A stretch of DNA of 64,000 nt from a methanotrophic endosymbiont of Bathymodiolus puteoserpentis (Logatchev) (GTDB lineage Bacteria; Pseudomonadota; Gammaproteobacteria; Methylococcales; Methylomonadaceae). The notes below the pieces were generated by a model that did no database searches, had not been told where the DNA came from, and saw nothing but the letters and a program-made list of their open reading frames with translations. Each line of letters opens with the position of its first letter. The stretch's first letter is position 1. The position numbers and the translations under genes were made by a program. The stretch lies in the NCBI RefSeq assembly GCF_900128525.1, contig NZ_FQTQ01000059.1, positions 1 to 64,000 on the forward strand. Reading direction: 5' to 3'. Shown piece by piece: positions 1-64,000 of the stretch.

Positions 1-54
1 TTCTCGCATCTGCGCTTCAATTTCTTTTGAGTAAGGTTTTATCTTGGGTCGATT
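1..54 (-). CDS. Start of a coding region cut by the left edge, possibly a transposase
   Basis: Read on the minus strand, this edge holds 18 open codons directly after an in-frame TAA. They encode NRPKIKPYSKEIEAQMRE. The only in-frame ATG is the third codon from the edge, so the start is unclear. The KPYSKEIEAQMRE stretch resembles, from memory, the beginning of an ISAzo13-type transposase; that is a weak recognition from very little sequence. The position fits a mobile element inserted in flhA, whose reading frame stops about 70 bases upstream. It could equally be an unrelated gene. Confidence 0.25.
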
Positions 55-120
55 TTAAATAAAGTTTATGAGTTGCATCATTATAATTCTTAAATTGAAC
101 TTGCCTAAATTAATTTGTGC

Positions 121-1122
121 TCATTCCTTAGCTTGCTGAGAAATCCAATAAGCAATACCAGCCAAACCTGAAGCAACGATAAGAAATACTAAATTAGGCA
201 TGCCAGGGATAACCCCCAAAATCACCATCACTCCTGCGGTAATATTCAAAGCTTTAGGGTTAGCAAATAACTGCATCGAAATCTGCGAACCAACGGTCTG
301 ATCACTACCACGCACACGACTGACCACCATAGCTGCTGCTGTAGATAAAAGTAAGGAAGGAATTTGCGCAACTAGCCCGTCGCCAATCGTCAACAGCACA
401 TAGACCCTACCCGCCTCAGCAAAACTCATGTCATGCTGACCCACCCCAATAATCAGACCACCAATAATATTAACCGCTAAAATAATCATCCCTGCAATCG
501 CATCACCCCGAACAAACTTACTAGCACCATCCATTGAGCCATAAAAGTCTGATTCCGCCGCCACCTCAGCACGCCTATCACGTGCCTCATCTTGGCTAAT
601 AATTCCCGCATTCAAGTCAGCATCAATTGCCATTTGCTTACCCGGCATGGCATCCAAGGTAAACCTTGCCCCTACCTCAGCAATACGTCCCGCACCTTTA
701 GTAACAACGACAAAATTAATCACCATTAAAATACCAAAAACAACGAGTCCAACAGCAAAATTTCCCCCAATAACAAACTCACCAAAGGCCTCAATGACTT
801 TACCTGCCGCATCTCCGCCGTTATGCCCTTCAAGTAAAACAATTCGTGTCGAAGCAACATTTAAAGCCAAACGAAACAAAGTTGCAATCAAGATAACACT
901 AGGAAAAGCAGCAAATTCCAAAGGCTTAGTGGTGTAAACCACAACGAGTAAGATAATAAGAGAAAACGCAATATTAAAAGTGAAAAATAAATCAAGCGCA
1001 AAAGCTGGTAAAGGAATAATAATTAATGCGAGCATCATAATAATGACCGCAGGAGCACCCAGCCTAGCTCCAGCAACAAAACCTAATATTTTTTTAAATT
1101 GAGTAAAATCCATACTCGTCAA
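121..1122 (-). pseudogene. flhA: FlhA flagellar export gate protein, membrane half only
   Basis: FlhA is the large export-gate subunit of the flagellar type III secretion apparatus in the inner membrane. Only 333 residues are open, against about 690-700 in intact family members. What remains is the multi-pass membrane domain with the FHIPEP signature region, including VTKGAGRIAEVGARF and MPGKQMAIDADLNAG at about residues 140-170. The frame ends in TGA just after the last membrane helix, where the cytoplasmic linker and C-terminal domain should begin. No matching C-terminal sequence is seen in the 120 bases to the edge. No flhB, flhF or other flagellar gene adjoins it. The protein cannot dock chaperone-substrate complexes without its cytoplasmic domain, so loss of function is inferred. 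The identity is secure; the cause of truncation is not visible. Confidence 0.85.
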
Positions 1123-1193
1123 TCTACCTCAGCTAAACCTGCTTTAAGAAAATTCCCTCGCCTTAATAAAAGCCCAAAAAATTAAGGGTATGT

Positions 1194-1228
1194 AATACTG
1201 TTAGTCCTCATAAGGACTGGCAGTACTT
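1194..1228. repeat. Small inverted repeat, copy 1 of an 'agtactg-agtcct' hairpin family
   Basis: The arms aatactgttagtcct and aggactggcagtactt pair across a short loop. A related hairpin with nearly the same arms lies at 8053-8086. It sits in the 265-base gap upstream of the flhA remnant and has no T-tract, so it is more likely a dispersed repeat than a terminator. Confidence 0.5.
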
Positions 1229-1387
1229 GCGGATATTATTAAATGTTGCTTCCTTAACTCATATAGGGGTTAAGAGTTAACACGAAATCACTCCAGCAGA
1301 AAAACTGAGTACACTAGCCTTCATCCTACTTTATAGAAAGCTAACCTTATTTCTGCAGCCACTACAAAAAATAATGCTCCCTAACCC

Positions 1388-3046
1388 CTATTTACGCGTC
1401 TGCGTACGCCAAAGCCTAACAATTTCATCGATATCAAGATCGTCAGGTCCTTCCCGCCAGCTGGTAAAATAATCCACATCATTACTTTTAGGTTCAGGGT
1501 TAGGTTTGTAAATTTGCACTCGCGTAGGCATAGGTGCGGCCTCTCCTAAAACTAACGCTTCCCCCCGCCCTAAAGATGCCAAAATATCCGTCAAATCTCC
1601 TTCAGCCTCAGGCACTAAACCCTTAATATAAGCTTGGTCATCAGGGTTCGTTGTACGCAAACAAATAAATGAACTACATTGTGAAAGCATCGTTTCCGAT
1701 AATTCCGTCGGTCGCTGACTAACAACACCGATAGATACCCCGTATTTACGGCCTTCCTTGGCAATGCGCTCCATCATACGTTTAGTACCTTCATATTGAC
1801 CATGCTTTTCTCGCGGAATATAGGCATGTGCCTCTTCACAAATTAAAGTTATCGGAAATTCGCGCCGTCTAGGGTTCCAATAATTAAATTCATAAGCCAA
1901 ACGTCCTACTTGTGCCGATACAGCAGGTCTAACATCGGTAGGAATGGAACTTAAATCAATCACTGTGACATTGGCCTTATGCGTACCTAAGCCAACAAAT
2001 TCACGCAATAAATCCGCCATAGTTTCTGATTTATTACGCTTTTTAGGTTTAAGTAAAAAATCATAACGCACATCATTGAAGCGGCTTTGCATGCGCACTA
2101 AAAACTCATCAAACTGACCAAACAATGCGCCTTCTACCTTACCAAAATCTTTCCGCTCTTCATTGGCATTTTTAAACTGCCGATACAGTTCTACCAAAGA
2201 AAAATAAATCGGCGTATCTACGGAAACAACACCTAAGCCTAATTGTTTAGCTGACTCACGTTTTAATTGCTGTAGCACTTCACGCATAAAAGCCATTTGA
2301 ATAGAAGCGCCCTTATCTGAACGATCAATAAACAAATCAACTAGCTCAGCATAAGTCATCATCCAATAAGGCATTTCTAACTTAGTTGCTTCGACATAAT
2401 TAACGGCTTCGGAAGGAAAAGCAGATTGAATATTCCCTGTATCATCTTGCCAGCAATATTCGCCATGCAAATCCAGCAAAATCATATTGCTTTTCGGCAT
2501 AGCTTTAATTGTCTGTTGAATTAAACTGGTAACAGCCCAAGATTTACCCGAACCTGACTGCCCGATAATGGCAAAGTGGCGACCAAACAAAGCACGAGGA
2601 TCTAAACTTAGATGATAATCTTTGTGCGCTGATAACTGACCAATAAAAAAACCATATTCACGAAATTGAGAAAAAATCGCATTAATTTCAGCAAGACCAA
2701 TAGCATAAACTTTAGCGCCTGGCGTTGGGTAGTGGCGCACACCACGAATAAAAGTCTTATCTTCTTTTAACTCACCCACAGGGATTAAAGAAAAAAATCG
2801 ATCCGATAAGCGCTCTCCCTGCTCAAACCGATCTTCTTGCCACATTTTGAAGATTAGCGCGAGAACTGCAACACTCGCCTGGCGTATAACAACATAAGAG
2901 CCAATACTAGCCGCCAACATTTGCTCATTACCAATAGTCAGCAAAGGTGTATCCGTTGCGTATGCCTCAATAACACGCGCCTGCATACCGTCGCCTCTTA
3001 CTTCTGTAAGCGTAGCAATTAAAATACTGGATTGTTGTTCGGCCAT
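1388..3046 (-). CDS. HerA-type hexameric ATPase/helicase
   Basis: This 552-residue protein belongs to the HerA/FtsK-like P-loop ATPases (DUF87, COG0433), which form hexamers that translocate or resect DNA, usually with a nuclease partner such as NurA. An N-terminal beta-barrel-like region (about 1-100, HAS-barrel type) precedes the ATPase core. The Walker A motif GQSGSGKS is near residue 165, an ILLDLHGEY strand lies around 195, and the Walker B/catalytic pair ICEEAH is near 405. An SQRPTELSETMLSQC segment with a following arginine-rich stretch matches the sensor region. No NurA homologue lies next to it; the downstream neighbour is an AAA/PD-(D/E)XK protein 74 bases away in the same direction. 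The role could be repair or phage defence; the sequence alone does not decide. Confidence 0.75.
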   Translation of the reverse strand: MAEQQSSILIATLTEVRGDGMQARVIEAYATDTPLLTIGNEQMLAASIGSYVVIRQASVAVLALIFKMWQEDRFEQGERLSDRFFSLIPVGELKEDKTFIRGVRHYPTPGAKVYAIGLAEINAIFSQFREYGFFIGQLSAHKDYHLSLDPRALFGRHFAIIGQSGSGKSWAVTSLIQQTIKAMPKSNMILLDLHGEYCWQDDTGNIQSAFPSEAVNYVEATKLEMPYWMMTYAELVDLFIDRSDKGASIQMAFMREVLQQLKRESAKQLGLGVVSVDTPIYFSLVELYRQFKNANEERKDFGKVEGALFGQFDEFLVRMQSRFNDVRYDFLLKPKKRNKSETMADLLREFVGLGTHKANVTVIDLSSIPTDVRPAVSAQVGRLAYEFNYWNPRRREFPITLICEEAHAYIPREKHGQYEGTKRMMERIAKEGRKYGVSIGVVSQRPTELSETMLSQCSSFICLRTTNPDDQAYIKGLVPEAEGDLTDILASLGRGEALVLGEAAPMPTRVQIYKPNPEPKSNDVDYFTSWREGPDDLDIDEIVRLWRTQTRK

Positions 3047-3120
3047 ACCTAACTCCGTATATTCTATATATAGGGAGTTAGCTTAGCTCAGTTTACGGGA
3101 TTCGTTAAGCTTTTTAAGTA

Positions 3121-4662
3121 CTAAACGGCTTGCCATTCAAAATCGCTAATATTTTTTTCTACAGAAGAAAAATTGATACCCAGCAGATAAATTGTTTTAC
3201 CTTGATTTAGGTATTTTTCTTGGTAATTTTTTGCTTTAATTTGTGCTAGCGCTTTTTCTGCTTGATCAACTTTAAATTCAATAATAAAAATTTTATCGGG
3301 AAAGTGCAATGTTAAATCAATGCGGCCTTTACTAGTAACATCTTCAGCTACCATCGGTAAACCTAATGATGCTAAATAGGTATAAACTACGGAGGCGTAA
3401 TACCCCTCATAATTAGCAATGATTTTATTAGCATAATTATTATAAGGAATACTAGCAAACAAGGCACTAAGAGCGCTTTTCAAATCATCAAATTTAGCAT
3501 CCACTAAACTCTGATAAAGCACCTGTTGATTAACCCTAAGTTGTGGACCTTGATGGGTTAAATATTCAATAAACAAGGTATTTAAAGATTGCTGGACTTC
3601 TTTATTTGGTACTTTAAGCCGATACTGCATGCCATTGAAACCCTCCCACTTATCGGCAAAGGTTAGATAACCCGTCTGCCAAAGTAAGGCAACCAAATCG
3701 ATTTTATCGACATCAAAAGTATCCAAGACAATATCATCAGCAACAAAATTTTGTACATCAGGCAAATAATAATTTTGCTCTTTTAACTTATCAATTAGAA
3801 AGCTTGGGTTCCCCGTCCCCCACCAATAATTTTTATATTCTTTGTTATTAGCAATGAACAATAAAATATCGAAGGGGTTATAAATGGGGTCAGCAAAATA
3901 ATTGTAGCCGTTATACCACTGCTGTAACTTATCCATATCCACACCCTGCAAGTGCTCAGCAAAGGTCTCTGCTACCTGCGCATGAGTGTAGCCGCAAAGC
4001 GTGCCATAATTCTGGTTAATAGAAATATCTTGTAAATTATTTAAGCCGCTGAATAAATTCATTTTGGCAAATTTGGACACGCCAGTAATCATGACAAACT
4101 TAATGCATTCGTCTAAGTCTTTGATAGTGGAATAAAAACCTTTTAAAATATCACGGTTAAAGCGAGCTAGATCAGGCTCAGTAATATGGTCTAAGATAGG
4201 CTTATCGTACTCATCAATTAAGATAACGACTTTTTCTTGGTACTGCTGAGAAGATTGCTTAATGAGATTAATAAAGCTCGAACGCATTGATAAACTAGCA
4301 TCATAATGCAAATTTAGTTTTCCATAATTTGCTTTTAAGTTCTCAAAAATAGCATCATCAAGTAAAGCTTTAGTATTAAATTGACCACTCCCAAAACTAA
4401 TTCGAATGACAGGATAACTTTTCTGCCAGTCCCATTTATCCTCAATATACAAACCCGAAAATAAGGCTTTATTAGCAGAAAATAACTCAGCTAAAGTGCT
4501 TAATAAAACACTTTTCCCAAAGCGCCGTGGACGACTTAGAAAATAATAGCTACCGCTATTGACTAACTCGCTAATAACATTTGTTTTATCAATATAAACA
4601 TAATTTTCTTCAGGATCGCGTATTTTGGCGAATGTTTGAATACCAATGGGAAGCTTTTTCAT
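3121..4662 (-). CDS. AAA-ATPase-like / PD-(D/E)XK nuclease fusion (DUF1703 type)
   Basis: The 513-residue protein has the typical start of the family (LPIGIQTFAKIRD...YVYIDKT). A P-loop variant RPRRFGKS lies near residue 45 and a Walker B strand VVILIDEYDKPI near 150. The C-terminal part carries a PD-(D/E)XK nuclease signature: D in GRIDLTLHF (about 447) and E-x-K in IIEFKVD (about 460). Such proteins are widespread, often in many paralogous copies, and are associated with accessory or mobile DNA; their biological role is unknown. The gene follows the HerA-like gene's strand but is separated from it, and a MITE lies in its upstream region. Length agrees with the family, so it looks intact. 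Confidence 0.8.
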   Translation of the reverse strand: MKKLPIGIQTFAKIRDPEENYVYIDKTNVISELVNSGSYYFLSRPRRFGKSVLLSTLAELFSANKALFSGLYIEDKWDWQKSYPVIRISFGSGQFNTKALLDDAIFENLKANYGKLNLHYDASLSMRSSFINLIKQSSQQYQEKVVILIDEYDKPILDHITEPDLARFNRDILKGFYSTIKDLDECIKFVMITGVSKFAKMNLFSGLNNLQDISINQNYGTLCGYTHAQVAETFAEHLQGVDMDKLQQWYNGYNYFADPIYNPFDILLFIANNKEYKNYWWGTGNPSFLIDKLKEQNYYLPDVQNFVADDIVLDTFDVDKIDLVALLWQTGYLTFADKWEGFNGMQYRLKVPNKEVQQSLNTLFIEYLTHQGPQLRVNQQVLYQSLVDAKFDDLKSALSALFASIPYNNYANKIIANYEGYYASVVYTYLASLGLPMVAEDVTSKGRIDLTLHFPDKIFIIEFKVDQAEKALAQIKAKNYQEKYLNQGKTIYLLGINFSSVEKNISDFEWQAV

Positions 4663-4721
4663 AGTTTAATCAACTTGCCTTAATATTTGCAGCGAGTATA
4701 TATTTATTTAGAATATCGCCT

Positions 4722-4866
4722 AGCTAAGGAGTCACTGTCATTAAGTTAAGAGCAATAGAATATGGGGCGCAGTGCTTTAGCCTGCTATTTTCAGCTATGA
4801 AAGCAGGCTAAAGCACTGCGCCCCAATGAACTAATTCCTTAACTTAATGGCAGTGAGCTAAGGAGT
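4722..4866. mobile_element. MITE-like palindromic element with 11-bp flanking direct repeats (IS4-type ends)
   Basis: The 123-base element spans 4733-4855. Its ends are inverted repeats: cactgtcattaagttaag on the left and the complement of cactgccattaagttaag on the right, 17 of 18 identical. The 11-base sequence agctaaggagt occurs directly on both sides (4722-4732 and 4856-4866), as expected of a target duplication. Inside is a perfect 24-base inverted repeat (4763-4786 with 4802-4825) around a 15-base loop. There is no room for a transposase. An 11-base duplication fits the IS4 family (10-13), so a non-autonomous IS4 derivative is inferred. Confidence 0.8.
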
Positions 4867-4926
4867 GCATATTCAATAAGCTCCGAAACTTTAGGTGTAA
4901 CTGTTCACAGACCCTCATAAAAATAT

Positions 4927-5000
4927 CGTCATTCCCGAAGTGTTTAATCGGGAATCTATTTGTTGATATAGATTCCTGCTAAAAGCATGCAGGAATGACG
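4927..5000. repeat. Nested inverted repeat of the 'cgtcattccc' type
   Basis: The outer arms are cgtcattccc (4927-4936) and aggaatgacg (4991-5000). Inner arms gggaatctat and atagattcct pair as well, giving a cruciform-like unit of 74 bases. Repeats of this type are commonly scattered between genes in proteobacteria. It lies between the MITE and feoC and could affect the 3' end of the feo transcript. Confidence 0.55.
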
Positions 5001-5056
5001 GGGTATTTTAATATTTTTTAGGGGGGAACCTTTCGGATATTATTGAATTCTGATTC

Positions 5057-5284
5057 CTAAGTGTTATCCAACCACTCATAAATCTCCGTCATGGCTGGAT
5101 CACACTTACAGCAGCTCGTACCACAGCTTGCCCCCATATCGATACGTTTCACTTTACCTTTACTGACCCATTTGCTTAACATGCCGCGCAAAGCGTCAGC
5201 ATTGGTATCAAAATGGTTCGCCATGTCCAATAATGACAAGCGATGTTGCTGTTTTAGGTAATCTCGTAATTCCGATAAAATCAT
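5057..5284 (-). CDS. feoC: FeoC-like regulator of ferrous iron transport
   Basis: This 75-residue protein has an N-terminal winged-helix region (ILSELRDYLKQQHRLSLLDMA...) followed by a cysteine cluster, CGTSCCKC, at about residues 54-61. FeoC proteins carry such cysteines, which can bind an iron-sulfur cluster, and protect or modulate FeoB. The start codon overlaps the end of feoB by four bases (ATGA), so translation is probably coupled. The downstream end faces repeats rather than another gene, so feoC closes the operon. Confidence 0.85.
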   Translation of the reverse strand: MILSELRDYLKQQHRLSLLDMANHFDTNADALRGMLSKWVSKGKVKRIDMGASCGTSCCKCDPAMTEIYEWLDNT

Positions 5285-7593
5285 ACAAGCTCCTTTTTTA
5301 GCTGCACCCTAGCGGTTAGCCAGAAAGAAAAAATAACGGCGGCAAAAACACTTAATAAACCAACAACCCAAAAAACTGATGATTCTTTATGTTGATTAAA
5401 AGTCGCTAATTGATAAAAAATTGTTGCCGTCATATAAGCAATTCCGGTCGTCCATGCAACAACAAATATCGCCCACTTAGTCCCCGTTTCTCGTTGAATG
5501 GCCGCTGTTGCCGCAACACAAGGCGCATATAACAAAATAAATAATAAATAGGCAAAAGCGCCCGCCTTGCCATCAAAACGCGCTTGCATTTCACCAAACG
5601 TTCCTCGACTAACATCTTGTGCATCAGCCGCTGACTGACTGTTACTGACATCACCAATATTCAGTCCTAAAGGATCTAAGACATTATCCGCTACGGCCAA
5701 TAAATTTTCCGGAATAGTCATCACGGCGCCCAATAACCTTTGCTGCAAATTAAACACCTCAGGTTCTTGCTCCACACCTTCTAATGCAAGTTGTGTATAT
5801 AAGGCATCTAAAGTTCCAACGACTGCCTCTTTTGCTAGAATACCAGTAAAAATCCCTACCGTTGCCGGCCAGTTTTCTTCACGTATCCCCATAGGTTTGA
5901 ACACAGGAACTAAAGTACGACCGATTTCACTTAATACTGATTTTTGCGTATTTTCCTTACCAAAACTCCCATCAATGCCTAGAGAATTTAAAAAATTCAG
6001 CACTAATACCATAGGTATAATAACCTTACCGGCATTCAATAAGAAAGTTTGTAAACGATCCCAAGTGCGAATGGCAATACTTTGTATGGTAGGCAAATGA
6101 TAGTTAGGTAACTCCATAATAAATGGCATAGAGTCACCCTTAAATAAGGTATGGCGCATAATTAGGCCGGTCATAATAGCCACAGCAATACCAAGCACAT
6201 ATAAGAAAAACACAAGATTCTGCCCGCCCACTGGGAAAAATGCTGCGGCAAATAAAGCATAAACAGGCAAACGAGCGCCACAAGACATAAATGGATTCAT
6301 AATATTAGTTAATATCCTGTCACGCCTGCTTTCCAACGTCCGCGTTGCCATAATGGCTGGCACATTACAGCCAAAGCCAACAATCATCGGCACAAAAGAC
6401 TTACCCGGCAAACCAATCATGCGCATAAAACGATCAACCACAAATGCCGCACGCGCCATATAGCCGGAATCTTCTAATAGCGATAAAACTAGAAATAAAA
6501 AGCCGATAATCGGAATAAAGGTAGCCACGACCTGTACGCCACCACCAGCACCACTCGCTAACAAAACCACTAACCATTCTGGTAATGACATGGAAGTTAA
6601 AACGATACTGAAACCATCAACAAAAATTGCACCCACAGCTTGATCAAAAAAATCAACAAAAGCACTACCAATATTAATAGTAATCATAAACATCAAGTAC
6701 ATAACCAAGAGAAAAATTGGAATACCTAAATAGCGATTTAACACCCAATTATCGATTTTATTCGTCATATCTCGGCTAACTTCATGCTTTTTATTGACAC
6801 AAAGATGGCTAATTTTATTAACCAAACCATAGCGCGCATCAGCAGCTAAAATATCGACTTCATCATCACTCGCTTGTTCAATAACCTGCTCTAATTCTTC
6901 AGCACGCTGAACTAATTCAGCCCCCGCAATTTTTCGCGCTAAAGTATCTCTTTCTAATAAACGAATCGCTAACCAACGTAAATCACATTGATACTCAAGC
7001 GATTTCTGCTCTAAAGCAACTGATAAATCAGTAATCGCTTGCTCAATTGCCGGATGATATTCAATATCTAAATGTGGAACAGGACTCTCTAATACTGCTT
7101 GATTAATCAGTGTTTTTAATTCATTTATCCCCTGTCGTGTCGATGCCGAGATAGCGACAACTGGGCACCCCAATAAATGTGATAACTGCTGCTGATCAAT
7201 TTGTAAGCCACGTTGCGCGACAACATCTATCATATTGAGTACAACAATCATCGGCACCCGCATTTCAATTAACTGCGAAGTTAGATATAAATTACGCTCA
7301 ATATTAGATGCATCCAGAATATTAATAATGAGATCACATTCTTTTGCAGCCACATAATCCCTTGCAACTTGCTCATCTAAAGAAATTTCATTATCCGCTT
7401 CTAAAGAATAAGTGCCGGGCAAATCAACCACCTCAACTTGCTTGCCTGCATGTGTATATTCACCTGTTTTCTTTTCGACCGTAACCCCCGGCCAATTTCC
7501 AACATGCTGCCGTGCTCCCGTTAAAGCATTAAATAAAGTTGTCTTGCCACAGTTAGGATTACCGACAACTGCAATAGTATAATTAGCCCGCAT
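5281..7593 (-). CDS. feoB: Ferrous iron transporter FeoB
   Basis: FeoB is the inner-membrane Fe(II) transporter with a cytosolic GTPase domain. The 770 residues match the normal length. G1 is GNPNCGKTT (about 11-19), G3 is DLPGTYS (about 57) and G4 is NMID (about 120). A helical spacer (FeoI) follows to about 270, and then the membrane domain with two gate-like repeats, including GCNVPAIMATRT near 410 and PCVAATAAIQRETG near 710. The start overlaps the feoA stop by one base and the stop overlaps feoC. No truncation or odd residue is apparent. Iron limitation control through Fur is likely, given the Fur-like box upstream of feoA. Confidence 0.97.
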   Translation of the reverse strand: MRANYTIAVVGNPNCGKTTLFNALTGARQHVGNWPGVTVEKKTGEYTHAGKQVEVVDLPGTYSLEADNEISLDEQVARDYVAAKECDLIINILDASNIERNLYLTSQLIEMRVPMIVVLNMIDVVAQRGLQIDQQQLSHLLGCPVVAISASTRQGINELKTLINQAVLESPVPHLDIEYHPAIEQAITDLSVALEQKSLEYQCDLRWLAIRLLERDTLARKIAGAELVQRAEELEQVIEQASDDEVDILAADARYGLVNKISHLCVNKKHEVSRDMTNKIDNWVLNRYLGIPIFLLVMYLMFMITINIGSAFVDFFDQAVGAIFVDGFSIVLTSMSLPEWLVVLLASGAGGGVQVVATFIPIIGFLFLVLSLLEDSGYMARAAFVVDRFMRMIGLPGKSFVPMIVGFGCNVPAIMATRTLESRRDRILTNIMNPFMSCGARLPVYALFAAAFFPVGGQNLVFFLYVLGIAVAIMTGLIMRHTLFKGDSMPFIMELPNYHLPTIQSIAIRTWDRLQTFLLNAGKVIIPMVLVLNFLNSLGIDGSFGKENTQKSVLSEIGRTLVPVFKPMGIREENWPATVGIFTGILAKEAVVGTLDALYTQLALEGVEQEPEVFNLQQRLLGAVMTIPENLLAVADNVLDPLGLNIGDVSNSQSAADAQDVSRGTFGEMQARFDGKAGAFAYLLFILLYAPCVAATAAIQRETGTKWAIFVVAWTTGIAYMTATIFYQLATFNQHKESSVFWVVGLLSVFAAVIFSFWLTARVQLKKELV

Positions 7594-7835
7594 TAAACTT
7601 TCTCTATACTTAATATATCGGCTTCATCTTTACGTAAAGTCAAAGAAAAGCCTCTTAAAGTAATTTCTACAGGATCTCCTAAAGGTGCAAAACGCACAAT
7701 AGAAAACTCCGTGCCTGGTGTTAGTCCCATCGCTAAAAGACGCTTTCGATACGCCCTTCCTTGCTTGTTAAATCCCGTAACACGGCCTTTGTCACCAATA
7801 GCTAAATCTTTTAAACCTTGTATTCTCATATCCAT
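7593..7835 (-). CDS. feoA: Ferrous iron transport accessory protein FeoA
   Basis: FeoA is a small SH3-like cytosolic protein required for FeoB function. The 80-residue sequence has the family pattern: GRVTGFNKQGRAYRKRLLAMGLTPG near the start, then a beta-rich stretch with DPVEITLRGFSLTLRKDEAD. It is the first gene of feoABC on the minus strand, with its TAA sharing an A with the feoB ATG. A Fur-like box lies about 36 bases upstream of the start. Confidence 0.93.
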   Translation of the reverse strand: MDMRIQGLKDLAIGDKGRVTGFNKQGRAYRKRLLAMGLTPGTEFSIVRFAPLGDPVEITLRGFSLTLRKDEADILSIEKV

Positions 7836-7870
7836 TTATCTACCTCTAAAGATCAATATCCATCTAATTA

Positions 7871-7890
7871 ATAATAATTCTCATTAGTAT
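7871..7890 (-). promoter_or_regulatory. Fur box-like operator upstream of feoABC
   Basis: On the minus strand this reads atactaatgagaattattat. It matches the 19-base GATAATGATAATCATTATC Fur consensus at about 14 positions and lies just upstream of the feoA start. Ferrous iron operons are normally Fur-repressed, so an iron-responsive operator is inferred. Confidence 0.6.
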
Positions 7891-8052
7891 GTGTAAATAT
7901 AGCATATTCCCCAAAAAAAACATCTTTATTTTCGCCAATATTAAAATAAGCAATAATGGTCGACATAAAAGTTTCGTAAGGCAGGCTTTAGCCAACAGCC
8001 GCCCCGCAACATATCCCCCAGTAATACATAAACCTGCAATTTTAGATTATGC

Positions 8053-8086
8053 AGTACTGCCAGCTCCCAGAGGACTGACAGTGCTT
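8053..8086. repeat. Small inverted repeat, copy 2 of the 'agtactg-agtcct' hairpin family
   Basis: The left arm agtactgccag pairs with ctgacagtgctt. The arms match those of the hairpin at 1194-1228. It lies in the 366-base divergent gap between feoA and aat, which otherwise holds the Fur-like box and AT-rich promoter sequence; I see no gene there. Confidence 0.45.
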
Positions 8087-8201
8087 TCAGGTGTGTAACC
8101 TCTCTAGCAGACTACAGCTCACTCTACCCCTTGCGTTTTTTTGCCGAACATTTACATATTCCATTACAATAATAACAATACTAAATCTATATCTTTAACT
8201 T

Positions 8202-8891
8202 ATGCTAACACTTCTTGACCCCGACCGAGCAAACCAAACCTTTCCTCCTATATCAAAGGCCTTAAACGACCCAAATGGGCTGCTCGCCGTCGGTGGTTGC
8301 TTGTCAACACAGCGCATTATTAATGCATACCGACAAGGTATTTTTCCTTGGTACAGTGATGAAGATCCGATTTTATGGTGGTCCCCCAACCCTCGCTTAG
8401 TCATCTTTCCAGGTCAATTACATATATCAAAAAGCCTAAAAAAAACACAGCGCAAGCAAATATTCCAACTTAGCTTTGATACCGCCTTTGTAGATGTTAT
8501 AAAAGCTTGTGCCATGCCTAGAAACCAAGAACCAGCTACTTGGCTGCTTCCAGAAATGCAAGAAGCTTATATTAGATTACATAAAGAAGGTCATGCGCAT
8601 TCTCTGGAGGCTTGGTTTCAAGGTGAGCTAGTCGGCGGCTTATATGGCATTGCCATAGGCCAAGTTTTTTTCGGGGAATCCATGTTCCATACCAAAACCG
8701 ATGCTTCAAAAATTGCCTTTGTTGCACTGGTACAATTATTAACTAAATGGGGCTACCAATTGATTGACTGTCAAGTGCATACCAAACATTTAACAAGTCT
8801 TGGTGCACAAGAAATACCACGCGCTGACTTTGCTGCATTATTAAACCGCTATCATCACTGCAAACCTCATGCTAACGCCTGGCAAAAATGA
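8202..8891 (+). CDS. aat: Leucyl/phenylalanyl-tRNA--protein transferase
   Basis: Aat transfers Leu or Phe from aminoacyl-tRNA to the N-terminus of proteins that begin with Arg or Lys, marking them for ClpS/ClpAP degradation. The 229-residue sequence shows the family hallmarks: FPPISKALNDPNGLLAVGG near the start, YRQGIFPWYS, WWSPNPRLV at about residue 63, and FFGESMFH near 155. The length is typical. It overlaps the next gene, bpt, by four bases, so the two N-end-rule enzymes are co-translated. The region on the other side of the start holds the feo promoter. Confidence 0.95.
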   Translation: MLTLLDPDRANQTFPPISKALNDPNGLLAVGGCLSTQRIINAYRQGIFPWYSDEDPILWWSPNPRLVIFPGQLHISKSLKKTQRKQIFQLSFDTAFVDVIKACAMPRNQEPATWLLPEMQEAYIRLHKEGHAHSLEAWFQGELVGGLYGIAIGQVFFGESMFHTKTDASKIAFVALVQLLTKWGYQLIDCQVHTKHLTSLGAQEIPRADFAALLNRYHHCKPHANAWQK

Positions 8892-9589
8892 TTTCTATTC
8901 CCTTATACCTTGATACTGAACACGACTGTAGCTACTTAACAGAGCATAAGTCGCAGTTTGCTTATATACATCCTGAATTTCAACTCACGACAAAAACCTA
9001 CTCACAACTGATTGAACAAGGTTTCCGGCGCAGTGGCAGTCACGTGTATCAGCCCTATTGTAAAAATTGTCAAAAATGCGTTCCTGCGAGACTCGCTGTA
9101 AATGATTTTCAAGCATCAAGACAACAGCGCAGAACCAACAAAAAAAATACCGACTTACACGTTATTATTAAACCCGCACAATTTGAACAAGCTCATTTTG
9201 AACTCTACCAAACCTATCAACGCAACCGCCATGCTAGTGGCGCTATGGCAGATACCAATGCAAAAGACTATATCAGTTTTTTATCTAGTGACTGGTGCAA
9301 TACCTTATTTGTCGAGTTTTCTTGTTCCGGTGAACTAGTGGGTATCGCGGTTGTTGATCTCTTAGACAATGCCTTATCGGCTGTTTATACCTTTTTTGAT
9401 CCTAAATTTTCTCAACGCAGCCTAGGTGTTTATGCCGTACTATGGCAGATTGAACATGCTAAAACTCTGGGCTTAGAATGGCTTTATTTAGGCTATTGGA
9501 TAGCGGACTGTCAGAAAATGTCCTATAAAATCAATTATCAACCGCTACAAGGTTTAATTGATCATCAGTGGCAAATGATTAAGAAATAA
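8888..9589 (+). CDS. bpt: Aspartate/glutamate leucyltransferase (Bpt, ATE family)
   Basis: Bpt adds leucine to proteins with N-terminal Asp or Glu, feeding the same N-degron pathway as Aat. The 233 residues carry the ATE N-terminal cysteine cluster (YQPYCKNCQKCVPARL, about 56-71) followed by RRTNKK and the C-terminal acyltransferase region with AVYTFFDPKFSQRSLG and LGYWIADCQKMSYK. The start overlaps the aat stop as ATGA. The aat-bpt pairing is common in gammaproteobacteria and supports the assignment. Confidence 0.93.
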   Translation: MISIPLYLDTEHDCSYLTEHKSQFAYIHPEFQLTTKTYSQLIEQGFRRSGSHVYQPYCKNCQKCVPARLAVNDFQASRQQRRTNKKNTDLHVIIKPAQFEQAHFELYQTYQRNRHASGAMADTNAKDYISFLSSDWCNTLFVEFSCSGELVGIAVVDLLDNALSAVYTFFDPKFSQRSLGVYAVLWQIEHAKTLGLEWLYLGYWIADCQKMSYKINYQPLQGLIDHQWQMIKK

Positions 9590-9674
9590 TCCTATTTCGT
9601 TTGGCTATAAAAATCGTGGCATCCTTTATTATGGCTCTATGTGATTTGTAGTGGGTAATGCCAAAATATGTTTC

Positions 9675-9733
9675 GTAGGAGTAACTTTAGCCACAACAGT
9701 TCATACCACTATCGCAGCTAAAGCCACTCCCAC
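9675..9733. repeat. REP-like inverted repeat ('gtgggagtggctttagc' type)
   Basis: The left arm gtaggagtaactttagcc pairs imperfectly with gctaaagccactcccac. A relative with the same 'ggag..ctttag' arms lies at 61612-61667. Such hairpins resemble REP sequences scattered between genes. It sits between the convergent bpt and EAL genes, where it could also stop transcription, though no T-tract follows. Confidence 0.5.
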
Positions 9734-9802
9734 TTAAAGTTTAAACTGAAGAATGAAAGAGACCAGTAACAAAAGTAATTTTGGATTACAAACGTCCTCC
9801 AC

Positions 9803-10273
9803 CTAGTCAACTAACCCCAAAAAATCAGCAAAAGCCTCTTTATCTAAAGGCCTGCTTTTATAATAACCCTGATAGCTATCACAGCCTTTTTGCCGCAAAA
9901 AGTCTAATTGTTCAGCTGTTTCTACACCTTCTGCCAGCACTTTAAAATTTAAAGTTTGCCCTATGGCAATAATGGTTGAAGCTATCTCCATATCACTTAT
10001 GTCAAATGGGATATCATCAATAAAACTCTTATCAATTTTAAGTACATCCAAAGGGAAGCGCTTTAGGTAAGCTAAAGAGGAATAGCCTGTACCAAAATCA
10101 TCAATCGCAAGGCGCACGCCGAGCGCGCGTAATTTATTTAACATGTAAATATTCCCCTCTTGGTTTTCCATAAGACTGCCTTCCGTTAACTCTAATTCCA
10201 ATAGTCCAGCCGGAAATTTCGTTTCTGCCAACACCTCTTCTACCAAAGAAATAAAATCTGAGCCTTGAAACAC
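9803..10273 (-). pseudogene. Detached C-terminal part of an EAL phosphodiesterase domain
   Basis: These 156 codons continue the EAL domain of the gene at 10240-13452 in a different frame. They contain the later EAL motifs: ELTEGSLMEN, AIDDFGTGYSSLAYLKRFP with the catalytic DDFG, LKIDKSFIDD, and AEGVETAEQLDFLR. The nominal GTG start at 10273 is an artefact of the frame change: PKQC in the longer frame continues naturally as FQGSDF here. One extra base near 10262-10266 would restore a single protein of about 1220 residues. A sequencing error or a real frameshift mutation cannot be told apart. Confidence 0.75.
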
Positions 10274-13200
10274 TGCTTAGGTGAAACATTAACAGCTAAA
10301 GTTATTTTAACTAAGCCCTGATCTAGCCACTGCTTACCTTGACGACATGTTTCCCGCAAAACCCACTCACCTAAAGGAATAATCAATCCCGAATCCTCAG
10401 CAATCGGAATAAATTGATCTGGCGAAATAAGCCCATTTTCTGGATCTTGCCAGCGCACTAATGCCTCTGCACCAACGATGTTTCCACTATTAATATCCAC
10501 TTGAGGTTGATAAAACACGCGTAATTCTTGCTGTTTAATGGCATAACGTAATCGAGATTCAATCTTAAGCTTTTCACATGCTAACCGAGTTAGACTCTCC
10601 GTAAAAAAAGCAAAACAACCTCGTCCATTATCTTTTGCTTGGTATAACGCCATACCTACATGGTCCATTAATTTTTCAGCACTCTGTCCATCTTTGGGAT
10701 ACAAACAAATTCCAATACTCGCACCAATACGCACATCGTTGCTTTGTGCGAGTACAAACGGAACAGACAAGATGCTAACAATTTTCTCAGCTATACGCCC
10801 TATGTCTTCTATATGTTCAATATTGTCCAATAAAATCATGAATTCATCCCCACCCAAACGAGCGACCATATCAATTTCCCTTAGTGACTCAGAAATACGT
10901 CCAGCAACCTGTTTAAGCAGTTCATCACCCGCTAAATGCCCCAAAGTATCATTAACCGCTTTAAAGCGATCCAAATCTAACATCAATACTGCAAATTCCT
11001 TTGCCTCTCTCTTAGATCGGGCAATACTTTGCTCCATACGATCTTGTAAATAACGTCGATTAGGTAACTGGGTTAATGGATCATAATAAGCCAACCGCCT
11101 AATTATTTCCTCTGCCTCTTTCCGTTCCTTGATATTACGCCAAGCCGCGTAAACAATATCTTCACCTCTAATAATTATTGGCGTTAAACTGACCTCTACC
11201 AGAAAGGCCGTCCCTTCCACGTTAATATGCTCCCATTCAAACCGATGAAAGCCTTGCTCTTGCGCAATAGCAACCATTTGCGCCGCTTTTTCAATAGACT
11301 TATAACCATCAGGTTGAAATTCTGGAGAAATATCTGCGGGTGAAATATTAAGTAACTCTTTTTTTGAATGAAAGCCTAACTCATTTAGCGCAGCAATATT
11401 GCCATCATAAAAATAACCACTTTTAAGCAACAATACGGCATCTCCCGAATATTCAAATAACTTTCTTAAAGCGGACTCACTTTCACGTAGTGTATTTTCA
11501 ATTTGTTTACGCTCATTAACCTCTTGATCTAAAGTTTTATTTTGTTCATTCAACTCAATTTCAGCTAAAAGACGGTTTTCATTTGTCAAAACTACCCACC
11601 AAGAAGCAGTACAGATCAATACTGCCATAACAAAGAATAAAGTATAAAGATGAGATTGCTGCTCAATAAAAATCGAGCGATGCGCATACTCTGGTGCTTC
11701 TAAGTAGACCAACCAAAAAGCAAGCCCAACAATACTCAACATACTGCCAGAAAGCAGGGTAAAGCTAGCTATTCTACGTGTAGCATTATCCGATAGATGC
11801 TGTTTAAACAAGCGTTTAAATAACTGATGAAATAAAGATTCTTGGGCAGGTTTGCATTGATCTCGACAACTAGACTCTAAAGTGCAACAAAGTGAACAAA
11901 TAGGTACCTCATGAGATGGACAATGCGCCATATCTGTTTCTGCATAATGCTGTTCACAAACCTCACAAGCCACCAAAGTATCTGAGCTGATAAAATGTTT
12001 ATTATCACGTGCAATATAATATTTACCTTTCGTTATAATCGCAATTAAAGGTGATAATATAAGGCTTAACAACATAGCAAATAACCATGAATAAGCTTGC
12101 GCATAATCACCAAATAAGCCACCAAATGCCAATATAGAAACAAACGCGGAAATTAACATGCTGACAAAGCCGACAGGGTTAAAGTCATATAAGTGTGCCC
12201 GCTTAAATTCGACGATCGGTGGGCTGAGCTTTAGCGGTTTATTAATGACTAAATCAGCAAAGACTGCAAAAACCCAGGCAACAGCAGCATTAGAATACAG
12301 TCCTAAAATGGCATGCAAAGCCTCAAAAACCCCCAACTCCATTAATAACAAAGCAATCGCAATATTAAAAACTAACCACACAACGCGCCCAGGGTGATTA
12401 TGCGTAACGCGAGAGAAAAAATTAGACCAAGCTAATGAGCCGGCATAAGCATTAGTAACATTAATTTTAATTTGCGAGATAACAACAAAAATCGTCGTTA
12501 CTAGCAATGCATTCGCTGAATTTTCAAAAACATACTGATAAGCAACTAAATACATCTGCACAGGCTCTTTAGCATCAGCCAATCCTAATCCTGTCATGAC
12601 CACCAAAGAAGCCAACAAAGCACCGCCTAATTGCTTAAGACAGCCTAAGACAATCCACCCCGGTCCAGCAGCAACTAAAGATAGCCACCAGATAACACGA
12701 TTGCTCTTATGCTTATCTGGCATAAAACGCAAATAATCCACCTGTTCACCAATTTGCGCAATTAAAGAAAAAGAAATGCCCGTTGCGATACCAAAATAAT
12801 ACCAATCAAACTGGTTCGAACCATTGAGGTCACCTTGATAGCTTACTAAAAATGCTAAAGCTTTGGGTTCTTGAGTAAAAACAAAATAGAAAGGCAGTAT
12901 CATCAACAGCAACCAAATAGGCTGAGTCCAACGATGTAGCTGATTAATGGCAGTTACCCCATAAAACACGATAGGAATAATAATCAAGGAACAAAACAGA
13001 TACCCCCAATGCAAGGGTAAATTAAAATATAGCTTGAGTGCTTGCGCCATAATAGCGGCTTCTAAGGCAAAGAAAATAAAACAGAAAGAGGCGTAAATCA
13101 GTGAGGTAACGGTAGAGCCCACATAACCAAAGCCAGCACTGCGTGTTAACAGATCAATATCAATGTTATAACGCGCAGCATAATAAGAAATCGGAGATCC

Positions 13201-13452
13201 TGCGATAAAAATAAGCACTGAGGCAAGCATAATCGCCCAAAAAGCATTACTAAAACCATAGTTTAATAATAAAACAGCACCAATTGCCTCTAACGCCAGA
13301 AATGAGATACCACCTAACGCAGTATTAGCTAGCTGTAATGGCGACCACTTGCGGAAACTAGAAGGCGAATAACGCAAAGCATAATCTTCTAATGTTTCAT
13401 CTGCGACCCATTGATTATATTCTCTACGTGTTTTTTCAACTGTGTGCTTCAT
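10240..13452 (-). CDS. NCS1-type permease fused to PAS, GGDEF and EAL domains (frameshifted at its end)
   Basis: The 1070-residue product begins with a nucleobase:cation symporter-1 (cytosine permease-like) domain of about 12 helices (1-480). A cysteine-rich, probable zinc-binding knuckle follows (CEVC...CSLCC...C, about 495-535). Two more helices (about 555-625), a coiled coil and a PAS domain (about 660-770) come next. The GGDEF domain has an intact RLGGDEF near 867 and an RxxD inhibitory site (REID) five residues before it. The EAL domain begins with AEALVRW near 996. The reading frame leaves the EAL domain after PKQCF and the rest is at 9803-10273. The design suggests a transporter-like sensor controlling c-di-GMP. 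If the frameshift is real, phosphodiesterase activity is lost while cyclase activity may persist. No pathway gene adjoins it. Confidence 0.85.
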   Translation of the reverse strand: MKHTVEKTRREYNQWVADETLEDYALRYSPSSFRKWSPLQLANTALGGISFLALEAIGAVLLLNYGFSNAFWAIMLASVLIFIAGSPISYYAARYNIDIDLLTRSAGFGYVGSTVTSLIYASFCFIFFALEAAIMAQALKLYFNLPLHWGYLFCSLIIIPIVFYGVTAINQLHRWTQPIWLLLMILPFYFVFTQEPKALAFLVSYQGDLNGSNQFDWYYFGIATGISFSLIAQIGEQVDYLRFMPDKHKSNRVIWWLSLVAAGPGWIVLGCLKQLGGALLASLVVMTGLGLADAKEPVQMYLVAYQYVFENSANALLVTTIFVVISQIKINVTNAYAGSLAWSNFFSRVTHNHPGRVVWLVFNIAIALLLMELGVFEALHAILGLYSNAAVAWVFAVFADLVINKPLKLSPPIVEFKRAHLYDFNPVGFVSMLISAFVSILAFGGLFGDYAQAYSWLFAMLLSLILSPLIAIITKGKYYIARDNKHFISSDTLVACEVCEQHYAETDMAHCPSHEVPICSLCCTLESSCRDQCKPAQESLFHQLFKRLFKQHLSDNATRRIASFTLLSGSMLSIVGLAFWLVYLEAPEYAHRSIFIEQQSHLYTLFFVMAVLICTASWWVVLTNENRLLAEIELNEQNKTLDQEVNERKQIENTLRESESALRKLFEYSGDAVLLLKSGYFYDGNIAALNELGFHSKKELLNISPADISPEFQPDGYKSIEKAAQMVAIAQEQGFHRFEWEHINVEGTAFLVEVSLTPIIIRGEDIVYAAWRNIKERKEAEEIIRRLAYYDPLTQLPNRRYLQDRMEQSIARSKREAKEFAVLMLDLDRFKAVNDTLGHLAGDELLKQVAGRISESLREIDMVARLGGDEFMILLDNIEHIEDIGRIAEKIVSILSVPFVLAQSNDVRIGASIGICLYPKDGQSAEKLMDHVGMALYQAKDNGRGCFAFFTESLTRLACEKLKIESRLRYAIKQQELRVFYQPQVDINSGNIVGAEALVRWQDPENGLISPDQFIPIAEDSGLIIPLGEWVLRETCRQGKQWLDQGLVKITLAVNVSPKQCFKAQILFLW

Positions 13453-13554
13453 TAAGCTTGCCGTGAGAAAAATAAGCCATTGCTTTAGCCTATATTTTTT
13501 ACCAGTTGCTCGATTATCAATGGAGAAATCATACTCACTTAAAGCAAGATTAAG

Positions 13555-13740
13555 CTAATAATTAAGCTGGTAATAAAAAGCCAAAAAAATTAATTGTAAA
13601 AAATTCAATAGCCAAAAAAATAAAACAAATAAAGCCCATTTTACTTGTTTAGATTTATCAGCATAATTTAATTTTATAAGTAGCCAACTAACAAACGTAG
13701 CAACAAACAAAATTACCGAAGCAACCAATGCATAATTCAT
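13555..13740 (-). CDS. Small membrane protein of unknown function
   Basis: The 61 codons encode two hydrophobic segments (about 5-23 and 36-58) separated by a short basic loop, NYADKSKQVK. The gene lies three bases downstream of ftsK in the same direction, so it may be read from the ftsK transcript. I do not recognise a family. The composition (aromatic, few charged residues) is that of a genuine small membrane protein, but no motif confirms it. Confidence 0.5.
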   Translation of the reverse strand: MNYALVASVILFVATFVSWLLIKLNYADKSKQVKWALFVLFFWLLNFLQLIFLAFYYQLNY

Positions 13741-13743
13741 TTT

Positions 13744-16101
13744 TTAATCTTCTTTAATCGGTGGCGGCGCTAATACCTGACGGCTTCCGCTGCCCTCTGC
13801 CGGTGATATAACGCCTGCCATTTCCATTGCTTCAATCATCGATGCGGCACGGTTATAGCCCACTTTAAACTTTCGTTGTACGCTAGAAATTGAAGCCTTA
13901 CGTGACTCCGTAACAAAAGCAACAGCTTGATCATAAAGCTCATCCATTTCTGAATCAAGCGCGTCTTGCCCGGTCACAAAAGAGCCATCACCGGCATCTG
14001 AATACTCTTGGGTAATTTCTTCTAAATAATTAGCAGGTGCAGTTTTTTTCAAAAATTCAACAACATGGTGCACTTCATGGTCATCCACAAAAGCACCGTG
14101 TGCGCGTATAGGAATATTTGTTCCAGCGGGCATAAATAACATATCTCCATTACCCAGCAAAAATTCGGCACCGCCTTGATCTAATACTGTACGTGAATCA
14201 ATACGCGATGATACTTGAAAAGAAAGCCGAGAAGGCACATTCGCTTTAATCAAGCCGGTTAAAACATCCACTGATGGGCGTTGGGTTGCTAAAATCAAAT
14301 GAATACCCGCAGCACGCGCTTTTTGGGCTAAACGGGCAATCAACTCTTCTACTTTCTTACCAACAATCATCATCATGTCGGCTAATTCATCAATTACAAT
14401 AACAATATGTGGCAAGGTACTCAGTGTTGGTACACTTGCCCCTTCTGCTAATTCAATTTCATAAGTATACATAGGATCCTTAATCGACTCACCACGCTTC
14501 TCTGCTTCGCGTACTGCATGATTTAATCCAGCTAAATTTCTAACGCCGACCTTAGACATTAGTTTATAGCGCCGCTCCATCTCAGCAACTGCCCAACGTA
14601 ATGCATTAGCAGCATCTTTCATATCTGTGACTACAGGTGTCAATAAATGTGGAATTCCCTCGTAAACTGATAACTCCAGCATTTTAGGGTCAATCATAAT
14701 CATTCTGACTTCATCAGGTGTCGCCTTATACAGCATACTCAAAATCATGGTATTAATCGCAACTGATTTACCCGAACCTGTTGTGCCCGCGACTAATAAG
14801 TGCGGCATTTTCGCTAAATCAGCAGTGACTGGTGAACCGGAAATATCCTTACCTAAAAGCATTGTTAAAGGTGACTTAGCTTTAGCAAACTTAGCCGACT
14901 CAATGCCTTCTCTAAACGAGACCATTTCCCGTTCTTGATTGGGGATTTCTAAACCAATCACTGATTTACCCGTAATAACTTCTACGATACGTACACTAGT
15001 CACCGATAGAGCACGCGCTAAATCTTTTGCTAAACCAGTAATTCGGCTAACCTTAACACCGGCAGCAGGTTGCATTTCAAAACGCGTAATCACCGGCCCA
15101 GGTAAAACAGCTGTCACTTCAACAACAACATTAAAATCGAGTAAAGCTTGCTCCACTAAACGCGACATATCTTCCAGCTCGTCTGCAGAATAACTGTTTA
15201 CCTTATTAACGATAATATCCAATAACTCGGTACTGGGTAGTGTCCCTGCTTCGACTTCATCTTTAAACAGGTCTATTTGACCTTTTTTCTTGAGCACATT
15301 CGGTTGAGAAAAACTAGCTTCAACATTTTTCAGTACATTGATGCTCGGCGTTTTTTTTACCTTACTGGAAGTTGGCTTAACCGGATCTTTATCAGCAGAA
15401 ATAGAGTTCTTAAGTTCTATTTTAGACATGCTGGGTGCTGACTTTATTGTATTTGAGTGAGTAACTATTGAGTTGCTTTTTCGCGTTGTTATTTGTGCCC
15501 AAGCTTGCAATGTTTTTTGGTAAGCTAAACGACTTAAGAATAAAGTATATCTCCCCACCACTTCCATGACACGAAACCATGAAATATTAGTGTATAAAGT
15601 TATTCCAGAGAAAAAAACAGCCAAAAGAAATAAAGTTGCGCCCGAATTACCAAAGGTGACCACTAAACTATCACCTAACTCTTGACCGACGATACCCCCA
15701 CTATTCCTAGGTAATTCAATCCGGCAGCGTAATAAATGCAAATAACAAACAGTCGTCGCAGAAATAATAGCGAGCACAAGACCCAGCCACCGGACATAAC
15801 TAAACCAGCCTGTAGCATGGATAGTTTTTTTAGTAAAAAACAAATAGCCTTGCCACAGAATAATCAACGGAAAACTAAACGCAATAACCCCAAAAAAACT
15901 AAAGGAAATATCAGCCAGCCAAGCTCCTACAATACCTCCCGCATTCGCAATACCATTATGAGACCCGCTATGCGACCAGCCTGCATCCTCATGACTAAAT
16001 GAAACTAAAGAAATAAAATAAAAAAGAGCAATGACGACAAATCCTAATAAAGCAATTTCACGCAGACCTCGTACCGCCTTTTCTTCTATTACTGCTGCCA
16101 T
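13744..16101 (-). CDS. ftsK: DNA translocase FtsK
   Basis: FtsK is anchored at the division septum and pumps DNA to resolve chromosome dimers at dif with XerCD. Translation probably starts at the ATG at 16101 (MAAVIEEK) rather than 14 codons upstream, giving 785 residues. Four or five membrane helices fill about 15-190, followed by a short linker (about 200-300), an alpha-beta core, and the RecA-like motor with Walker A AGTTGSGKS near 440 and Walker B VIVIDELADMM near 550. The C-terminal winged-helix gamma domain (VQRKFKVGYNRAASMIEAMEMAGVI) recognises KOPS. The linker is short compared with E. coli FtsK, as in many other proteobacteria. A divergent peroxidase gene lies upstream. Confidence 0.96.
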   Translation of the reverse strand: MAAVIEEKAVRGLREIALLGFVVIALFYFISLVSFSHEDAGWSHSGSHNGIANAGGIVGAWLADISFSFFGVIAFSFPLIILWQGYLFFTKKTIHATGWFSYVRWLGLVLAIISATTVCYLHLLRCRIELPRNSGGIVGQELGDSLVVTFGNSGATLFLLAVFFSGITLYTNISWFRVMEVVGRYTLFLSRLAYQKTLQAWAQITTRKSNSIVTHSNTIKSAPSMSKIELKNSISADKDPVKPTSSKVKKTPSINVLKNVEASFSQPNVLKKKGQIDLFKDEVEAGTLPSTELLDIIVNKVNSYSADELEDMSRLVEQALLDFNVVVEVTAVLPGPVITRFEMQPAAGVKVSRITGLAKDLARALSVTSVRIVEVITGKSVIGLEIPNQEREMVSFREGIESAKFAKAKSPLTMLLGKDISGSPVTADLAKMPHLLVAGTTGSGKSVAINTMILSMLYKATPDEVRMIMIDPKMLELSVYEGIPHLLTPVVTDMKDAANALRWAVAEMERRYKLMSKVGVRNLAGLNHAVREAEKRGESIKDPMYTYEIELAEGASVPTLSTLPHIVIVIDELADMMMIVGKKVEELIARLAQKARAAGIHLILATQRPSVDVLTGLIKANVPSRLSFQVSSRIDSRTVLDQGGAEFLLGNGDMLFMPAGTNIPIRAHGAFVDDHEVHHVVEFLKKTAPANYLEEITQEYSDAGDGSFVTGQDALDSEMDELYDQAVAFVTESRKASISSVQRKFKVGYNRAASMIEAMEMAGVISPAEGSGSRQVLAPPPIKED

Positions 16102-16332
16102 TAAAAATCCCAAATATCTTACTAAAACAAAACAATACAGCAATCATTACACAAAACACTTGAAATATAAAGAGACTACCCTGCAAGTTTCATAGTAACC
16201 AATATCGCACATCAGCCCAAATAAAAAGCCTATTAATTTTATCACTTATTTTTACTTGACTAGGGGCATCAAATGCAATTCAAATGTGATATTATTTAAA
16301 ACCTTAAAAACTATAATAATCTGGAGGAAGGT

Positions 16333-17337
16333 ATGCCAAAAATTCATTCTATTGTTTCTGCAATTACACTTGTAGGATCAATCTCAGTCGCCTCAGCATG
16401 GGAAGCTCTACCAACTACTGCTCCGGCACCTGCTAACAACCCGACTACTGCTGAAAAAGTTGAATTAGGTCGTATGTTGTATCATGACCCAAGATTATCA
16501 TCGACAGGGACGGTTTCTTGTGCTTCTTGTCATAATACTATGCTGGGTGGCGAGGATAACCGCCCTAATTCTATGGGTGTTCATGGACAAACAGGTGGTC
16601 GTAGCGCTCCAACTGTCTGGAATTCAGCTTTTAATAAAGTACAATTCTGGGATGGCCGCGCCGCTAGCCTTGAAGAACAAGCGGCGGGGCCTGTGACTAA
16701 CCCTATCGAAATGGGCATGAAAAATTGGGATGATGTTGTCGTACGCTTAAAATCAATTGCAGGTTACCAAGCCTACTTCGATAAAGCATTTGGCGAAAAT
16801 TCAATCTCAAAAGATAACGCAACTAAAGCAATTGCCGCTTACGAAAGAACATTAATCACGCCTAACAGCGCTTATGATAAATATGCTAAAGGTGATAAAA
16901 CAGCCCTAACAGCACAGCAAATACGTGGTTTAAAAACAATGGCAAAATTAGGCTGTACAACATGTCACAGCGGCCCTGCATTTAATGGCGATGGTTCTTT
17001 CCAAAAATTTCCTGTTATCAATAATGCCTATTTAGAAAAGAAATATCAATTTGCTAATGATAAAGGTCTTTTTGAAGTAACCGCTAAAAGTGGTGATGAA
17101 CATTTCTTTAAAGTCCCTACACTACGTAATATTGCTTTAACAGCGCCTTATTTTCATAACGGCTCTGTTAAGACGCTAGAGAAAGCTGTTAAAGTTATGG
17201 CTAAAGTTCAATTAGGTAAGAAACTATCTAATGAAGAGACGGCTGATATTGTTGCTTTCTTAAATGCTTTAACAGGTGAGTTCCCTAAGCAAACTATGCC
17301 TACTCTACCAGCAACAAACGGCACTTCATTTAATTAA
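16333..17337 (+). CDS. Di-heme cytochrome c peroxidase
   Basis: This periplasmic enzyme reduces hydrogen peroxide with electrons from small cytochromes. The 334 residues start with a Sec signal peptide (about 1-22, ending VASA). Two heme c motifs are present: CASCH near residue 63 and CTTCH near 208. The typical sequence GRSAPTVWNSAFN follows the first, and FKVPTLRNIALTAPYFHNG lies in the C-terminal half. A strong ribosome binding site (ggaggaagg) precedes the ATG. The gene stands alone, with a terminator right behind it. MauG-like members share the fold, but motif spacing and length favour a CcpA/Ccp-type peroxidase. Confidence 0.92.
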   Translation: MPKIHSIVSAITLVGSISVASAWEALPTTAPAPANNPTTAEKVELGRMLYHDPRLSSTGTVSCASCHNTMLGGEDNRPNSMGVHGQTGGRSAPTVWNSAFNKVQFWDGRAASLEEQAAGPVTNPIEMGMKNWDDVVVRLKSIAGYQAYFDKAFGENSISKDNATKAIAAYERTLITPNSAYDKYAKGDKTALTAQQIRGLKTMAKLGCTTCHSGPAFNGDGSFQKFPVINNAYLEKKYQFANDKGLFEVTAKSGDEHFFKVPTLRNIALTAPYFHNGSVKTLEKAVKVMAKVQLGKKLSNEETADIVAFLNALTGEFPKQTMPTLPATNGTSFN

Positions 17338-17350
17338 TTTAATTTAATAA

Positions 17351-17393
17351 AAATTCCTTAACTTATATTTATATAGTTAAGGAATTTTTTCTT
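17351..17393 (+). terminator. Rho-independent terminator after the cytochrome c peroxidase gene
   Basis: The arms aaattccttaact and agttaaggaattt (13 base pairs) enclose an AT-rich loop and are followed by a run of T (17385-17390) and cttt. It lies 13 bases after the stop codon. Confidence 0.85.
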
Positions 17394-17639
17394 TTACCAT
17401 TATATTATTTAGCCATTTTCATAAATCAGAAAACTTAGCTTTATAGGAAAACGTCTGGCATAGAACTAATGATTGCTCAATATGCTAACCCTGCTTTTGA
17501 ATTTAAATACAAAGAATATCTAGTTTGATCACTATTTTCGAAGGCTGGACTAATAAATTTCTAGTTTATCGCAACAAATACTTTTCATTCTAATTAGCTG
17601 TCTTTTTTATCTTTAACTAACTTTTAGACTGATTATTTT

Positions 17640-18029
17640 ATGAGAAAAAAACTCACCCTAGGTTTTACTTTAATTGAAATTATCATCGCTGTCTTCATAC
17701 TGGGTATTTTGGCTGGTACCACTGTTTCACTGATAATGGATAGCTCAGATACTGAACACTTAACCAAGGTTAATCAAGACATTCGAATTATTAAATCAGC
17801 ATTAAATGAGTATAAGTTAGATAAATTTAATTACCCAACCACTGAAGAAGGCCTAAAAAAGTTAGTCCCTAAATATATAAAGCATGTTCCCAAAGACCCT
17901 TGGGGCAATATTTACTTATACCTCAGCCCAGGCGAGCGCGGTGCTGTGGATATTTTCACTTATGGCGCAGATGCAAAAAAAGGCGGTGAAGACATCAATA
18001 CCGACTTAGGTAATTGGGATGTCGATTAA
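17640..18029 (+). CDS. gspG: Type II secretion major pseudopilin GspG-like protein
   Basis: GspG builds the pseudopilus of the type II secretion system. The 129-residue protein has a short basic leader, a prepilin peptidase site G|FTLIEIIIAVFILGIL at residues 9-24, and the diagnostic C-terminal calcium-binding region: YPTTEEGL, PKDPWGN and GGEDINTDLGNWD. Length and motifs are complete. No other gsp gene is adjacent, so this may be an orphan paralogue or the system may be scattered. A PilZ gene follows 61 bases later on the same strand. Confidence 0.85.
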   Translation: MRKKLTLGFTLIEIIIAVFILGILAGTTVSLIMDSSDTEHLTKVNQDIRIIKSALNEYKLDKFNYPTTEEGLKKLVPKYIKHVPKDPWGNIYLYLSPGERGAVDIFTYGADAKKGGEDINTDLGNWDVD

Positions 18030-18090
18030 ATTTTGCTAGAATAACACTCCTTAATATTATTTTTACCCCCCCTTAAAACTCAGACTCCTC

Positions 18091-18354
18091 ATGAAAGAGC
18101 TTCGTCAACACCCTCGCTTATTGCACCGAGCCAGCGTTAACCTTACTTTTACCTCGGGTCACACAATCTCAACTCATACTATTGATATGTCTCATGGCGG
18201 CTTGTTTATCGCTTGCACTGATCACCCAGAAGTACAAGAAGGCGATATATTGAACATTATCGTTAACGGGATACAAAATCCTGTCGCTCGCGATATTAAA
18301 ATAATTCGAGTGGAGCCAGGAAAAGGCTTTGGTATTGAGTTTGTCGAATCCTAA
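18091..18354 (+). CDS. PilZ domain c-di-GMP binding protein
   Basis: The 87-residue protein is a single PilZ domain. The c-di-GMP binding motifs are visible: RQHPR at about residues 4-8 (RxxxR) and DMSHGG at about 32-37 (DxSxxG). Such stand-alone PilZ proteins act as c-di-GMP receptors that bind partners in motility, secretion or polysaccharide synthesis. Closeness to a pseudopilin gene suggests, but does not show, a link to secretion or pilus assembly. Confidence 0.88.
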   Translation: MKELRQHPRLLHRASVNLTFTSGHTISTHTIDMSHGGLFIACTDHPEVQEGDILNIIVNGIQNPVARDIKIIRVEPGKGFGIEFVES

Positions 18355-18408
18355 AACTACATTAAAATATAGGAGAGGCTAATTTTAAGCGCTCCCATGT
18401 TTTCAAAC

Positions 18409-18978
18409 TTATACGAGTTTATATTTTTCTAAATAAACTGTACGTACAAACTTAGTAAATAACAAAATAGCTAAACTATAAATCAAAGTTGAACTCATAT
18501 AGTCAGGGTAATATTTTGCTACACGGCCTGTATATTCTATAAGAGACATTGCCGGAAATTTACCAGAAAGTAGATAAAAGCTACCGTTCGAAATAAGAAA
18601 TGCAATCGAACCTGCCGCAAATAAATAAACAACCTGATGACTTAAATCACTCGCATTCAGTTCACTGTACTTTGCACTCCAACGCCCTGCAAAAAACATC
18701 ACCGCATAAGTAGGAATTAAAAATATATAAGCCGGTGAGATACAATAATCACTGACCTGAAATTGACTAATCGCAACATAATCTAACAACGCCGCTTCTG
18801 TTAATAACACAGCAAAACTAGCGAGTCCTCCCGTAAAAATCCCCGCTAAATAAAATACTGCTAATGAAGCATCCGGCAATGTTATTGCACTACCAAAATG
18901 ATCAGAACGTGTTAATGCCATTAACATGGCTAAGGCAAAAATTGTTAAATATTTAGCATTCTGTTGTACCCAATTCAT
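18409..18978 (-). CDS. BtuM-like vitamin B12 uptake membrane protein
   Basis: The 189-residue protein has about six membrane helices and no obvious soluble domain. It lies nine bases behind btuB, under the same cobalamin riboswitch. Small integral membrane proteins of the BtuM family are S-component-like and can import cobalamin without an ECF energising module; a conserved cysteine near position 80 contacts the cobalt. Here Cys79, in SDYCISPAYIFLIPTYA, fits that position. The family call rests on context, size and this cysteine. An alternative is another B12- or cobalt-related permease. Confidence 0.6.
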   Translation of the reverse strand: MNWVQQNAKYLTIFALAMLMALTRSDHFGSAITLPDASLAVFYLAGIFTGGLASFAVLLTEAALLDYVAISQFQVSDYCISPAYIFLIPTYAVMFFAGRWSAKYSELNASDLSHQVVYLFAAGSIAFLISNGSFYLLSGKFPAMSLIEYTGRVAKYYPDYMSSTLIYSLAILLFTKFVRTVYLEKYKLV

Positions 18979-18987
18979 ATGAACCTC

Positions 18988-20832
18988 TTAGAGTGATGGT
19001 GCATAACGCAAATTAAAGAAAACAGTAACACCAGGCGTATTATAACCTGCTACTGTTTGATACTGAGTATTCAAGATATTTTTAACGGAACTTTGCAAAG
19101 TAAGGCTCTCGTAGAATGTGTATTCTGCTCTTAAATCCCATGTTACAAAACCGTCAATTCGATTAGTATTTTGCAAATCATCAAAACGTCGCCCTTCAAT
19201 ATTAAGACTACTACCAATGCTCGCTGCCCCTAATTGTCGATCTATATCCAAACGAAATGTGTGTTGTGCTCGCCTAGGCAAAACATTAGAAAAGCTTGCC
19301 GAATCCATGCTTTCAGGATTTAAGGCACTATAATTCATTTCTATATCAAACCCATACAACTGTCCACCAACAATAGCTTCGAGCCCCATGATACGTGCCT
19401 TACTGATATTATTAGGTGCAAAAATTGAGCTATCATAAGCAATCAAATTTTTGATATAGGTTAAATAACCATTGAGCGACCAGTGCCAAAAATCATGTTT
19501 ACCTCGCACGCCAACTTCATAACTTTCAGACTTTTCTGGGTTTAAAGTGTCATTACCAAAACCAGGGAAATATAACTCATTAAAGGTTGGTGCTTTAAAA
19601 GCCGTACCATATGAAGCTGAGACCAAAATACCATTATCAAATGCATAACCCCACGCAGCATTCCAAGTGCTAAATTGACCAAACTGCTGATTAAAATCAC
19701 TACGGTAGGCCAAAGTAATTTGATGATGTGCAAATTCACCTTGGTATTGCATAAATAAGGCATGATTATTACGCTTTGTTTTAGCAAAATCAGCATCACT
19801 TATCACCTTATCATTTTGAAAATCATAGCCTAAAGTAAGTAAATGATCAGGCGTTAATGTAAAATTATTCAGTGCTGAAAAAGAAACTCGATGTGTATTA
19901 AATAGGCCATTATTCTCCCCATTTAAATAGTTAGTCGATTCATCGCGGCTTTCTCCTCCCGTTAAGTCAATACGCCAAAAATCCAGTGTTTGTATGACTG
20001 CCTTACCGCCATAAACTAATTGCGTAAAATTATTCTTATAATGAGGTTCACCAGGCGTTGTAGGCGCGCCAAAAGCATCAAAATTACCATCATAGGCATT
20101 CTGCCCACCACTATACATAAGGTGACCTGATACAGTTAACCAGTCAGTAAACTGATAGCCAAGACGCGCTGCAGTTGCATAATTTTCATAACTATCGCGA
20201 TCCGGCTCATATAAATCATTGCGTGCATTAAAGCCCTGACTTTCTTCTTGACTTGCGCTAATACTATACCAAGCTTTATCAAGCTTACCATTAACAGCAG
20301 CTGCTACTTTATAATGCCCATAAGTACCCACACCCACAGAAACTTCAGGGCTAATACTCGATGCAGAAGTTGATATATTTCGGGTACGAATATTAATCCC
20401 CCCGCCAATGGCTCCAGCGCCGTATAAACTGGATTTTGGTCCTTTAATAATTTCAATCGAATCAATTTCGCTAATCGGCAAATACTGCCAAGCTTCAGTT
20501 CCTAATGTTGCTGAGCCCACACGAACACCATCAATTAAGACTAAGACATGACTAGAATTCGTACCGCGTAAAAAAACTGATGTAGCCTTCCCTAAACCAC
20601 CAGAATTAGTGATATTAACCCCTGCAATGCCACGCAAAGCCTGCTCAACACTATTGAATTGCTTGCGTTCAATATCTTGTCGAGTAATCACCGTACTTGA
20701 AACCAGCCGAGAATCTTGTTGACTGCGCGTTGCAGTAACCGTAATAGGAGTAAGAGCTAAAGTATCATCAGCATAAACTGATGCAGAAAGAGGAGCTAAT
20801 AAAAGAGGACTAACAATAAAAAATCTTTTCAT
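18988..20832 (-). CDS. btuB: TonB-dependent vitamin B12 receptor BtuB
   Basis: BtuB is the outer-membrane 22-strand barrel that takes up cobalamin using TonB energy. Starting at MKRFFIVSPLL (20832) gives 614 residues and a signal peptide ending near VYA; the longer reading upstream adds a poor N-terminus running into the riboswitch. A TonB box-like stretch LTPITVTATR begins the mature part. The plug domain includes RGTNSSHVLVLIDGVRVG and IEIIKGPKSSLYGAGAIGG. The barrel ends in an aromatic-rich strand, VTVFFNLRYAPSL. The cobalamin riboswitch directly upstream on the same strand supports B12 over other ligands. Confidence 0.92.
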   Translation of the reverse strand: MKRFFIVSPLLLAPLSASVYADDTLALTPITVTATRSQQDSRLVSSTVITRQDIERKQFNSVEQALRGIAGVNITNSGGLGKATSVFLRGTNSSHVLVLIDGVRVGSATLGTEAWQYLPISEIDSIEIIKGPKSSLYGAGAIGGGINIRTRNISTSASSISPEVSVGVGTYGHYKVAAAVNGKLDKAWYSISASQEESQGFNARNDLYEPDRDSYENYATAARLGYQFTDWLTVSGHLMYSGGQNAYDGNFDAFGAPTTPGEPHYKNNFTQLVYGGKAVIQTLDFWRIDLTGGESRDESTNYLNGENNGLFNTHRVSFSALNNFTLTPDHLLTLGYDFQNDKVISDADFAKTKRNNHALFMQYQGEFAHHQITLAYRSDFNQQFGQFSTWNAAWGYAFDNGILVSASYGTAFKAPTFNELYFPGFGNDTLNPEKSESYEVGVRGKHDFWHWSLNGYLTYIKNLIAYDSSIFAPNNISKARIMGLEAIVGGQLYGFDIEMNYSALNPESMDSASFSNVLPRRAQHTFRLDIDRQLGAASIGSSLNIEGRRFDDLQNTNRIDGFVTWDLRAEYTFYESLTLQSSVKNILNTQYQTVAGYNTPGVTVFFNLRYAPSL

Positions 20833-20949
20833 AATTTCCGCTGCGCCGCCCGCGCAAAAAAGTGTAAATACACAGGGAGGAAATAGAAAACGAACAAACA
20901 GCAATACAGGGCGATTCATTTCGTCAACAGCCCTCCGCTGCACCAAATA

Positions 20950-21110
20950 AATTTTCAGGCAGGTCTCCGGGCTTATAAGTATGGACTACTAAAATCATTA
21001 CCTTCCCATGCTAGGCACAGTGGTTACCGTTGATTTTAAACTTATCTACCGTTGCGGGGGCAGCGTTGGCATTGGCATAGAGCCGCACCAAACTTCCCTT
21101 TTAACCATCA
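20950..21110 (-). promoter_or_regulatory. Cobalamin riboswitch controlling btuB
   Basis: Read on the minus strand, the conserved cobalamin elements occur in order: gggaagtttggtgcgg, then gctgcccccgcaacggta, then ccactgtgcctagcatggg with gaagg, then agcccggagacctgcc near 20956. This is the known adenosyl/hydroxocobalamin aptamer layout. It lies about 120 bases before the btuB ATG. Bound cobalamin normally represses expression. Confidence 0.93.
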
Positions 21111-21433
21111 GGAGAGAGTGAACTTCCGTCAGGACCAGAAAATGAGCAGCTGATTCTACGTTAAAAATATTAAAAAGCAAATCATTATCACTACCAATAA
21201 GACAAACGCATTAAAATTAACTTTAACCTTATAATCAGTTAGTTAGGAAATGTTTTTTAAATACAAAAAACTTAACATTATAATTTATATATGTTTTTTT
21301 GTTTTAGTGCGTTTGCCCTGTCACTAACAACTAAATCAAAGAAAAATTAAGTAGAGCAAGCTATAATATAAATATGAAATGGCACATAAAAGTGCTATAA
21401 AAACTGATCATCCTAACTATATTACCTATAACT
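21111..21433. other. Divergent gene-free region between the B12 riboswitch and ygfZ
   Basis: This stretch is AT-rich and must hold the btuB promoter leftward and the ygfZ promoter rightward. I see no convincing reading frame and no strong inverted repeat in it. Confidence 0.5.
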
Positions 21434-22351
21434 ATGCACGCTGACTGGATCGCCTACTTAAACACGCAAAATCTATCTGACCAATTACCTGCCAATGATC
21501 AGGCGATTATCGCGTCACTGAGTCATTTAGCCGTGTTATCAATAAGCGGTAAAGATGCTGCCACTTTTTTACAAGGGCAAACGACTTGTGATATTAAGAC
21601 TTTAGTTGATTCTGAGCCTAAATTAGGTGCCTATTGCAATGCAAAAGGTCGCACTATTAGCACTTTTATCATTATCAAATTACAAGACACTTATCAACTG
21701 ATTTTAACCAGTGATTTATTAGAAGCTGTTAGAAAAAAACTACAGATGTATGTGCTACGCTCCGACGTGCAATTAACTGACTTAAGTGAGCAGTTATGTA
21801 TTATTGGTACGCACAATATTGAACTGACTGCGCAAGCGAATTTATACCCTTATCTGCAACAAAGTCATCGTTATTTGTTTATTGCCGATCCAGCTCAAGC
21901 GCAAATATTCTGCACAGAATTACAGGAAAAACACACGGCTCACTTTATTAATGCAGATACTTGGCTAGGCTTGGATATTCAAGCCGGTATTCCTTGGTTA
22001 TTTGCAGAAACAACTGAAAAATTTGTTCCACAAATGCTTAATTTAGATAAATTAGAGGCGATAAGCTTTACTAAAGGTTGTTATACCGGACAAGAAATTG
22101 TTGCTCGCACTCATTATTTAGGAAAAAACAAACGCGCTATGTACAGTGCGAGTTGCACCACTGAAGACATAATTCATAGAGGCTGTAGTATTTCAGACTC
22201 AGACAACCAAGAAGCCGATATAGGTACAGTCATCTTATCCGCCAAACAAGATGACAGAACTCAATTATTGCTTGTTTTAAAAGACCAAGCCATAACAGCA
22301 AAAAATCTACAGCTTAATAATCAAAATCACGATAAAATCAGCCTTAATTAA
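21434..22351 (+). CDS. ygfZ: tRNA-modifying / Fe-S protein repair factor YgfZ
   Basis: YgfZ is a folate-binding relative of the glycine cleavage T protein that supports a subset of iron-sulfur enzymes such as MiaB. The 305-residue protein shows the family signature KGCYTGQEIVAR near residue 215, including the essential cysteine, preceded by a folate-binding GcvT-like core (FLQGQTTCDI near 47). The length is normal. It is followed closely by an HDOD gene on the same strand. Confidence 0.9.
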   Translation: MHADWIAYLNTQNLSDQLPANDQAIIASLSHLAVLSISGKDAATFLQGQTTCDIKTLVDSEPKLGAYCNAKGRTISTFIIIKLQDTYQLILTSDLLEAVRKKLQMYVLRSDVQLTDLSEQLCIIGTHNIELTAQANLYPYLQQSHRYLFIADPAQAQIFCTELQEKHTAHFINADTWLGLDIQAGIPWLFAETTEKFVPQMLNLDKLEAISFTKGCYTGQEIVARTHYLGKNKRAMYSASCTTEDIIHRGCSISDSDNQEADIGTVILSAKQDDRTQLLLVLKDQAITAKNLQLNNQNHDKISLN

Positions 22352-22416
22352 TCAATGGCTGGATGGGTTCTTTATGCAAATTTTAAAAATCATTCAACAC
22401 AGATACAAAAATCACT

Positions 22417-23262
22417 ATGCAATTTAAAAGTGTTAAAGATTTCTTGGTTCATGTACAAACAGAAATAGATGCAAACCGCCTAATATTACCAACGTTGCCA
22501 GACATTGCTTTAAAAGTGCGTGATATTGTATCTAAAGGGGATGCTTCAGCATCAGAACTAGCGAATATGATTGTCACTGATGCTGCTCTGTCAGCGCGTT
22601 TAATACAAGTCGCTAACAGCCCTTTATACCGCGGCACAAAAGAAGTTAAAAATATACAAATGGCCGTTTCTAGGTTGGGTAACAACACTATTAAAACCTT
22701 AATTACCAGTCTTGTTATGCAACAAATGTTTACCCCGAGCTCTAAATTATTAGAATCGGAATTTAAGAAAAATTGGGAAGCAAGTGTTAATGTCTCTTCT
22801 ATTTGTCGCGCCTTAGTGACATTTGTTCCCCACTTAAATCCCGATGAGGCAATGTTAGCAGGCTTAATTCATCAAATTGGAAAATTGCCTATTTTAATGC
22901 TGGTGGAAAATATCCCTGAGTTCAGAGACAGCCCTACTCGCTTAGATAAATTACTAGAAAAAGCCCACCCTCCGATTGGTAAGATTATTATGGATACGTG
23001 GTCTTTTCCTGAAGAGCTTAAAGGTGTTGCCTCAGAATATGTAAACTTTCAACGAGATTCTGGTCTTAAAGCCGACTATGTTGATGTTGTCCAAGTTGCT
23101 TTTTTGCAAAGTATTGTCGGCACGGATCACCCTGCTTGTCGTATTGACTGGTCTACAGTGAAGGCTTTTGATAAACTCGGTCTCGCTCCTAATGCAGATA
23201 TTCTTGAAATTGAAGGAATATCTGAAGAAATTGAATTAGCACAATCTATAATATCATTCTAA
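22417..23262 (+). CDS. HDOD domain signalling protein
   Basis: The 281 residues form one HDOD domain (a catalytically inactive HD-related fold) from about 20 to 215, with LPTLPDIALKVRDIV and TDAALSARLIQVANSPLY at the start and the AGLIHQIGKLPIL region near 150. HDOD proteins act in signal transduction and stress regulation; the partner is unknown here. The stop codon overlaps the start of the heme A synthase gene by one base, so co-translation is likely. Confidence 0.85.
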   Translation: MQFKSVKDFLVHVQTEIDANRLILPTLPDIALKVRDIVSKGDASASELANMIVTDAALSARLIQVANSPLYRGTKEVKNIQMAVSRLGNNTIKTLITSLVMQQMFTPSSKLLESEFKKNWEASVNVSSICRALVTFVPHLNPDEAMLAGLIHQIGKLPILMLVENIPEFRDSPTRLDKLLEKAHPPIGKIIMDTWSFPEELKGVASEYVNFQRDSGLKADYVDVVQVAFLQSIVGTDHPACRIDWSTVKAFDKLGLAPNADILEIEGISEEIELAQSIISF

Positions 23263-24251
23263 TGAATACTGAAACTGCACGGCATTTTAGACGTTTAGGT
23301 ACGCTTACTATCTTTGCTGTTTACTTTGTCATTCTAGTAGGCGGCATTGTTCGTGCCTCTGGTGCTGGTATGGGTTGCCCTGATTGGCCTACTTGCTTTG
23401 GACAGCTTATTCCACCCACTAGCGAAGCTGAATTACCGGAAAACTATCATGAAAAATACGCCGTCGGCTATGCTAATACCGATTTCAATGTTGTTAAAAC
23501 ATGGACGGAATATCTTAACCGCTTAACCGGCGTCACCATCGGTTTTCTGATTTTTTTAACGCTTTGGGCTTCCCGAGCCTATTTAAAAACTGATAAAGCT
23601 GTTTTTTATTTATCCTTATCCGTATTTTTACTGGTTGGCTTTCAAGGTTGGTTGGGCTCGGTGGTCGTTAAAACACACTTGCATCCACTTATGATTACAG
23701 CCCACATGCTGTTAGCATTATTTATTGTCGCGCTCTTAATTTATGCCATTGCACGCTCTCAAAGTGACTCCTTACAGCAAATTGATATTAGCCAATTACC
23801 CAGTCGTTTTAAGACAGTTCTAATCGTTGCTATGGGGTTCACGTTACTCCAAGTAGCTATGGGCACTCAAGTTAGAGAAGCCGTGGATTTAATTGCTGTA
23901 CATCATAATTATATTAACCGTGAATATTGGCGTGATAGTTTTCCTATTATCTTTTATGTACATCGCTCATTCTCAGCTGTTATTTTATTCACTAACTTAT
24001 GGTTAGCTTGGAAAATTTATCAATCAGTCAATAAAAATAATCTATTGCGACGCCTAGCTTACGCCTTAGTTGGGCTTATTATTACTGCGATTTTGGCAGG
24101 CGTATCTTTAGATCGATTAGGAATGCCGCCGGTCGCTCAACCTATTCACTTACTAATGGCGAATTTAATTTTTGGCATACAGTTTTTCATCTTTATTTGT
24201 ATCCGTTATGCAGCTAAAAAGCCTTCAGTCATAGCAACGCCTCAGACATAA
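23262..24251 (+). CDS. ctaA: Heme A synthase (COX15/CtaA family)
   Basis: This inner-membrane enzyme oxidises the heme O methyl group to make heme A for cytochrome aa3-type oxidases. The 329-residue protein has eight predicted helices. The GIVRASGAGMGCPDWPTCFG motif near residues 28-47, with two cysteines, is typical of the family. Histidines in HLHPLMITAHM and FYVHRSF, and in PIHLLMANL, are candidate heme ligands. Its presence implies an aa3-type terminal oxidase elsewhere in the genome, since no cox genes adjoin. The long insert after the cysteine motif (about 48-85) recalls the variants found in Bacteroidetes and some gammaproteobacteria. Confidence 0.92.
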   Translation: MNTETARHFRRLGTLTIFAVYFVILVGGIVRASGAGMGCPDWPTCFGQLIPPTSEAELPENYHEKYAVGYANTDFNVVKTWTEYLNRLTGVTIGFLIFLTLWASRAYLKTDKAVFYLSLSVFLLVGFQGWLGSVVVKTHLHPLMITAHMLLALFIVALLIYAIARSQSDSLQQIDISQLPSRFKTVLIVAMGFTLLQVAMGTQVREAVDLIAVHHNYINREYWRDSFPIIFYVHRSFSAVILFTNLWLAWKIYQSVNKNNLLRRLAYALVGLIITAILAGVSLDRLGMPPVAQPIHLLMANLIFGIQFFIFICIRYAAKKPSVIATPQT

Positions 24252-24346
24252 AAAGTCATATTTTCTTATAAGCCTTCGATGTATTCACAAATCTAAATAG
24301 TCCCCGTGTATAAATAGCCCATTCAAATTTACCTTAGAGACAAGCT

Positions 24347-26494
24347 ATGTTAAAAATAATTTTACGTTGGATACTGACTTTAATATTTAAAATAGAAGTA
24401 AAAGGTTTAGAAAATTATAAAAAAGCGGGGGATCGGGTACTTATTATTGCCAATCACAGTTCCTTTCTAGACCCTTTATTATTGGGTGTATTCTTACCCG
24501 GTAAAGTTACTTTCGCCATTAACACTCAAATTGCTAAACGCTGGTGGCTCAAGCCTCTTATTAATTTAACAGGGTTCTTTCCAATGGATCCAACCCACCC
24601 ATTATCATTAAAAAACTTAATCCATCACCTACAAAAACCAAGTCATACTGTTCTTTTCCCTGAGGGTAGAATTACGGTTACCGGCTCTTTAATGAAGGTT
24701 TATGACGGCACCGGTATGGTCGCAGATAAATCAGGGGCAACTATTTTACCGGTACGTATTGAAGGTGCTCAGTTCACCCATTTTTCACGTTTACAAAACA
24801 TTGTTCGCTTACGTTTCTTCCCTAAAATTACCCTACAAATACTACCTCCAACCAAAGTCATAGTCGCTAAAGAACTCAGAGGAAAAAAACGTCGCCATGC
24901 CTGTGGTTTAGTATTAACGGATATTATGACCGATATGATGTTTACCACCAGTCATTATCAACAAACACTTTTTTCTGCACTAATAGAAGCTAGAAGCATA
25001 CATGGCGGAAAACATACCGTAGCCGAAGATTTGGATCGCCAACCTTTATCTTACAACACGCTTATTACACGTAGTATTGCGATTGGTAACGCACTAAGCA
25101 AGCTCACCCAAAAAAATGAGAATGTTGGTATATTTCTCCCTAATAGCACAAAAACACTTAATGTCGTCTTAGGTTTACAGCTCTATGATCGCGTACCTGC
25201 TATGTTGAATTATACCACTGGCGCTAGCGGCATGCTTTCGGCTTGCCACACGGCAAAAGTGAGCACTGTATTAACTTCACGACGTTTTATTGAACTCGGA
25301 AAATTTGCTCAAGATGCGGCGCAATTAGCCGACAACATAAACCTTGTTTATTTAGAAGATTTAGGCAAAAAAATCAGCAGTCTAGACAAGTTAAAAGCCC
25401 TTATACAAGCAAAAACAGCATACTTATGGTATCCACGCGCTCAGCATAACCCTGATAGCCCTGCAGTCGTCCTATTTACCTCAGGATCAGAAGGTGCTCC
25501 TAAAGGTGTTGTTTTATCGCATAGCAATATCCTTGCGAACCACAAACAAGTAGCTGCGCGTATCAATTTCAATGCCCAAGATACCGTACTCAATTTTTTA
25601 CCCATGTTCCATTCTTTTGGCTTTACTGTCGGCACTATGCTGCCTATTATGAATGGCATGACCACCTTCTTTTACCCTTCGCCTCTGCACTACAGCATCA
25701 TTCCAGAAATCGCTTACGATATTAATGCCACTATTATGTTTGGCACCAATACCTTCTTAGCGGCTTACGGTAAAAAAGCACATGTTTATGATTTTTATAA
25801 TATCCGTTATGTCGTGGCAGGCGCAGAAAAGTTGCATGAAAACACGCGCCATCTTTGGGCTGAAAAATTTGGCATTCGGATTTTAGAAGGTTATGGAGCG
25901 ACTGAAACAGGCCCCGTTGCTGCTGTTAATACTCCGATGTTTTATAAATCAGGCACTGTTGGTCGTTTACTACCCAATATGCAATATAAACTCGAACATA
26001 TTCCTGGCATTGAAGGTGCGGGCAAACTCCACCTCTATGGTGAAAACATCATGCAAGGCTACCTGCTTGCAGATAATCCAGGTAAATTAATTCCCCCAAG
26101 TTCAATCTATGGCGCAGGATGGTATGACACTGGCGATATTGCCAGTGTTGATAAAGAAAAATATATCACCATTAAAGGGCGCAGTAAGCGCTTCGCAAAA
26201 ATTAGTGGCGAAATGGTATCTTTAACTGCGACCGAACAATTGATTACAAATATTTGGCCTGACGCCCAACATATAGTCGTCAGTATTCCTGATGAGAAAA
26301 AAGGCGAACAGTTAGTCCTGATTACGACACAAGAAAATATCACTAGCAAAGAATTGATGCAAAAAGCACAAGGCGTTGCTAGCATTAGTTTACCTAAAAA
26401 ATTCATTACTGTAGAAAAACTACCTGTACTAGCCACTGGGAAAGTCAATTATCCAACGGTAACCCAACTAGCACTGGATCATTTCAAAACTTAA
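24347..26494 (+). CDS. aas: Bifunctional acyl-ACP synthetase / lysophospholipid acyltransferase Aas
   Basis: Aas activates fatty acids onto acyl carrier protein and re-acylates 2-acyl-glycerophosphoethanolamine at the inner membrane. The 715 residues hold an N-terminal PlsC acyltransferase domain with NHSSFLDPLLLG (HX4D, about 36-47) and FPEGRIT (about 104). The AMP-forming ligase domain follows from about 205, with FTSGSEGAPKGVVLSHSN near 376 and GYGATETGPVAAVN near 515. The order and length match E. coli Aas. An M48 lipoprotein gene follows nine bases after the stop, so the two may be co-transcribed. Confidence 0.93.
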   Translation: MLKIILRWILTLIFKIEVKGLENYKKAGDRVLIIANHSSFLDPLLLGVFLPGKVTFAINTQIAKRWWLKPLINLTGFFPMDPTHPLSLKNLIHHLQKPSHTVLFPEGRITVTGSLMKVYDGTGMVADKSGATILPVRIEGAQFTHFSRLQNIVRLRFFPKITLQILPPTKVIVAKELRGKKRRHACGLVLTDIMTDMMFTTSHYQQTLFSALIEARSIHGGKHTVAEDLDRQPLSYNTLITRSIAIGNALSKLTQKNENVGIFLPNSTKTLNVVLGLQLYDRVPAMLNYTTGASGMLSACHTAKVSTVLTSRRFIELGKFAQDAAQLADNINLVYLEDLGKKISSLDKLKALIQAKTAYLWYPRAQHNPDSPAVVLFTSGSEGAPKGVVLSHSNILANHKQVAARINFNAQDTVLNFLPMFHSFGFTVGTMLPIMNGMTTFFYPSPLHYSIIPEIAYDINATIMFGTNTFLAAYGKKAHVYDFYNIRYVVAGAEKLHENTRHLWAEKFGIRILEGYGATETGPVAAVNTPMFYKSGTVGRLLPNMQYKLEHIPGIEGAGKLHLYGENIMQGYLLADNPGKLIPPSSIYGAGWYDTGDIASVDKEKYITIKGRSKRFAKISGEMVSLTATEQLITNIWPDAQHIVVSIPDEKKGEQLVLITTQENITSKELMQKAQGVASISLPKKFITVEKLPVLATGKVNYPTVTQLALDHFKT

Positions 26495-26502
26495 AATAAC
26501 CC

Positions 26503-27285
26503 ATGAAAAAGATTACCCTCTTAATTTATATATTACCTTTATTAACCGCATGCGCAACTAGCCCACTAGGACGTAGTCAGCTAATCTTAATGCCTGACGA
26601 TGAAATCAACACGATGGGCGTACAAGCTTTCACCCAAATAAAAGAAAAACAGCCTACTAGCAAAAATAAAACAGCCAATGATTTTGTTAACTGTGTTGCC
26701 AACGCCTTACTAAAAGAGGTAGGAGGTGACTGGGAGCTTGTTGTCTTTGAAGATAAGACTGCCAATGCCTTCGCCTTGCCTGGCAATAAAATTGGCGTAC
26801 ATACTGGGTTAATTGATTTAGTCGACAATGCTGACCAGTTAGCTGCCGTTATCGGCCATGAGATTGGCCACGTCTTAGCCCACCACGGTAATGAACGCAT
26901 GTCTCAAGAAATGGCTGTGCAACAAAGCTTATCCATTACGCAAGCTATTTTTGCCCCGACATCCACACTCGGACAAACAGCAATGAGCGCTCTAGGTCTA
27001 GGGGCTCAATATGGTGTCGTATTACCCTTTAGTCGTTTACACGAAAGTGAAGCGGATATTATTGGCCTGAATTTAATGGCTCAAGCTGGATTTAACCCTC
27101 AAGAAAGTATTAATTTATGGGTAAAAATGGGGCAAGCAAGCGCAGGTCAAAATCCACCTGAATTCATGTCTACTCACCCCACAAGTAGCACCCGCATTAA
27201 AGATTTAAAGAAAAATATGCCTCAAGCACTACAAACTCAGAAAGCAGCCATAGCAGCTGGAAAAAGACCTCAGTGTGTAAAATAA
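26503..27285 (+). CDS. M48 family metalloprotease, lipoprotein
   Basis: A lipoprotein signal with lipobox LLTAC (Cys17) predicts periplasmic membrane anchoring. The 260-residue protein carries the zinc motif HEIGHVLAHH near residue 120 and the third ligand in RLHESEADIIGL near 183. It resembles LoiP/YcaL-type M48 peptidases, which take part in envelope protein quality control. It directly follows aas. Length and active-site residues are complete, so it should be active. Confidence 0.9.
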   Translation: MKKITLLIYILPLLTACATSPLGRSQLILMPDDEINTMGVQAFTQIKEKQPTSKNKTANDFVNCVANALLKEVGGDWELVVFEDKTANAFALPGNKIGVHTGLIDLVDNADQLAAVIGHEIGHVLAHHGNERMSQEMAVQQSLSITQAIFAPTSTLGQTAMSALGLGAQYGVVLPFSRLHESEADIIGLNLMAQAGFNPQESINLWVKMGQASAGQNPPEFMSTHPTSSTRIKDLKKNMPQALQTQKAAIAAGKRPQCVK

Positions 27286-27422
27286 TAACTTTTAGCAGTC
27301 AGCGACTAGTGCAGTAGTCGCCACAAAACTATAAGGCTAGTTAATTTAAAAATAATTTTTAAAAGTAATGTTACACACTTTATTAGCAGTTTCCTCGTCT
27401 AAAAATATTTTGGCCCAAATTA

Positions 27423-27776
27423 TTACAGCAAAATTTGACGCGTCTTTCTATGAAAAGCATGAATCTTCTGCTCTATTTTTACATCTATCATCTTATTCGG
27501 AGCACAGCCATTAGGGCAAGGTAAGCTTTTCGTCGTGCCAAAAAGACGACAAATTAAAGGGCGCTCTTCATAAACTTCACAACCATGCTCACCTAAATAA
27601 GGACAGCTCCACTTTGCTAATGCTTGCTCATGCTCGGCATCACTTTTAGCAGGCAATCTGGCCACTTCATTTGAAGATGCTGTTACGGGGCCACAGCAAT
27701 CATGGCAACCTGGTGTACAAGCAAATGCTGGAATATTTTTACGAAAAAAGTGGATCTGTAAATCATTTTTAATCAT
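27423..27776 (-). CDS. YkgJ family cysteine cluster protein
   Basis: The 117-residue protein has the eight-cysteine pattern of the YkgJ/UPF0153 family: ACTPGCHDCCGP near residue 18, CPYLGEHGCEVYEERPLICRLFG in the middle (50-75), and CPNGC near 82. These cysteines probably bind zinc or an iron-sulfur cluster; the biological role is not established. It stands alone between the M48 protease and GTPase genes. Confidence 0.88.
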   Translation of the reverse strand: MIKNDLQIHFFRKNIPAFACTPGCHDCCGPVTASSNEVARLPAKSDAEHEQALAKWSCPYLGEHGCEVYEERPLICRLFGTTKSLPCPNGCAPNKMIDVKIEQKIHAFHRKTRQILL

Positions 27777-27999
27777 CTATCTTCCTTATTTTCCTATATA
27801 AAGGATCTCTGATTGATCATCCACAAGCTTCAGCGACCTTGGAAATATTCTTAAAATTAAATAGCTTGCTTTTATAGGTCGTATATAGCTTACGCCCTAT
27901 AAAAAGCAATTACTCCAGCCCTGTCTGTTTAAACCCTAAGCTCTACGCCGTCTCCATAACAGCCTACTGAAAAGCCTGAAAATCTACATAATCAGGAAA

Positions 28000-29625
28000 C
28001 TACAGTAACATTCGCTCCAAAGGGCTATTTTCCGGCAGCTCAAATAAATTATCATTATCCTCTTGGCAGGCACTCATGATTTTTTCTGCTTGTTGCCGTA
28101 AATCCTCTTGAATCTGAGCATTTTGTTTAATCCGTTCAACTACCTCAAGCTCTATACTTTGTAGCGCACCTAGCAAGCCATTACGTAGACCTTTAAGCGC
28201 CGCTTTTTCTATTGAGGGTTTAAGCTTTTTCTTTAAGAAATAAGGAAATAACCAAGCTATGGCAATTAACATGGCACTATTAACCGCAAAGTTAACACCG
28301 ACATAATGAGGTATTTCAGCTAAGCTCGCTTCATAAAACTCAATAAAGACTTGATAGCCCACCCAGCCCATTGCGGCTATTGGCAGAATAATTTCTGCGA
28401 CAGACGCCACTTTAATAAGTGCGCGCTGAATAACATTACCTGGGTTTATTAGCGCCTTGCGCACCGATAATAAGGTTTTGTCAGCAATCATTTTTTGCGC
28501 ATTTTCACGCACAGGCTGTATGGCTTGCTTTATGGGAGCAATGGGTAACTCCAACGAATCTGCTTGGATAATTAACGCATCTAAAGCATCTTCTAAACGT
28601 GCTTGCGCCCATTTATCCCATAATCCGTGATGTATCTTATGTGATGAGTGGTTATCTAATTCTTTAGCTGATAAGTCACTACTATGTAATGCATAATATT
28701 CCGCTAGTTGCTGTAGTGGCAAAGCCATTGCATCAATTAAAAGCCCCTCAAAATTTTGCCATTGTTTACGCCAAAAAGGAATTAACACTTGGCTACTTGC
28801 TGGCGAACCGAGTACATCAAGAGCAGAAGCTAAAACTTTACTGAGTTCTGCTTTACGTACTTGCCCACCTCTTAACTCTAATTGCCTAACCGTATTTTCA
28901 GTTGCTAATGTTTGCATAGCTGCTTCTAAAGCATTAAATTCGTCTATTTGTGCTAACGTCTTATCTGTAACACAACAAGTTTGATAAACGATAGGATTAT
29001 TAAAGCCAGCTTTGTGCAATTGATTAATAAAATCCTGATATTGTTCGACCTCACCGCGATCAGATTGATTTAAAACAAATATCCACGCGTGCTTGCCACC
29101 TTCAGCAAGTAATAGCTGCCAAGCTTTATTATCACGGTAACGCTCAGGGCTAACAACATAAACAAGAACATCAATATGCGGTAACCATTCTAAAACTAAT
29201 TGCTGATTGCTTTTCTCTGTACTATCAAAATCAGGCATATCTATCCAGATAATATGCTTTTTACTCGCATCTGAATGTTCCGCAACTTTAATTTTATCTA
29301 TCGGTAAACGACTGGGTAATTGCGTGATTTTGACACTAGTATGATGAAACAGGGTGACTTCTTTAGACGTTGGTCGAACGACACCGGTACGCGCAATTTC
29401 TTGTCCCGCCAAGCGATTCAATAAAGTACTTTTTCCAACGCCGGTTCCACCTAAAAAAGCGATAATTAGAGGCCTGGAACTTGAGCCAGAAAATAATGAT
29501 TCTGGGGTGCGTGCTTCATAATTCAAAAGATCATGTAACTTAGCTTCTGAAGCCCATGAACGAGTGATAACTTCGGTTGCCCAGCCCTTTGCTTCGGCAA
29601 CTAAATCAGAGTATTCGTAAGCCAT
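28000..29625 (-). CDS. Dynamin-like GTPase, second of a pair
   Basis: This 541-residue protein has an N-terminal GTPase domain: G1 GGTGVGKST near residue 56, a G3-like DMPDFDS near 130, and G4 NQSD near 185. A long helical region with two hydrophobic segments (about 405-445) follows, ending in a coiled-coil C-terminus. This layout resembles bacterial dynamin-like or YfjP/YeeP-type large GTPases that act at membranes. Its start lies inside the end of the neighbouring GTPase gene, a 20-base overlap that implies coupled translation. The G4 lysine is replaced by Gln, so nucleotide specificity may be altered. The function is unknown. Confidence 0.7.
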   Translation of the reverse strand: MAYEYSDLVAEAKGWATEVITRSWASEAKLHDLLNYEARTPESLFSGSSSRPLIIAFLGGTGVGKSTLLNRLAGQEIARTGVVRPTSKEVTLFHHTSVKITQLPSRLPIDKIKVAEHSDASKKHIIWIDMPDFDSTEKSNQQLVLEWLPHIDVLVYVVSPERYRDNKAWQLLLAEGGKHAWIFVLNQSDRGEVEQYQDFINQLHKAGFNNPIVYQTCCVTDKTLAQIDEFNALEAAMQTLATENTVRQLELRGGQVRKAELSKVLASALDVLGSPASSQVLIPFWRKQWQNFEGLLIDAMALPLQQLAEYYALHSSDLSAKELDNHSSHKIHHGLWDKWAQARLEDALDALIIQADSLELPIAPIKQAIQPVRENAQKMIADKTLLSVRKALINPGNVIQRALIKVASVAEIILPIAAMGWVGYQVFIEFYEASLAEIPHYVGVNFAVNSAMLIAIAWLFPYFLKKKLKPSIEKAALKGLRNGLLGALQSIELEVVERIKQNAQIQEDLRQQAEKIMSACQEDNDNLFELPENSPLERMLL

Positions 29626-31345
29626 GTGGTTTTATTTTCAGTTGTGCCTCTGCTGTTGCTAATTGTTCAGCAGAAATATTAAAATGAGTAGTTTGAGCCA
29701 TTTCTTCAGGCAATTTCTGTAATACCTGATGTATGACTTGAGTAAATAAAAGCTCTTTTACGGTATGTAATTGCCTCTGCTTTAATTCAGCCTCAGCTCT
29801 ATGCAAATAACTACCTACTGCACTTTCTGCTAAATAAGAAGTGACCGATAGCATCGCGGGAGCAATTAATAAATCATGTAAGCCTATACCACCCGCCTGT
29901 ACGGTTAATGCTAACATGGCAGCATCAGTTGTAACTCGAGTAGCACGTAAACTATTTAAAATAGCAGGGTGCTCTTCCAATTTGGTATACAAACCTTGTG
30001 CAGTTGCTTCAATATCTTGTTTAAAATTCTCATGGTAAAGCTCTGTCTTATGCGCAAAATCATCCAGAATAAGCGTCTTATCTTGGCGTAACTGACTATT
30101 AATCTGTTTCCACCATTTATTATTACCCTGCACTTGATCAATCTGATCTAAAACTTTGTCACTTACTTGTAGCAATACATGTTCAGCAATTTGTTGTAAA
30201 ACTTCCGTTTCTTTCGTTTCCGGGTAAGTCGCTTTGCTTACTTTTCCACCGAATGAAAAAATCCTACGCAGCGGCCAAGTTAAAACTTTACGGCTTTGCA
30301 TTAATACCTTTGCTATGCCCGGTACTTCGAGCAAAGTTAATAATTTAGCTAAAGCATTTTGAAAGGTATCGTAATGCTGCGGATGATCAAGATAATCGCG
30401 CTTATAAATGTCCAAAGCATCTTTTAAAGTTTGGCTAATGATTGATTGCCAGTGTGCTTGTGCTTCTATTTCTAATGTAATAGGTGCAACCCATTCCGCC
30501 CAGTTTTGGCGAATAAATGCATAGGCAGCTTGATCATAATTTTTCCGCTTTACTTGTTTTATGCTACTCTGTAATAAATCATTTAAACCCGCTTGCTGAT
30601 TAATTAAATTATGATCTTTAGCAAATAAAATGGGGAATATAGGCGGTGGTGAATCACTTCTTACTTGCTGCCAGCGCTCAATAAATGAATCAATAATTAA
30701 CTGTTCAGAATCAGCAACCAGTTTATTAATGACCACTAATAAAGATTGATTTAGCGGCTCTAATAAAGCCAAGATATCCCATACTGATTGGTCAGCATAT
30801 TTTTCTTTACTAACGACTAAGACAAGTACATCAGCTAATGCCAAAGTTTTTAACACGCCCTCTTTATAACTTTGTGCATCGATTGAATCAAAATCAGGTG
30901 TATCCCAAAGCATACAACCCGATAACTGCGCTGAACTAATAGGCGTAAGTGAATAGCTATTGTATTTCTCTGGGCTTAAAGAAAATTGCTCGACTTTCTG
31001 AAATCCAGAAAAATGTTCAGCAACTTCAATGAGGGCATCATTAGATAAATCAGCCGAAAAAGCTTGCGGATGCACGGTAAACCCTGCTAATGGACTTACA
31101 CCAGCAGCCTCTTGATTAAGTAGTAAATTAACCAAGGTACTTTTTCCAGATTGTGTAGGACCAATAACAGCAATATGTAAAGGATGCATTTTGTTATTAA
31201 TTAAGTGCCCTTTATGTAAAAAAGCCTCGATTAATATTAACTGCTCAATACACTCCTGATAATGACTCCATTGTATACTTTGCTGCACTAAACCTAATTG
31301 AATAGTTTGATAACGCTGTTTTAAGGTACTAATAAATTCGAGCAT
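29606..31345 (-). CDS. Dynamin-like GTPase, first of a pair
   Basis: The 579-residue partner of the downstream GTPase has G1 GPTQSGKST near residue 61, a G3-like DTPDFDS near 150 and a G4-like NKLV near 205, where the usual Asp is missing. Most of the remaining protein is helical, with a hydrophobic stretch near 490-520 (AMLALTVQAGGIGLHDLLIAP) that may bind membrane. Head-to-tail dynamin-like pairs are known in bacteria, where the two proteins form hetero-oligomers that bridge or reshape membranes. Both proteins share the DxPDFDS signature, so they are paralogues. The role here is inferred only from architecture. Confidence 0.7.
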   Translation of the reverse strand: MLEFISTLKQRYQTIQLGLVQQSIQWSHYQECIEQLILIEAFLHKGHLINNKMHPLHIAVIGPTQSGKSTLVNLLLNQEAAGVSPLAGFTVHPQAFSADLSNDALIEVAEHFSGFQKVEQFSLSPEKYNSYSLTPISSAQLSGCMLWDTPDFDSIDAQSYKEGVLKTLALADVLVLVVSKEKYADQSVWDILALLEPLNQSLLVVINKLVADSEQLIIDSFIERWQQVRSDSPPPIFPILFAKDHNLINQQAGLNDLLQSSIKQVKRKNYDQAAYAFIRQNWAEWVAPITLEIEAQAHWQSIISQTLKDALDIYKRDYLDHPQHYDTFQNALAKLLTLLEVPGIAKVLMQSRKVLTWPLRRIFSFGGKVSKATYPETKETEVLQQIAEHVLLQVSDKVLDQIDQVQGNNKWWKQINSQLRQDKTLILDDFAHKTELYHENFKQDIEATAQGLYTKLEEHPAILNSLRATRVTTDAAMLALTVQAGGIGLHDLLIAPAMLSVTSYLAESAVGSYLHRAEAELKQRQLHTVKELLFTQVIHQVLQKLPEEMAQTTHFNISAEQLATAEAQLKIKPHGLRIL

Positions 31346-31462
31346 GAATAGTTGCTTATGTATATAATTACTTAGTAATTTAGTCGGTTGAAATCATCTC
31401 ATACAGAGACACTTCAGCTATTTATTATGATAACAATAAAAACACATAACGAGGATGTCTAT

Positions 31463-31888
31463 ATGCGTATACTTTCAATCATTATTATTTCAGTGAGTAT
31501 TTTACTATCAACGGGCTGTAGTAAAGGCAGTCAAATTAATGGGCGTAGCTTTAAGACGGCTTTAAGATCCGTTAAAATGCTTAAAGATCGTTTACCACAA
31601 GAGCAAAGAGTCGCCTTTGAGCTTTCATTCTGGGCAATCCGTGATCAATACAAAAATAATATTTCTGAATTCCTTGATCAAGTCGATGGTAAAAGCCCTG
31701 AAGCACTGATTGAATCAGGAAAAGCCGTTTTTGAAAAACGCAAACAAGAAGGTTTTAAGGAGTATCAGCAATATGCAACTTGGGATGATATGATTAGAAA
31801 ATACACCCAAGAGCGTATGGATCAATTATCTAAAAAACAAAAAAGAGATCCTAGAGATAAAGACAACAGCGTACTTTACGAATTATAA
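31463..31888 (+). CDS. Small lipoprotein of unknown function
   Basis: Translation most likely starts at 31463, where a gagga ribosome binding site precedes MRILSIIIISVSILLSTGC. This is a lipoprotein signal with Cys19 as the lipid site; the longer upstream reading lacks such a signal. The mature part of about 120 residues is charged and helical (FKTALRSVKMLKDRLPQEQR...). It resembles DUF6694-type lipoproteins, but that is a loose match from memory. It is divergent from the GTPase pair and converges with purL. Confidence 0.65.
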   Translation: MRILSIIIISVSILLSTGCSKGSQINGRSFKTALRSVKMLKDRLPQEQRVAFELSFWAIRDQYKNNISEFLDQVDGKSPEALIESGKAVFEKRKQEGFKEYQQYATWDDMIRKYTQERMDQLSKKQKRDPRDKDNSVLYEL

Positions 31889-31901
31889 CAACACATCAAG
31901 A

Positions 31902-31935
31902 AGCGCTCTCATTATAAATGAGAGCGCTCTTTTAA
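31902..31935. terminator. Bidirectional terminator between the lipoprotein gene and purL
   Basis: The arms agcgctctcatt and aatgagagcgct (12 base pairs) enclose a 3-base loop, followed on the plus strand by cttttaatttaa. The genes on either side converge, so it probably serves both. Confidence 0.75.
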
Positions 31936-31943
31936 TTTAAGTT

Positions 31944-34900
31944 TTATCCCACCCAAACTCGTGCATTTCTAAACATTCTTAACCATGCACCATCTTCCTT
32001 CCAATCACTTGGTTGCCATGAATTTTGTATCTTTCTAAAACAACGCTCAGGATGGGGCATCATAATCGTAAATCGACCATCTGCTGTCGTTAAGCCGGTA
32101 ATTCCCTCGGGCGAACCATTTGGATTCATGGGGAAATCAGTCGTTTCTACACCATAATTATCAATATAGTTTAAAGCAACCAAAGCTTGCTGTTGATTGC
32201 TTTCTGTAAACTCAGCACGCCCCTCACCATGTGCAATCACTACTGGAATTTTCGATCCAGCCATACCTTTAAGTAAAATAGATGGCGAGTCTTGAACCTT
32301 AACCATCGCAACACGCGCTTCAAATTGCTCCGAAGTATTACGCATAAATTTTGGCCAATGTTCAGCGCCTGGAATCAATTCTTTTAACCCCGATAACATT
32401 TGACAACCGTTACATACGCCTAAACCAAAAGTATCAGCACGTTGGAAAAAGTCAGAGAATTCAGCGCGTGCACGCTTATTAAATAATATCGATTTAGCCC
32501 AGCCGCCGCCCGCGCCTAAAACATCACCATAAGAAAAGCCACCACAGGCGACTAAGCCAACGAAATCTTTTAAGCTCACACGGCCACTGATAATATCAGT
32601 CATATGTACATCAACACTGGCAAAACCTGCCTTATCGAAAGCCGCTGCCATTTCTACATGACCATTAACGCCCTGCTCTCTTAAAATCGCCACTCGTGGA
32701 CGTACACTAGCAAAAGGCGCAACAATGTTTTCCTGTACATCAAAGCTTAAACTAGCCGTTAAACCAGGGTCTTTATTATCAGTAATGCGCTCAAATTGTT
32801 GTTTTGCACATTCTGGGTTATCACGTAAAGCCTGCATACGGTAACTGACTTCTGACCAAGTTTGCTGCATTTCTGTACGACTTGCGGAATACATCGTTTC
32901 GCCATCATAACTAACAGTCAACTGTTGTGCTTCTTCTGTTACCCAACCAATAATATGCGTACAAGCTTCTAATCCAGCAGCTTCTAAAACATCTAATACG
33001 GCATCGCAATCCTCTTGCTTAACCTGTATGACTGCGCCTAGCTCTTCATTAAATAAAGCTGCAAGCGGATCATTGCCTAAACGATCTAATTCAATTTCTG
33101 CTCCTTTACGACCTGCAAAAATCATTTCCGCAACAGTCGCTAATAAGCCGCCATCAGAACGATCATGATAAGCCAGTAATTTATCATCGCTGTTCAGAGC
33201 TTGAATACTATTGAATAAGGATTTTAATAGCGACGCATCATCCAAGTCAGGTACTTCATTGCCCATCTGCTGATACACTTGCGCTAATACCGAACCACCT
33301 AAACGATTTTTCCCCTGCCCTAAATCAATCAATATTAAGACACTGTCTTCATTCTTTAATTCAGGTGTTAACGTTCTAGTAATATCCGTTACTGGGGCAA
33401 AAGCAGTAATGATTAAGGATAAAGGAGAAGTCATTACTTTTTCTTTGCCCTCATCCTGCCAAACCGTTTTCATCGATAAAGAATCTTTACCGACCGGAAT
33501 AGCAATACCTAATTCTGGACAGACTTCCATGCCGACTGTTTTTACTGTATCAAATAGCGCGGCATCTTCGCCCTCACTACCTGCGGCAGCCATCCAGTTA
33601 GCCGAAATTTTAATTTTATTGAGTGACTCTATACTAGCTGCCGCTAAATTAGTTAATGATTCTGCAATTGCCATACGGCCAGAAGCTGGCGCATTAACGA
33701 CCGCTAACGGCGTACGTTCACCCATCGCCATTGCTTCGCCGGTTATTGACTGAAAGCCTGTTGCTGTAACAGCAACATCAGCTACCGGAACCTGCCAAGG
33801 GCCGACCATTTGATCTCTAACGACTAAACCAGTCACTGAACGATCACCGATATGAATTAAGAAACTTTTATCCGCGACAGCGGGAAAAGATAAAACACGT
33901 TTAACGGCTTCTTTTAAATCCAACCCGGAAAAATCCAAATCTTTTTGTTTGACCTTTACATGCTGTACATCACGATGTAATTTAGGCGAACTGCCAAATA
34001 AAACCGACATCGGAATATCAACAGGGCTATTGCCAAATAACTCATCTGTTAGCGTTAAATGCTCTTCATTTGTTGCTTCACCAATCACTGCATATAAGCA
34101 ATGTTCGCGCTGACAAAAAGATTCAAATAGCTCTAAAGACTCAGGTTTAATAGCAACCACATAACGTTCTTGTGCTTCATTGCACCATATCTGCATCGGT
34201 GACATACCTTTATCGTCATTATTCACCTTACGCAATTCAAATCGACCGCCGCGCTCACAATCATGGATAATTTCAGGTACGGCATTAGATAAGCCACCTG
34301 CACCGATATCATGAATGGAAACAATAGGTGTTTCATTGCCCAAAGAATTACAGTGATTAATAACCTCTTGGCAACGACGCTCCATTTCTGGGTTTTCGCG
34401 CTGTACTGAAGCAAAATCTAATTCTGCAGCACTTTCCCCTGACGTTTGTGAAGAGGCAGCACTACCACCTAAACCAATTAACATCGCAGGACCACCGAGA
34501 ATAATAATCAGTGAACCGGCTGGAATTGGGTGTTTATCGACCAACATGGGGCGAATATTGCCCATACCCCCAGCAATCATAATCGGTTTATGATAGCCGC
34601 TTAATTTTTCGCCTTGGCTACCTTCAACGAGCTGTTCAAAACTACGAAAATAACCCGCAATATTCGGGCGGCCAAATTCATTATTAAACGCCGCGCCACC
34701 TATCGGGCCATCAAGCATAATCTCTAAAGCAGAAGCAATACGTTCTGGCTTACCAAAATCTTGCTCCCAAGGCTGAATAAGACTAGGAATTTTTAAATGC
34801 GAAACCGTAAAACCAGTCAAACCTGCTTTAGTTGCAGAGCCACGTCCTGTTGCACCTTCATCACGAATTTCTCCCCCTGAGCCTGTTGCTGCCCCCGAAT

Positions 34901-35813
34901 ACGGAGCAATCGCAGTAGGATGATTATGTGTTTCCACTTTCATTAATAAATGGGCATCTTCTTGCGTATAGGCATATTCTCCCGTTTTAGCATTGCGCAT
35001 AAATACTGCCGCATTGGATCCTTCAGCAACCGAGGCATTATCACTATAAGCTGACAAAATGCCTTCAGGATTTTTCTCTGCTGTATGACGAATCATACTA
35101 AATAAAGATTTTGCCTGATCTACACCATCAATTGTCCAGCTGGCATTAAAGATTTTATGACGGCAATGCTCAGAGTTTGCTTGAGCGAACATCATTAATT
35201 CCACATCACTAGGGTTACGCCCTAAAGCTTGAAAGCGGTCTGCTAAATAATCAATTTCATCAGTAGATAAAGCCAGACCTAAAGTGCTATTGGCTTGCAC
35301 TAACGCGTCTTTTCCTTGTTCGATAACGGCAACTGTTTCTAAAGGTAGAGGCTCATGATGAGCAAATAATTCAACACTATCAATATCTGTCATAATCGAT
35401 TGCGTCATACGATCATGTACTAATGCATAAATTTGTTTTAGTTTGTTAGCATCAATAGTAGCACTTGCATAGAGAGTATATTCGACACCGCGCTCTAAAC
35501 GCTCAACACAAGTCAAGCCACAACGTCGGGCAATTTCTGTCGCTTTACTCGACCAAGGTGAAATAGTGCCTGAACGAGGCACAACCCAAAAAGTAACTAT
35601 GCTAGATTTATCAATGCTACCAGCCTTCGATCCATAAGCTAATAATTGCTGCAAAATAGCATCTTGTTCAGCATTAATCTCAGCATCCATTTCAACAAAG
35701 TGCATATACAATGCAGAAATATCACTAATATTTGAGTCTATCGCTTGTACATCAGCTAATAATTTTTGAATTCTAAATGTTGATAATGCGGAAGTTCCGG
35801 AAATTCTAAGCAT
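31944..35813 (-). CDS. purL: Phosphoribosylformylglycinamidine synthase
   Basis: PurL converts FGAR and glutamine to FGAM in purine biosynthesis. Starting at [19 protein letters not shown] (35813) gives 1289 residues, the normal size of the large single-chain form. The longer reading adds 19 unlikely residues. Visible landmarks are [20 protein letters not shown] near residue 290, two AIRS-like halves, and the C-terminal glutaminase with nucleophile Cys in GVCNGCQML and His in MMPHPERCF. No neighbouring gene is purine-related. It ends just before a shared terminator. Confidence 0.97.
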
Positions 35814-35856
35814 ATAAAAGGTGTGTTTTATGAAGTATTCAAGTGATAGGTAAAGT

Positions 35857-35880
35857 GCGCCCCTCGACAATGAGGGGCGC
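35857..35880. terminator. Strong hairpin between bamC and purL
   Basis: The arms gcgcccctc and gaggggcgc pair perfectly around a 6-base loop. It lies 69 bases beyond the bamC stop and before the purL start, on the same strand. It could end the dapA-bamC transcript, but no T-tract follows, so this is uncertain. Confidence 0.4.
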
Positions 35881-35948
35881 TATCAGCAACATTCTACTTA
35901 GCGTGCAAAGTGTCACTTTACATTCTGATGCAGAGCAACAAAATGAGT

Positions 35949-36524
35949 TTAATCTGTTGCAAAATCCTTTTTTATCGTATCAAACAATAAATTTAACAAA
36001 TGCAAACCATTGCCTTCTGATAAATTATTACCTTCTTCATCTCGGACAAAAATGCGGGTGCCTTGCTCGCTTTGCTGTAAAAAAACTTGATACGGTTTTT
36101 CTTGATTCGGGTCATCGCCAAAGAAAAAAACTAATTCATCCCAAAAAGATCCATCTTTAACATCCTGCACATTTTGGTCATATTGCACATAATAAGTTGC
36201 AGTAGAGCGAATTTTATCGGTGATTTCAATTGAACGCTCTGTTAAAGCCTTGCCAGTAACACGCCAAACATGAGCAAAAGAAGAATTAATCAGTAAATAG
36301 CTACCTTCGTTGTCTTGAATGAATTCAACCGTATTCGTTAAAGCGCTAGGTGTTGTGTCTATAGGTAATGGATCAGCACTTTGCTCTTCTGATAAATTGG
36401 GTGGCATTTCTAATGCAGCAATTTCTTTACTATAAATATAGTCTTTTTCTTTATCAGGAAAGAATGAACTACAGGCCGTCACTAAAGTGACCGAAAAAAT
36501 AAGACTAATTTTACTGAGTTTCAT
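35949..36524 (-). CDS. bamC: Outer membrane assembly lipoprotein BamC-like
   Basis: BamC is a lipoprotein of the beta-barrel assembly (BAM) complex. I prefer the start at 36524 (MKLSKISLIFSVTLVTAC), which gives a proper lipoprotein signal with Cys18; the start ten codons upstream would overlap dapA. The 191-residue protein has the BamC unstructured N-terminus with proline-rich PPNLSEEQSADPLPIDTTPS. A single helix-grip domain (YLLINSSFAHVWRVTGKAL...) follows. It is shorter than E. coli BamC (344), having one C-terminal domain instead of two. The dapA-bamC order is conserved in gammaproteobacteria and supports the name. Confidence 0.8.
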   Translation of the reverse strand: MKLSKISLIFSVTLVTACSSFFPDKEKDYIYSKEIAALEMPPNLSEEQSADPLPIDTTPSALTNTVEFIQDNEGSYLLINSSFAHVWRVTGKALTERSIEITDKIRSTATYYVQYDQNVQDVKDGSFWDELVFFFGDDPNQEKPYQVFLQQSEQGTRIFVRDEEGNNLSEGNGLHLLNLLFDTIKKDFATD

Positions 36525-36543
36525 GCCACTTATTAAAGAGAGA

Positions 36544-37419
36544 TTAAAGGACATGCGCTTGCTTCATAGCCTTGCGCACTTTATCGACACAATCTTCAGT
36601 TAACCACGTTAACGGTAAACGTATCCCTTTACTGGTTAAGCCCATCTCAGCAACGGCCCATTTAACCGGAATGGGGTTGGATTGAATAAATAAGTATTTA
36701 TGTAGGCCTTTCAGCAAGGCATCAACACTGGTTGCCGTTTCACGGTCGCCATTCATTGCCGCCGTAATCATTTCATGCACTAAACGGGGGGCAACATTAC
36801 CAGAAACAGTAATCGTACCATTACCACCTAATAAGCAAAATTCACAACTACTGGCATCGTCGCCGGTATAAATAGCGAATTCATTCCCGCATAACTCACG
36901 AATAACCGTCACCCTTGATAAATCACCCGTTGCCTCCTTGACGCCTACAATATTTTTAATTTTTGCCAAGCGGCCAACAGTTTCAGGCAACATGTCACAA
37001 GCGGTACGCCCAGGCACATTATATAAAATTTGTGGAATATCGACTGCTTCAGCAATCGCTTTATAGTGCAGGTACAAACCTTCTTGAGTCGGCTTATTGT
37101 AATAAGGCGTAACCAATAAACAGGCATTGGCACCGACTTCTTTTGCAGCTTGTGTTAGTGCTATCGCTTCAGAGGTAGAATTAGCCCCCGTTCCAGCAAT
37201 AACAGGAATACGCCCTGCTACATATTGGATAACTGACTTGACCACATCCATGTGTTCTTGTTCATTTAAGGTAGCAGATTCCCCCGTCGTTCCCATGGAA
37301 ACGATAGCATCAGTTCCTTGCTCTATATGAAACTCTACCAATTTTTTTAGGCTATCCTTATCTATATCACCGTTATCAAACATGGGGGTGACTAACGCTA
37401 CGATACTACCTTGAATCAT
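36544..37419 (-). CDS. dapA: 4-hydroxy-tetrahydrodipicolinate synthase
   Basis: DapA condenses pyruvate with aspartate semialdehyde, the first step towards lysine and meso-diaminopimelate. The 291-residue sequence has GTTGESATL near residue 44, the catalytic tyrosine in YNVPGRTACD near 133, and the Schiff-base lysine in VGVKEATGD near 161. All active-site residues are in place. It is the upstream partner of bamC on the minus strand. Confidence 0.96.
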   Translation of the reverse strand: MIQGSIVALVTPMFDNGDIDKDSLKKLVEFHIEQGTDAIVSMGTTGESATLNEQEHMDVVKSVIQYVAGRIPVIAGTGANSTSEAIALTQAAKEVGANACLLVTPYYNKPTQEGLYLHYKAIAEAVDIPQILYNVPGRTACDMLPETVGRLAKIKNIVGVKEATGDLSRVTVIRELCGNEFAIYTGDDASSCEFCLLGGNGTITVSGNVAPRLVHEMITAAMNGDRETATSVDALLKGLHKYLFIQSNPIPVKWAVAEMGLTSKGIRLPLTWLTEDCVDKVRKAMKQAHVL

Positions 37420-37472
37420 GAAACACTCTCGAAATTGTAAGAACGATAACTAAAGACTATTATAGAACAATA

Positions 37473-37901
37473 CTACTGGCATTTCCCTAGATAACGCCCT
37501 GTGATTTTTGTTTGTATAGCCATTGCACCTTGCGGTGCCCCTGACATAGTCATATCAAATGTACCGGAAAAACTAGTTTTCTGATACTGGATTTTCCCCA
37601 AGCCCTGCATTTTCATGCCTTCTTGCTCACAATTCATAGACCAACGTACTTGGTTATTTTGTATATCCAAGTCATGCATCTGACAATTATTCTGCTGCAA
37701 GATATTCTCAGGGCTCATACTCTGTTTAGTAAAACACTGCTGCATAGTCATTGCAGGTATTTTCATTGGCATTGCAGCCATACTCACCTGGGAGCTTACT
37801 TCCCACAAACCTTCCTTAATATCAGGTGTTTGTGAAAATGCAGGGGGTATATTTAAAGGTAATAACAACAATACTAAACTACATTTTTTAGTCTTCTTCA
37901 T
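37473..37901 (-). CDS. DUF3617 domain periplasmic protein
   Basis: The likely start is MKKTKKCSLVLLLLPLNIPPAF, a signal peptide; earlier in-frame ATGs at 37907, 37913, 37931 and 37940 lie within the rsfS coding end. The mature part has GLWEVSSQVSMAAMPMKIP and two cysteines (TMQQCFTK, NNCQMHDLD), as in DUF3617 proteins. Methionine is frequent, which could reflect metal or redox sensitivity. The function is unknown. The gene begins at the rsfS 3' end and is probably read from the same transcript. Confidence 0.75.
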   Translation of the reverse strand: MKKTKKCSLVLLLLPLNIPPAFSQTPDIKEGLWEVSSQVSMAAMPMKIPAMTMQQCFTKQSMSPENILQQNNCQMHDLDIQNNQVRWSMNCEQEGMKMQGLGKIQYQKTSFSGTFDMTMSGAPQGAMAIQTKITGRYLGKCQ

Positions 37902-38253
37902 CGTCATATCCATTTTCTTCGGGTTGTGCATTTTCCACACTCCACAATTTTTCTAATTGATAAAACTCGCGTGACTGAGCCGTCATAACATGTAAAATCA
38001 CATCACCTAAATCAACTAAAACCCATTCAGAATCTTGGCCGCCTTCAACCCCTAAAGGCATTACGCCCTGTTCCTTTAGTGCTAAAGTTACATATTCACA
38101 TAAAGCTTTACTGTGGCGCGCTGAAGTTCCTGTGGCAATCACCATATAATCAGTAAAACTCGTTTTTCCAATTACATCAATTGTGACTATATTTTCAGCC
38201 TTACGCTCATCTAAGACTTTAGTCACAATCGCTAATAATTTTTCCGCTTGCAT
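37888..38253 (-). CDS. rsfS: Ribosomal silencing factor RsfS
   Basis: RsfS binds ribosomal protein uL14 and blocks subunit joining under starvation. The 121-residue protein contains the family core DVIGKTSFTDYMVIATGTSARHS (in part) at about 25-45 and GGQDSEWVLVDLGDVILHVM near 80. A C-terminal acidic tail (ENGYDDEED) ends inside the start region of the next gene. The nadD-rsfS order is conserved in bacteria. Confidence 0.94.
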   Translation of the reverse strand: MQAEKLLAIVTKVLDERKAENIVTIDVIGKTSFTDYMVIATGTSARHSKALCEYVTLALKEQGVMPLGVEGGQDSEWVLVDLGDVILHVMTAQSREFYQLEKLWSVENAQPEENGYDDEED

Positions 38254-38275
38254 TCAATTTCCTTTATTCTGTTTT

Positions 38276-38899
38276 TCAGGCTTTATAGAGTTGTTTCGCC
38301 TGTATATATTCAATAACCGCTTCAGGCAATAAAAAACTCGGATTTCTGTGCATTGCAAAGGTTTGCCGAATAAATGTTGCTGAAATCTCTAGTTGCGTCA
38401 CCTGTTGAAAATAGATTTTACCACTCGCACAGGATTTTAACGAATGCTTATCATTAACTAGCCTATCTGCATAGAATTTTACCAAACTTTTCGGCTTAAA
38501 GGCAGGGCGCGTTATGACCACAATATGCGCATAATCAAATAAAGCCTGCCACCGATGCCAACTTGATAAACCATTAAAAGCATCGGTCCCCATAAATAGA
38601 AATAACGGTCTATCAGACTTGATTTCAGCACGAATAGATGCCAACGTATCAACCATATAAGAGGGGCCAGCTCGCTCTAGTTCCCGCGTATCAATCTGTA
38701 GTTGTGGCACTGCCTGTATTGCTAACTGTAACATTTGTACACGCATAGAGGCACTCACTTCAGGCTTATTGCGATGTGCAGGCTGAGAGCATGGCACTAA
38801 ACGCAACTCATCTAAAGCAAAAACCTCACTAACCTCTATCGCTGCACGTAAATGCCCATAATGTATCGGATTAAACGTCCCCCCATAAATACCTAACAT
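38276..38899 (-). CDS. nadD: Nicotinate-nucleotide adenylyltransferase
   Basis: NadD converts nicotinate mononucleotide and ATP to deamido-NAD. The 207-residue protein begins with the nucleotidyltransferase motif GGTFNPIHYGHL (about 5-16) and has the C-terminal ISATFIR motif near 172. It is of normal length. The stop codon of proA overlaps its start by one base, so proA-nadD-rsfS form a unit. Confidence 0.95.
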   Translation of the reverse strand: MLGIYGGTFNPIHYGHLRAAIEVSEVFALDELRLVPCSQPAHRNKPEVSASMRVQMLQLAIQAVPQLQIDTRELERAGPSYMVDTLASIRAEIKSDRPLFLFMGTDAFNGLSSWHRWQALFDYAHIVVITRPAFKPKSLVKFYADRLVNDKHSLKSCASGKIYFQQVTQLEISATFIRQTFAMHRNPSFLLPEAVIEYIQAKQLYKA

Positions 38900-40167
38900 T
38901 ATTGACGGATATGGCCATCCCCTAAAACAACATATTTCAAGCTTGTTAAGCCTTCTAGACCCACTGGCCCGCGGGCATGTAATTTATCCGTACTAATACC
39001 AATTTCTGCACCTAAACCATACTCAAATCCATCAGCAAAGCGTGTAGATGCATTGATCATCACCGAACTCGAATCTACCTCACGCAAAAAACGACGCGCT
39101 AAAGTATAGTTTTCGGTCACGATAGACTCAGTATGCCCTGAGCTAAATTGATTAATATGCGCCATTGCTTCATCAATATCAGTAACCACTTTAATTGATA
39201 GCACGGGAGCTAAATATTCAGTTGCCCAGTCTTCTTCAGTCGCACGCACACAACCAGGAATGATAGAACAGGTCTTTAAACAACCGCGCAACTCCACACC
39301 TGATTTTTTATATAACACTGCTAATTTAGGTAATACTTGTGTAGCAACTGATTCAGCTACCAATAATGTCTCCATTGCATTACATACGCCATACCGATGC
39401 GTTTTGGCATTGACGGCAATATTAACTGCTTTTTCTATATCCGCCGCACCATCAATATAGACATGGCAAATACCATCTAAATGCTTAATAACCGCAATAG
39501 TAGCTTCTTTAGAAATGCGCTCAATCAAGCTTTTACCACCACGAGGCACGATGACATCAACATAGTCATTCATGCTAATTAATTCACCCACCGCTGCTCT
39601 ATCAGTAGTTTCCACAACTTGTACGGCAGTCACAGGCAGACCTGCTTGCTCCAAGCCTTGAGCCACACATTGAGCAATGGCTTTATTAGAATGAATCGAC
39701 TCTGAGCCACCGCGCAAAATGCAGGCATTACCTGATTTCAAACATAAGGCCGCCGCATCAACAGTCACATTAGGTCGTGACTCATAAATAATTCCAATCA
39801 CCCCCAAAGGCACGCGCATTTGCCCCACTTGAATACCGCTAGGACGGTATTTCAAATCAGTCATAGCGCCCACGGGATCAGGCAAAGCCGCCACTTCATT
39901 TAAACCATCAATCATCGCTTGAATTCTAGCAGGCGTTAATTCTAATCGATCTAACAAAGCCGCATCTAAACCTTTTTCTTTACCCGCTTGTAAATCTTTA
40001 GCATTTTCCTCTGCTAATAAAGCCGTATTATTTTTTAATTGCTCTGCAATCGCCAATAAAGCTGCATTTTTTTGCCCTGACTCAGCGCGACTGACTTCCC
40101 GACCTGCCGTTTTTGCCTGTTGACCTAAAGAGGTCATGTATTCTTTTATATTCACTGTCTTTTCCAA
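38899..40167 (-). CDS. proA: Gamma-glutamyl phosphate reductase
   Basis: ProA reduces gamma-glutamyl phosphate to glutamate semialdehyde in proline biosynthesis. The 422-residue protein is an aldehyde dehydrogenase relative with [18 protein letters not shown] near 126, [15 protein letters not shown] near 148 and the catalytic cysteine in [12 protein letters not shown] near 262. The start could instead be the ATG ten codons in (MTSLGQQ), which is closer to the family norm. proB is not in the window. Confidence 0.95.
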
Positions 40168-40605
40168 TTATCTATTAACTTTTTCAACATGAGCTAAAGT
40201 ATTCCGCCCTATGGCAATCAACTCTGGTGCCGTCCTTAGCACATCTGAAAATACACTTTGCAAAGCCTCATCCAAATATTCATGCACAATTTCATTACGA
40301 ATATCCTTGATCTGCCTAATCGATTCAATATCCTCAAATAGCCCGCGCTTATGCGCATGATTAACCACATCAATTAATGTGCCTTGGTTTTCAAATTCAA
40401 CATCATCAAGGCAACGAAAGACTTTACGCACTAAAAAATCAATTGTACGCGCATAACGACTACATAGATTTGCAAACTGATTAAATTGCTCGATACTAAA
40501 ATGTTCTGGCTTAGATAAGTCTTTCACTTGCTGATAAGAGTAATCTAGCCAAAAAAGTTGTTTTTCTAAAGCAACACTGAGCTCCTGTAAATAAGCACGA
40601 CTCAT
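40168..40605 (-). CDS. hepT: HepT-like RNase toxin
   Basis: HepT proteins are HEPN-fold RNases paired with an MNT nucleotidyltransferase antitoxin. The 145-residue all-helical protein carries the catalytic motif RX4HXY as RNEIVHEY at about residues 104-111. Its start overlaps the end of the mntA-like gene by four bases, the usual arrangement. The antitoxin AMPylates the motif tyrosine in characterised pairs. It lies between proA and acnB, a typical housekeeping insertion site for such a module. Confidence 0.82.
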   Translation of the reverse strand: MSRAYLQELSVALEKQLFWLDYSYQQVKDLSKPEHFSIEQFNQFANLCSRYARTIDFLVRKVFRCLDDVEFENQGTLIDVVNHAHKRGLFEDIESIRQIKDIRNEIVHEYLDEALQSVFSDVLRTAPELIAIGRNTLAHVEKVNR

Positions 40606-40886
40606 AATTGAACCGCCGTAGGCTTTATCATATTAATAAACGTCTGATTTTCAATGCCTGTATCTAAAACCAAGTCCATTTTCTGTTCGCCAAAAACACC
40701 AAAAAATTGCCAGCGAATTTTACGTAAATCTTGTTTTGTTAAAATACTTGACTCAATTAATAAGTCAATATCACCGCCGCGTTTAGCATCATCGATTCGA
40801 CTACCGAACAAATAGATACGCGCATCAGCATCAAGTGACAATACGCTGTTTTTTATCGTATCAATTTCTTTATGGGTTAAACGCAT
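40602..40886 (-). CDS. mntA: MntA-like nucleotidyltransferase antitoxin
   Basis: The 94-residue protein has the minimal nucleotidyltransferase motif: GS in YLFGSRIDDAKRGG followed by DID (GSX9DXD) at about residues 27-40, and a downstream acidic strand MDLVLD near 77. In type VII toxin-antitoxin systems this protein adds AMP to the HepT tyrosine and so inactivates it. The catalytic Gly-Ser and both Asp are intact, so the enzyme should be active. Confidence 0.82.
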   Translation of the reverse strand: MRLTHKEIDTIKNSVLSLDADARIYLFGSRIDDAKRGGDIDLLIESSILTKQDLRKIRWQFFGVFGEQKMDLVLDTGIENQTFINMIKPTAVQL

Positions 40887-40898
40887 AATGAATTAAAG

Positions 40899-40919
40899 GT
40901 GGGCAAAAAAACTGCCCAC
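40899..40919 (-). terminator. Hairpin after acnB
   Basis: The arms gtgggca and tgcccac pair around a 7-base loop; on the minus strand the loop is T-rich. It lies just behind the acnB stop and before mntA, so it may separate the two transcripts. The stem is short and no clear T-run follows it. Confidence 0.4.
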
Positions 40920-40925
40920 TCTGCA

Positions 40926-43523
40926 TTACTCTACTTCTACCGCATCCGCTTTATCTTGATAGCTTTTAATCTGATCAAAATTTAAATAACGATACGTATC
41001 TTCAGCTGTTTCATTAATCTTGTTCACGTAAGACATATACTCTTCATAAGTTGGAATTTTACCCAAAATAGAACACACTGCAGCTAACTCCGCAGAGCCT
41101 AAATAGACATTAGCATTATTACCTAAGCGGTTCGGAAAGTTACGTGTGGAAGTCGAAACCACGGTTGCATTATCTGCAACACGCGCTTGATTACCCATAC
41201 ATAAAGAACAACCTGGCATTTCCATACGTGCGCCTGATTTACCAAAGGTACTGTAATAACCTTCTTCAATTAACTGTTCTTGATCCATTTTAGTGGGTGG
41301 TGACACCCAAAGCTGCGTAGGCAAACGCCCTGCTTCTTTTTCTAATAATTTACCAGCGGCACGGAAATGCCCGATATTGGTCATACATGACCCCAAGAAC
41401 ACTTCGTCAATTTTAGTACCCGCAATATCTGCTAGTGTTTTCACATCATCAGGGTCATTCGGGCAAGCCATAATTGGCTCTTTGATTGTGTTCAAATCAA
41501 TTTCGATAATTTCAAAATATTCTGCATCCGCATCGGGAGCCATTAATTCAGGTTTGGCAACCCATGCCTGCATTTCTTTAATTCGACGTTCAATGGTACG
41601 TGCATCACCATAGCCTTCAGCAATCATCCATTTCAATAGTGTGATATTAGAATTAATATATTCACGAATCGGCGCATCACCTAAGCGGATCGTACAACCT
41701 GCGGCAGAACGCTCTGCTGAAGCATCCGATAACTCAAACGCTTGCTCTACCTTTAAATCAGGTAAGCCTTCAATCTCTAAAATACGACCTGAGAAGACGT
41801 TTTTCTTGCCTTTTTTCTCAACCGTTAATAAACCTTTTTCAATCGCTGCTAAAGGAATTGCATTAACTAAATCACGTAAGGTAATGCCAGCTTGCATTTC
41901 TCCTGTAAAACGTACTAAAACCGATTCAGGCATATCTAAAGGCATGACACCTGTTGCCGCTGCAAACGCCACTAAACCAGAGCCTGCAGGAAAGGAAATG
42001 CCAATAGGGAAACGTGTATGTGAATCCCCCCCAGTACCCACAGTATCCGGTAATAACATGCGGTTTAACCAAGAGTGGATAATGCCGTCACCTGGACGTA
42101 AAGCCACACCGCCACGGTTCATAATAAAATCAGGCAAGCTGTGCTGCATCGCGACATCAATGGGTTTTGGATACGCTGCAGTATGACAAAAAGACTGTAG
42201 CACTAAATCGGCCGAAAAACCTAAACAGGCTAAATCCTTTAATTCATCACGCGTCATCGGCCCCGTCGTATCTTGAGAACCGACTGTGGTCATATGAGGC
42301 TCACAATAAGTATTTGGCCTTACGCCAGTCACACCGCAGGCTTTACCCACTATTTTTTGCGCTAAAGTAAAGCCTTTATTATTTTGTGCTTCATCCTTTG
42401 GTCTACGAAAAACACGAGAAGCATCCAAACCGAGTGCTTTACGCGCACGATCTGTTAAGCCACGTCCAATAATTAATGGAATACGCCCACCTGCACGCAC
42501 TTCATCTAGTAAAATATCAGTTTTTAATGCAAACTCACAGATCACATTCCCCGTGTCATGATTTTTTACCACACCTTGGTAAGGGTAAATATCAATCACA
42601 TCACCCATTGCCATGTTCTCAACATCGCATTCAAACGGTAAGGCACCTGAATCTTCCATGGTGTTAAAGAAAATCGGTGCAATTTTGCCACCAATACAGA
42701 CACCGCCGGCGCGTTTATTTGGCACATAAGGAATATCGTCCCCAGTAAACCAAAGTACCGAGTTAGTTGCTGATTTACGTGAAGATCCCGTGCCAACGAC
42801 ATCACCTACATAAGCAACAGGAAAGCCTTTTTCTTTTAATTCATTAATTTGTTGCTCAGTATTAGTAATCCCTTCACGCGGTATTTTTAACATGGCTTGC
42901 GCATGCAGAGGAATATCAGGGCGCGACCACGCATCCGGTGCAGGTGATAAATCGTCCGTATTTGTTTCACCGGTCACTTTAAATACGGTTACTGTTAACT
43001 TTTCCGGCACTTCAGGCTTGCTCGTAAACCATTCTGCATCCGCCCAAGATTGTACGACCTGTTGAGCAAAGGTATTACCCGCTTGCGCTTTTTCTTGAAC
43101 ATCATGAAAGGCATCAAATACCAATAAAGTATGTGCTAAGGCATTAGCTGCAATAGGTGCTAGCGTATCATTATCTAATAGCTCGATCAGTGGAGTGATA
43201 TTATACCCCCCCAGCATTGTCCCCAATAATTCAGTTGCTCGTGCTGCATCTAAAATAGGCGAGCTAACTTCACCTTTCGCCACAGCGGCTAAAAAGCCAG
43301 CCTTAACATAAGCGGCTTCATCCACACCCGCAGGCACACGGTTGGTTAATAAATCCAGCAGAAACTCTTCTTCACCTGCTGGCGGTTGTTTAATTAACTC
43401 AACAATGGCAGCAACTTGGTCTGCATTTAAAGGTTGCGGAACAACACCCATTTTTGCTCTTTCTGCTACATGCTCACGGTATTGTGCTAATACTTCAGTT
43501 GCTTTTATTGTATTTTCGGTCAT
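40926..43523 (-). CDS. acnB: Aconitate hydratase B
   Basis: AcnB interconverts citrate and isocitrate in the TCA cycle using a [4Fe-4S] cluster. The 865-residue protein has the AcnB-specific N-terminal HEAT-like domain (1-160). The cluster cysteines are in [13 protein letters not shown] (near 710) and PGCSLCMG (near 773). Other landmarks are [13 protein letters not shown] near 245 and [11 protein letters not shown] near 500. The sequence is complete. A frameshifted DUF2442 remnant lies just upstream. sucA at the right edge belongs to the same cycle. Confidence 0.97.
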
Positions 43524-43594
43524 TCAATCACACCCTTGTTAATTTTAAGAATTGTTTATCTATCCTGGACAGTGAGACATCAAGGTTATATATT

Positions 43595-43848
43595 TTAAGC
43601 CGCTTTAGAGTGCTCACTACTGGGCTTTAGCCCATAAGCATAACGGTATAAAGTCTTAGGCTCTATATCAACATACCCCTTATTAAACTCCAGACATCCC
43701 CATTCTAGGTTTATTGTGCGGTTTTTAATTCATTCAAAGCAACATATGTGCCGATCAGCGCCTTTAAATCGACACCTTTACTTTCACCGTTGGCAAAGAA
43801 TAAGGTAAAACAATAATCTTGCTGATAAATAAATTTAACTAATTTCAT
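43595..43848 (-). pseudogene. DUF2442 family protein, broken by one base
   Basis: A 45-codon frame starts at 43848 behind a ggag site: MKLVKFIYQQDYCFTLFF, then ANGESKGVDLKALIG, ending ALNELKTAQ. Directly after its TAA, another frame continues as INLEWGCLEFNKGYVDIEP and KTLYRYAYGLKP to a stop at 43595. Joined, the two give about 84 residues with the DUF2442 pattern (an N-terminal strand pair, then W..LE....DI.P..LY). Inserting one base after the CAA codon (about 43713/43714) restores one frame. DUF2442 proteins often accompany DUF4160 proteins in small TA-like pairs; no partner is seen here. Confidence 0.7.
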
Positions 43849-43973
43849 CATTCACTCCATAACCGCTTCATATTCACCATACTTTATATGAATATGTCGT
43901 GGTGGGTGCTCTCGGTCAAGCAAATACATTCTGATAATGATCCCATAAAAACCGGCATATTTCAGGCACCTAT

Positions 43974-46900
43974 TTATTCCTCAGTTTCCCTAATCAAAGC
44001 CATCATATCACTCACAGACATCTTACCACTGACTTCGCCCCCCTCTAATAAACTACTGGCTAAATCACGTTTATGCGCGTGTAAGTCAACAATTTTATCT
44101 TCAATAGTATCTTTAGCAACTAAACGATAAATAGTGACGGGGCGTGTTTGTCCCATACGATGCGCTCTGTCTGAAGCTTGGTCTTCTACCGCAGGATTCC
44201 ACCACGGATCCATATGAATCACATAATCGGCAGCGGTTAAATTTAATCCTGAGCCGCCTGCTTTTAGACTGATTAAAAAAACATCACCCTCGCCACCTTG
44301 AAATGCAGTCACAGCTTTTTTGCGTTTAGCAATAGAAGTACTACCATCTAAATATTGGTAATTTATACCCTTTTTCTCCAATAAATCACGAATAATATGT
44401 AAATGCCCGACAAATTGACTAAAAACTAAAGCCTTATGGCGACCCGCAATTAATTCATCAACGAGTTCTTCAAAGGCTTGTAATTTGGCACTACTTAACG
44501 GGCTGTCTTCCATTACCAATTTAGGATGACAACAGGCACGGCGTAATTTCATGATTTCCGCTAAAATTTTCAAGTGCTGTTGTCCTGCTTGCTGTCCTTC
44601 TTTTAGCGCATCCTGCATGGCTTGCATTGCATTACGACGCATGGCTTCGTAAAAAGTACGCTCTTCTTTACTTAATTCAACATGCAAGGTAATTTCTGTT
44701 TTTGAGGGGAGCTCTTGCAATACATCACTTTTAAGGCGACGTAAAATAAACGGCCTGAGTAATTTTTTTAAATGTTGCTGCGTCGTATGATCCTTGCTAT
44801 TTTCAATTGCTTGCGCATAACGTTCATTAAATTTTTTCAGTGAGCCTAGCAAACCTGGGTTAATAAAATGAAATAAATTCCATAATTCTCCCAAATGATT
44901 CTCTATCGGCGTACCTGTGGTAATGACTTTGAAGTCCGCTTGTAATGCCATTGCCGCTTGTGAACGCTTAGTTAAGCCATTTTTAATTGCCTGTGCTTCA
45001 TCAGCAACAATAGTTTGCCACTGTTTAGCGATTAATAACTCAGATTCGGTTTGTAATAAACCATAACTACACACAACCAAGTCAAATGCCTCGGCCTGCT
45101 CAATAATTTTTTGTCGATCACCAGAACCAAAATGCAATACATTTAGAGTGGGGGCAAAACGTTGCGCCTCCTCCAGCCAATTCATACAAACCGAAGTCGG
45201 CGCAAGAATTAAAGTTGGACCATGCATGGCACGTGATAAAATCAAAGCAAGTGCTTGTATGGTTTTCCCAAGCCCCATATCATCCGCTAAACACGCGCCC
45301 GCTCCCCAGTGTGCTAAACGCGCCATCCATTGATAACCTTCCAATTGATAATCACGTAATTCACCTTGCAGGGTGGAAGGAACTTCTGGCTCTAAATCGC
45401 TCATCGATGCCAATTTTTGCAACTGGTCGCGCCATTGTTTACTGGCTTTGACCTCCATACCTTCTAACGCCTCATTTAAAGCAGGTGCGGCTAAAGCATG
45501 AAACTGCAATGCCTGGCCTTTTTGCTCCCCTAGGCCAGCAACATCATCTAAGCGTTGGCGTAATTCACTCGTGAGTGCAATAAACTGTCCATCTTCCAGC
45601 TTTAAAAAACGCCCTGAACTTGCTTTTAATAAGTTAATTAAGCGCTGCATATCATAGACTTGCTCTTCATCTACTTGTACTTCACCTTCAACGCTGAACC
45701 AATCTTTTTCTTTACGCACGGAAAAACGCGCCTGACCTAAACCTGCTTCACGGCTCACTTTAATTTTTTGGCCTTTAGGCCATTCTAAGACCACAAAATC
45801 ACCCAAAGTTTGCAATTTCAACAATGCTTCTAAAGCCATTTCTGGATCATCTAGCAACCACCGTGCATCACTGCTTTGATATAATTCAGGGCATTGTTGT
45901 TGTAGCTTCTCTAAATGTGCATTCTCAACAGCAAAATCACGCGTCGTTTGTACTTGTTTGCCTTGCACTTCAGCCAGCACCGTCGTGCCACCCGTACCTG
46001 GTTTATAGATAGGCCCTGCATCCGTAAAAGGCTGTACAAAAGCCTCAACTTGTAAGCCCTCACCAACGGGCTGTAAGTGTATATGTAAGCGCGCATCTGC
46101 ATCGACATTTTCTATATTAACGGCTAAGCCCTCAATATCAGACTGCACCGTTAAGGTAGAAGCAATGGCAGCAATAGAGTCGATGACTTGTTGTTTAGCT
46201 TTATGCGGAACAGAAAGCCCTTTATTCCCTAAAATACTGGCAACTTGTCGGTGCTGTTCGCTAATTTGATAAACCCGTATTTCATTATCTGCAGTACGCT
46301 CAAAAACGACTGATTCCGATTGAATAATGGGGTGTAAAGAAATACGTAAATCTTTCTTTTGCGTGGTCACTAATAATTGCGGTTCAGCTTTGCTTAGCGT
46401 AATGGGCGTTGTATATTCACTCGCGCTAGACCAATAGATATGCGGGTGACCCACTGCCGCTAAAACGGCCTCATTTTCTAAAACATAGACCTCTTTATAG
46501 CTATAACTATAATAATTATCTTCTAGCTCCTTGCTGATTTGCGCGCAAATACGCCGGTCCTGTAGGGTTAAATAATCAAAACTTGCCTGTTCTGAATATA
46601 ATCTTTTCAAAGAAACTGCGCGCCCTTTAGTCCAACGCCCAGACTTACCCATCTTTTGCTCACGCGGTGCTAATTCAGCGTTATTACCGTCTAATGTTAA
46701 TAACCATATCATGCGTGACTCAGCATGTAAGCTACCTGCAGATGGCTCCGCACTTAGCTGGGTCAAAGCAGTTAATGCCCGCTCCCATTTTTCTACGCGC
46801 GGTAGTAAATCAATAATATGTAAAGCATTAGAATCTTTATGCTTTTCAGCAATAGCTTTGATTGCTTTATCTTTTATGCCTAATTTTTGTAATAAATGCG

Positions 46901-48125
46901 AGCTAACGGCAGCATAATAATACGCGCCGCCCTGATCAGCTGAAATGCAATATTTTTTGAATACCGATAAAAAATCTTTATCCCAACTTGTGGTAATCGC
47001 AAGTGTGTCTAGCCAGTGCAATAATAAACAATGAAATAATCTATCATAAGGGAAGTTCAATGACCGGCGTAACTCATAAGCATCTTCCGCTTTAAGTTGT
47101 GTCTGATAAACTTCAAGCCCCTCCTTTAAGCGCCCATTCGTATTAAAAAAGTCATCACTATCTTTCCCTTTTTCAATAATTTTTAATTGTGCCTTCAGCA
47201 AGCTGATGTTTTCAGCTGTTTTCGTTTTGAATAAAGCTAAATGAAAAAAATAACCATGAATATGCGGTAAAAAAATATTACGCTTACGTGTTTCTTTTTT
47301 CATCAACTGCAGCGCCAGCTTATAAAGCTCTAAAGCCTCATCATTACGATTATCGATAAAACAAGCACTGCCTTTAATCATCAAGCTCCTAGCCGAAACA
47401 TCATCTGTAAGTAATGCTTCTGCCCCCTGAGCATCATCCGCCATCAGCTTAAACTCAGCTAAATTTTGTAATAACTCAAGCGGAGGAGTGGCGTTCGAAT
47501 CAACAGTCGCCTGTAATAATTGCACCGAAAAACTTACTTTTTCACTATTAAAAGTGAAATAATCCGCATATATTGATACAACAAAGTTTTTTATATCTTG
47601 ATTTAACTGTTCAAACCAAGACTTATCAAAAGGCGTAAAAAACAATAAATTTAACAAAGGGCTTACTTGGTCAGGAAATTCATCCTCAAAACGAGTGAAA
47701 TTTTTCTTAAATTTTTCAGCCTCACCAAGATAGAGATAAAAACGTAAATTTCTTACTGCACTAAGCACCTGCATTTCGTAAGAGTAATAATAAGCAGTGC
47801 TTTCACTCAATCCATATTCCACTAATTTTAAAAATAAATCCCTATGGTCAACAGACGCCTTTTTCATCAATACTTCGCTGATTTCCTTGGCACAACGCCA
47901 GCCATCTTTAGTAATGACAATCAATCCTTGCTGTTGCAACTTATCCTTTAAAGGTTTAGCCACTCGCTTATACACCCTATGATTAACTGCCTGCGTTTCA
48001 CGTAGAATAGTGAGCAATTTTGTTTGACTAACAGGTATAAAAAGGATAGATAAAGCGGAAAGTATTAATTGTTCATCTTCAGTTAATAACTGGAATTTTC
48101 TTAATAAGATTTCTTGAGTGGACAT
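43974..48125 (-). CDS. Large SNF2-family ATPase
   Basis: The C-terminal 450 residues form a complete SNF2 motor: Walker A in LADDMGLGKTIQAL near residue 947, TLILAPTSVCMNWLEEAQ, the DEAQ box in VADEAQAIKN, TGTPIENHLGELWNLFHFINP, and the final arginine motif in DQASDRAHRMGQTRPV. The first 880 residues have no domain I recognise. They are rich in helical TPR-like segments to about 480, then beta-rich and charged. Length (1383) is typical of bacterial SNF2 proteins with long N-termini. Such motors remodel protein-DNA complexes; some belong to defence systems. No nuclease or methylase adjoins, so the role is open. Confidence 0.85.
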   Translation of the reverse strand: MSTQEILLRKFQLLTEDEQLILSALSILFIPVSQTKLLTILRETQAVNHRVYKRVAKPLKDKLQQQGLIVITKDGWRCAKEISEVLMKKASVDHRDLFLKLVEYGLSESTAYYYSYEMQVLSAVRNLRFYLYLGEAEKFKKNFTRFEDEFPDQVSPLLNLLFFTPFDKSWFEQLNQDIKNFVVSIYADYFTFNSEKVSFSVQLLQATVDSNATPPLELLQNLAEFKLMADDAQGAEALLTDDVSARSLMIKGSACFIDNRNDEALELYKLALQLMKKETRKRNIFLPHIHGYFFHLALFKTKTAENISLLKAQLKIIEKGKDSDDFFNTNGRLKEGLEVYQTQLKAEDAYELRRSLNFPYDRLFHCLLLHWLDTLAITTSWDKDFLSVFKKYCISADQGGAYYYAAVSSHLLQKLGIKDKAIKAIAEKHKDSNALHIIDLLPRVEKWERALTALTQLSAEPSAGSLHAESRMIWLLTLDGNNAELAPREQKMGKSGRWTKGRAVSLKRLYSEQASFDYLTLQDRRICAQISKELEDNYYSYSYKEVYVLENEAVLAAVGHPHIYWSSASEYTTPITLSKAEPQLLVTTQKKDLRISLHPIIQSESVVFERTADNEIRVYQISEQHRQVASILGNKGLSVPHKAKQQVIDSIAAIASTLTVQSDIEGLAVNIENVDADARLHIHLQPVGEGLQVEAFVQPFTDAGPIYKPGTGGTTVLAEVQGKQVQTTRDFAVENAHLEKLQQQCPELYQSSDARWLLDDPEMALEALLKLQTLGDFVVLEWPKGQKIKVSREAGLGQARFSVRKEKDWFSVEGEVQVDEEQVYDMQRLINLLKASSGRFLKLEDGQFIALTSELRQRLDDVAGLGEQKGQALQFHALAAPALNEALEGMEVKASKQWRDQLQKLASMSDLEPEVPSTLQGELRDYQLEGYQWMARLAHWGAGACLADDMGLGKTIQALALILSRAMHGPTLILAPTSVCMNWLEEAQRFAPTLNVLHFGSGDRQKIIEQAEAFDLVVCSYGLLQTESELLIAKQWQTIVADEAQAIKNGLTKRSQAAMALQADFKVITTGTPIENHLGELWNLFHFINPGLLGSLKKFNERYAQAIENSKDHTTQQHLKKLLRPFILRRLKSDVLQELPSKTEITLHVELSKEERTFYEAMRRNAMQAMQDALKEGQQAGQQHLKILAEIMKLRRACCHPKLVMEDSPLSSAKLQAFEELVDELIAGRHKALVFSQFVGHLHIIRDLLEKKGINYQYLDGSTSIAKRKKAVTAFQGGEGDVFLISLKAGGSGLNLTAADYVIHMDPWWNPAVEDQASDRAHRMGQTRPVTIYRLVAKDTIEDKIVDLHAHKRDLASSLLEGGEVSGKMSVSDMMALIRETEE

Positions 48126-48306
48126 AATTTCTTGATTGAGAAGGTAACGTCTTGGTAGGTTTTTTTAAAAATGTTTAGCTTGCTTTTTTTCTTCTTCATA
48201 CAAAGATAAAAAGGGCTACTATTTTAACGCAAGACATATCTAAAACTGTAGGGCGTGGCTTTCACCCGCCTTTAGGCATTAGCAGGGTAAATATAGGTAA
48301 CGTTAT

Positions 48307-49062
48307 TTAAGATAATCTTGCTTCTATCTGCTGCAAAACCTTTTCTGTTAAAGGCTGATGATTTTCATCTAAAATATCCCCTTGAAGCAAAGCTGATAAT
48401 TGCCCAGCTGTATTGATCAAATCATCAAATACAGATTTAACATCATCAAGCTCTCTTGGTTGCATAAAAAAAGAAATGCCTGGGCAATAATAAGACTCCC
48501 AGTTATCGCCTGGAAAAACACCCTGCTCAGTCATACTAGCAACGGCATAATCGACACGATTTTGTGCATCTAAACGCTCAAAAACTTTAACACTGCCATA
48601 GACTAGACCTACCCGCTCAAATGCTTGTACTAATTGCAAACCTTTAAAGCCCGCTGGATTTTTAGCGACTAAGTGTAACTGCAATAACACCGGCAATTGT
48701 TTGGTAGCAGGTTTAGAAGTAGGTTTATCCGTTTTATCCATCGCTGTCGCTAATATATCTGGCTCCGCCTCTGTACTTTCTTGCTCTTTTGTCTCTTGTA
48801 TATAGGCTGCATTTAAGCGCGTCTTAACTTCCGGCTCTTGATATTCATCATTACTGCGTGCGTTGTTTAAAGGCACAATATCAAAATCATCATCAGCCGT
48901 ATTAACAAACAAGCTGCTATCTATATTTTCCAGAGGGTCATGTTCCCCACCAAACATATTTTTACTTTTCGACTTGCCTTTAAGCACCCCCCAAAGGATC
49001 ATGCCTAAAATGACAATCGCACCTACCGAAATGATGACTATTCTTAATAAATCTTTATCCAC
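48307..49062 (-). CDS. zipA: Cell division protein ZipA
   Basis: ZipA tethers FtsZ to the inner membrane at the division site. The 251-residue protein has one N-terminal helix (about 7-25, IVIISVGAIVILGMILWGVL), a charged linker from about 26 to 115, and the C-terminal FtsZ-binding domain (LLQLHLVAKNPAGFKGLQLV onward). It follows smc on the same strand, one base apart, an order conserved in gammaproteobacteria. ligA, which often follows, is absent. Confidence 0.92.
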   Translation of the reverse strand: MDKDLLRIVIISVGAIVILGMILWGVLKGKSKSKNMFGGEHDPLENIDSSLFVNTADDDFDIVPLNNARSNDEYQEPEVKTRLNAAYIQETKEQESTEAEPDILATAMDKTDKPTSKPATKQLPVLLQLHLVAKNPAGFKGLQLVQAFERVGLVYGSVKVFERLDAQNRVDYAVASMTEQGVFPGDNWESYYCPGISFFMQPRELDDVKSVFDDLINTAGQLSALLQGDILDENHQPLTEKVLQQIEARLS

Positions 49063-49063
49063 G

Positions 49064-52000
49064 TTAACTTTCCGCCATTGCTACTGCTTCTTGAATATCG
49101 ACAGCTACCATACGAGAAACACCGGGTTCTTTCATGGTAACACCTGCTAATTGTCCCGCAATTTCCATCGTCACTTTATTATGTGAAATATATAAAAACT
49201 GCACATTGGCTGACATTTCCTCAACCATTGCTGAAAAACGTCGTACATTTGCCTCATCTAAAGGGGCATCCACTTCATCCAGCAAACAAAAAGGCGCTGG
49301 ATTCAAATCAAAAATAGAAAAAACTAAAGCCACAGCGGTTAAAGCTTTTTCTCCGCCTGATAATAAATTAATAGAACTATTTCGCTTGCCAGGCGGTTGA
49401 GCAATAATATTAACACCACTTTCCAGTAAATCATCACCTGTTAATGATAAATAAGCTTTACCACCACCAAATAGCTTTGGAAACTTTTCTTGTAGGCCGA
49501 CGTTTATTTTATCAAAGGTATCCTTAAATCGTTGCCTACTTTCATTATCAATCTTAGTAATGGCAGTTTCTAAAATTTGCAAAGCCTCTAATAAATCGCT
49601 ATTTTGCTCATTAAGAAAATTCATACGCTCAGACTGCGCTTTAAACTCTTCTATTGCTGTTAAATTAATCGTCCCCAATCGCTCAATCTGACGACCTAAA
49701 TCATCTACTTTAATTTTCCAGGCGGGTTCATCTGCATACCTAGGAATATCTTGCATAATCGTTTGCGCCTCCGCACCTAACTCTTGCAACTGCTCTGTCA
49801 ACGTTTGTTGGCGTACTTGGCTTTCCTGCTGCTCAAAGCGAATGCTATCTAATAACTCTTTTTTCTTTTCTATATCTAGCTGTACAGAAGAAAACCGCTC
49901 TGCTGACTCGGCAATATCAGCTTCTAAAATAACTTGCTGTGCACGCAGCTGCTCTAAATTTTTTTCCAATTCATCTTTATTTTGTTGCAAAACCTCCAGA
50001 TCGTAGCGCTCATCATCCATGGGCTGCAAGGTCTGATGCAATTTCTTATCCAACTCAGTAATGCGCTCTTGAGACTGCTGTTGCTGTAATTGCAAGCGCT
50101 CTATTTGTTTTGTCGTTAAGGCATCAGAGGCTTTTAAGCTGGATATTTTTGCTTGCAGGCTGTGCACCTGCTGACGCATGTCATTTACCTGCCTATCACT
50201 TTGTTCGCTTTGTGTTTGTAAACTATGACGATCTTGCTCTAATTGTAATTTCTTTTCAGTCAGCGCTGCCATCGCTTCTTCTGCTTGCTCCTTAACCATC
50301 AAAGCTTCTGCTCTCGTCTCACTACTTTCTAACAGTTCACTATTAATATCAGCCAGTTCATTACTTACTTGCACTAAGCGTTGTTGTTGCTGTTCCGCAC
50401 GAGCCGAGTATGCACTGAATTCTGCATTTTTCAAGGACAACTCATTGCTTACTTGCTTATCTTTATTTTGCAACACTTCCCGCTGCTTTTCAGCTTCTTT
50501 TAAAAAGTCTTCTGTAGTGACTAATTGCTCCTCCATAATAACGACGCGCGCTTGTAGTTCTACCTGCTCTTCTTTTAATAAACGTAATTGCTTTTCTCTT
50601 TGTAAAACACCGCTTTTAGCATCATGCTCGCGCACAATCTTAACCCACCCATACCCCATCCAAGCACCTTGCGGGGTAATAATAGATTCATAGGATTTTA
50701 ATTTGCTAGCTAACTCCCTAGCCTGTTCTGTATTATCGGCACAATAAATCCCCGATAACAAGCCTTGTAAATTCCACGGCGTTTTAATTTTATCCAATAA
50801 TCGCGGTAAGCCTTTACTTAACTCTTCAGTGTATTCGTGTGCCGTCTCAAACAACGTGACTGATTCATTGCTTAAAGTCGCAAGCTCATTAATCAGTTGA
50901 TCGGCATTATCAATACACACCGCCTCTAAATAAGTACCTAATACTGTTTCAACTGCACTCTCCCAGCCAGTATCAACGTCAATAAATTCAGCAAGACGCT
51001 GATTTTCAGCTAAAGCTACTCTATCCAGCCAATGCGTTAATTTTTGATTATCCTTACCCATTGCATGTTGCTGTAATAATTCCAGCGAAGTCACTTTACC
51101 TTTTACACTTTGTAATTCAGAGCGATTACCATGCAATATCTCGTGATATTGTTTAATAGACTGGCGTAACTCTTTAATCGATAAATGTACCGTATCTAAG
51201 TCAATTTGAACTTTCTCTCTTTGCTCCTCAATCAAATTAATCGCTTGATCCAAACTATCAATTTCAAGGTGCAAACCTTGCTCACTTAATTCCTCTTGTT
51301 CACCCTGTAATCGTTGTAAGCGACTTTGCAATTGAAAAGCCTGATTTTCCAATTGAGCCACCAGCATACGCTTAACTTCCGCTTGCTCGCGGTAATTGGC
51401 ATATTGATTCTGATAAGCTTCCCACTCTTGTTGCCAAGCTAGGCGCTGCTCTTGAGCCGCCAGCTGAATTTCCAGCACGCCCTCCTCTTTATCTTGAGCA
51501 ATTAACAAGGACTCTTCCGCTACCAACAAAGATTCTTTTAACTCATCTAACTGCAATAAATCATCATCTAAATTGACTCCAAGCTGCTCTGCTTGATCAC
51601 GTAACCTCACTAGCTCTTGCTCAGTCTCCTCATGCGATTGTTCATTATGTTTAATCACTTGATCTAAACGACTCACCTCAGCAAGCAAACCATAATACTC
51701 CGCTTGCTGTTGATCTAAAGTCTGTTGCTGTACTTTATATCTTGTGCGTTTTTCCTCCAACGCTTGTTCTAGCGCCTTACGCTCCATAAATAACTTATTA
51801 TGAGCGCTCGCAGCATCTTGTAGCTTACTATCCAGTTGTTGCGCCTTAACATGATACGTATTCCAACGCATCGCCAATAGCTGCAACCTTAATTCACGCT
51901 CCTGCGCTTTTAAAGTGGTATATTTTTCTGCTTTTTCTGCTTGTTTTTTTAAATGATTTAATTGCTTTTCAACTTCATCACGTACATCATCTAAGCGTTC

Positions 52001-52573
52001 TAAATTCTCACGCGTATGGCGCATACGCATTTCGGTTTCATTACGTCGTTCTTTATATTTAGAAACACCCGCCGCCTCTTCTATATGTATCCGTAACTCA
52101 TCAGGTTTAGCTTCAACAACGCGTGAAATAGTGCCTTGCTCAATAATCGCATAACTGCGCGCCCCTAAGCCTGTGCCTAAAAATAAATCAGTAATATCTT
52201 TACGTCGGCATTTGGTACCATTAAATTGATAAATAGACTGACCGTCACGGCTCACTAGGCGCTTAATAGCAATCGTTGTGTATTGGGCATATTCGCCACC
52301 CGCTTTACCTTCACTATTATCGAAAACTAACTCAACTGATGCTTTGTTGACTGGCTTTCTGCTTGAAGAACCATTAAAAATAACATCAGTCATACTACCG
52401 CCGCGCAAATGCTTGGCTGAGCTTTCGCCCATCACCCAACGTACCGCATCAATAATATTAGATTTCCCACAGCCATTAGGACCCACGATACTGATTAAAT
52501 TCCCTTTAATAGGAATCGTTGTCGCATCAACAAATGATTTAAATCCTGCAAGTTTAATTTTTTCCAGCTTCAT
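49064..52573 (-). CDS. smc: Chromosome segregation protein SMC
   Basis: SMC condenses and organises the chromosome with ScpA and ScpB. The 1169-residue protein has Walker A GPNGCGKSN near residue 32, long coiled coils (about 170-500 and 650-1000), a hinge around 510-640, and the C-terminal signature LLSGGEKALTAVALVF with Walker B FCLLDEVDAPLDE. All motor motifs are present. The gene heads the smc-zipA unit; the facing gene at 52695 is divergent. Confidence 0.97.
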   Translation of the reverse strand: MKLEKIKLAGFKSFVDATTIPIKGNLISIVGPNGCGKSNIIDAVRWVMGESSAKHLRGGSMTDVIFNGSSSRKPVNKASVELVFDNSEGKAGGEYAQYTTIAIKRLVSRDGQSIYQFNGTKCRRKDITDLFLGTGLGARSYAIIEQGTISRVVEAKPDELRIHIEEAAGVSKYKERRNETEMRMRHTRENLERLDDVRDEVEKQLNHLKKQAEKAEKYTTLKAQERELRLQLLAMRWNTYHVKAQQLDSKLQDAASAHNKLFMERKALEQALEEKRTRYKVQQQTLDQQQAEYYGLLAEVSRLDQVIKHNEQSHEETEQELVRLRDQAEQLGVNLDDDLLQLDELKESLLVAEESLLIAQDKEEGVLEIQLAAQEQRLAWQQEWEAYQNQYANYREQAEVKRMLVAQLENQAFQLQSRLQRLQGEQEELSEQGLHLEIDSLDQAINLIEEQREKVQIDLDTVHLSIKELRQSIKQYHEILHGNRSELQSVKGKVTSLELLQQHAMGKDNQKLTHWLDRVALAENQRLAEFIDVDTGWESAVETVLGTYLEAVCIDNADQLINELATLSNESVTLFETAHEYTEELSKGLPRLLDKIKTPWNLQGLLSGIYCADNTEQARELASKLKSYESIITPQGAWMGYGWVKIVREHDAKSGVLQREKQLRLLKEEQVELQARVVIMEEQLVTTEDFLKEAEKQREVLQNKDKQVSNELSLKNAEFSAYSARAEQQQQRLVQVSNELADINSELLESSETRAEALMVKEQAEEAMAALTEKKLQLEQDRHSLQTQSEQSDRQVNDMRQQVHSLQAKISSLKASDALTTKQIERLQLQQQQSQERITELDKKLHQTLQPMDDERYDLEVLQQNKDELEKNLEQLRAQQVILEADIAESAERFSSVQLDIEKKKELLDSIRFEQQESQVRQQTLTEQLQELGAEAQTIMQDIPRYADEPAWKIKVDDLGRQIERLGTINLTAIEEFKAQSERMNFLNEQNSDLLEALQILETAITKIDNESRQRFKDTFDKINVGLQEKFPKLFGGGKAYLSLTGDDLLESGVNIIAQPPGKRNSSINLLSGGEKALTAVALVFSIFDLNPAPFCLLDEVDAPLDEANVRRFSAMVEEMSANVQFLYISHNKVTMEIAGQLAGVTMKEPGVSRMVAVDIQEAVAMAES

Positions 52574-52694
52574 AACTGGTAAAATATCCGGTTTAATAAA
52601 AAGTGACTATTATACTTTATGTATGCTTACTGTAGTTGACGAAATTTGCACGAAAAATGTATAAATTATACCGCCCCCAATCCTAAGCTAAAAC

Positions 52695-52976
52695 ATGCCT
52701 AAAACCTTTTACACCTCTGACTTAGCGGTCGCATTAAAATACGATGGTAAAAATGCGCCTAGAGTCACGGCCAAAGGTGAAGGGGTTACAGCAGAACAGA
52801 TTTTAGCCATCGCCGAAAAACACGGCATTCCTTTACAAACCGAACCTGAACTGGCAAGAATTTTAGCGCAAGTTCCTTTAGGCGACGAAATCCCTAAAGA
52901 ACTTTATACCGCCGTCGCTGAAGTCATCGCCTTTGCCTATTATTTAAGCGGAAAAACACCCGATCATGACCTTTAA
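52695..52976 (+). CDS. FlhB C-terminal-domain-like protein
   Basis: The 93 residues resemble the cytoplasmic tail of the flagellar export switch FlhB/YscU: LAVALKYDGKNAPRVTAKGEG, then IAEKHGIPLQTEPELARIL and IPKELYTAVAEVIAFAYYL. The autocleavage motif NPTH that normally precedes ALKY is absent (here YTSDLAVALKY), so self-cleavage cannot occur. Such stand-alone FlhB-tail paralogues exist in many bacteria and may substitute for the C-terminal part of FlhB. Its stop overlaps the start of psd by 11 bases. With flhA truncated in the same window, a flagellar role is doubtful. Confidence 0.8.
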   Translation: MPKTFYTSDLAVALKYDGKNAPRVTAKGEGVTAEQILAIAEKHGIPLQTEPELARILAQVPLGDEIPKELYTAVAEVIAFAYYLSGKTPDHDL

Positions 52977-53823
52977 AGAAAGCCTAACGACCCTGCCACA
53001 ATACCTATTGCCACACCATCCTTTATCCAGACTGATGAGACAATTGACTCATAGTGAAAATAAAATATGGAAAAATTTTTTTATTAAACAAATTGTCAAT
53101 CATTATGGCGTTAATATAGAGGAAGCGATTGATTCGGATATTAACGCTTATCCGAGCTTCAACCATTTTTTTACCCGCGCACTAAAACCCGGCGCTAGAA
53201 CGGTGTCCAATAGTGCCGGCGATATTGCCTGCCCAGCCGATGGCGCAGTGAGTCAAGCCGGTAATATTACCGAAGGCAATATTATTCAAGCTAAAGGCAA
53301 AAGCTATACAGCAGTAGATTTATTAGGCGGCGACGAACAGCGTGCTGCACCTTTTAAAAATGGTAAATTCACGACCATTTACTTATCACCTAAAGATTAT
53401 CATCGCTTACATATGCCTTTAGATGGCACATTAAGGGAAATGATTCATGTACCTGGGCGTTTATTCAGCGTTAATGCAGCAACAGCTAATTCAGTACCCC
53501 GTTTATTTGCCCGAAATGAACGGGTCATCGCTATTTTTGATACCGAAATTGGACCGATGGCTTTAGTTTTAGTCGGTGCAATTTTTGTCGCGAGCATTGA
53601 AACCGTTTGGCATGGCGAAGTCACGCCCCCAACGGCAAAAAGTATTCAAACTTGGCAGTATAAAGACAATGCGCCGCATCTAAAAAGGGGCGAAGAACTC
53701 GGCCGATTTAATATGGGCTCAACGATTATTGCTTTATTTGGCGAAAACGTAATGAACTGGGAAGATACTTTGGTTCCTGGCAAAAAAGTACAACTGGGCG
53801 AGAAAATAGGCAATACTTTATAA
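52966..53823 (+). CDS. psd: Phosphatidylserine decarboxylase proenzyme
   Basis: Psd makes phosphatidylethanolamine from phosphatidylserine at the inner membrane, using a pyruvoyl group. The 285-residue proenzyme shows the autocleavage site in FNMGSTIIALF near residue 248 (Gly-Ser-Thr). Other landmarks are CPADGAVSQAG near 85 and LSPKDYHRLHMPLDG near 138, with the catalytic histidines. The gene is complete, and its start lies inside the preceding small gene. Confidence 0.95.
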   Translation: MTFKESLTTLPQYLLPHHPLSRLMRQLTHSENKIWKNFFIKQIVNHYGVNIEEAIDSDINAYPSFNHFFTRALKPGARTVSNSAGDIACPADGAVSQAGNITEGNIIQAKGKSYTAVDLLGGDEQRAAPFKNGKFTTIYLSPKDYHRLHMPLDGTLREMIHVPGRLFSVNAATANSVPRLFARNERVIAIFDTEIGPMALVLVGAIFVASIETVWHGEVTPPTAKSIQTWQYKDNAPHLKRGEELGRFNMGSTIIALFGENVMNWEDTLVPGKKVQLGEKIGNTL

Positions 53824-54038
53824 TTTTACGTATTTTAATAATCCCTCGTCATTAAACATAAAGGCGCGCTTTTGCTGCTTAAATGGGCGCGCCACATCTA
53901 CCTCATAAAATACCTGAGACTCCTATCACCAAATATTCATATATATACGGCGCAACTTAGCTAAGTTCCAATACGCCCTTCACTACGTAAAAAATCGCTA
54001 TGTTTACCTAACGGATTGTCAAGATAACTTAACTAAAC

Positions 54039-54105
54039 TAGTCTCACGTACTGCTACCGCAGTACACTTCAATTTGGCGACAGCCCTGTCGTCTATCGTG
54101 GACTA
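54039..54105. repeat. Cruciform-like repeat with two inner hairpins
   Basis: The outer arms tagtctcacg (54039-54048) and cgtggacta (54097-54105) enclose two inner hairpins: gtactg...cagtac (54047-54064) and gcgacag...ctgtcgt (54077-54092). The three-stem shape resembles short intergenic repeats. No T-tract or protein-coding potential is seen. Confidence 0.5.
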
Positions 54106-54350
54106 AAAATATTCGAATCATTATTTCCCTACTCTAAATAGCATAACTAACAAGGCTTTTAGAGCTTCTGCTCAGGCACTACTTGCATTCAAGTTTTTAA
54201 CCATACTGTGAATTATCTCACAAACCATAAATACCAAGTAATCTAGTATGTTTTATGCTTCAATTTTATTCTTAACTGAAAATTTCGTTCACTACCGTGC
54301 ACTTTTAAATGCCGGCATTACCAAACCCTGAAAATACGCAGATTAGTTGT

Positions 54351-54455
54351 TTAGGAGTGACCGATTGGGGTTGACTAAAAACAACCCAATGACTGCGACT
54401 AGGAGGATGACTGCCGAACAGAGGCTTAAGAGAAGACTCTGAACAGAACTCCTAA
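54351..54455 (+). ncRNA. Candidate structured 5' leader of the phosphatase operon
   Basis: A closing stem ttaggagt / actcctaa (54351-54358 with 54448-54455) surrounds at least two hairpins: attggggttg with caacccaat (54364-54373 with 54382-54390), and cagag...ctctg near 54418-54441. The octamer atgactgc occurs twice between them. This multi-branched layout about 100 bases before the start codon resembles a regulatory RNA leader. It matches no riboswitch class I can name; the structure was paired by eye only. Confidence 0.35.
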
Positions 54456-54563
54456 CTCAAAAAGCAACAACTTTAACTTATATAGAGGGGATATTTAAAA
54501 CTACAGGACCAACCTAAAAAATCATCTAAATGCGCTACATATAACAATAATAAGGAGAAAATA

Positions 54564-57311
54564 GTGAAAGAAATTTTACGTAAAATCCAAGATAAAAAAA
54601 GGCAAGTAAATAATTTACTGAGGAGTTTTACAACCTCAATACTAAACCAATATACTACTGTCTTGTTTATTCTTGCTATCAGTATAGGTATATCTTATCT
54701 TGTTGTAATATATGATTTAAAAAATCAAGAAGGAAATGCTACCCTCATTCAGTTAAGTACAGAACAAGGTCAACTTGTTCAAGCCATTAACTTTTATTCT
54801 ACAGTATTACTTTCCTCTAATAATGAGTTAACGATTCGCAAAGCCAAAGGACATATATCCAAAAACGTTTCCCGCTTAAAAGAAATACATACATCCTTAA
54901 AAAGTGGTGACCGTTTTATTCGCGAGGGAACCCGAATAGTACAAGTCCGAGGCCTGTTAGATGATGATCTAAGCAAACTCTTCTTTCAGGGCGACCCTTC
55001 ACTCGATGACAGAATGCGTAATTACACGGGATTATTACGTGATTTACAACATACCCCTCTTAATAAGCTAAAGAGCAAAAAGGCAGACTTCAAGAAACTT
55101 TATTATACAATGACACCTCCCTTACTAGATTCCTTAAGTAAGGTAAGTAGTTATTATAAAAGACAAACTGAGGCAATGCTATCTAACGCTAAAAGCAAGC
55201 AGAACTTTGTGTTTATGATAAACCTTAGCGTTTTAACATTACTAGGGATGGGATTATTACAACCCTTAGTTAAACGCCTACAGGATAGTATGCTTAAGGC
55301 CGAATCAGAAAAAAACTTTGCCGATAATGTAATTAATACAGCTCAAGCTTTTATTATCGGTCTTGATAGCTCAGCTAATGTCGTCTTATTTAACGAATAT
55401 GCAGAAGAAAACACCGGCTGGGCTAAAGAAGAGGTGTTAGGAAATAATTTTTTTGAAACCTTTATTCCTAATAGCGAGCAAGCAGCATTAAAAACTTTAT
55501 TCACTGATATGATGAGTGGAGCGGTAGAATTTTCTGATGAAATCGAAACGCAAGTTCAAGTCAGTACCGGTGAGATTATTAATGTTATTTGGCATACCAC
55601 TACAATTTTAGATATCAAAACCAAGCAACCAGTGATGTTTTTAGCAACGGGTAGTGATATTACCGAACGTAAACAGGCAGAAGAAAATCTCCAGCGTGTC
55701 CATGCTGAAATGGAAGTTATTACCCACCGTTTACAAGGTGAAGTAAATCTAGCTGCGACTTTACAGCGTTCTATTTTGCCAGATCCTCATGTTGAATTAC
55801 CTGGCATACAAGGGTTTGCAAACCTGCTAACCTCTAGTGAGGTCGGTGGGGACTATTATGATTACTATAAAGTTGCTGGGCATCAAAGTATTATCCTGAT
55901 TGGTGATGTAAGTGGTCATGGTGTTGCGGCTGGAACCATGGTAAGTGCCGCGAAAGCTGGGGTTTATCCGCTGATTCACGAAGGAATCACTAATCCATCC
56001 GAAATTTTAAACCTATTAAACGAAACTCTGTTAATGACAGCGCAACAATCGCTGTTAATGACCATGAACTGTTTAACGCTAGATGCACGCACAGGAAAAT
56101 TACAATTTGCTAATGCGGGTCATGTACTACCTTATTTATGGCGTAATCATGAACAACACTGGGAGATGTTAGAAGCCTCAGGTTTACCTCTCGGTAAAAA
56201 TATTGACTCAAACTATGCGGAATCTGCAATAGAAATTGAAATGGAAGTCGGTGATAGGCTATTCTTATTTACCGATGGCCTGGTTGAAGAAGAATCTCCT
56301 TCAGGAGAAGCATTCGGTTATGACCGCCTAGAAGATATTTTAAGTCAGTGTGGCGATGTCGATGCAGAAACTATTAAAGACTATTTAATGGAAGCTTTAG
56401 CCATTCATTGTGAAACAGAAAGTTTTGGTGACGACGTAAGTATCATGGTACTCAACCATAGTGATCGTCTCACATCAGAGGCCAGCAATACAGAAGCTGA
56501 TATCAGTGATATTATCCGCATTACTGAAAGTTTCTACCGTCAAGGTGACCACCCGATACCACGTATTTCCAGAGAGTATGTTGTCTTTATCGCAGAGCAA
56601 CAATTTGCAGACCTACTAGACCGTTTAAGTAAAGATGGTATCTGTCGAATTCTCCCTAAATACAGTGATTTTTGTGAACAAATCGGTTGGAATCACTTAT
56701 TAAGCCAACACCATGAGACACCTGATGATGATTTATTCGTCTTAATGCCACATTTACCTCAGCATAGACAATTTCAGCTATCTCATACTGACGATAAGCT
56801 GTATGTCATGGAAGAAATCGTTTCCTGGATTTCTGATCAAGGCACTGTTCCGCAAGAGCATATCGATGCACTTGTCGTTATTCTCGATGAAATGTCTGAG
56901 AACAGCCTTTATGCTGCGCCAAGAGATGGTAAAGGAATCGCTTACTATGCAAAAGGAGAGTCACGTGAATTATCCGAGCATGAAGAGGTACGTATTGATA
57001 TTGCCTTGAGTGATGATCGATTGGGGCTAATGATTACTGATAACTGGGGAACATTACCTGCTTCTGTCTTTTTACAGAAAATGGCTCATGCCATGGATGA
57101 GGGAGTAGAAGCTGGTGTCGGTGGTGCTGGCCTATATATGATGTGGCGCTTATCACACTACTTCCAGATTCGCGTCCATCCGCAACATAGGACACAAGTT
57201 ACCACTTTATGGGATTTAAAGCAGCCCGTAAATATGGATATTAATTCAGGATTTCAATTTATTCATCATAGTCAATATGAGCCATTAGCTCAAAATAGAG
57301 AGAGGGTTTAA
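54564..57311 (+). CDS. Membrane sensor with PAS, PP2C (SpoIIE) phosphatase and HATPase domains
   Basis: The 915-residue protein has a membrane helix near 31-52, an extracytoplasmic helical region to about 210, and a second helix near 213-236. A PAS domain follows (about 255-370). The PP2C/SpoIIE phosphatase domain (about 395-625) has SEVGGDYYDYY, LIGDVSGHGVAAG and SFGDDVSIMVL, which carry the metal-binding aspartates. A linker of unknown type spans 640-790. The C-terminus is a HATPase of the anti-sigma kinase kind, with N-box LDEMSENSLYAAP, DNWG and GVGGAGLYMMWRL. Thus one chain holds phosphatase and kinase modules. The next gene, four bases later, encodes a STAS protein, the expected substrate of both. 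Confidence 0.85.
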   Translation: MKEILRKIQDKKRQVNNLLRSFTTSILNQYTTVLFILAISIGISYLVVIYDLKNQEGNATLIQLSTEQGQLVQAINFYSTVLLSSNNELTIRKAKGHISKNVSRLKEIHTSLKSGDRFIREGTRIVQVRGLLDDDLSKLFFQGDPSLDDRMRNYTGLLRDLQHTPLNKLKSKKADFKKLYYTMTPPLLDSLSKVSSYYKRQTEAMLSNAKSKQNFVFMINLSVLTLLGMGLLQPLVKRLQDSMLKAESEKNFADNVINTAQAFIIGLDSSANVVLFNEYAEENTGWAKEEVLGNNFFETFIPNSEQAALKTLFTDMMSGAVEFSDEIETQVQVSTGEIINVIWHTTTILDIKTKQPVMFLATGSDITERKQAEENLQRVHAEMEVITHRLQGEVNLAATLQRSILPDPHVELPGIQGFANLLTSSEVGGDYYDYYKVAGHQSIILIGDVSGHGVAAGTMVSAAKAGVYPLIHEGITNPSEILNLLNETLLMTAQQSLLMTMNCLTLDARTGKLQFANAGHVLPYLWRNHEQHWEMLEASGLPLGKNIDSNYAESAIEIEMEVGDRLFLFTDGLVEEESPSGEAFGYDRLEDILSQCGDVDAETIKDYLMEALAIHCETESFGDDVSIMVLNHSDRLTSEASNTEADISDIIRITESFYRQGDHPIPRISREYVVFIAEQQFADLLDRLSKDGICRILPKYSDFCEQIGWNHLLSQHHETPDDDLFVLMPHLPQHRQFQLSHTDDKLYVMEEIVSWISDQGTVPQEHIDALVVILDEMSENSLYAAPRDGKGIAYYAKGESRELSEHEEVRIDIALSDDRLGLMITDNWGTLPASVFLQKMAHAMDEGVEAGVGGAGLYMMWRLSHYFQIRVHPQHRTQVTTLWDLKQPVNMDINSGFQFIHHSQYEPLAQNRERV

Positions 57312-57314
57312 CTC

Positions 57315-58460
57315 ATGGCAATTTCAGATATTCTTACCATAAAAAAACTTTCTGACAGCAACAACACTTACTGTTTTGATTGTGCCGGTTCTATTGACGT
57401 TAACGCTAAAATACCGTTGGAGACTTTGCTTATTGTTCCCGCAAAAGCGCGTGTTATTTTAGAATTTAAAAAAATAGAGCGAGTTAATTCGATGGGCTTA
57501 TCGCTACTCCTAAAAATATTTGAGGAATGGGAAAAAAAGCAAATTATCATTGAAGTTAAAGATCTAAACCGCATGGTGAATATGCTATTTAAGATTACTG
57601 GACTAGGCCGCTTTATACAAGGCGGCAATGATATAACAAAAACAGGCGAGAAAAATACCATCAACCCACAAGCCCCCATCCATGCAAATGCAAACAAATC
57701 AGCTGAAGGCTTAAGTAAAAAATCACATATCAAAAAGAAATTGAATTTTGTTGCCAGCTTACAAACGGGGCAACAACTAACTGGCTGGTATTTATTTAAT
57801 ACTTATTTACAAAGGCGCATGCAAAAAGCCATACACTTTGATCAATCACAAGATGTATTGAACGAATCCAGTATTGATATTCTATTTGCCAAACCTTTTG
57901 AAGCCTGCTCCATGATTAAGCGGCGCGGTTTTGTCCCCATTATGCGCCCTATTGCAGAGGCCGATGAAGTTATTATTTTAACGCGTGCAGATGATGAGCG
58001 CGAACTGGCAGACTTTAAACAAGCCAACGTCGTTACTGCATCAGAAAATAGTTTTGTGTATATATTAGGGCGCTTCTTATGCGATGAAAGTGAGCTAGAT
58101 TCATCTAAGTTTAATTTCACTTTCTCTGGTAATGAAATCAAATCCTTACAAGTGCTAATTAAAAAGAAAGCAGACTTATTGTTTATGCTAAAGAAAACCT
58201 ATGAAGGTTTATCTTCTTTTAGCAAAAAGAATGTCCGTAAACTTGATGAGAGCGCAACTGATTTTGCATTTCATCTATTCTCCATCGCTCCAGACTTAGA
58301 ACAAGAGGGTAAAGCCTTGCATACCATTCTTAAAGAAATGTCTGAAGATGATAAAGGCAAAGAAATTTTAAAAGATATAGAGTTTCAAGGCTGGTGCCCT
58401 GTTGAAGAGGGAGAGCTTAAAATGCTGACAATGGTTTTTGACCGTTATGTGAACGAGTAG
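57315..58460 (+). CDS. STAS-domain protein with unknown C-terminal region
   Basis: Residues 1-105 form a STAS (anti-sigma factor antagonist) domain: ARVILEFKKIERVNSMGLSLLLKI (in part), with the serine of the [DN]-S-x-G phosphorylation motif present at about 58. The remaining 275 residues are not recognised; a predicted helical part near 300-345 ends in GWCPVEEGELKML. The gene starts four bases after the phosphatase/kinase gene, so a partner-switching circuit is inferred: dephosphorylation would activate the STAS domain. The output partner is not visible in the window. Confidence 0.75.
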   Translation: MAISDILTIKKLSDSNNTYCFDCAGSIDVNAKIPLETLLIVPAKARVILEFKKIERVNSMGLSLLLKIFEEWEKKQIIIEVKDLNRMVNMLFKITGLGRFIQGGNDITKTGEKNTINPQAPIHANANKSAEGLSKKSHIKKKLNFVASLQTGQQLTGWYLFNTYLQRRMQKAIHFDQSQDVLNESSIDILFAKPFEACSMIKRRGFVPIMRPIAEADEVIILTRADDERELADFKQANVVTASENSFVYILGRFLCDESELDSSKFNFTFSGNEIKSLQVLIKKKADLLFMLKKTYEGLSSFSKKNVRKLDESATDFAFHLFSIAPDLEQEGKALHTILKEMSEDDKGKEILKDIEFQGWCPVEEGELKMLTMVFDRYVNE

Positions 58461-58623
58461 TAAAAGAGAGCTAAAAACCAAGGGACTGTCGGTAATTAAG
58501 ACACTACCATTTTTCGGAAGGTACAAACATGCACCCTTCTCATTCAATACAAGGCCTTCATAAACCAGTTAGTTCAATGGTCGACTAATGTCGACTTTAA
58601 CATTGTTCATTAAGTATAATCAG

Positions 58624-58656
58624 CGGTGACTTTCTTTATGAAAGTCACCGTTTTTT
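58624..58656 (+). terminator. Rho-independent terminator after the STAS gene
   Basis: The arms cggtgactttc and gaaagtcaccg (11 base pairs) enclose a 5-base loop and are followed by six T. It closes the phosphatase-STAS operon. Confidence 0.9.
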
Positions 58657-58690
58657 AGTAAATCAATAACTATAAATCCCCATTTGTTAC

Positions 58691-58909
58691 TTAATAATGC
58701 GGCGGCCTTTCATCAGCTGCTAACAATGCATTGCCTGATTGTGGTGCCGTATCAGATAAGTCTCTAACCCGCCCCAACAATTGTTGCGTAAGATTCTCTA
58801 AGGCATCTATCTGATTTTGTTGTTTACACACAATATCATTTAATTGTGCGATAGTATCTTCCTGGTAAGCAATTTTTATTTCTATACTAATAAGGCGATC
58901 TTCACTCAT
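58691..58909 (-). CDS. slyX: SlyX family protein
   Basis: The 72-residue protein is a short coiled coil (RLISIEIKIAYQEDTIAQLND...) ending in the family's typical ERPPHY. The function is unknown. It lies five bases behind ppnP on the same strand. Confidence 0.9.
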   Translation of the reverse strand: MSEDRLISIEIKIAYQEDTIAQLNDIVCKQQNQIDALENLTQQLLGRVRDLSDTAPQSGNALLAADERPPHY

Positions 58910-58913
58910 AGCG

Positions 58914-59228
58914 TTATTTTATATATGAACAGCAATAATCTGTTGGTGTTTTAATTTTAAGATCAAACTTTGAGTTCGCAGGCACTTCAAATGATTCACC
59001 TGCTTTAATTGCTAACCACTGTTCATTACCCGGCAACAAAACATCTAACTCGCCCGCCATAATTTCCATAATTTCTTTAGCTTCTGTAGCAAAGCTATAC
59101 TCACCTGGCAACATTAAGCCCAGTGTTTTTGTAGTGCCATCAGCAAACTGTACCGTACGACTGCTCACTTGACCATCAAAATAAATATTTGCTTTTTTTA
59201 CTACAGTCACATTGTTAAATGTTGTCAT
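58914..59228 (-). CDS. ppnP: Pyrimidine/purine nucleoside phosphorylase PpnP
   Basis: PpnP (formerly YaiE, DUF1255) cleaves several nucleosides with phosphate. The 104-residue cupin has [19 protein letters not shown] near the start and [20 protein letters not shown] and [13 protein letters not shown] further on, matching the family. The length is normal. It is read with slyX. Confidence 0.92.
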
Positions 59229-59260
59229 TATTTCCTATCTCTTTTTTTTATAGTATTGTT

Positions 59261-60058
59261 TTATAATTGTTTAAACGCAATTTTTGCTTCATTCCATAAA
59301 GCATCTAATTCTGATAATTCACATTTTCTAACTTCACGCCCTGATTGCTCTACTTTCTGCTCAATATACTGAAAACGCTTAGTGAATTTTTGTGTGCTTT
59401 TTTTCAAAGCTTGCTCTGGGTCTACATTCATATGTCGCGCTAAATTAACTGCGACTAATAATAAATCACCAATTTCTTCCTCTATATGACCTTGATCACC
59501 CGATTCCCACGCCTCTTTAACTTCATCTAATTCTTCTAGTACTTTGTCATAAACTGGCTCAACTTCTACCCAATCAAAGCCATGATTAGCCGCTCTATCT
59601 TGTATTTTCTTGCATTGAACTAGTGCCGGTAAGTTCTTAGCTACGCCCGATAAAATCGTATGATTTTCAGCTTCTTTTTCTGCTCGTTCCGCCGCTTTTA
59701 ATATTTCCCAAGCTTGTTTTTGCTCGACTTCATTAGCATAAACCACATCAGAAAAAACATGTGGATGACGACGCGTTAATTTATCAGCAATACCACCAGC
59801 TACTTGCTCAAAATCAAACAAACCTTGCTCTTCAGCTAGCTGTGAGTGAAAGACTACCTGAAATAATAAATCGCCTAATTCACTTTGTAAATCCTGCATA
59901 TCATCACGTTCAATAGCATCAACAACTTCATAGGCTTCTTCTAGTGTATAAGGAATAAGGCTGGTGAAATTCTGTTTTTTATCCCATGAACAACCAGATT
60001 CTGGATCTCTTAGTTGCTGCATAACGTACAGTAGTCGCTGAGTATTTTTCATGTTCAT
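59261..60058 (-). CDS. mazG: Nucleoside triphosphate pyrophosphohydrolase MazG
   Basis: MazG hydrolyses NTPs to NMPs and pyrophosphate and moderates stress responses. The 265-residue protein has the tandem MazG layout: EEAYEVVDAI with SELGDLLFQVVFHSQ in the first half (about 32-65) and LDEVKEAWESGD with EEIGDLLLVAVNLAR in the second (about 170-210). The metal-binding glutamates and aspartates are present in both. Its start overlaps the perM stop by one base. Confidence 0.95.
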   Translation of the reverse strand: MNMKNTQRLLYVMQQLRDPESGCSWDKKQNFTSLIPYTLEEAYEVVDAIERDDMQDLQSELGDLLFQVVFHSQLAEEQGLFDFEQVAGGIADKLTRRHPHVFSDVVYANEVEQKQAWEILKAAERAEKEAENHTILSGVAKNLPALVQCKKIQDRAANHGFDWVEVEPVYDKVLEELDEVKEAWESGDQGHIEEEIGDLLLVAVNLARHMNVDPEQALKKSTQKFTKRFQYIEQKVEQSGREVRKCELSELDALWNEAKIAFKQL

Positions 60059-61152
60059 TACATATCAAAGGTATGCATTTTATCATCCAAACGCGGCCAA
60101 GCAGAAATGACTGCTTTAACTAGAGTAGCTAATGGAATTGCAAAAAATACCCCCCAAAAACCCCATAACCCGCCAAAAAATAAAATAGCAACAATAATAG
60201 CCGCTGGGTGCAAATTAACTGCTTCGGAAAAAAGTAAGGGCACTAAAAACACACCATCGATGGTTTGTATAATTGTATAAGCAATGGCAACATACATAAA
60301 TTCATCACCACCAAAACCCCATTGAAAAAAGGCCACGCCTAATACTGGAAAAGTGACTAAGGTTGCACCAACATAAGGAATAATGACTTGCAGCCCCATA
60401 AAGACAGAAAGTAGTATTGCATAATTTAACCCTAATGCAGAAAAAGTCATATAACTGACAAAACCTAAAATGATTACTTCAACAAATTTACCACGAATAT
60501 AATTACCTAACTGCATATCCACTTCTTCCCAAACATTAAGTGATAACATTCGGTCTCTCGGCAAAAACTGGGCAAACCAATTCAATAAAATAGATTTATC
60601 TTTTAAGCAGAAGAAAATCAAAACAGGCACTAGAATCAGGTAAACCAGCGCACTAATAATACCGACGACAGATGAAGCGGAAAGCGTCAATAAGTCCTGC
60701 CCATAGGTTAATGCTTCTTCTTGAATAGCAAACATTAAGTCTTTTAATTTTTCAGCAGAAATAAATTGTGGATACGCTTCAGGGAGCTTTAAAATTTCCA
60801 TTTGTGAACGCCTAACAATTTCTGGCGTGTGTTGTAATAATTGCTTTAATTGCTGATAAACCATTGGCATTAAGCCAAATAGTAAATAACAAAATGCCCC
60901 CATAAAAGCAGAAAATACAATCAATACAGCAGGTAAACGTTTTAATTTACGTTCTAATTTCTTAACCAAACCTTCTAACAAATAGGCTAATACAATAGCA
61001 ATAAAAACTGGCATTAATACATCAGCTAGAGAAGTAATCAATAAAAATCCAACAATTAAAATCAATGCCAAAGCAACGGCTTGCGAATTGGGCAAAATAC
61101 GCGTGATACTATCTTTTAGAAACTGTAAGTTGGAAAAGCTATTACTCTGCAT
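60058..61152 (-). CDS. perM: AI-2E family transporter (PerM-like)
   Basis: I prefer the start at 61152 (MQSNSFSNLQ), which gives 364 residues and avoids overlapping queD; the longer form adds 20 residues. The protein has about eight helices in the AI-2E/UPF0118 arrangement, with LADVLMPVFIAIVLAYLLEG near residue 45 and VIIPYVGATLVTFPVLG in the C-terminal half. Substrates differ among members, from autoinducer-2 to sodium; none is shown here. It forms a likely unit with queD and mazG. Confidence 0.85.
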   Translation of the reverse strand: MQSNSFSNLQFLKDSITRILPNSQAVALALILIVGFLLITSLADVLMPVFIAIVLAYLLEGLVKKLERKLKRLPAVLIVFSAFMGAFCYLLFGLMPMVYQQLKQLLQHTPEIVRRSQMEILKLPEAYPQFISAEKLKDLMFAIQEEALTYGQDLLTLSASSVVGIISALVYLILVPVLIFFCLKDKSILLNWFAQFLPRDRMLSLNVWEEVDMQLGNYIRGKFVEVIILGFVSYMTFSALGLNYAILLSVFMGLQVIIPYVGATLVTFPVLGVAFFQWGFGGDEFMYVAIAYTIIQTIDGVFLVPLLFSEAVNLHPAAIIVAILFFGGLWGFWGVFFAIPLATLVKAVISAWPRLDDKMHTFDM

Positions 61153-61168
61153 AGGTTTATTATTATTT

Positions 61169-61534
61169 TTAAGGTCGGTAAACCGCGTTAGTTTTAGGTG
61201 TTTCACTGACACTCACTGAGGCAACTTCTGGCCACATAGCTTTAGCATAATCATAAAGATATTTCGCGATCGCTTCTGCTGTAGTAAAACCATTTAAAAC
61301 ATCATTTAAATGACGGTGATCTAAAGTATCATCAATCACTTTTTTAAAAGCACTCAGTTCGTTGTAATCAACAACAAACCCCGTTTTATTTAATTCTTCT
61401 GCTGCCAAAGTTAGTTCAACTATATAATTATGGCCATGCAACCGACTACACGGATGCCCTTCGGGTAATCCCTCAATAATATGACTAGCACTGAAACTAA
61501 ATTGTTTAGAAATTGTATACACACTTTTTTCCAC
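61169..61534 (-). CDS. queD: 6-carboxytetrahydropterin synthase QueD
   Basis: QueD makes 6-carboxy-5,6,7,8-tetrahydropterin in the queuosine pathway. The 121-residue protein has the zinc histidines in FSASHIIEG and LHGHNYIVEL (about 16 and 34-36), a catalytic cysteine in HPCSRLHGH, and DHRHLND near 73. These residues are complete. A terminator lies just upstream on the same strand. Confidence 0.93.
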   Translation of the reverse strand: MEKSVYTISKQFSFSASHIIEGLPEGHPCSRLHGHNYIVELTLAAEELNKTGFVVDYNELSAFKKVIDDTLDHRHLNDVLNGFTTAEAIAKYLYDYAKAMWPEVASVSVSETPKTNAVYRP

Positions 61535-61547
61535 TTATGCTAAATAC

Positions 61548-61580
61548 AAAAAAATCCGGCTCGCAAAATCGAACCGGATT
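61548..61580 (-). terminator. Rho-independent terminator after the H-NS-like gene
   Basis: On the minus strand, aatccggttcg and cgagccggatt (one mismatch) pair and are followed by a run of T. It lies between the H-NS-like gene and queD, 126 bases past the former's stop. Confidence 0.75.
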
Positions 61581-61611
61581 CAAATTTTTTCTATTTTAGC
61601 ATGATTTATAT

Positions 61612-61667
61612 GGAGCGGGAGCTTTAGCAGTAACCTGTATAAATTGTGACTAAAGCTCCCTGCTACA
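61612..61667. repeat. REP-like inverted repeat, second copy
   Basis: The arms ggagcgggagctttagc and ctaaagctccctgctac resemble those at 9675-9733. It lies directly behind the H-NS-like gene. Confidence 0.45.
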
Positions 61668-61705
61668 GTATATTATTTTTTAATATCAGTTAATTAATCC
61701 AAAGA

Positions 61706-62020
61706 CTAAATTAAGAATTCTGATTTATCTCTACCTGATTCAATTAAGGCACGCATCCACTTAGGCGTAACACCACGCCCTGTCCAAGTAATATCGGGGT
61801 TATCAGGGTTACGATATTTGGGTGCTACTTTCCCTGTTTTTCGCACTTTTTTCTCTTTTGCATCAAAAATTTCAACGGTTGCGCCAACTGATGCAGCTAG
61901 AGCTCTAATTTGTGCATATATATCTTTACGCTCTCTATCTTGCTTTTCTTTTAGTGCAAGTTCTACATTTTTCATCATTTGCTGTAATTCAGTTACAGAC
62001 AAATCATTTAACTCACTCAT
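61706..62020 (-). CDS. H-NS family nucleoid protein
   Basis: The 104-residue protein has an N-terminal coiled-coil oligomerisation region (about 5-50) and a C-terminal DNA-binding region with the H-NS core: PKYRNPDNPDITWTGRGVTPKWM at about 68-90 (TWTGRG). H-NS proteins silence AT-rich foreign DNA. The core's usual third Arg/Lys is Val here (GRGV). The family is certain; the regulon is not visible. Two MITE-like elements lie right upstream. Confidence 0.88.
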   Translation of the reverse strand: MSELNDLSVTELQQMMKNVELALKEKQDRERKDIYAQIRALAASVGATVEIFDAKEKKVRKTGKVAPKYRNPDNPDITWTGRGVTPKWMRALIESGRDKSEFLI

Positions 62021-62079
62021 ATCATTTAACCTTATACTTGTTACTTATTAACTGAAGTTTCCCCGTTTTCAAGGGAGGT

Positions 62080-62218
62080 ATATCAGCGTAAATATTCAGA
62101 CACCCCTTGAAAATTTCACCAATTTTTCATCCCCGAAACGAACTATCAATAGCTTGGAATAGTTTTTGGGCTGAAATCTCAATTTTTTGGTGGGGTCTCT
62201 GAATACTTACATATCAGC
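62080..62218. mobile_element. MITE-like element with 8-bp flanking direct repeats (IS66-type ends)
   Basis: The element spans 62088-62210 (123 bases). Its ends are inverted repeats: gtaaatattcagacacccc on the left and the complement of gtaagtattcagagacccc on the right, 17 of 19 identical. The 8-base sequence atatcagc flanks both ends directly (62080-62087 and 62211-62218). Ends beginning GTAA and an 8-base duplication are characteristic of the IS66 family. No transposase fits inside, so a non-autonomous derivative is inferred. Confidence 0.8.
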
Positions 62219-62228
62219 AGGTAGGGAA

Positions 62229-62386
62229 TTTTTCTGTAACTTCTCATTTTAAGCGGGTATAAAAATGTCGTAGGATGTGCTGAGGAACGAAGCGCATCAC
62301 ATAAACGATGCGCTTCCTATCGTCAGCACACCCCACATGACCTTAATACCTCAAATACCTGTGAATAATGAGAAGTTACATTTTTC
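62229..62386. mobile_element. MITE-like palindromic element with nested hairpins
   Basis: The ends tgtaacttctcatt (62235-62248) and aatgagaagttaca (62367-62380) are perfect 14-base inverted repeats, with weaker pairing further in. Inside, gaagcgcatc...gatgcgcttc forms a long hairpin flanked by gtgctga...tcagcac. The hexamer tttttc lies directly on both sides, which could be a target duplication but is low in complexity. It is 24 bases from the IS66-like element. No coding capacity is seen. Confidence 0.6.
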
Positions 62387-62599
62387 TTAAAATTTTCCCC
62401 TATTATACTTAACGCCAACGAATAATCGTACTGTCCTATGTATTGCTACAGTTATATTTCCAATTATTGGGAAACTTCAGCATATTACGCAGTATTTTTT
62501 TTAGTATTAAACACTGCGTAATAATTATAAAATTAAATCAAAAAAAATACTATTTATTTGTAAGCATTTAGATCTCTTTCATTCCCGCTCAAATTTTAT

Positions 62600-63340
62600 T
62601 TACGGCATCGTGACTAGAAAAGTAATTTCATTAAGAACCTTGCCTTGCTGATCCAGTGTCCTTACTTGCCATTCGCCTACATGGTGATTATTAAATAGTT
62701 TACTGGTACTGATACGCCAGCGATTCCCACGTATTTTAATTTTTCGTTTATAAATAGATTTACCATTTTTTAACCACTCATGAAAGACAGTATTGCCTTT
62801 CATATTGTTTATTTCAGTAAAATAAAACAAACCTTTCGCCTGCTCACTATTTACTAAAAAAGGCAGCTCTACATCCTCATAGGGCTCTTTACCTTGCATA
62901 CTTTTAGCTAATCTAGCGCGTGATATATTAGGGTGTAATTGTTCGAAAGAAGTTTTAATTGATGATTTTGTTATTTGTTTAATTGCCTGGGGGACTATCG
63001 CTTCTTTTTTTAGTTGAGTATCTTGCGGCTCTATTACCTCATCCTTTAGTGGCTTAATTACTGCCGCTATATCGGGCTTAATAGGTGGTACAGTTATTTC
63101 TGGAATTAAAGTAATCGTTTTAGTTTCTATATCTGATTGCTTAATATCTTTGAGCACAGGTTCTTCATTCAAACTGCTTAGGTAATAAGCGGGAATAATA
63201 ACTAAAAGTAATATAACTAATAGGGCAATAAAAATTCGTTTTACATTCCATTCAGTAATGATTTCCACCTGAGGCTCTTCCATAATTCGCCGCTCAGTTT
63301 TTGATTTAATTTTAATGCTTATTTTTTTATTTGTTTTCAT
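62600..63340 (-). CDS. DUF2914 domain membrane-anchored protein
   Basis: The 246-residue protein has a basic N-terminus, one membrane helix near residues 34-52 (IFIALLVILLLVIIPAYYLS), a proline/lysine-rich linker to about 150, and a C-terminal DUF2914 domain (GLFYFTEINNMKGNTVFHEW...GEWQVRTLDQQGKVL). That domain is typically extracytoplasmic. The function is unknown. It is divergent from sucA. Confidence 0.75.
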   Translation of the reverse strand: MKTNKKISIKIKSKTERRIMEEPQVEIITEWNVKRIFIALLVILLLVIIPAYYLSSLNEEPVLKDIKQSDIETKTITLIPEITVPPIKPDIAAVIKPLKDEVIEPQDTQLKKEAIVPQAIKQITKSSIKTSFEQLHPNISRARLAKSMQGKEPYEDVELPFLVNSEQAKGLFYFTEINNMKGNTVFHEWLKNGKSIYKRKIKIRGNRWRISTSKLFNNHHVGEWQVRTLDQQGKVLNEITFLVTMP

Positions 63341-63632
63341 AAGTATTTATTTAGCACCAATAATCCTGAATTATTCGCTCTATTTTACCAAAATAACGTG
63401 CAATTTTATTCTTTTGATACTAGTGTAGTAACTCTTAAATTTGAAATTTTAAAAATGGGATAACTGTTTGCCTTTAAATTATTACTGGCTTCATAATTTA
63501 TGGCTTATGCTAGGGCTGCTGTACTGGCTTACTATCATTTTAAGCTATATCTTTCCTGCCTGCGTCATTTCTTGGTAATATACCATCTACAACCAAATAA
63601 AATATAATTTCTACGCAAAACTGGACTTTTTT

Positions 63633-64000
63633 ATGAGTAATTTGCTTAAATTGTTTCAAGATACCTCAGCATTTTATGGCAGCAATGCTGTTTATATAGA
63701 GGATCTATATGAACAGTTTTTAGAAAATCCAGAATCCGTTGAAACAAGTTGGCGCGATCACTTTATAGAGTTACAAAAGACACTGACTAAACGCGATATT
63801 CCGCATAGCCCTGTCGTAGAGCGCTTTGCTCAACTTGCTTCATCTAGCACATCGCGCATAGCAGAACTGCAAGGGTTTACCGAAGAAAGTGTAAAAAAAC
63901 AATCAGCTGTTGCTCGCCTAATCAATCATTACCGTGCCCATGGTCACCAAATGGCGAGTAATAACCCACTCGGTACAATACAAAAAAAAATCCCTGACCT
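63633..64000 (+). CDS. sucA: 2-oxoglutarate dehydrogenase E1 component, 5' part
   Basis: SucA is the thiamine diphosphate-dependent E1 subunit of the 2-oxoglutarate dehydrogenase complex. The first 122 codons are in the window, from the ATG at 63633. They show the family N-terminus: FQDTSAFYGSNAVYIEDLYE, NPESVETSWRDHF, and LINHYRAHGHQMASNNPLG. The rest lies beyond the right edge. sucB would be expected after it. Confidence 0.93.
   Translation, partial: MSNLLKLFQDTSAFYGSNAVYIEDLYEQFLENPESVETSWRDHFIELQKTLTKRDIPHSPVVERFAQLASSSTSRIAELQGFTEESVKKQSAVARLINHYRAHGHQMASNNPLGTIQKKIPD

Follow-up and report, generated by a model that had tools for sequence, protein, structure and literature searches.

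The locus described here raises the question of what a partner switch acts on when its kinase and phosphatase are carried by one membrane sensor and its STAS partner is encoded by the next gene. It lies at positions 54564-58460 of the window, that is, the whole 64,000-nucleotide stretch analyzed, from a methanotrophic endosymbiont of Bathymodiolus puteoserpentis (contig NZ_FQTQ01000059.1), with Methyloprofundus (Methylococcales) as its nearest named relative. The original prediction had described it as a self-contained partner-switching pair, in which a sensor with PAS, PP2C and HATPase domains adjoins a STAS gene, and this description stands, with the pairing kept across relatives (below); the predicted core of the switch, i.e., the sensor and its STAS partner, is well supported by sequence. 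The two genes are co-directional, and we count 3 bases, not the four given initially, between the sensor stop and the STAS start. The gene pair is laid out as follows:

54564-57311, forward strand: membrane sensor gene (915 aa, PAS-PP2C-HATPase), with a GTG start behind AAGGAG
57315-58460, forward strand: STAS-PhnD fusion gene (381 aa)
58622-58652, forward strand: terminator-like hairpin of 13 pairs, 3' of both genes

The search for terminator-like sites gave 6 in this region, compared with an average of 3.9 after shuffling.

The sensor and its STAS partner

The sensor comprises the features below; no REC domain was listed in it by a Pfam scan.

54654-54710, forward strand: first membrane segment (hydropathy peak at about residues 31-49, in a hydrophobic stretch of about 25-53)
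55203-55271, forward strand: second membrane segment (hydropathy, about residues 214-236)
55323-55661, forward strand: PAS domain (residues 254-366; PF00989, 43.0 bits, cut-off 22.6)
55881-56456, forward strand: SpoIIE-type PP2C phosphatase domain (residues 440-631; 134.5 bits, cut-off 25)
56481-56783, forward strand: segment between both enzyme domains (about residues 640-740), modeled as alpha/beta and with no Pfam family listed
56811-57200, forward strand: HATPase (RsbW/SpoIIAB-like) kinase domain (residues 750-879; HATPase_c_2, 18.8 bits, below the cut-off of 27.4)

In the predicted model, the region between both membrane segments is mostly helical and the PP2C fold matches that of SiaA (Z 27.1). 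D448, D571 and D624, together with D430 just before the domain, which we take to be the metal ligands of the phosphatase, are invariant in 18/18 aligned sensors (L126 was left out of this alignment, having a stop inside its given coordinates). The same holds for E776, N780, D826, G829, G851, G853, G854 and G856 of the HATPase domain, which presumably have the catalytic and ATP-binding roles of their SpoIIAB counterparts. Loss of the phosphatase or HATPase catalytic residues in homologs, named at the outset as grounds for abandoning the partner-switch reading, was accordingly not seen.

The HATPase assignment is based on these invariant residues and on a model alignment, not on the curated Pfam threshold. 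That is, residues 401-885 of the sensor model align to the RsbU+RsbW structure of Rv1364c (3ke6) with Z 24.3, 330 aligned residues and an rmsd of 12.9 that mixes both domains; the structure comparison covered mainly residues 399-637, and this two-domain row is the one that represents the HATPase fold. The pTM of the sensor model was 0.40, and the model was left unused for interfaces. Because the HATPase_c_2 score is below the curated cut-off, we call the kinase RsbW-like and not a member of the Pfam family, and the cut-off was reached in none of the six sensors scanned (three scored between 17.4 and 22.7 bits, and the domain was unlisted in the other three). These scores could be taken to mean that the HATPase is inactive and that the role of the sensor is confined to dephosphorylating a STAS protein that another kinase phosphorylates, but the invariance of E776, N780 and the glycine-rich boxes in every aligned sensor, and the extension of the structure alignment over the RsbW domain of 3ke6, make this very improbable. 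Judged from its sequence, the sensor looks able both to add and to remove phosphate.

The partner protein, in which hydropathy revealed no hydrophobic segment, is organized as follows:

57372-57620, forward strand: STAS domain (residues 20-102; 27.3 bits, cut-off 22.6)
57489-57491, forward strand: Ser59 codon, in the motif N-S-M-G-L; predicted phospho-acceptor
57624-57728, forward strand: linker (residues 104-138; model pLDDT below 50)
57738-58454, forward strand: fold of the PhnD binding-protein type (residues 142-380), with no export signal

Ser59 is invariant in 28/28 and 27/27 rows of two overlapping alignment sets, and it aligns with the serine of the RsbV D-S-T-G motif, albeit in a weak match (E 0.12). 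The N-S-M-G-L motif is also found in all 10 STAS domains of the 8 further proteins examined, one of which was already in the 27-row set. A PDB sequence search with the STAS protein returned weak STAS rows (best E 0.064), and its score against the NCBIfam antagonist model TIGR00377 (31.6 bits) is below the cut-off of 53.45.

Kinase and phosphatase had been assumed normally to lie on separate proteins, an assumption that does not hold for HsbR, CrsR, SypE and Rv1364c, all published, nor for a REC-PP2C-HATPase gene of the same genome. That is, the presence of both enzymes in one chain is already known, and what is new here is that the extension of the STAS protein is a PhnD-type fold. Rv1364c of Mycobacterium tuberculosis combines an RsbU and an RsbW domain in a single polypeptide, like the window sensor; its STAS domain is presumably in the same chain as well, whereas in the window STAS is encoded separately, as a fusion with PhnD. 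SypE-SypA resembles the window pair in its dual serine kinase/phosphatase domains and STAS serine, which are predicted for the window pair; we take SypE to have another domain order, with a receiver, and SypA to consist of a STAS domain only. In Vibrio fischeri, SypE is a dual serine kinase/phosphatase acting on the STAS serine of SypA, the target of which is not known (PMC8256260). HsbR-HsbA of Pseudomonas aeruginosa and CrsR-CrsA of Shewanella oneidensis have PP2C and a kinase/anti-sigma domain in one chain that acts on an anti-sigma factor antagonist, and their published outputs are FlgM, RpoS and HsbD, with no PhnD domain described in the accessible part of the source (PMC6482189). The likeness to the window sensor is thus the combination of PP2C and HATPase, while HsbR has a receiver domain where the window sensor has membrane segments and PAS; the HsbR/CrsR layout of REC before PP2C-HATPase and a STAS-only partner is not matched here, with no REC domain and STAS fused to PhnD.

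Given the same enzyme pair in one chain, an adjoining STAS gene, and the sequestration of RpoS by CrsR (PMC6482189), the locus might be an ordinary anti-sigma switch of the HsbR/CrsR kind, in which the HATPase would sequester RpoS or another sigma factor, or STAS-PhnD would act on an anti-sigma factor, with PhnD as a stabilizing or localizing appendage. However, a pair resembling CrsR/CrsA is already encoded in the genome, i.e., the REC-PP2C-HATPase gene mentioned above, which adjoins a STAS gene and whose product reaches the HATPase_c_2 cut-off (35.5 bits). The window sensor aligns significantly with this CrsR-like protein over PP2C alone, at 25% identity, and orthology with HsbR/CrsR was rejected on this ground. 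Further, no sigma-factor gene was recognized by eye among the neighboring ORFs, and many invariant residues are kept in the PhnD part of the fusion alignments. We therefore consider an anti-sigma switch distinctly unlikely.

A PhnD-type domain in a presumably cytoplasmic protein

The STAS protein had been credited with 275 unassigned residues, and this C-terminal extension had been proposed as the place of the output. The residues can now be assigned to a PhnD-type periplasmic-binding-protein fold: PF12974 (Phosphonate-bd) matches residues 151-364 with 78.1 bits (cut-off 27, E 8.5e-22), and the predicted model of about residues 137-381, a complete bilobal binding-protein fold, matches XAC2383 (Z 24.9), ArrX (Z 23.5) and PtxB (Z 23.2). 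A PDB search with the PhnD profile returned 7t1m and ArrX, weakly. The proposed place of output remains the likely one, the extension now being a PhnD-type domain. No signal peptide or membrane segment was found in the STAS-PhnD protein, which is therefore presumably cytoplasmic; AioX/ArrX and PhnD/PtxB share the fold but are periplasmic, in contrast to the STAS-fused window protein without export signal. A role in phosphonate transport was rejected on account of the missing export signal and the lack of a recognized transporter gene nearby (no ABC-transporter gene was recognized by eye among the 15 ORFs around the fusion gene).

Alternatively, it is conceivable that a small molecule within the cell is bound by the cytoplasmic PhnD domain and that this binding controls phosphorylation or release of the STAS domain, in which case the switch would have two inputs, its output would be the HATPase or another partner, and the link to a GTPase cassette described below would reflect only shared PhnD ancestry. 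The complete bilobal fold is in line with such a role, as are 15 columns, including W158, N162, P194, E218 and H320, that show no variation in an alignment of 11 fused and 6 free PhnD domains, and the precedent of the PhnD-like AioX, thought to act as a ligand sensor for the histidine kinase AioS (PMC5908839). However, in a low-probability hhalign alignment (prob 6.5, E 0.0057), the fused domain has a gap at the place of the S-T-S loop of E. coli PhnD, and the known PhnD ligands would therefore be less likely. Mature S127 and T128 of this S-T-S are, we assume, the ligand contacts in the phosphonate loop.

Distribution of the fusion and its association with a GTPase cassette

Of 101 relatives, the same 25 carry both the sensor and the STAS-PhnD fusion, the latter complete in 22 and truncated at a contig end in 3; this pairing is conserved beyond chance. 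The presence tables were compiled by hand, with genomes without a listed match counted as lacking the gene; in the 101 set, genes combining STAS and PhnD were counted as fusions, as were contig-end pieces with an identity of 40% or more, and PhnD matches were taken at E 0.001 with fragments included, while the order-wide criterion (311 genomes) was a best E of 1e-50 or below. Outside the order, one genome (G271) among 369 of the class searched at E 1e-8 has a match over the STAS-PhnD length, and among 398 phylum genomes at E 1e-30 the fusion was found in the genome of the window only, with three others matching the PhnD part alone. In a PhnD tree of 61 rows (5 of 66 domains were left out as fragments or near-copies), the 35 fused domains lie on one side of one branch (support 100/99), and fused and free domains share 25-31% identity. 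The free PhnD domains scoring best against the fused profile come from G271, G126 and G378, with no cassette gene adjoining, and each of these genomes has the GTPase elsewhere. A direct derivation of the fusion from the free PhnD of the cassette is not supported; fused and free domains form separate groups, with a deep branching that is unsure (long branches may meet).

Free-standing PhnD genes adjoin Roadblock/MglB-like and/or PAS genes in 28 of the 31 genomes examined, and this neighborhood also has a Ras-like (MglA-like) GTPase where there is enough flanking DNA. Among the cassette proteins, Pfam matches were obtained for the Ras family (27.0 bits, cut-off 21.6) and Robl_LC7 (63.1 bits, cut-off 23), with none for the protein termed c3. 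By gene content alone, the cassette fits the description of Group 3 MglA/MglB systems and is called Group-3-like here. These systems consist of a small GTPase, a Roadblock protein and a conserved unknown neighbor, predicted to be receiver-like plus winged helix; in the accessible part of the source, the sensed input and the controlled process are not given, PhnD, PAS and STAS partners are unmentioned in the Group 3 section, and "phosphonate" and "pas" have 0 matches in the main text (PMC4316618).

The GTPase was found in 25/25 fusion genomes vs. 29/76 others (Fisher p 8e-9) and, within the own genus, in 6/6 vs. 5/12 (p 0.04), both tests treating related genomes as independent. Order-wide, it is present in 61 of 65 fusion genomes vs. 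79 of 246 others, the latter being the 79 genomes that have the GTPase without the fusion, and it also occurs in G271, the fusion genome outside the order (61% identity). A full orthologue-range match is absent in five fusion genomes: there is no GTPase match at all in G1001 (99% complete), G1010 (98%), G1021 (90%) and G1045 (74%), and only weaker ones in G1002 (76% complete); G1000 has a GTPase fragment at 81% identity. As a control, the CrsR-like gene, which is equally common as the fusion, showed no significant link to the GTPase (17/26 vs. 37/75, p 0.18; own genus 5/6 vs. 6/12, p 0.32). This gene was found in at least 26 of 101 genomes, a count that may be low because its search scored 13 candidates per genome.

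Physical linkage is occasional. In G062, the sensor, fusion, c2, c3, GTPase, c5 and Roadblock genes follow each other in one orientation, and the remaining 3 kb of the contig contain no match to PAS or to free PhnD; G069 repeats this arrangement as far as c5, at the end of its contig, and in G034 the operon lies between c5 and Roadblock. Compared by eye, linkage was thus seen in 3 of 65 fusion genomes, from two lineages, with both positions listed for 59/65; many of these pairs are split between draft contigs and so have no defined distance. Neither the available sequence of 15 named loci nor the window showed any linkage. Hence, the statement that no partner is adjacent is correct within the window, but not for these three other genomes, where the operon is in or beside the small-GTPase cassette. 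Shared PhnD ancestry alone explains neither why linkage occurs in two lineages nor why the CrsR-like control behaves differently, and we consider the two-input switch unlikely.

A proposed switch with a GTPase as its output

We tentatively favor, at close to an even chance, the hypothesis that the locus encodes a partner switch that is anchored in the membrane and whose output is not a sigma factor, in which STAS-PhnD feeds a Group-3-like MglA/MglB GTPase system. The hypothesis builds on the domain content, catalytic residues and gene pairing, on the single group of fused domains, and on the finding that the GTPase cassette co-occurs, and is occasionally linked, with the fusion, as established above from the sequences. 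Specifically, the sensor, with its periplasmic helical region and cytoplasmic PAS domain, would balance the activity of its HATPase kinase, which would phosphorylate Ser59 of the co-encoded STAS protein, against that of its PP2C phosphatase, which would dephosphorylate it. Depending on its phosphorylation state, STAS-PhnD would be held by the HATPase or released, and the released protein would act via its PhnD domain on the MglA-like GTPase system, where it may replace or compete with the free PhnD protein. The elements that we infer are thus the activities of kinase and phosphatase, the phosphoserine, the cytoplasmic location, the GTPase target and the direction of the effect. Speaking against the hypothesis are the rarity of close linkage, the five fusion genomes without a full GTPase match, the frequent presence of the GTPase without the fusion, the low identity and separate grouping of fused and free PhnD domains, the lack of adjoining cassette genes for the best-scoring free PhnD domains, and the HATPase_c_2 scores below the cut-off. 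Actinobacterial conservons likewise combine a GTPase and a HATPase sensor, from which the window HATPase would differ in acting through a STAS protein. No report of a STAS-PhnD fusion or of a STAS-GTPase link was found in the openly licensed literature, among the matches listed.

In a broader view, which we hold somewhat more loosely, a serine-phosphorylation switch may control a Ras-like GTPase and not a sigma factor, with the cytoplasmic PhnD fold serving as an interchangeable adaptor, either as PAS plus free PhnD or as kinase/phosphatase plus STAS-PhnD. The STAS-PhnD fusion would tie STAS proteins that lack a known target, such as SypA, to Group 3 MglA systems, and it names concrete partners for them. 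If true, a binding-protein fold would be serving as an intracellular signaling module.

The operon in the window and its sensor

We consider it most likely that the operon encodes a sensor-controlled STAS-PhnD protein that acts on a small-GTPase cassette. In the window, the operon is laid out as follows:

54564-57311, + strand: sensor gene (ORF), 915 aa
57315-58460, + strand: STAS-PhnD fusion gene (ORF), 381 aa, 3 bases after the sensor gene (four in the original prediction)
58622-58652, + strand: terminator-like hairpin beyond the fusion gene

Pfam assigns a PAS domain and a SpoIIE-type PP2C domain to the sensor, with HATPase_c_2 under the cut-off; no HATPase reached the Pfam threshold in any of the six sensors scanned, which counts against the scheme. 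Loss of catalytic residues in homologues, named beforehand as grounds for refutation, was not seen: all 18 aligned sensors, CBS-type and PilJ-containing relatives included, share the aspartates of PP2C and the HATPase residues without variation. The stretch between PP2C and HATPase (window positions 56481-56783; ~100 residues) is predicted to be alpha/beta, carries invariant G692, R695, Q715, H716 and D723, and has no Pfam family listed; the corresponding gap is shorter in the CrsR-like protein of the same genome.

Phosphatase and kinase had been expected to lie normally on separate proteins, but the one-chain form is already known, and this genome encodes a second one:

L145:9340-11365, contig C190: STAS protein of 101 aa next to a REC-PP2C-HATPase protein, together resembling CrsA/CrsR

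This pair closes a chemotaxis gene cluster, and may parallel the Che1 system of Shewanella, which could take part in RpoS regulation according to PMC9855816.

The STAS-PhnD partner protein

In the 381-aa partner, Pfam recognises a STAS domain and Phosphonate-bd (PF12974, E 8.5e-22); therefore, the 275 residues previously left unassigned represent a PhnD-type binding-protein domain. In the predicted model of the partner (pLDDT 81, pTM 0.67), a linker of low confidence (104-138) joins the STAS part to a bilobal domain, for which the best structural match is XAC2383 (Z 24.9, rmsd 2.6, 241 aligned), followed by ArrX (Z 23.5) and PtxB (Z 23.2). As for a possible ligand, a profile alignment of low probability places the S-T-S of E. 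coli PhnD opposite a gap in this domain. Since no hydrophobic segment suited to a signal-peptide role was found in the protein, and the kinase and phosphatase are cytoplasmic, the partner is presumably cytoplasmic as well, judging from sequence.

Ser59 aligns, in a weak match (E 0.12), with the D-S-T-G serine of RsbV, which we take to be the RsbV phospho-acceptor. The serine of the N-S-M-G-L motif is kept in 28 and 27 rows of two alignments (with overlapping sets), and the motif is present in ten STAS domains of eight inspected proteins (one of them already in the second alignment), including tandem copies and one genome outside the order. Two STAS-PhnD proteins (L081:5972-7546, and L083 of G084 from about position 6000) have tandem STAS domains with the motif in each, and adjoin CBS-type sensors.

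The nearest named relative of the partner is in a Methyloprofundus record (89% identity; 15 named matches), the remaining 14 being methanotrophs of the same order, as judged from record titles. Order-wide, the fusion occurs in 65/311 genomes; outside the order, G271 has one fusion with a CBS-type sensor upstream. The C-terminal part of the sensor and the fusion occur in the identical 25 of 101 related genomes, and the sensor lies upstream at every locus whose sequence reaches that side. Other operon types pair STAS-PhnD with a CBS-domain or PilJ-domain sensor. One sensor relative (L086:2409-5294) has PilJ as its N-terminal input, which hints that inputs are exchangeable ahead of a constant PP2C-HATPase part.

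Free PhnD and the small-GTPase cassette

PhnD also occurs without STAS. In the genome of the endosymbiont, family searches revealed a seven-gene row at L074:4412-9266 (contig C63), in this order:

c2, weak TPR
c3, no family
c4, Ras-like GTPase, 178 aa
c5, no family
Roadblock/LC7 protein
PAS protein
free-standing PhnD protein, 248 aa, no export signal

A second Roadblock/LC7 protein lies away from the cassette (G000:C92:40587-40826). The GTPase weakly matches Ras-family and MglA structures (best E 5.8e-4; MglA 0.0015). For the Roadblock protein, hits to Roadblock structures reach E 4e-27, with CvnB5 at 1e-10. With its GTPase, Roadblock protein and a conserved unknown protein, the cassette fits the published account of Group 3 MglA systems and may belong to them; the conserved unknown protein of those systems is predicted to be receiver-like with a winged helix (PMC4316618).

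The row recurs, with gaps, in other genomes. Free PhnD is adjoined by Roadblock and/or PAS genes in 28 of the 31 genomes with neighbourhood sequence, and the GTPase is also nearby in most of the longer stretches. L034, L067 and L133 carry an inserted globin-like gene. No cassette gene adjoins free PhnD in G126, G271 and G378, each of which has the GTPase elsewhere (58-63% identity). Their free PhnD-like proteins (L078:5906-7140, L077 and L087, respectively) form their own tree branch; the one at L078 is preceded by a protein of 128 aa for which NCBIfam gave no match.

In a tree, the 35 fused PhnD domains all fall on one side of a branch (support 100/99), with 26 free ones opposite. Two observations on PhnD itself count against the scheme: fused and free PhnD are separate groups (25-31% identity), and the free PhnD with the highest scores against the fused profile have no cassette next to them.

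Co-occurrence and proposed mechanism

The GTPase is present in 25/25 fusion genomes vs. 29/76 others of the 101 (p 8e-9, counting related genomes as independent), in 6/6 vs. 5/12 within the genus (p 0.04), and in 61/65 vs. 79/246 order-wide; that these statistics ignore kinship weighs against the scheme. A PhnD match of either kind (E 0.001, fragments counted) accompanies the GTPase in 54/54 genomes of the 101, and occurs alone in two more. As a control, the CrsR-like gene (26/101 genomes) showed no significant association with the GTPase (17/26 vs. 37/75, p 0.18; 5/6 vs. 6/12 within the genus, p 0.32) or the fusion (6/26 vs. 19/75). When six doubtful fusion genomes were searched again for the GTPase, G1001, G1010, G1021 and G1045 gave no match, G1002 gave weaker ones, and G1000 gave a fragment (81% identity); a full match is absent from five fusion genomes, a further point against the scheme.

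Physical linkage is rare (3/65 fusion genomes), which also weighs against the scheme. In G034 the operon is inside a complete cassette, flanked by c5 and the Roadblock gene. In G062 it lies directly before c2-c3-GTPase-c5-Roadblock, and the 3 kb that remain gave no match to PAS or free PhnD; in G069 it lies before c2-c3-GTPase-c5, after which the contig ends. The cassette of G061 is likewise followed by no PAS or PhnD match, and the fusion of this genome is on another contig. In the other genomes with both places listed (59/65 fusion genomes have both; positions compared by eye), fusion and GTPase are on different contigs or >100 kb apart, and the available sequence of the window and of 15 named loci contained no linkage.

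Within the openly licensed literature and the matches listed, we found no report of a STAS-PhnD fusion or of a STAS tie to a small-GTPase cassette; the one-chain kinase/phosphatase is known. Under the favored scheme, the sensor would tune Ser59 phosphorylation, and the STAS domain would be HATPase-bound in one state and free in the other; this half follows, by analogy, from established partner-switch biology (HsbR-HsbA and CrsR-CrsA; PMC6482189). For the other half, genomic context suggests that the PhnD domain may pass the signal on to the GTPase cassette, either taking the place of the free PhnD protein there or competing with it.
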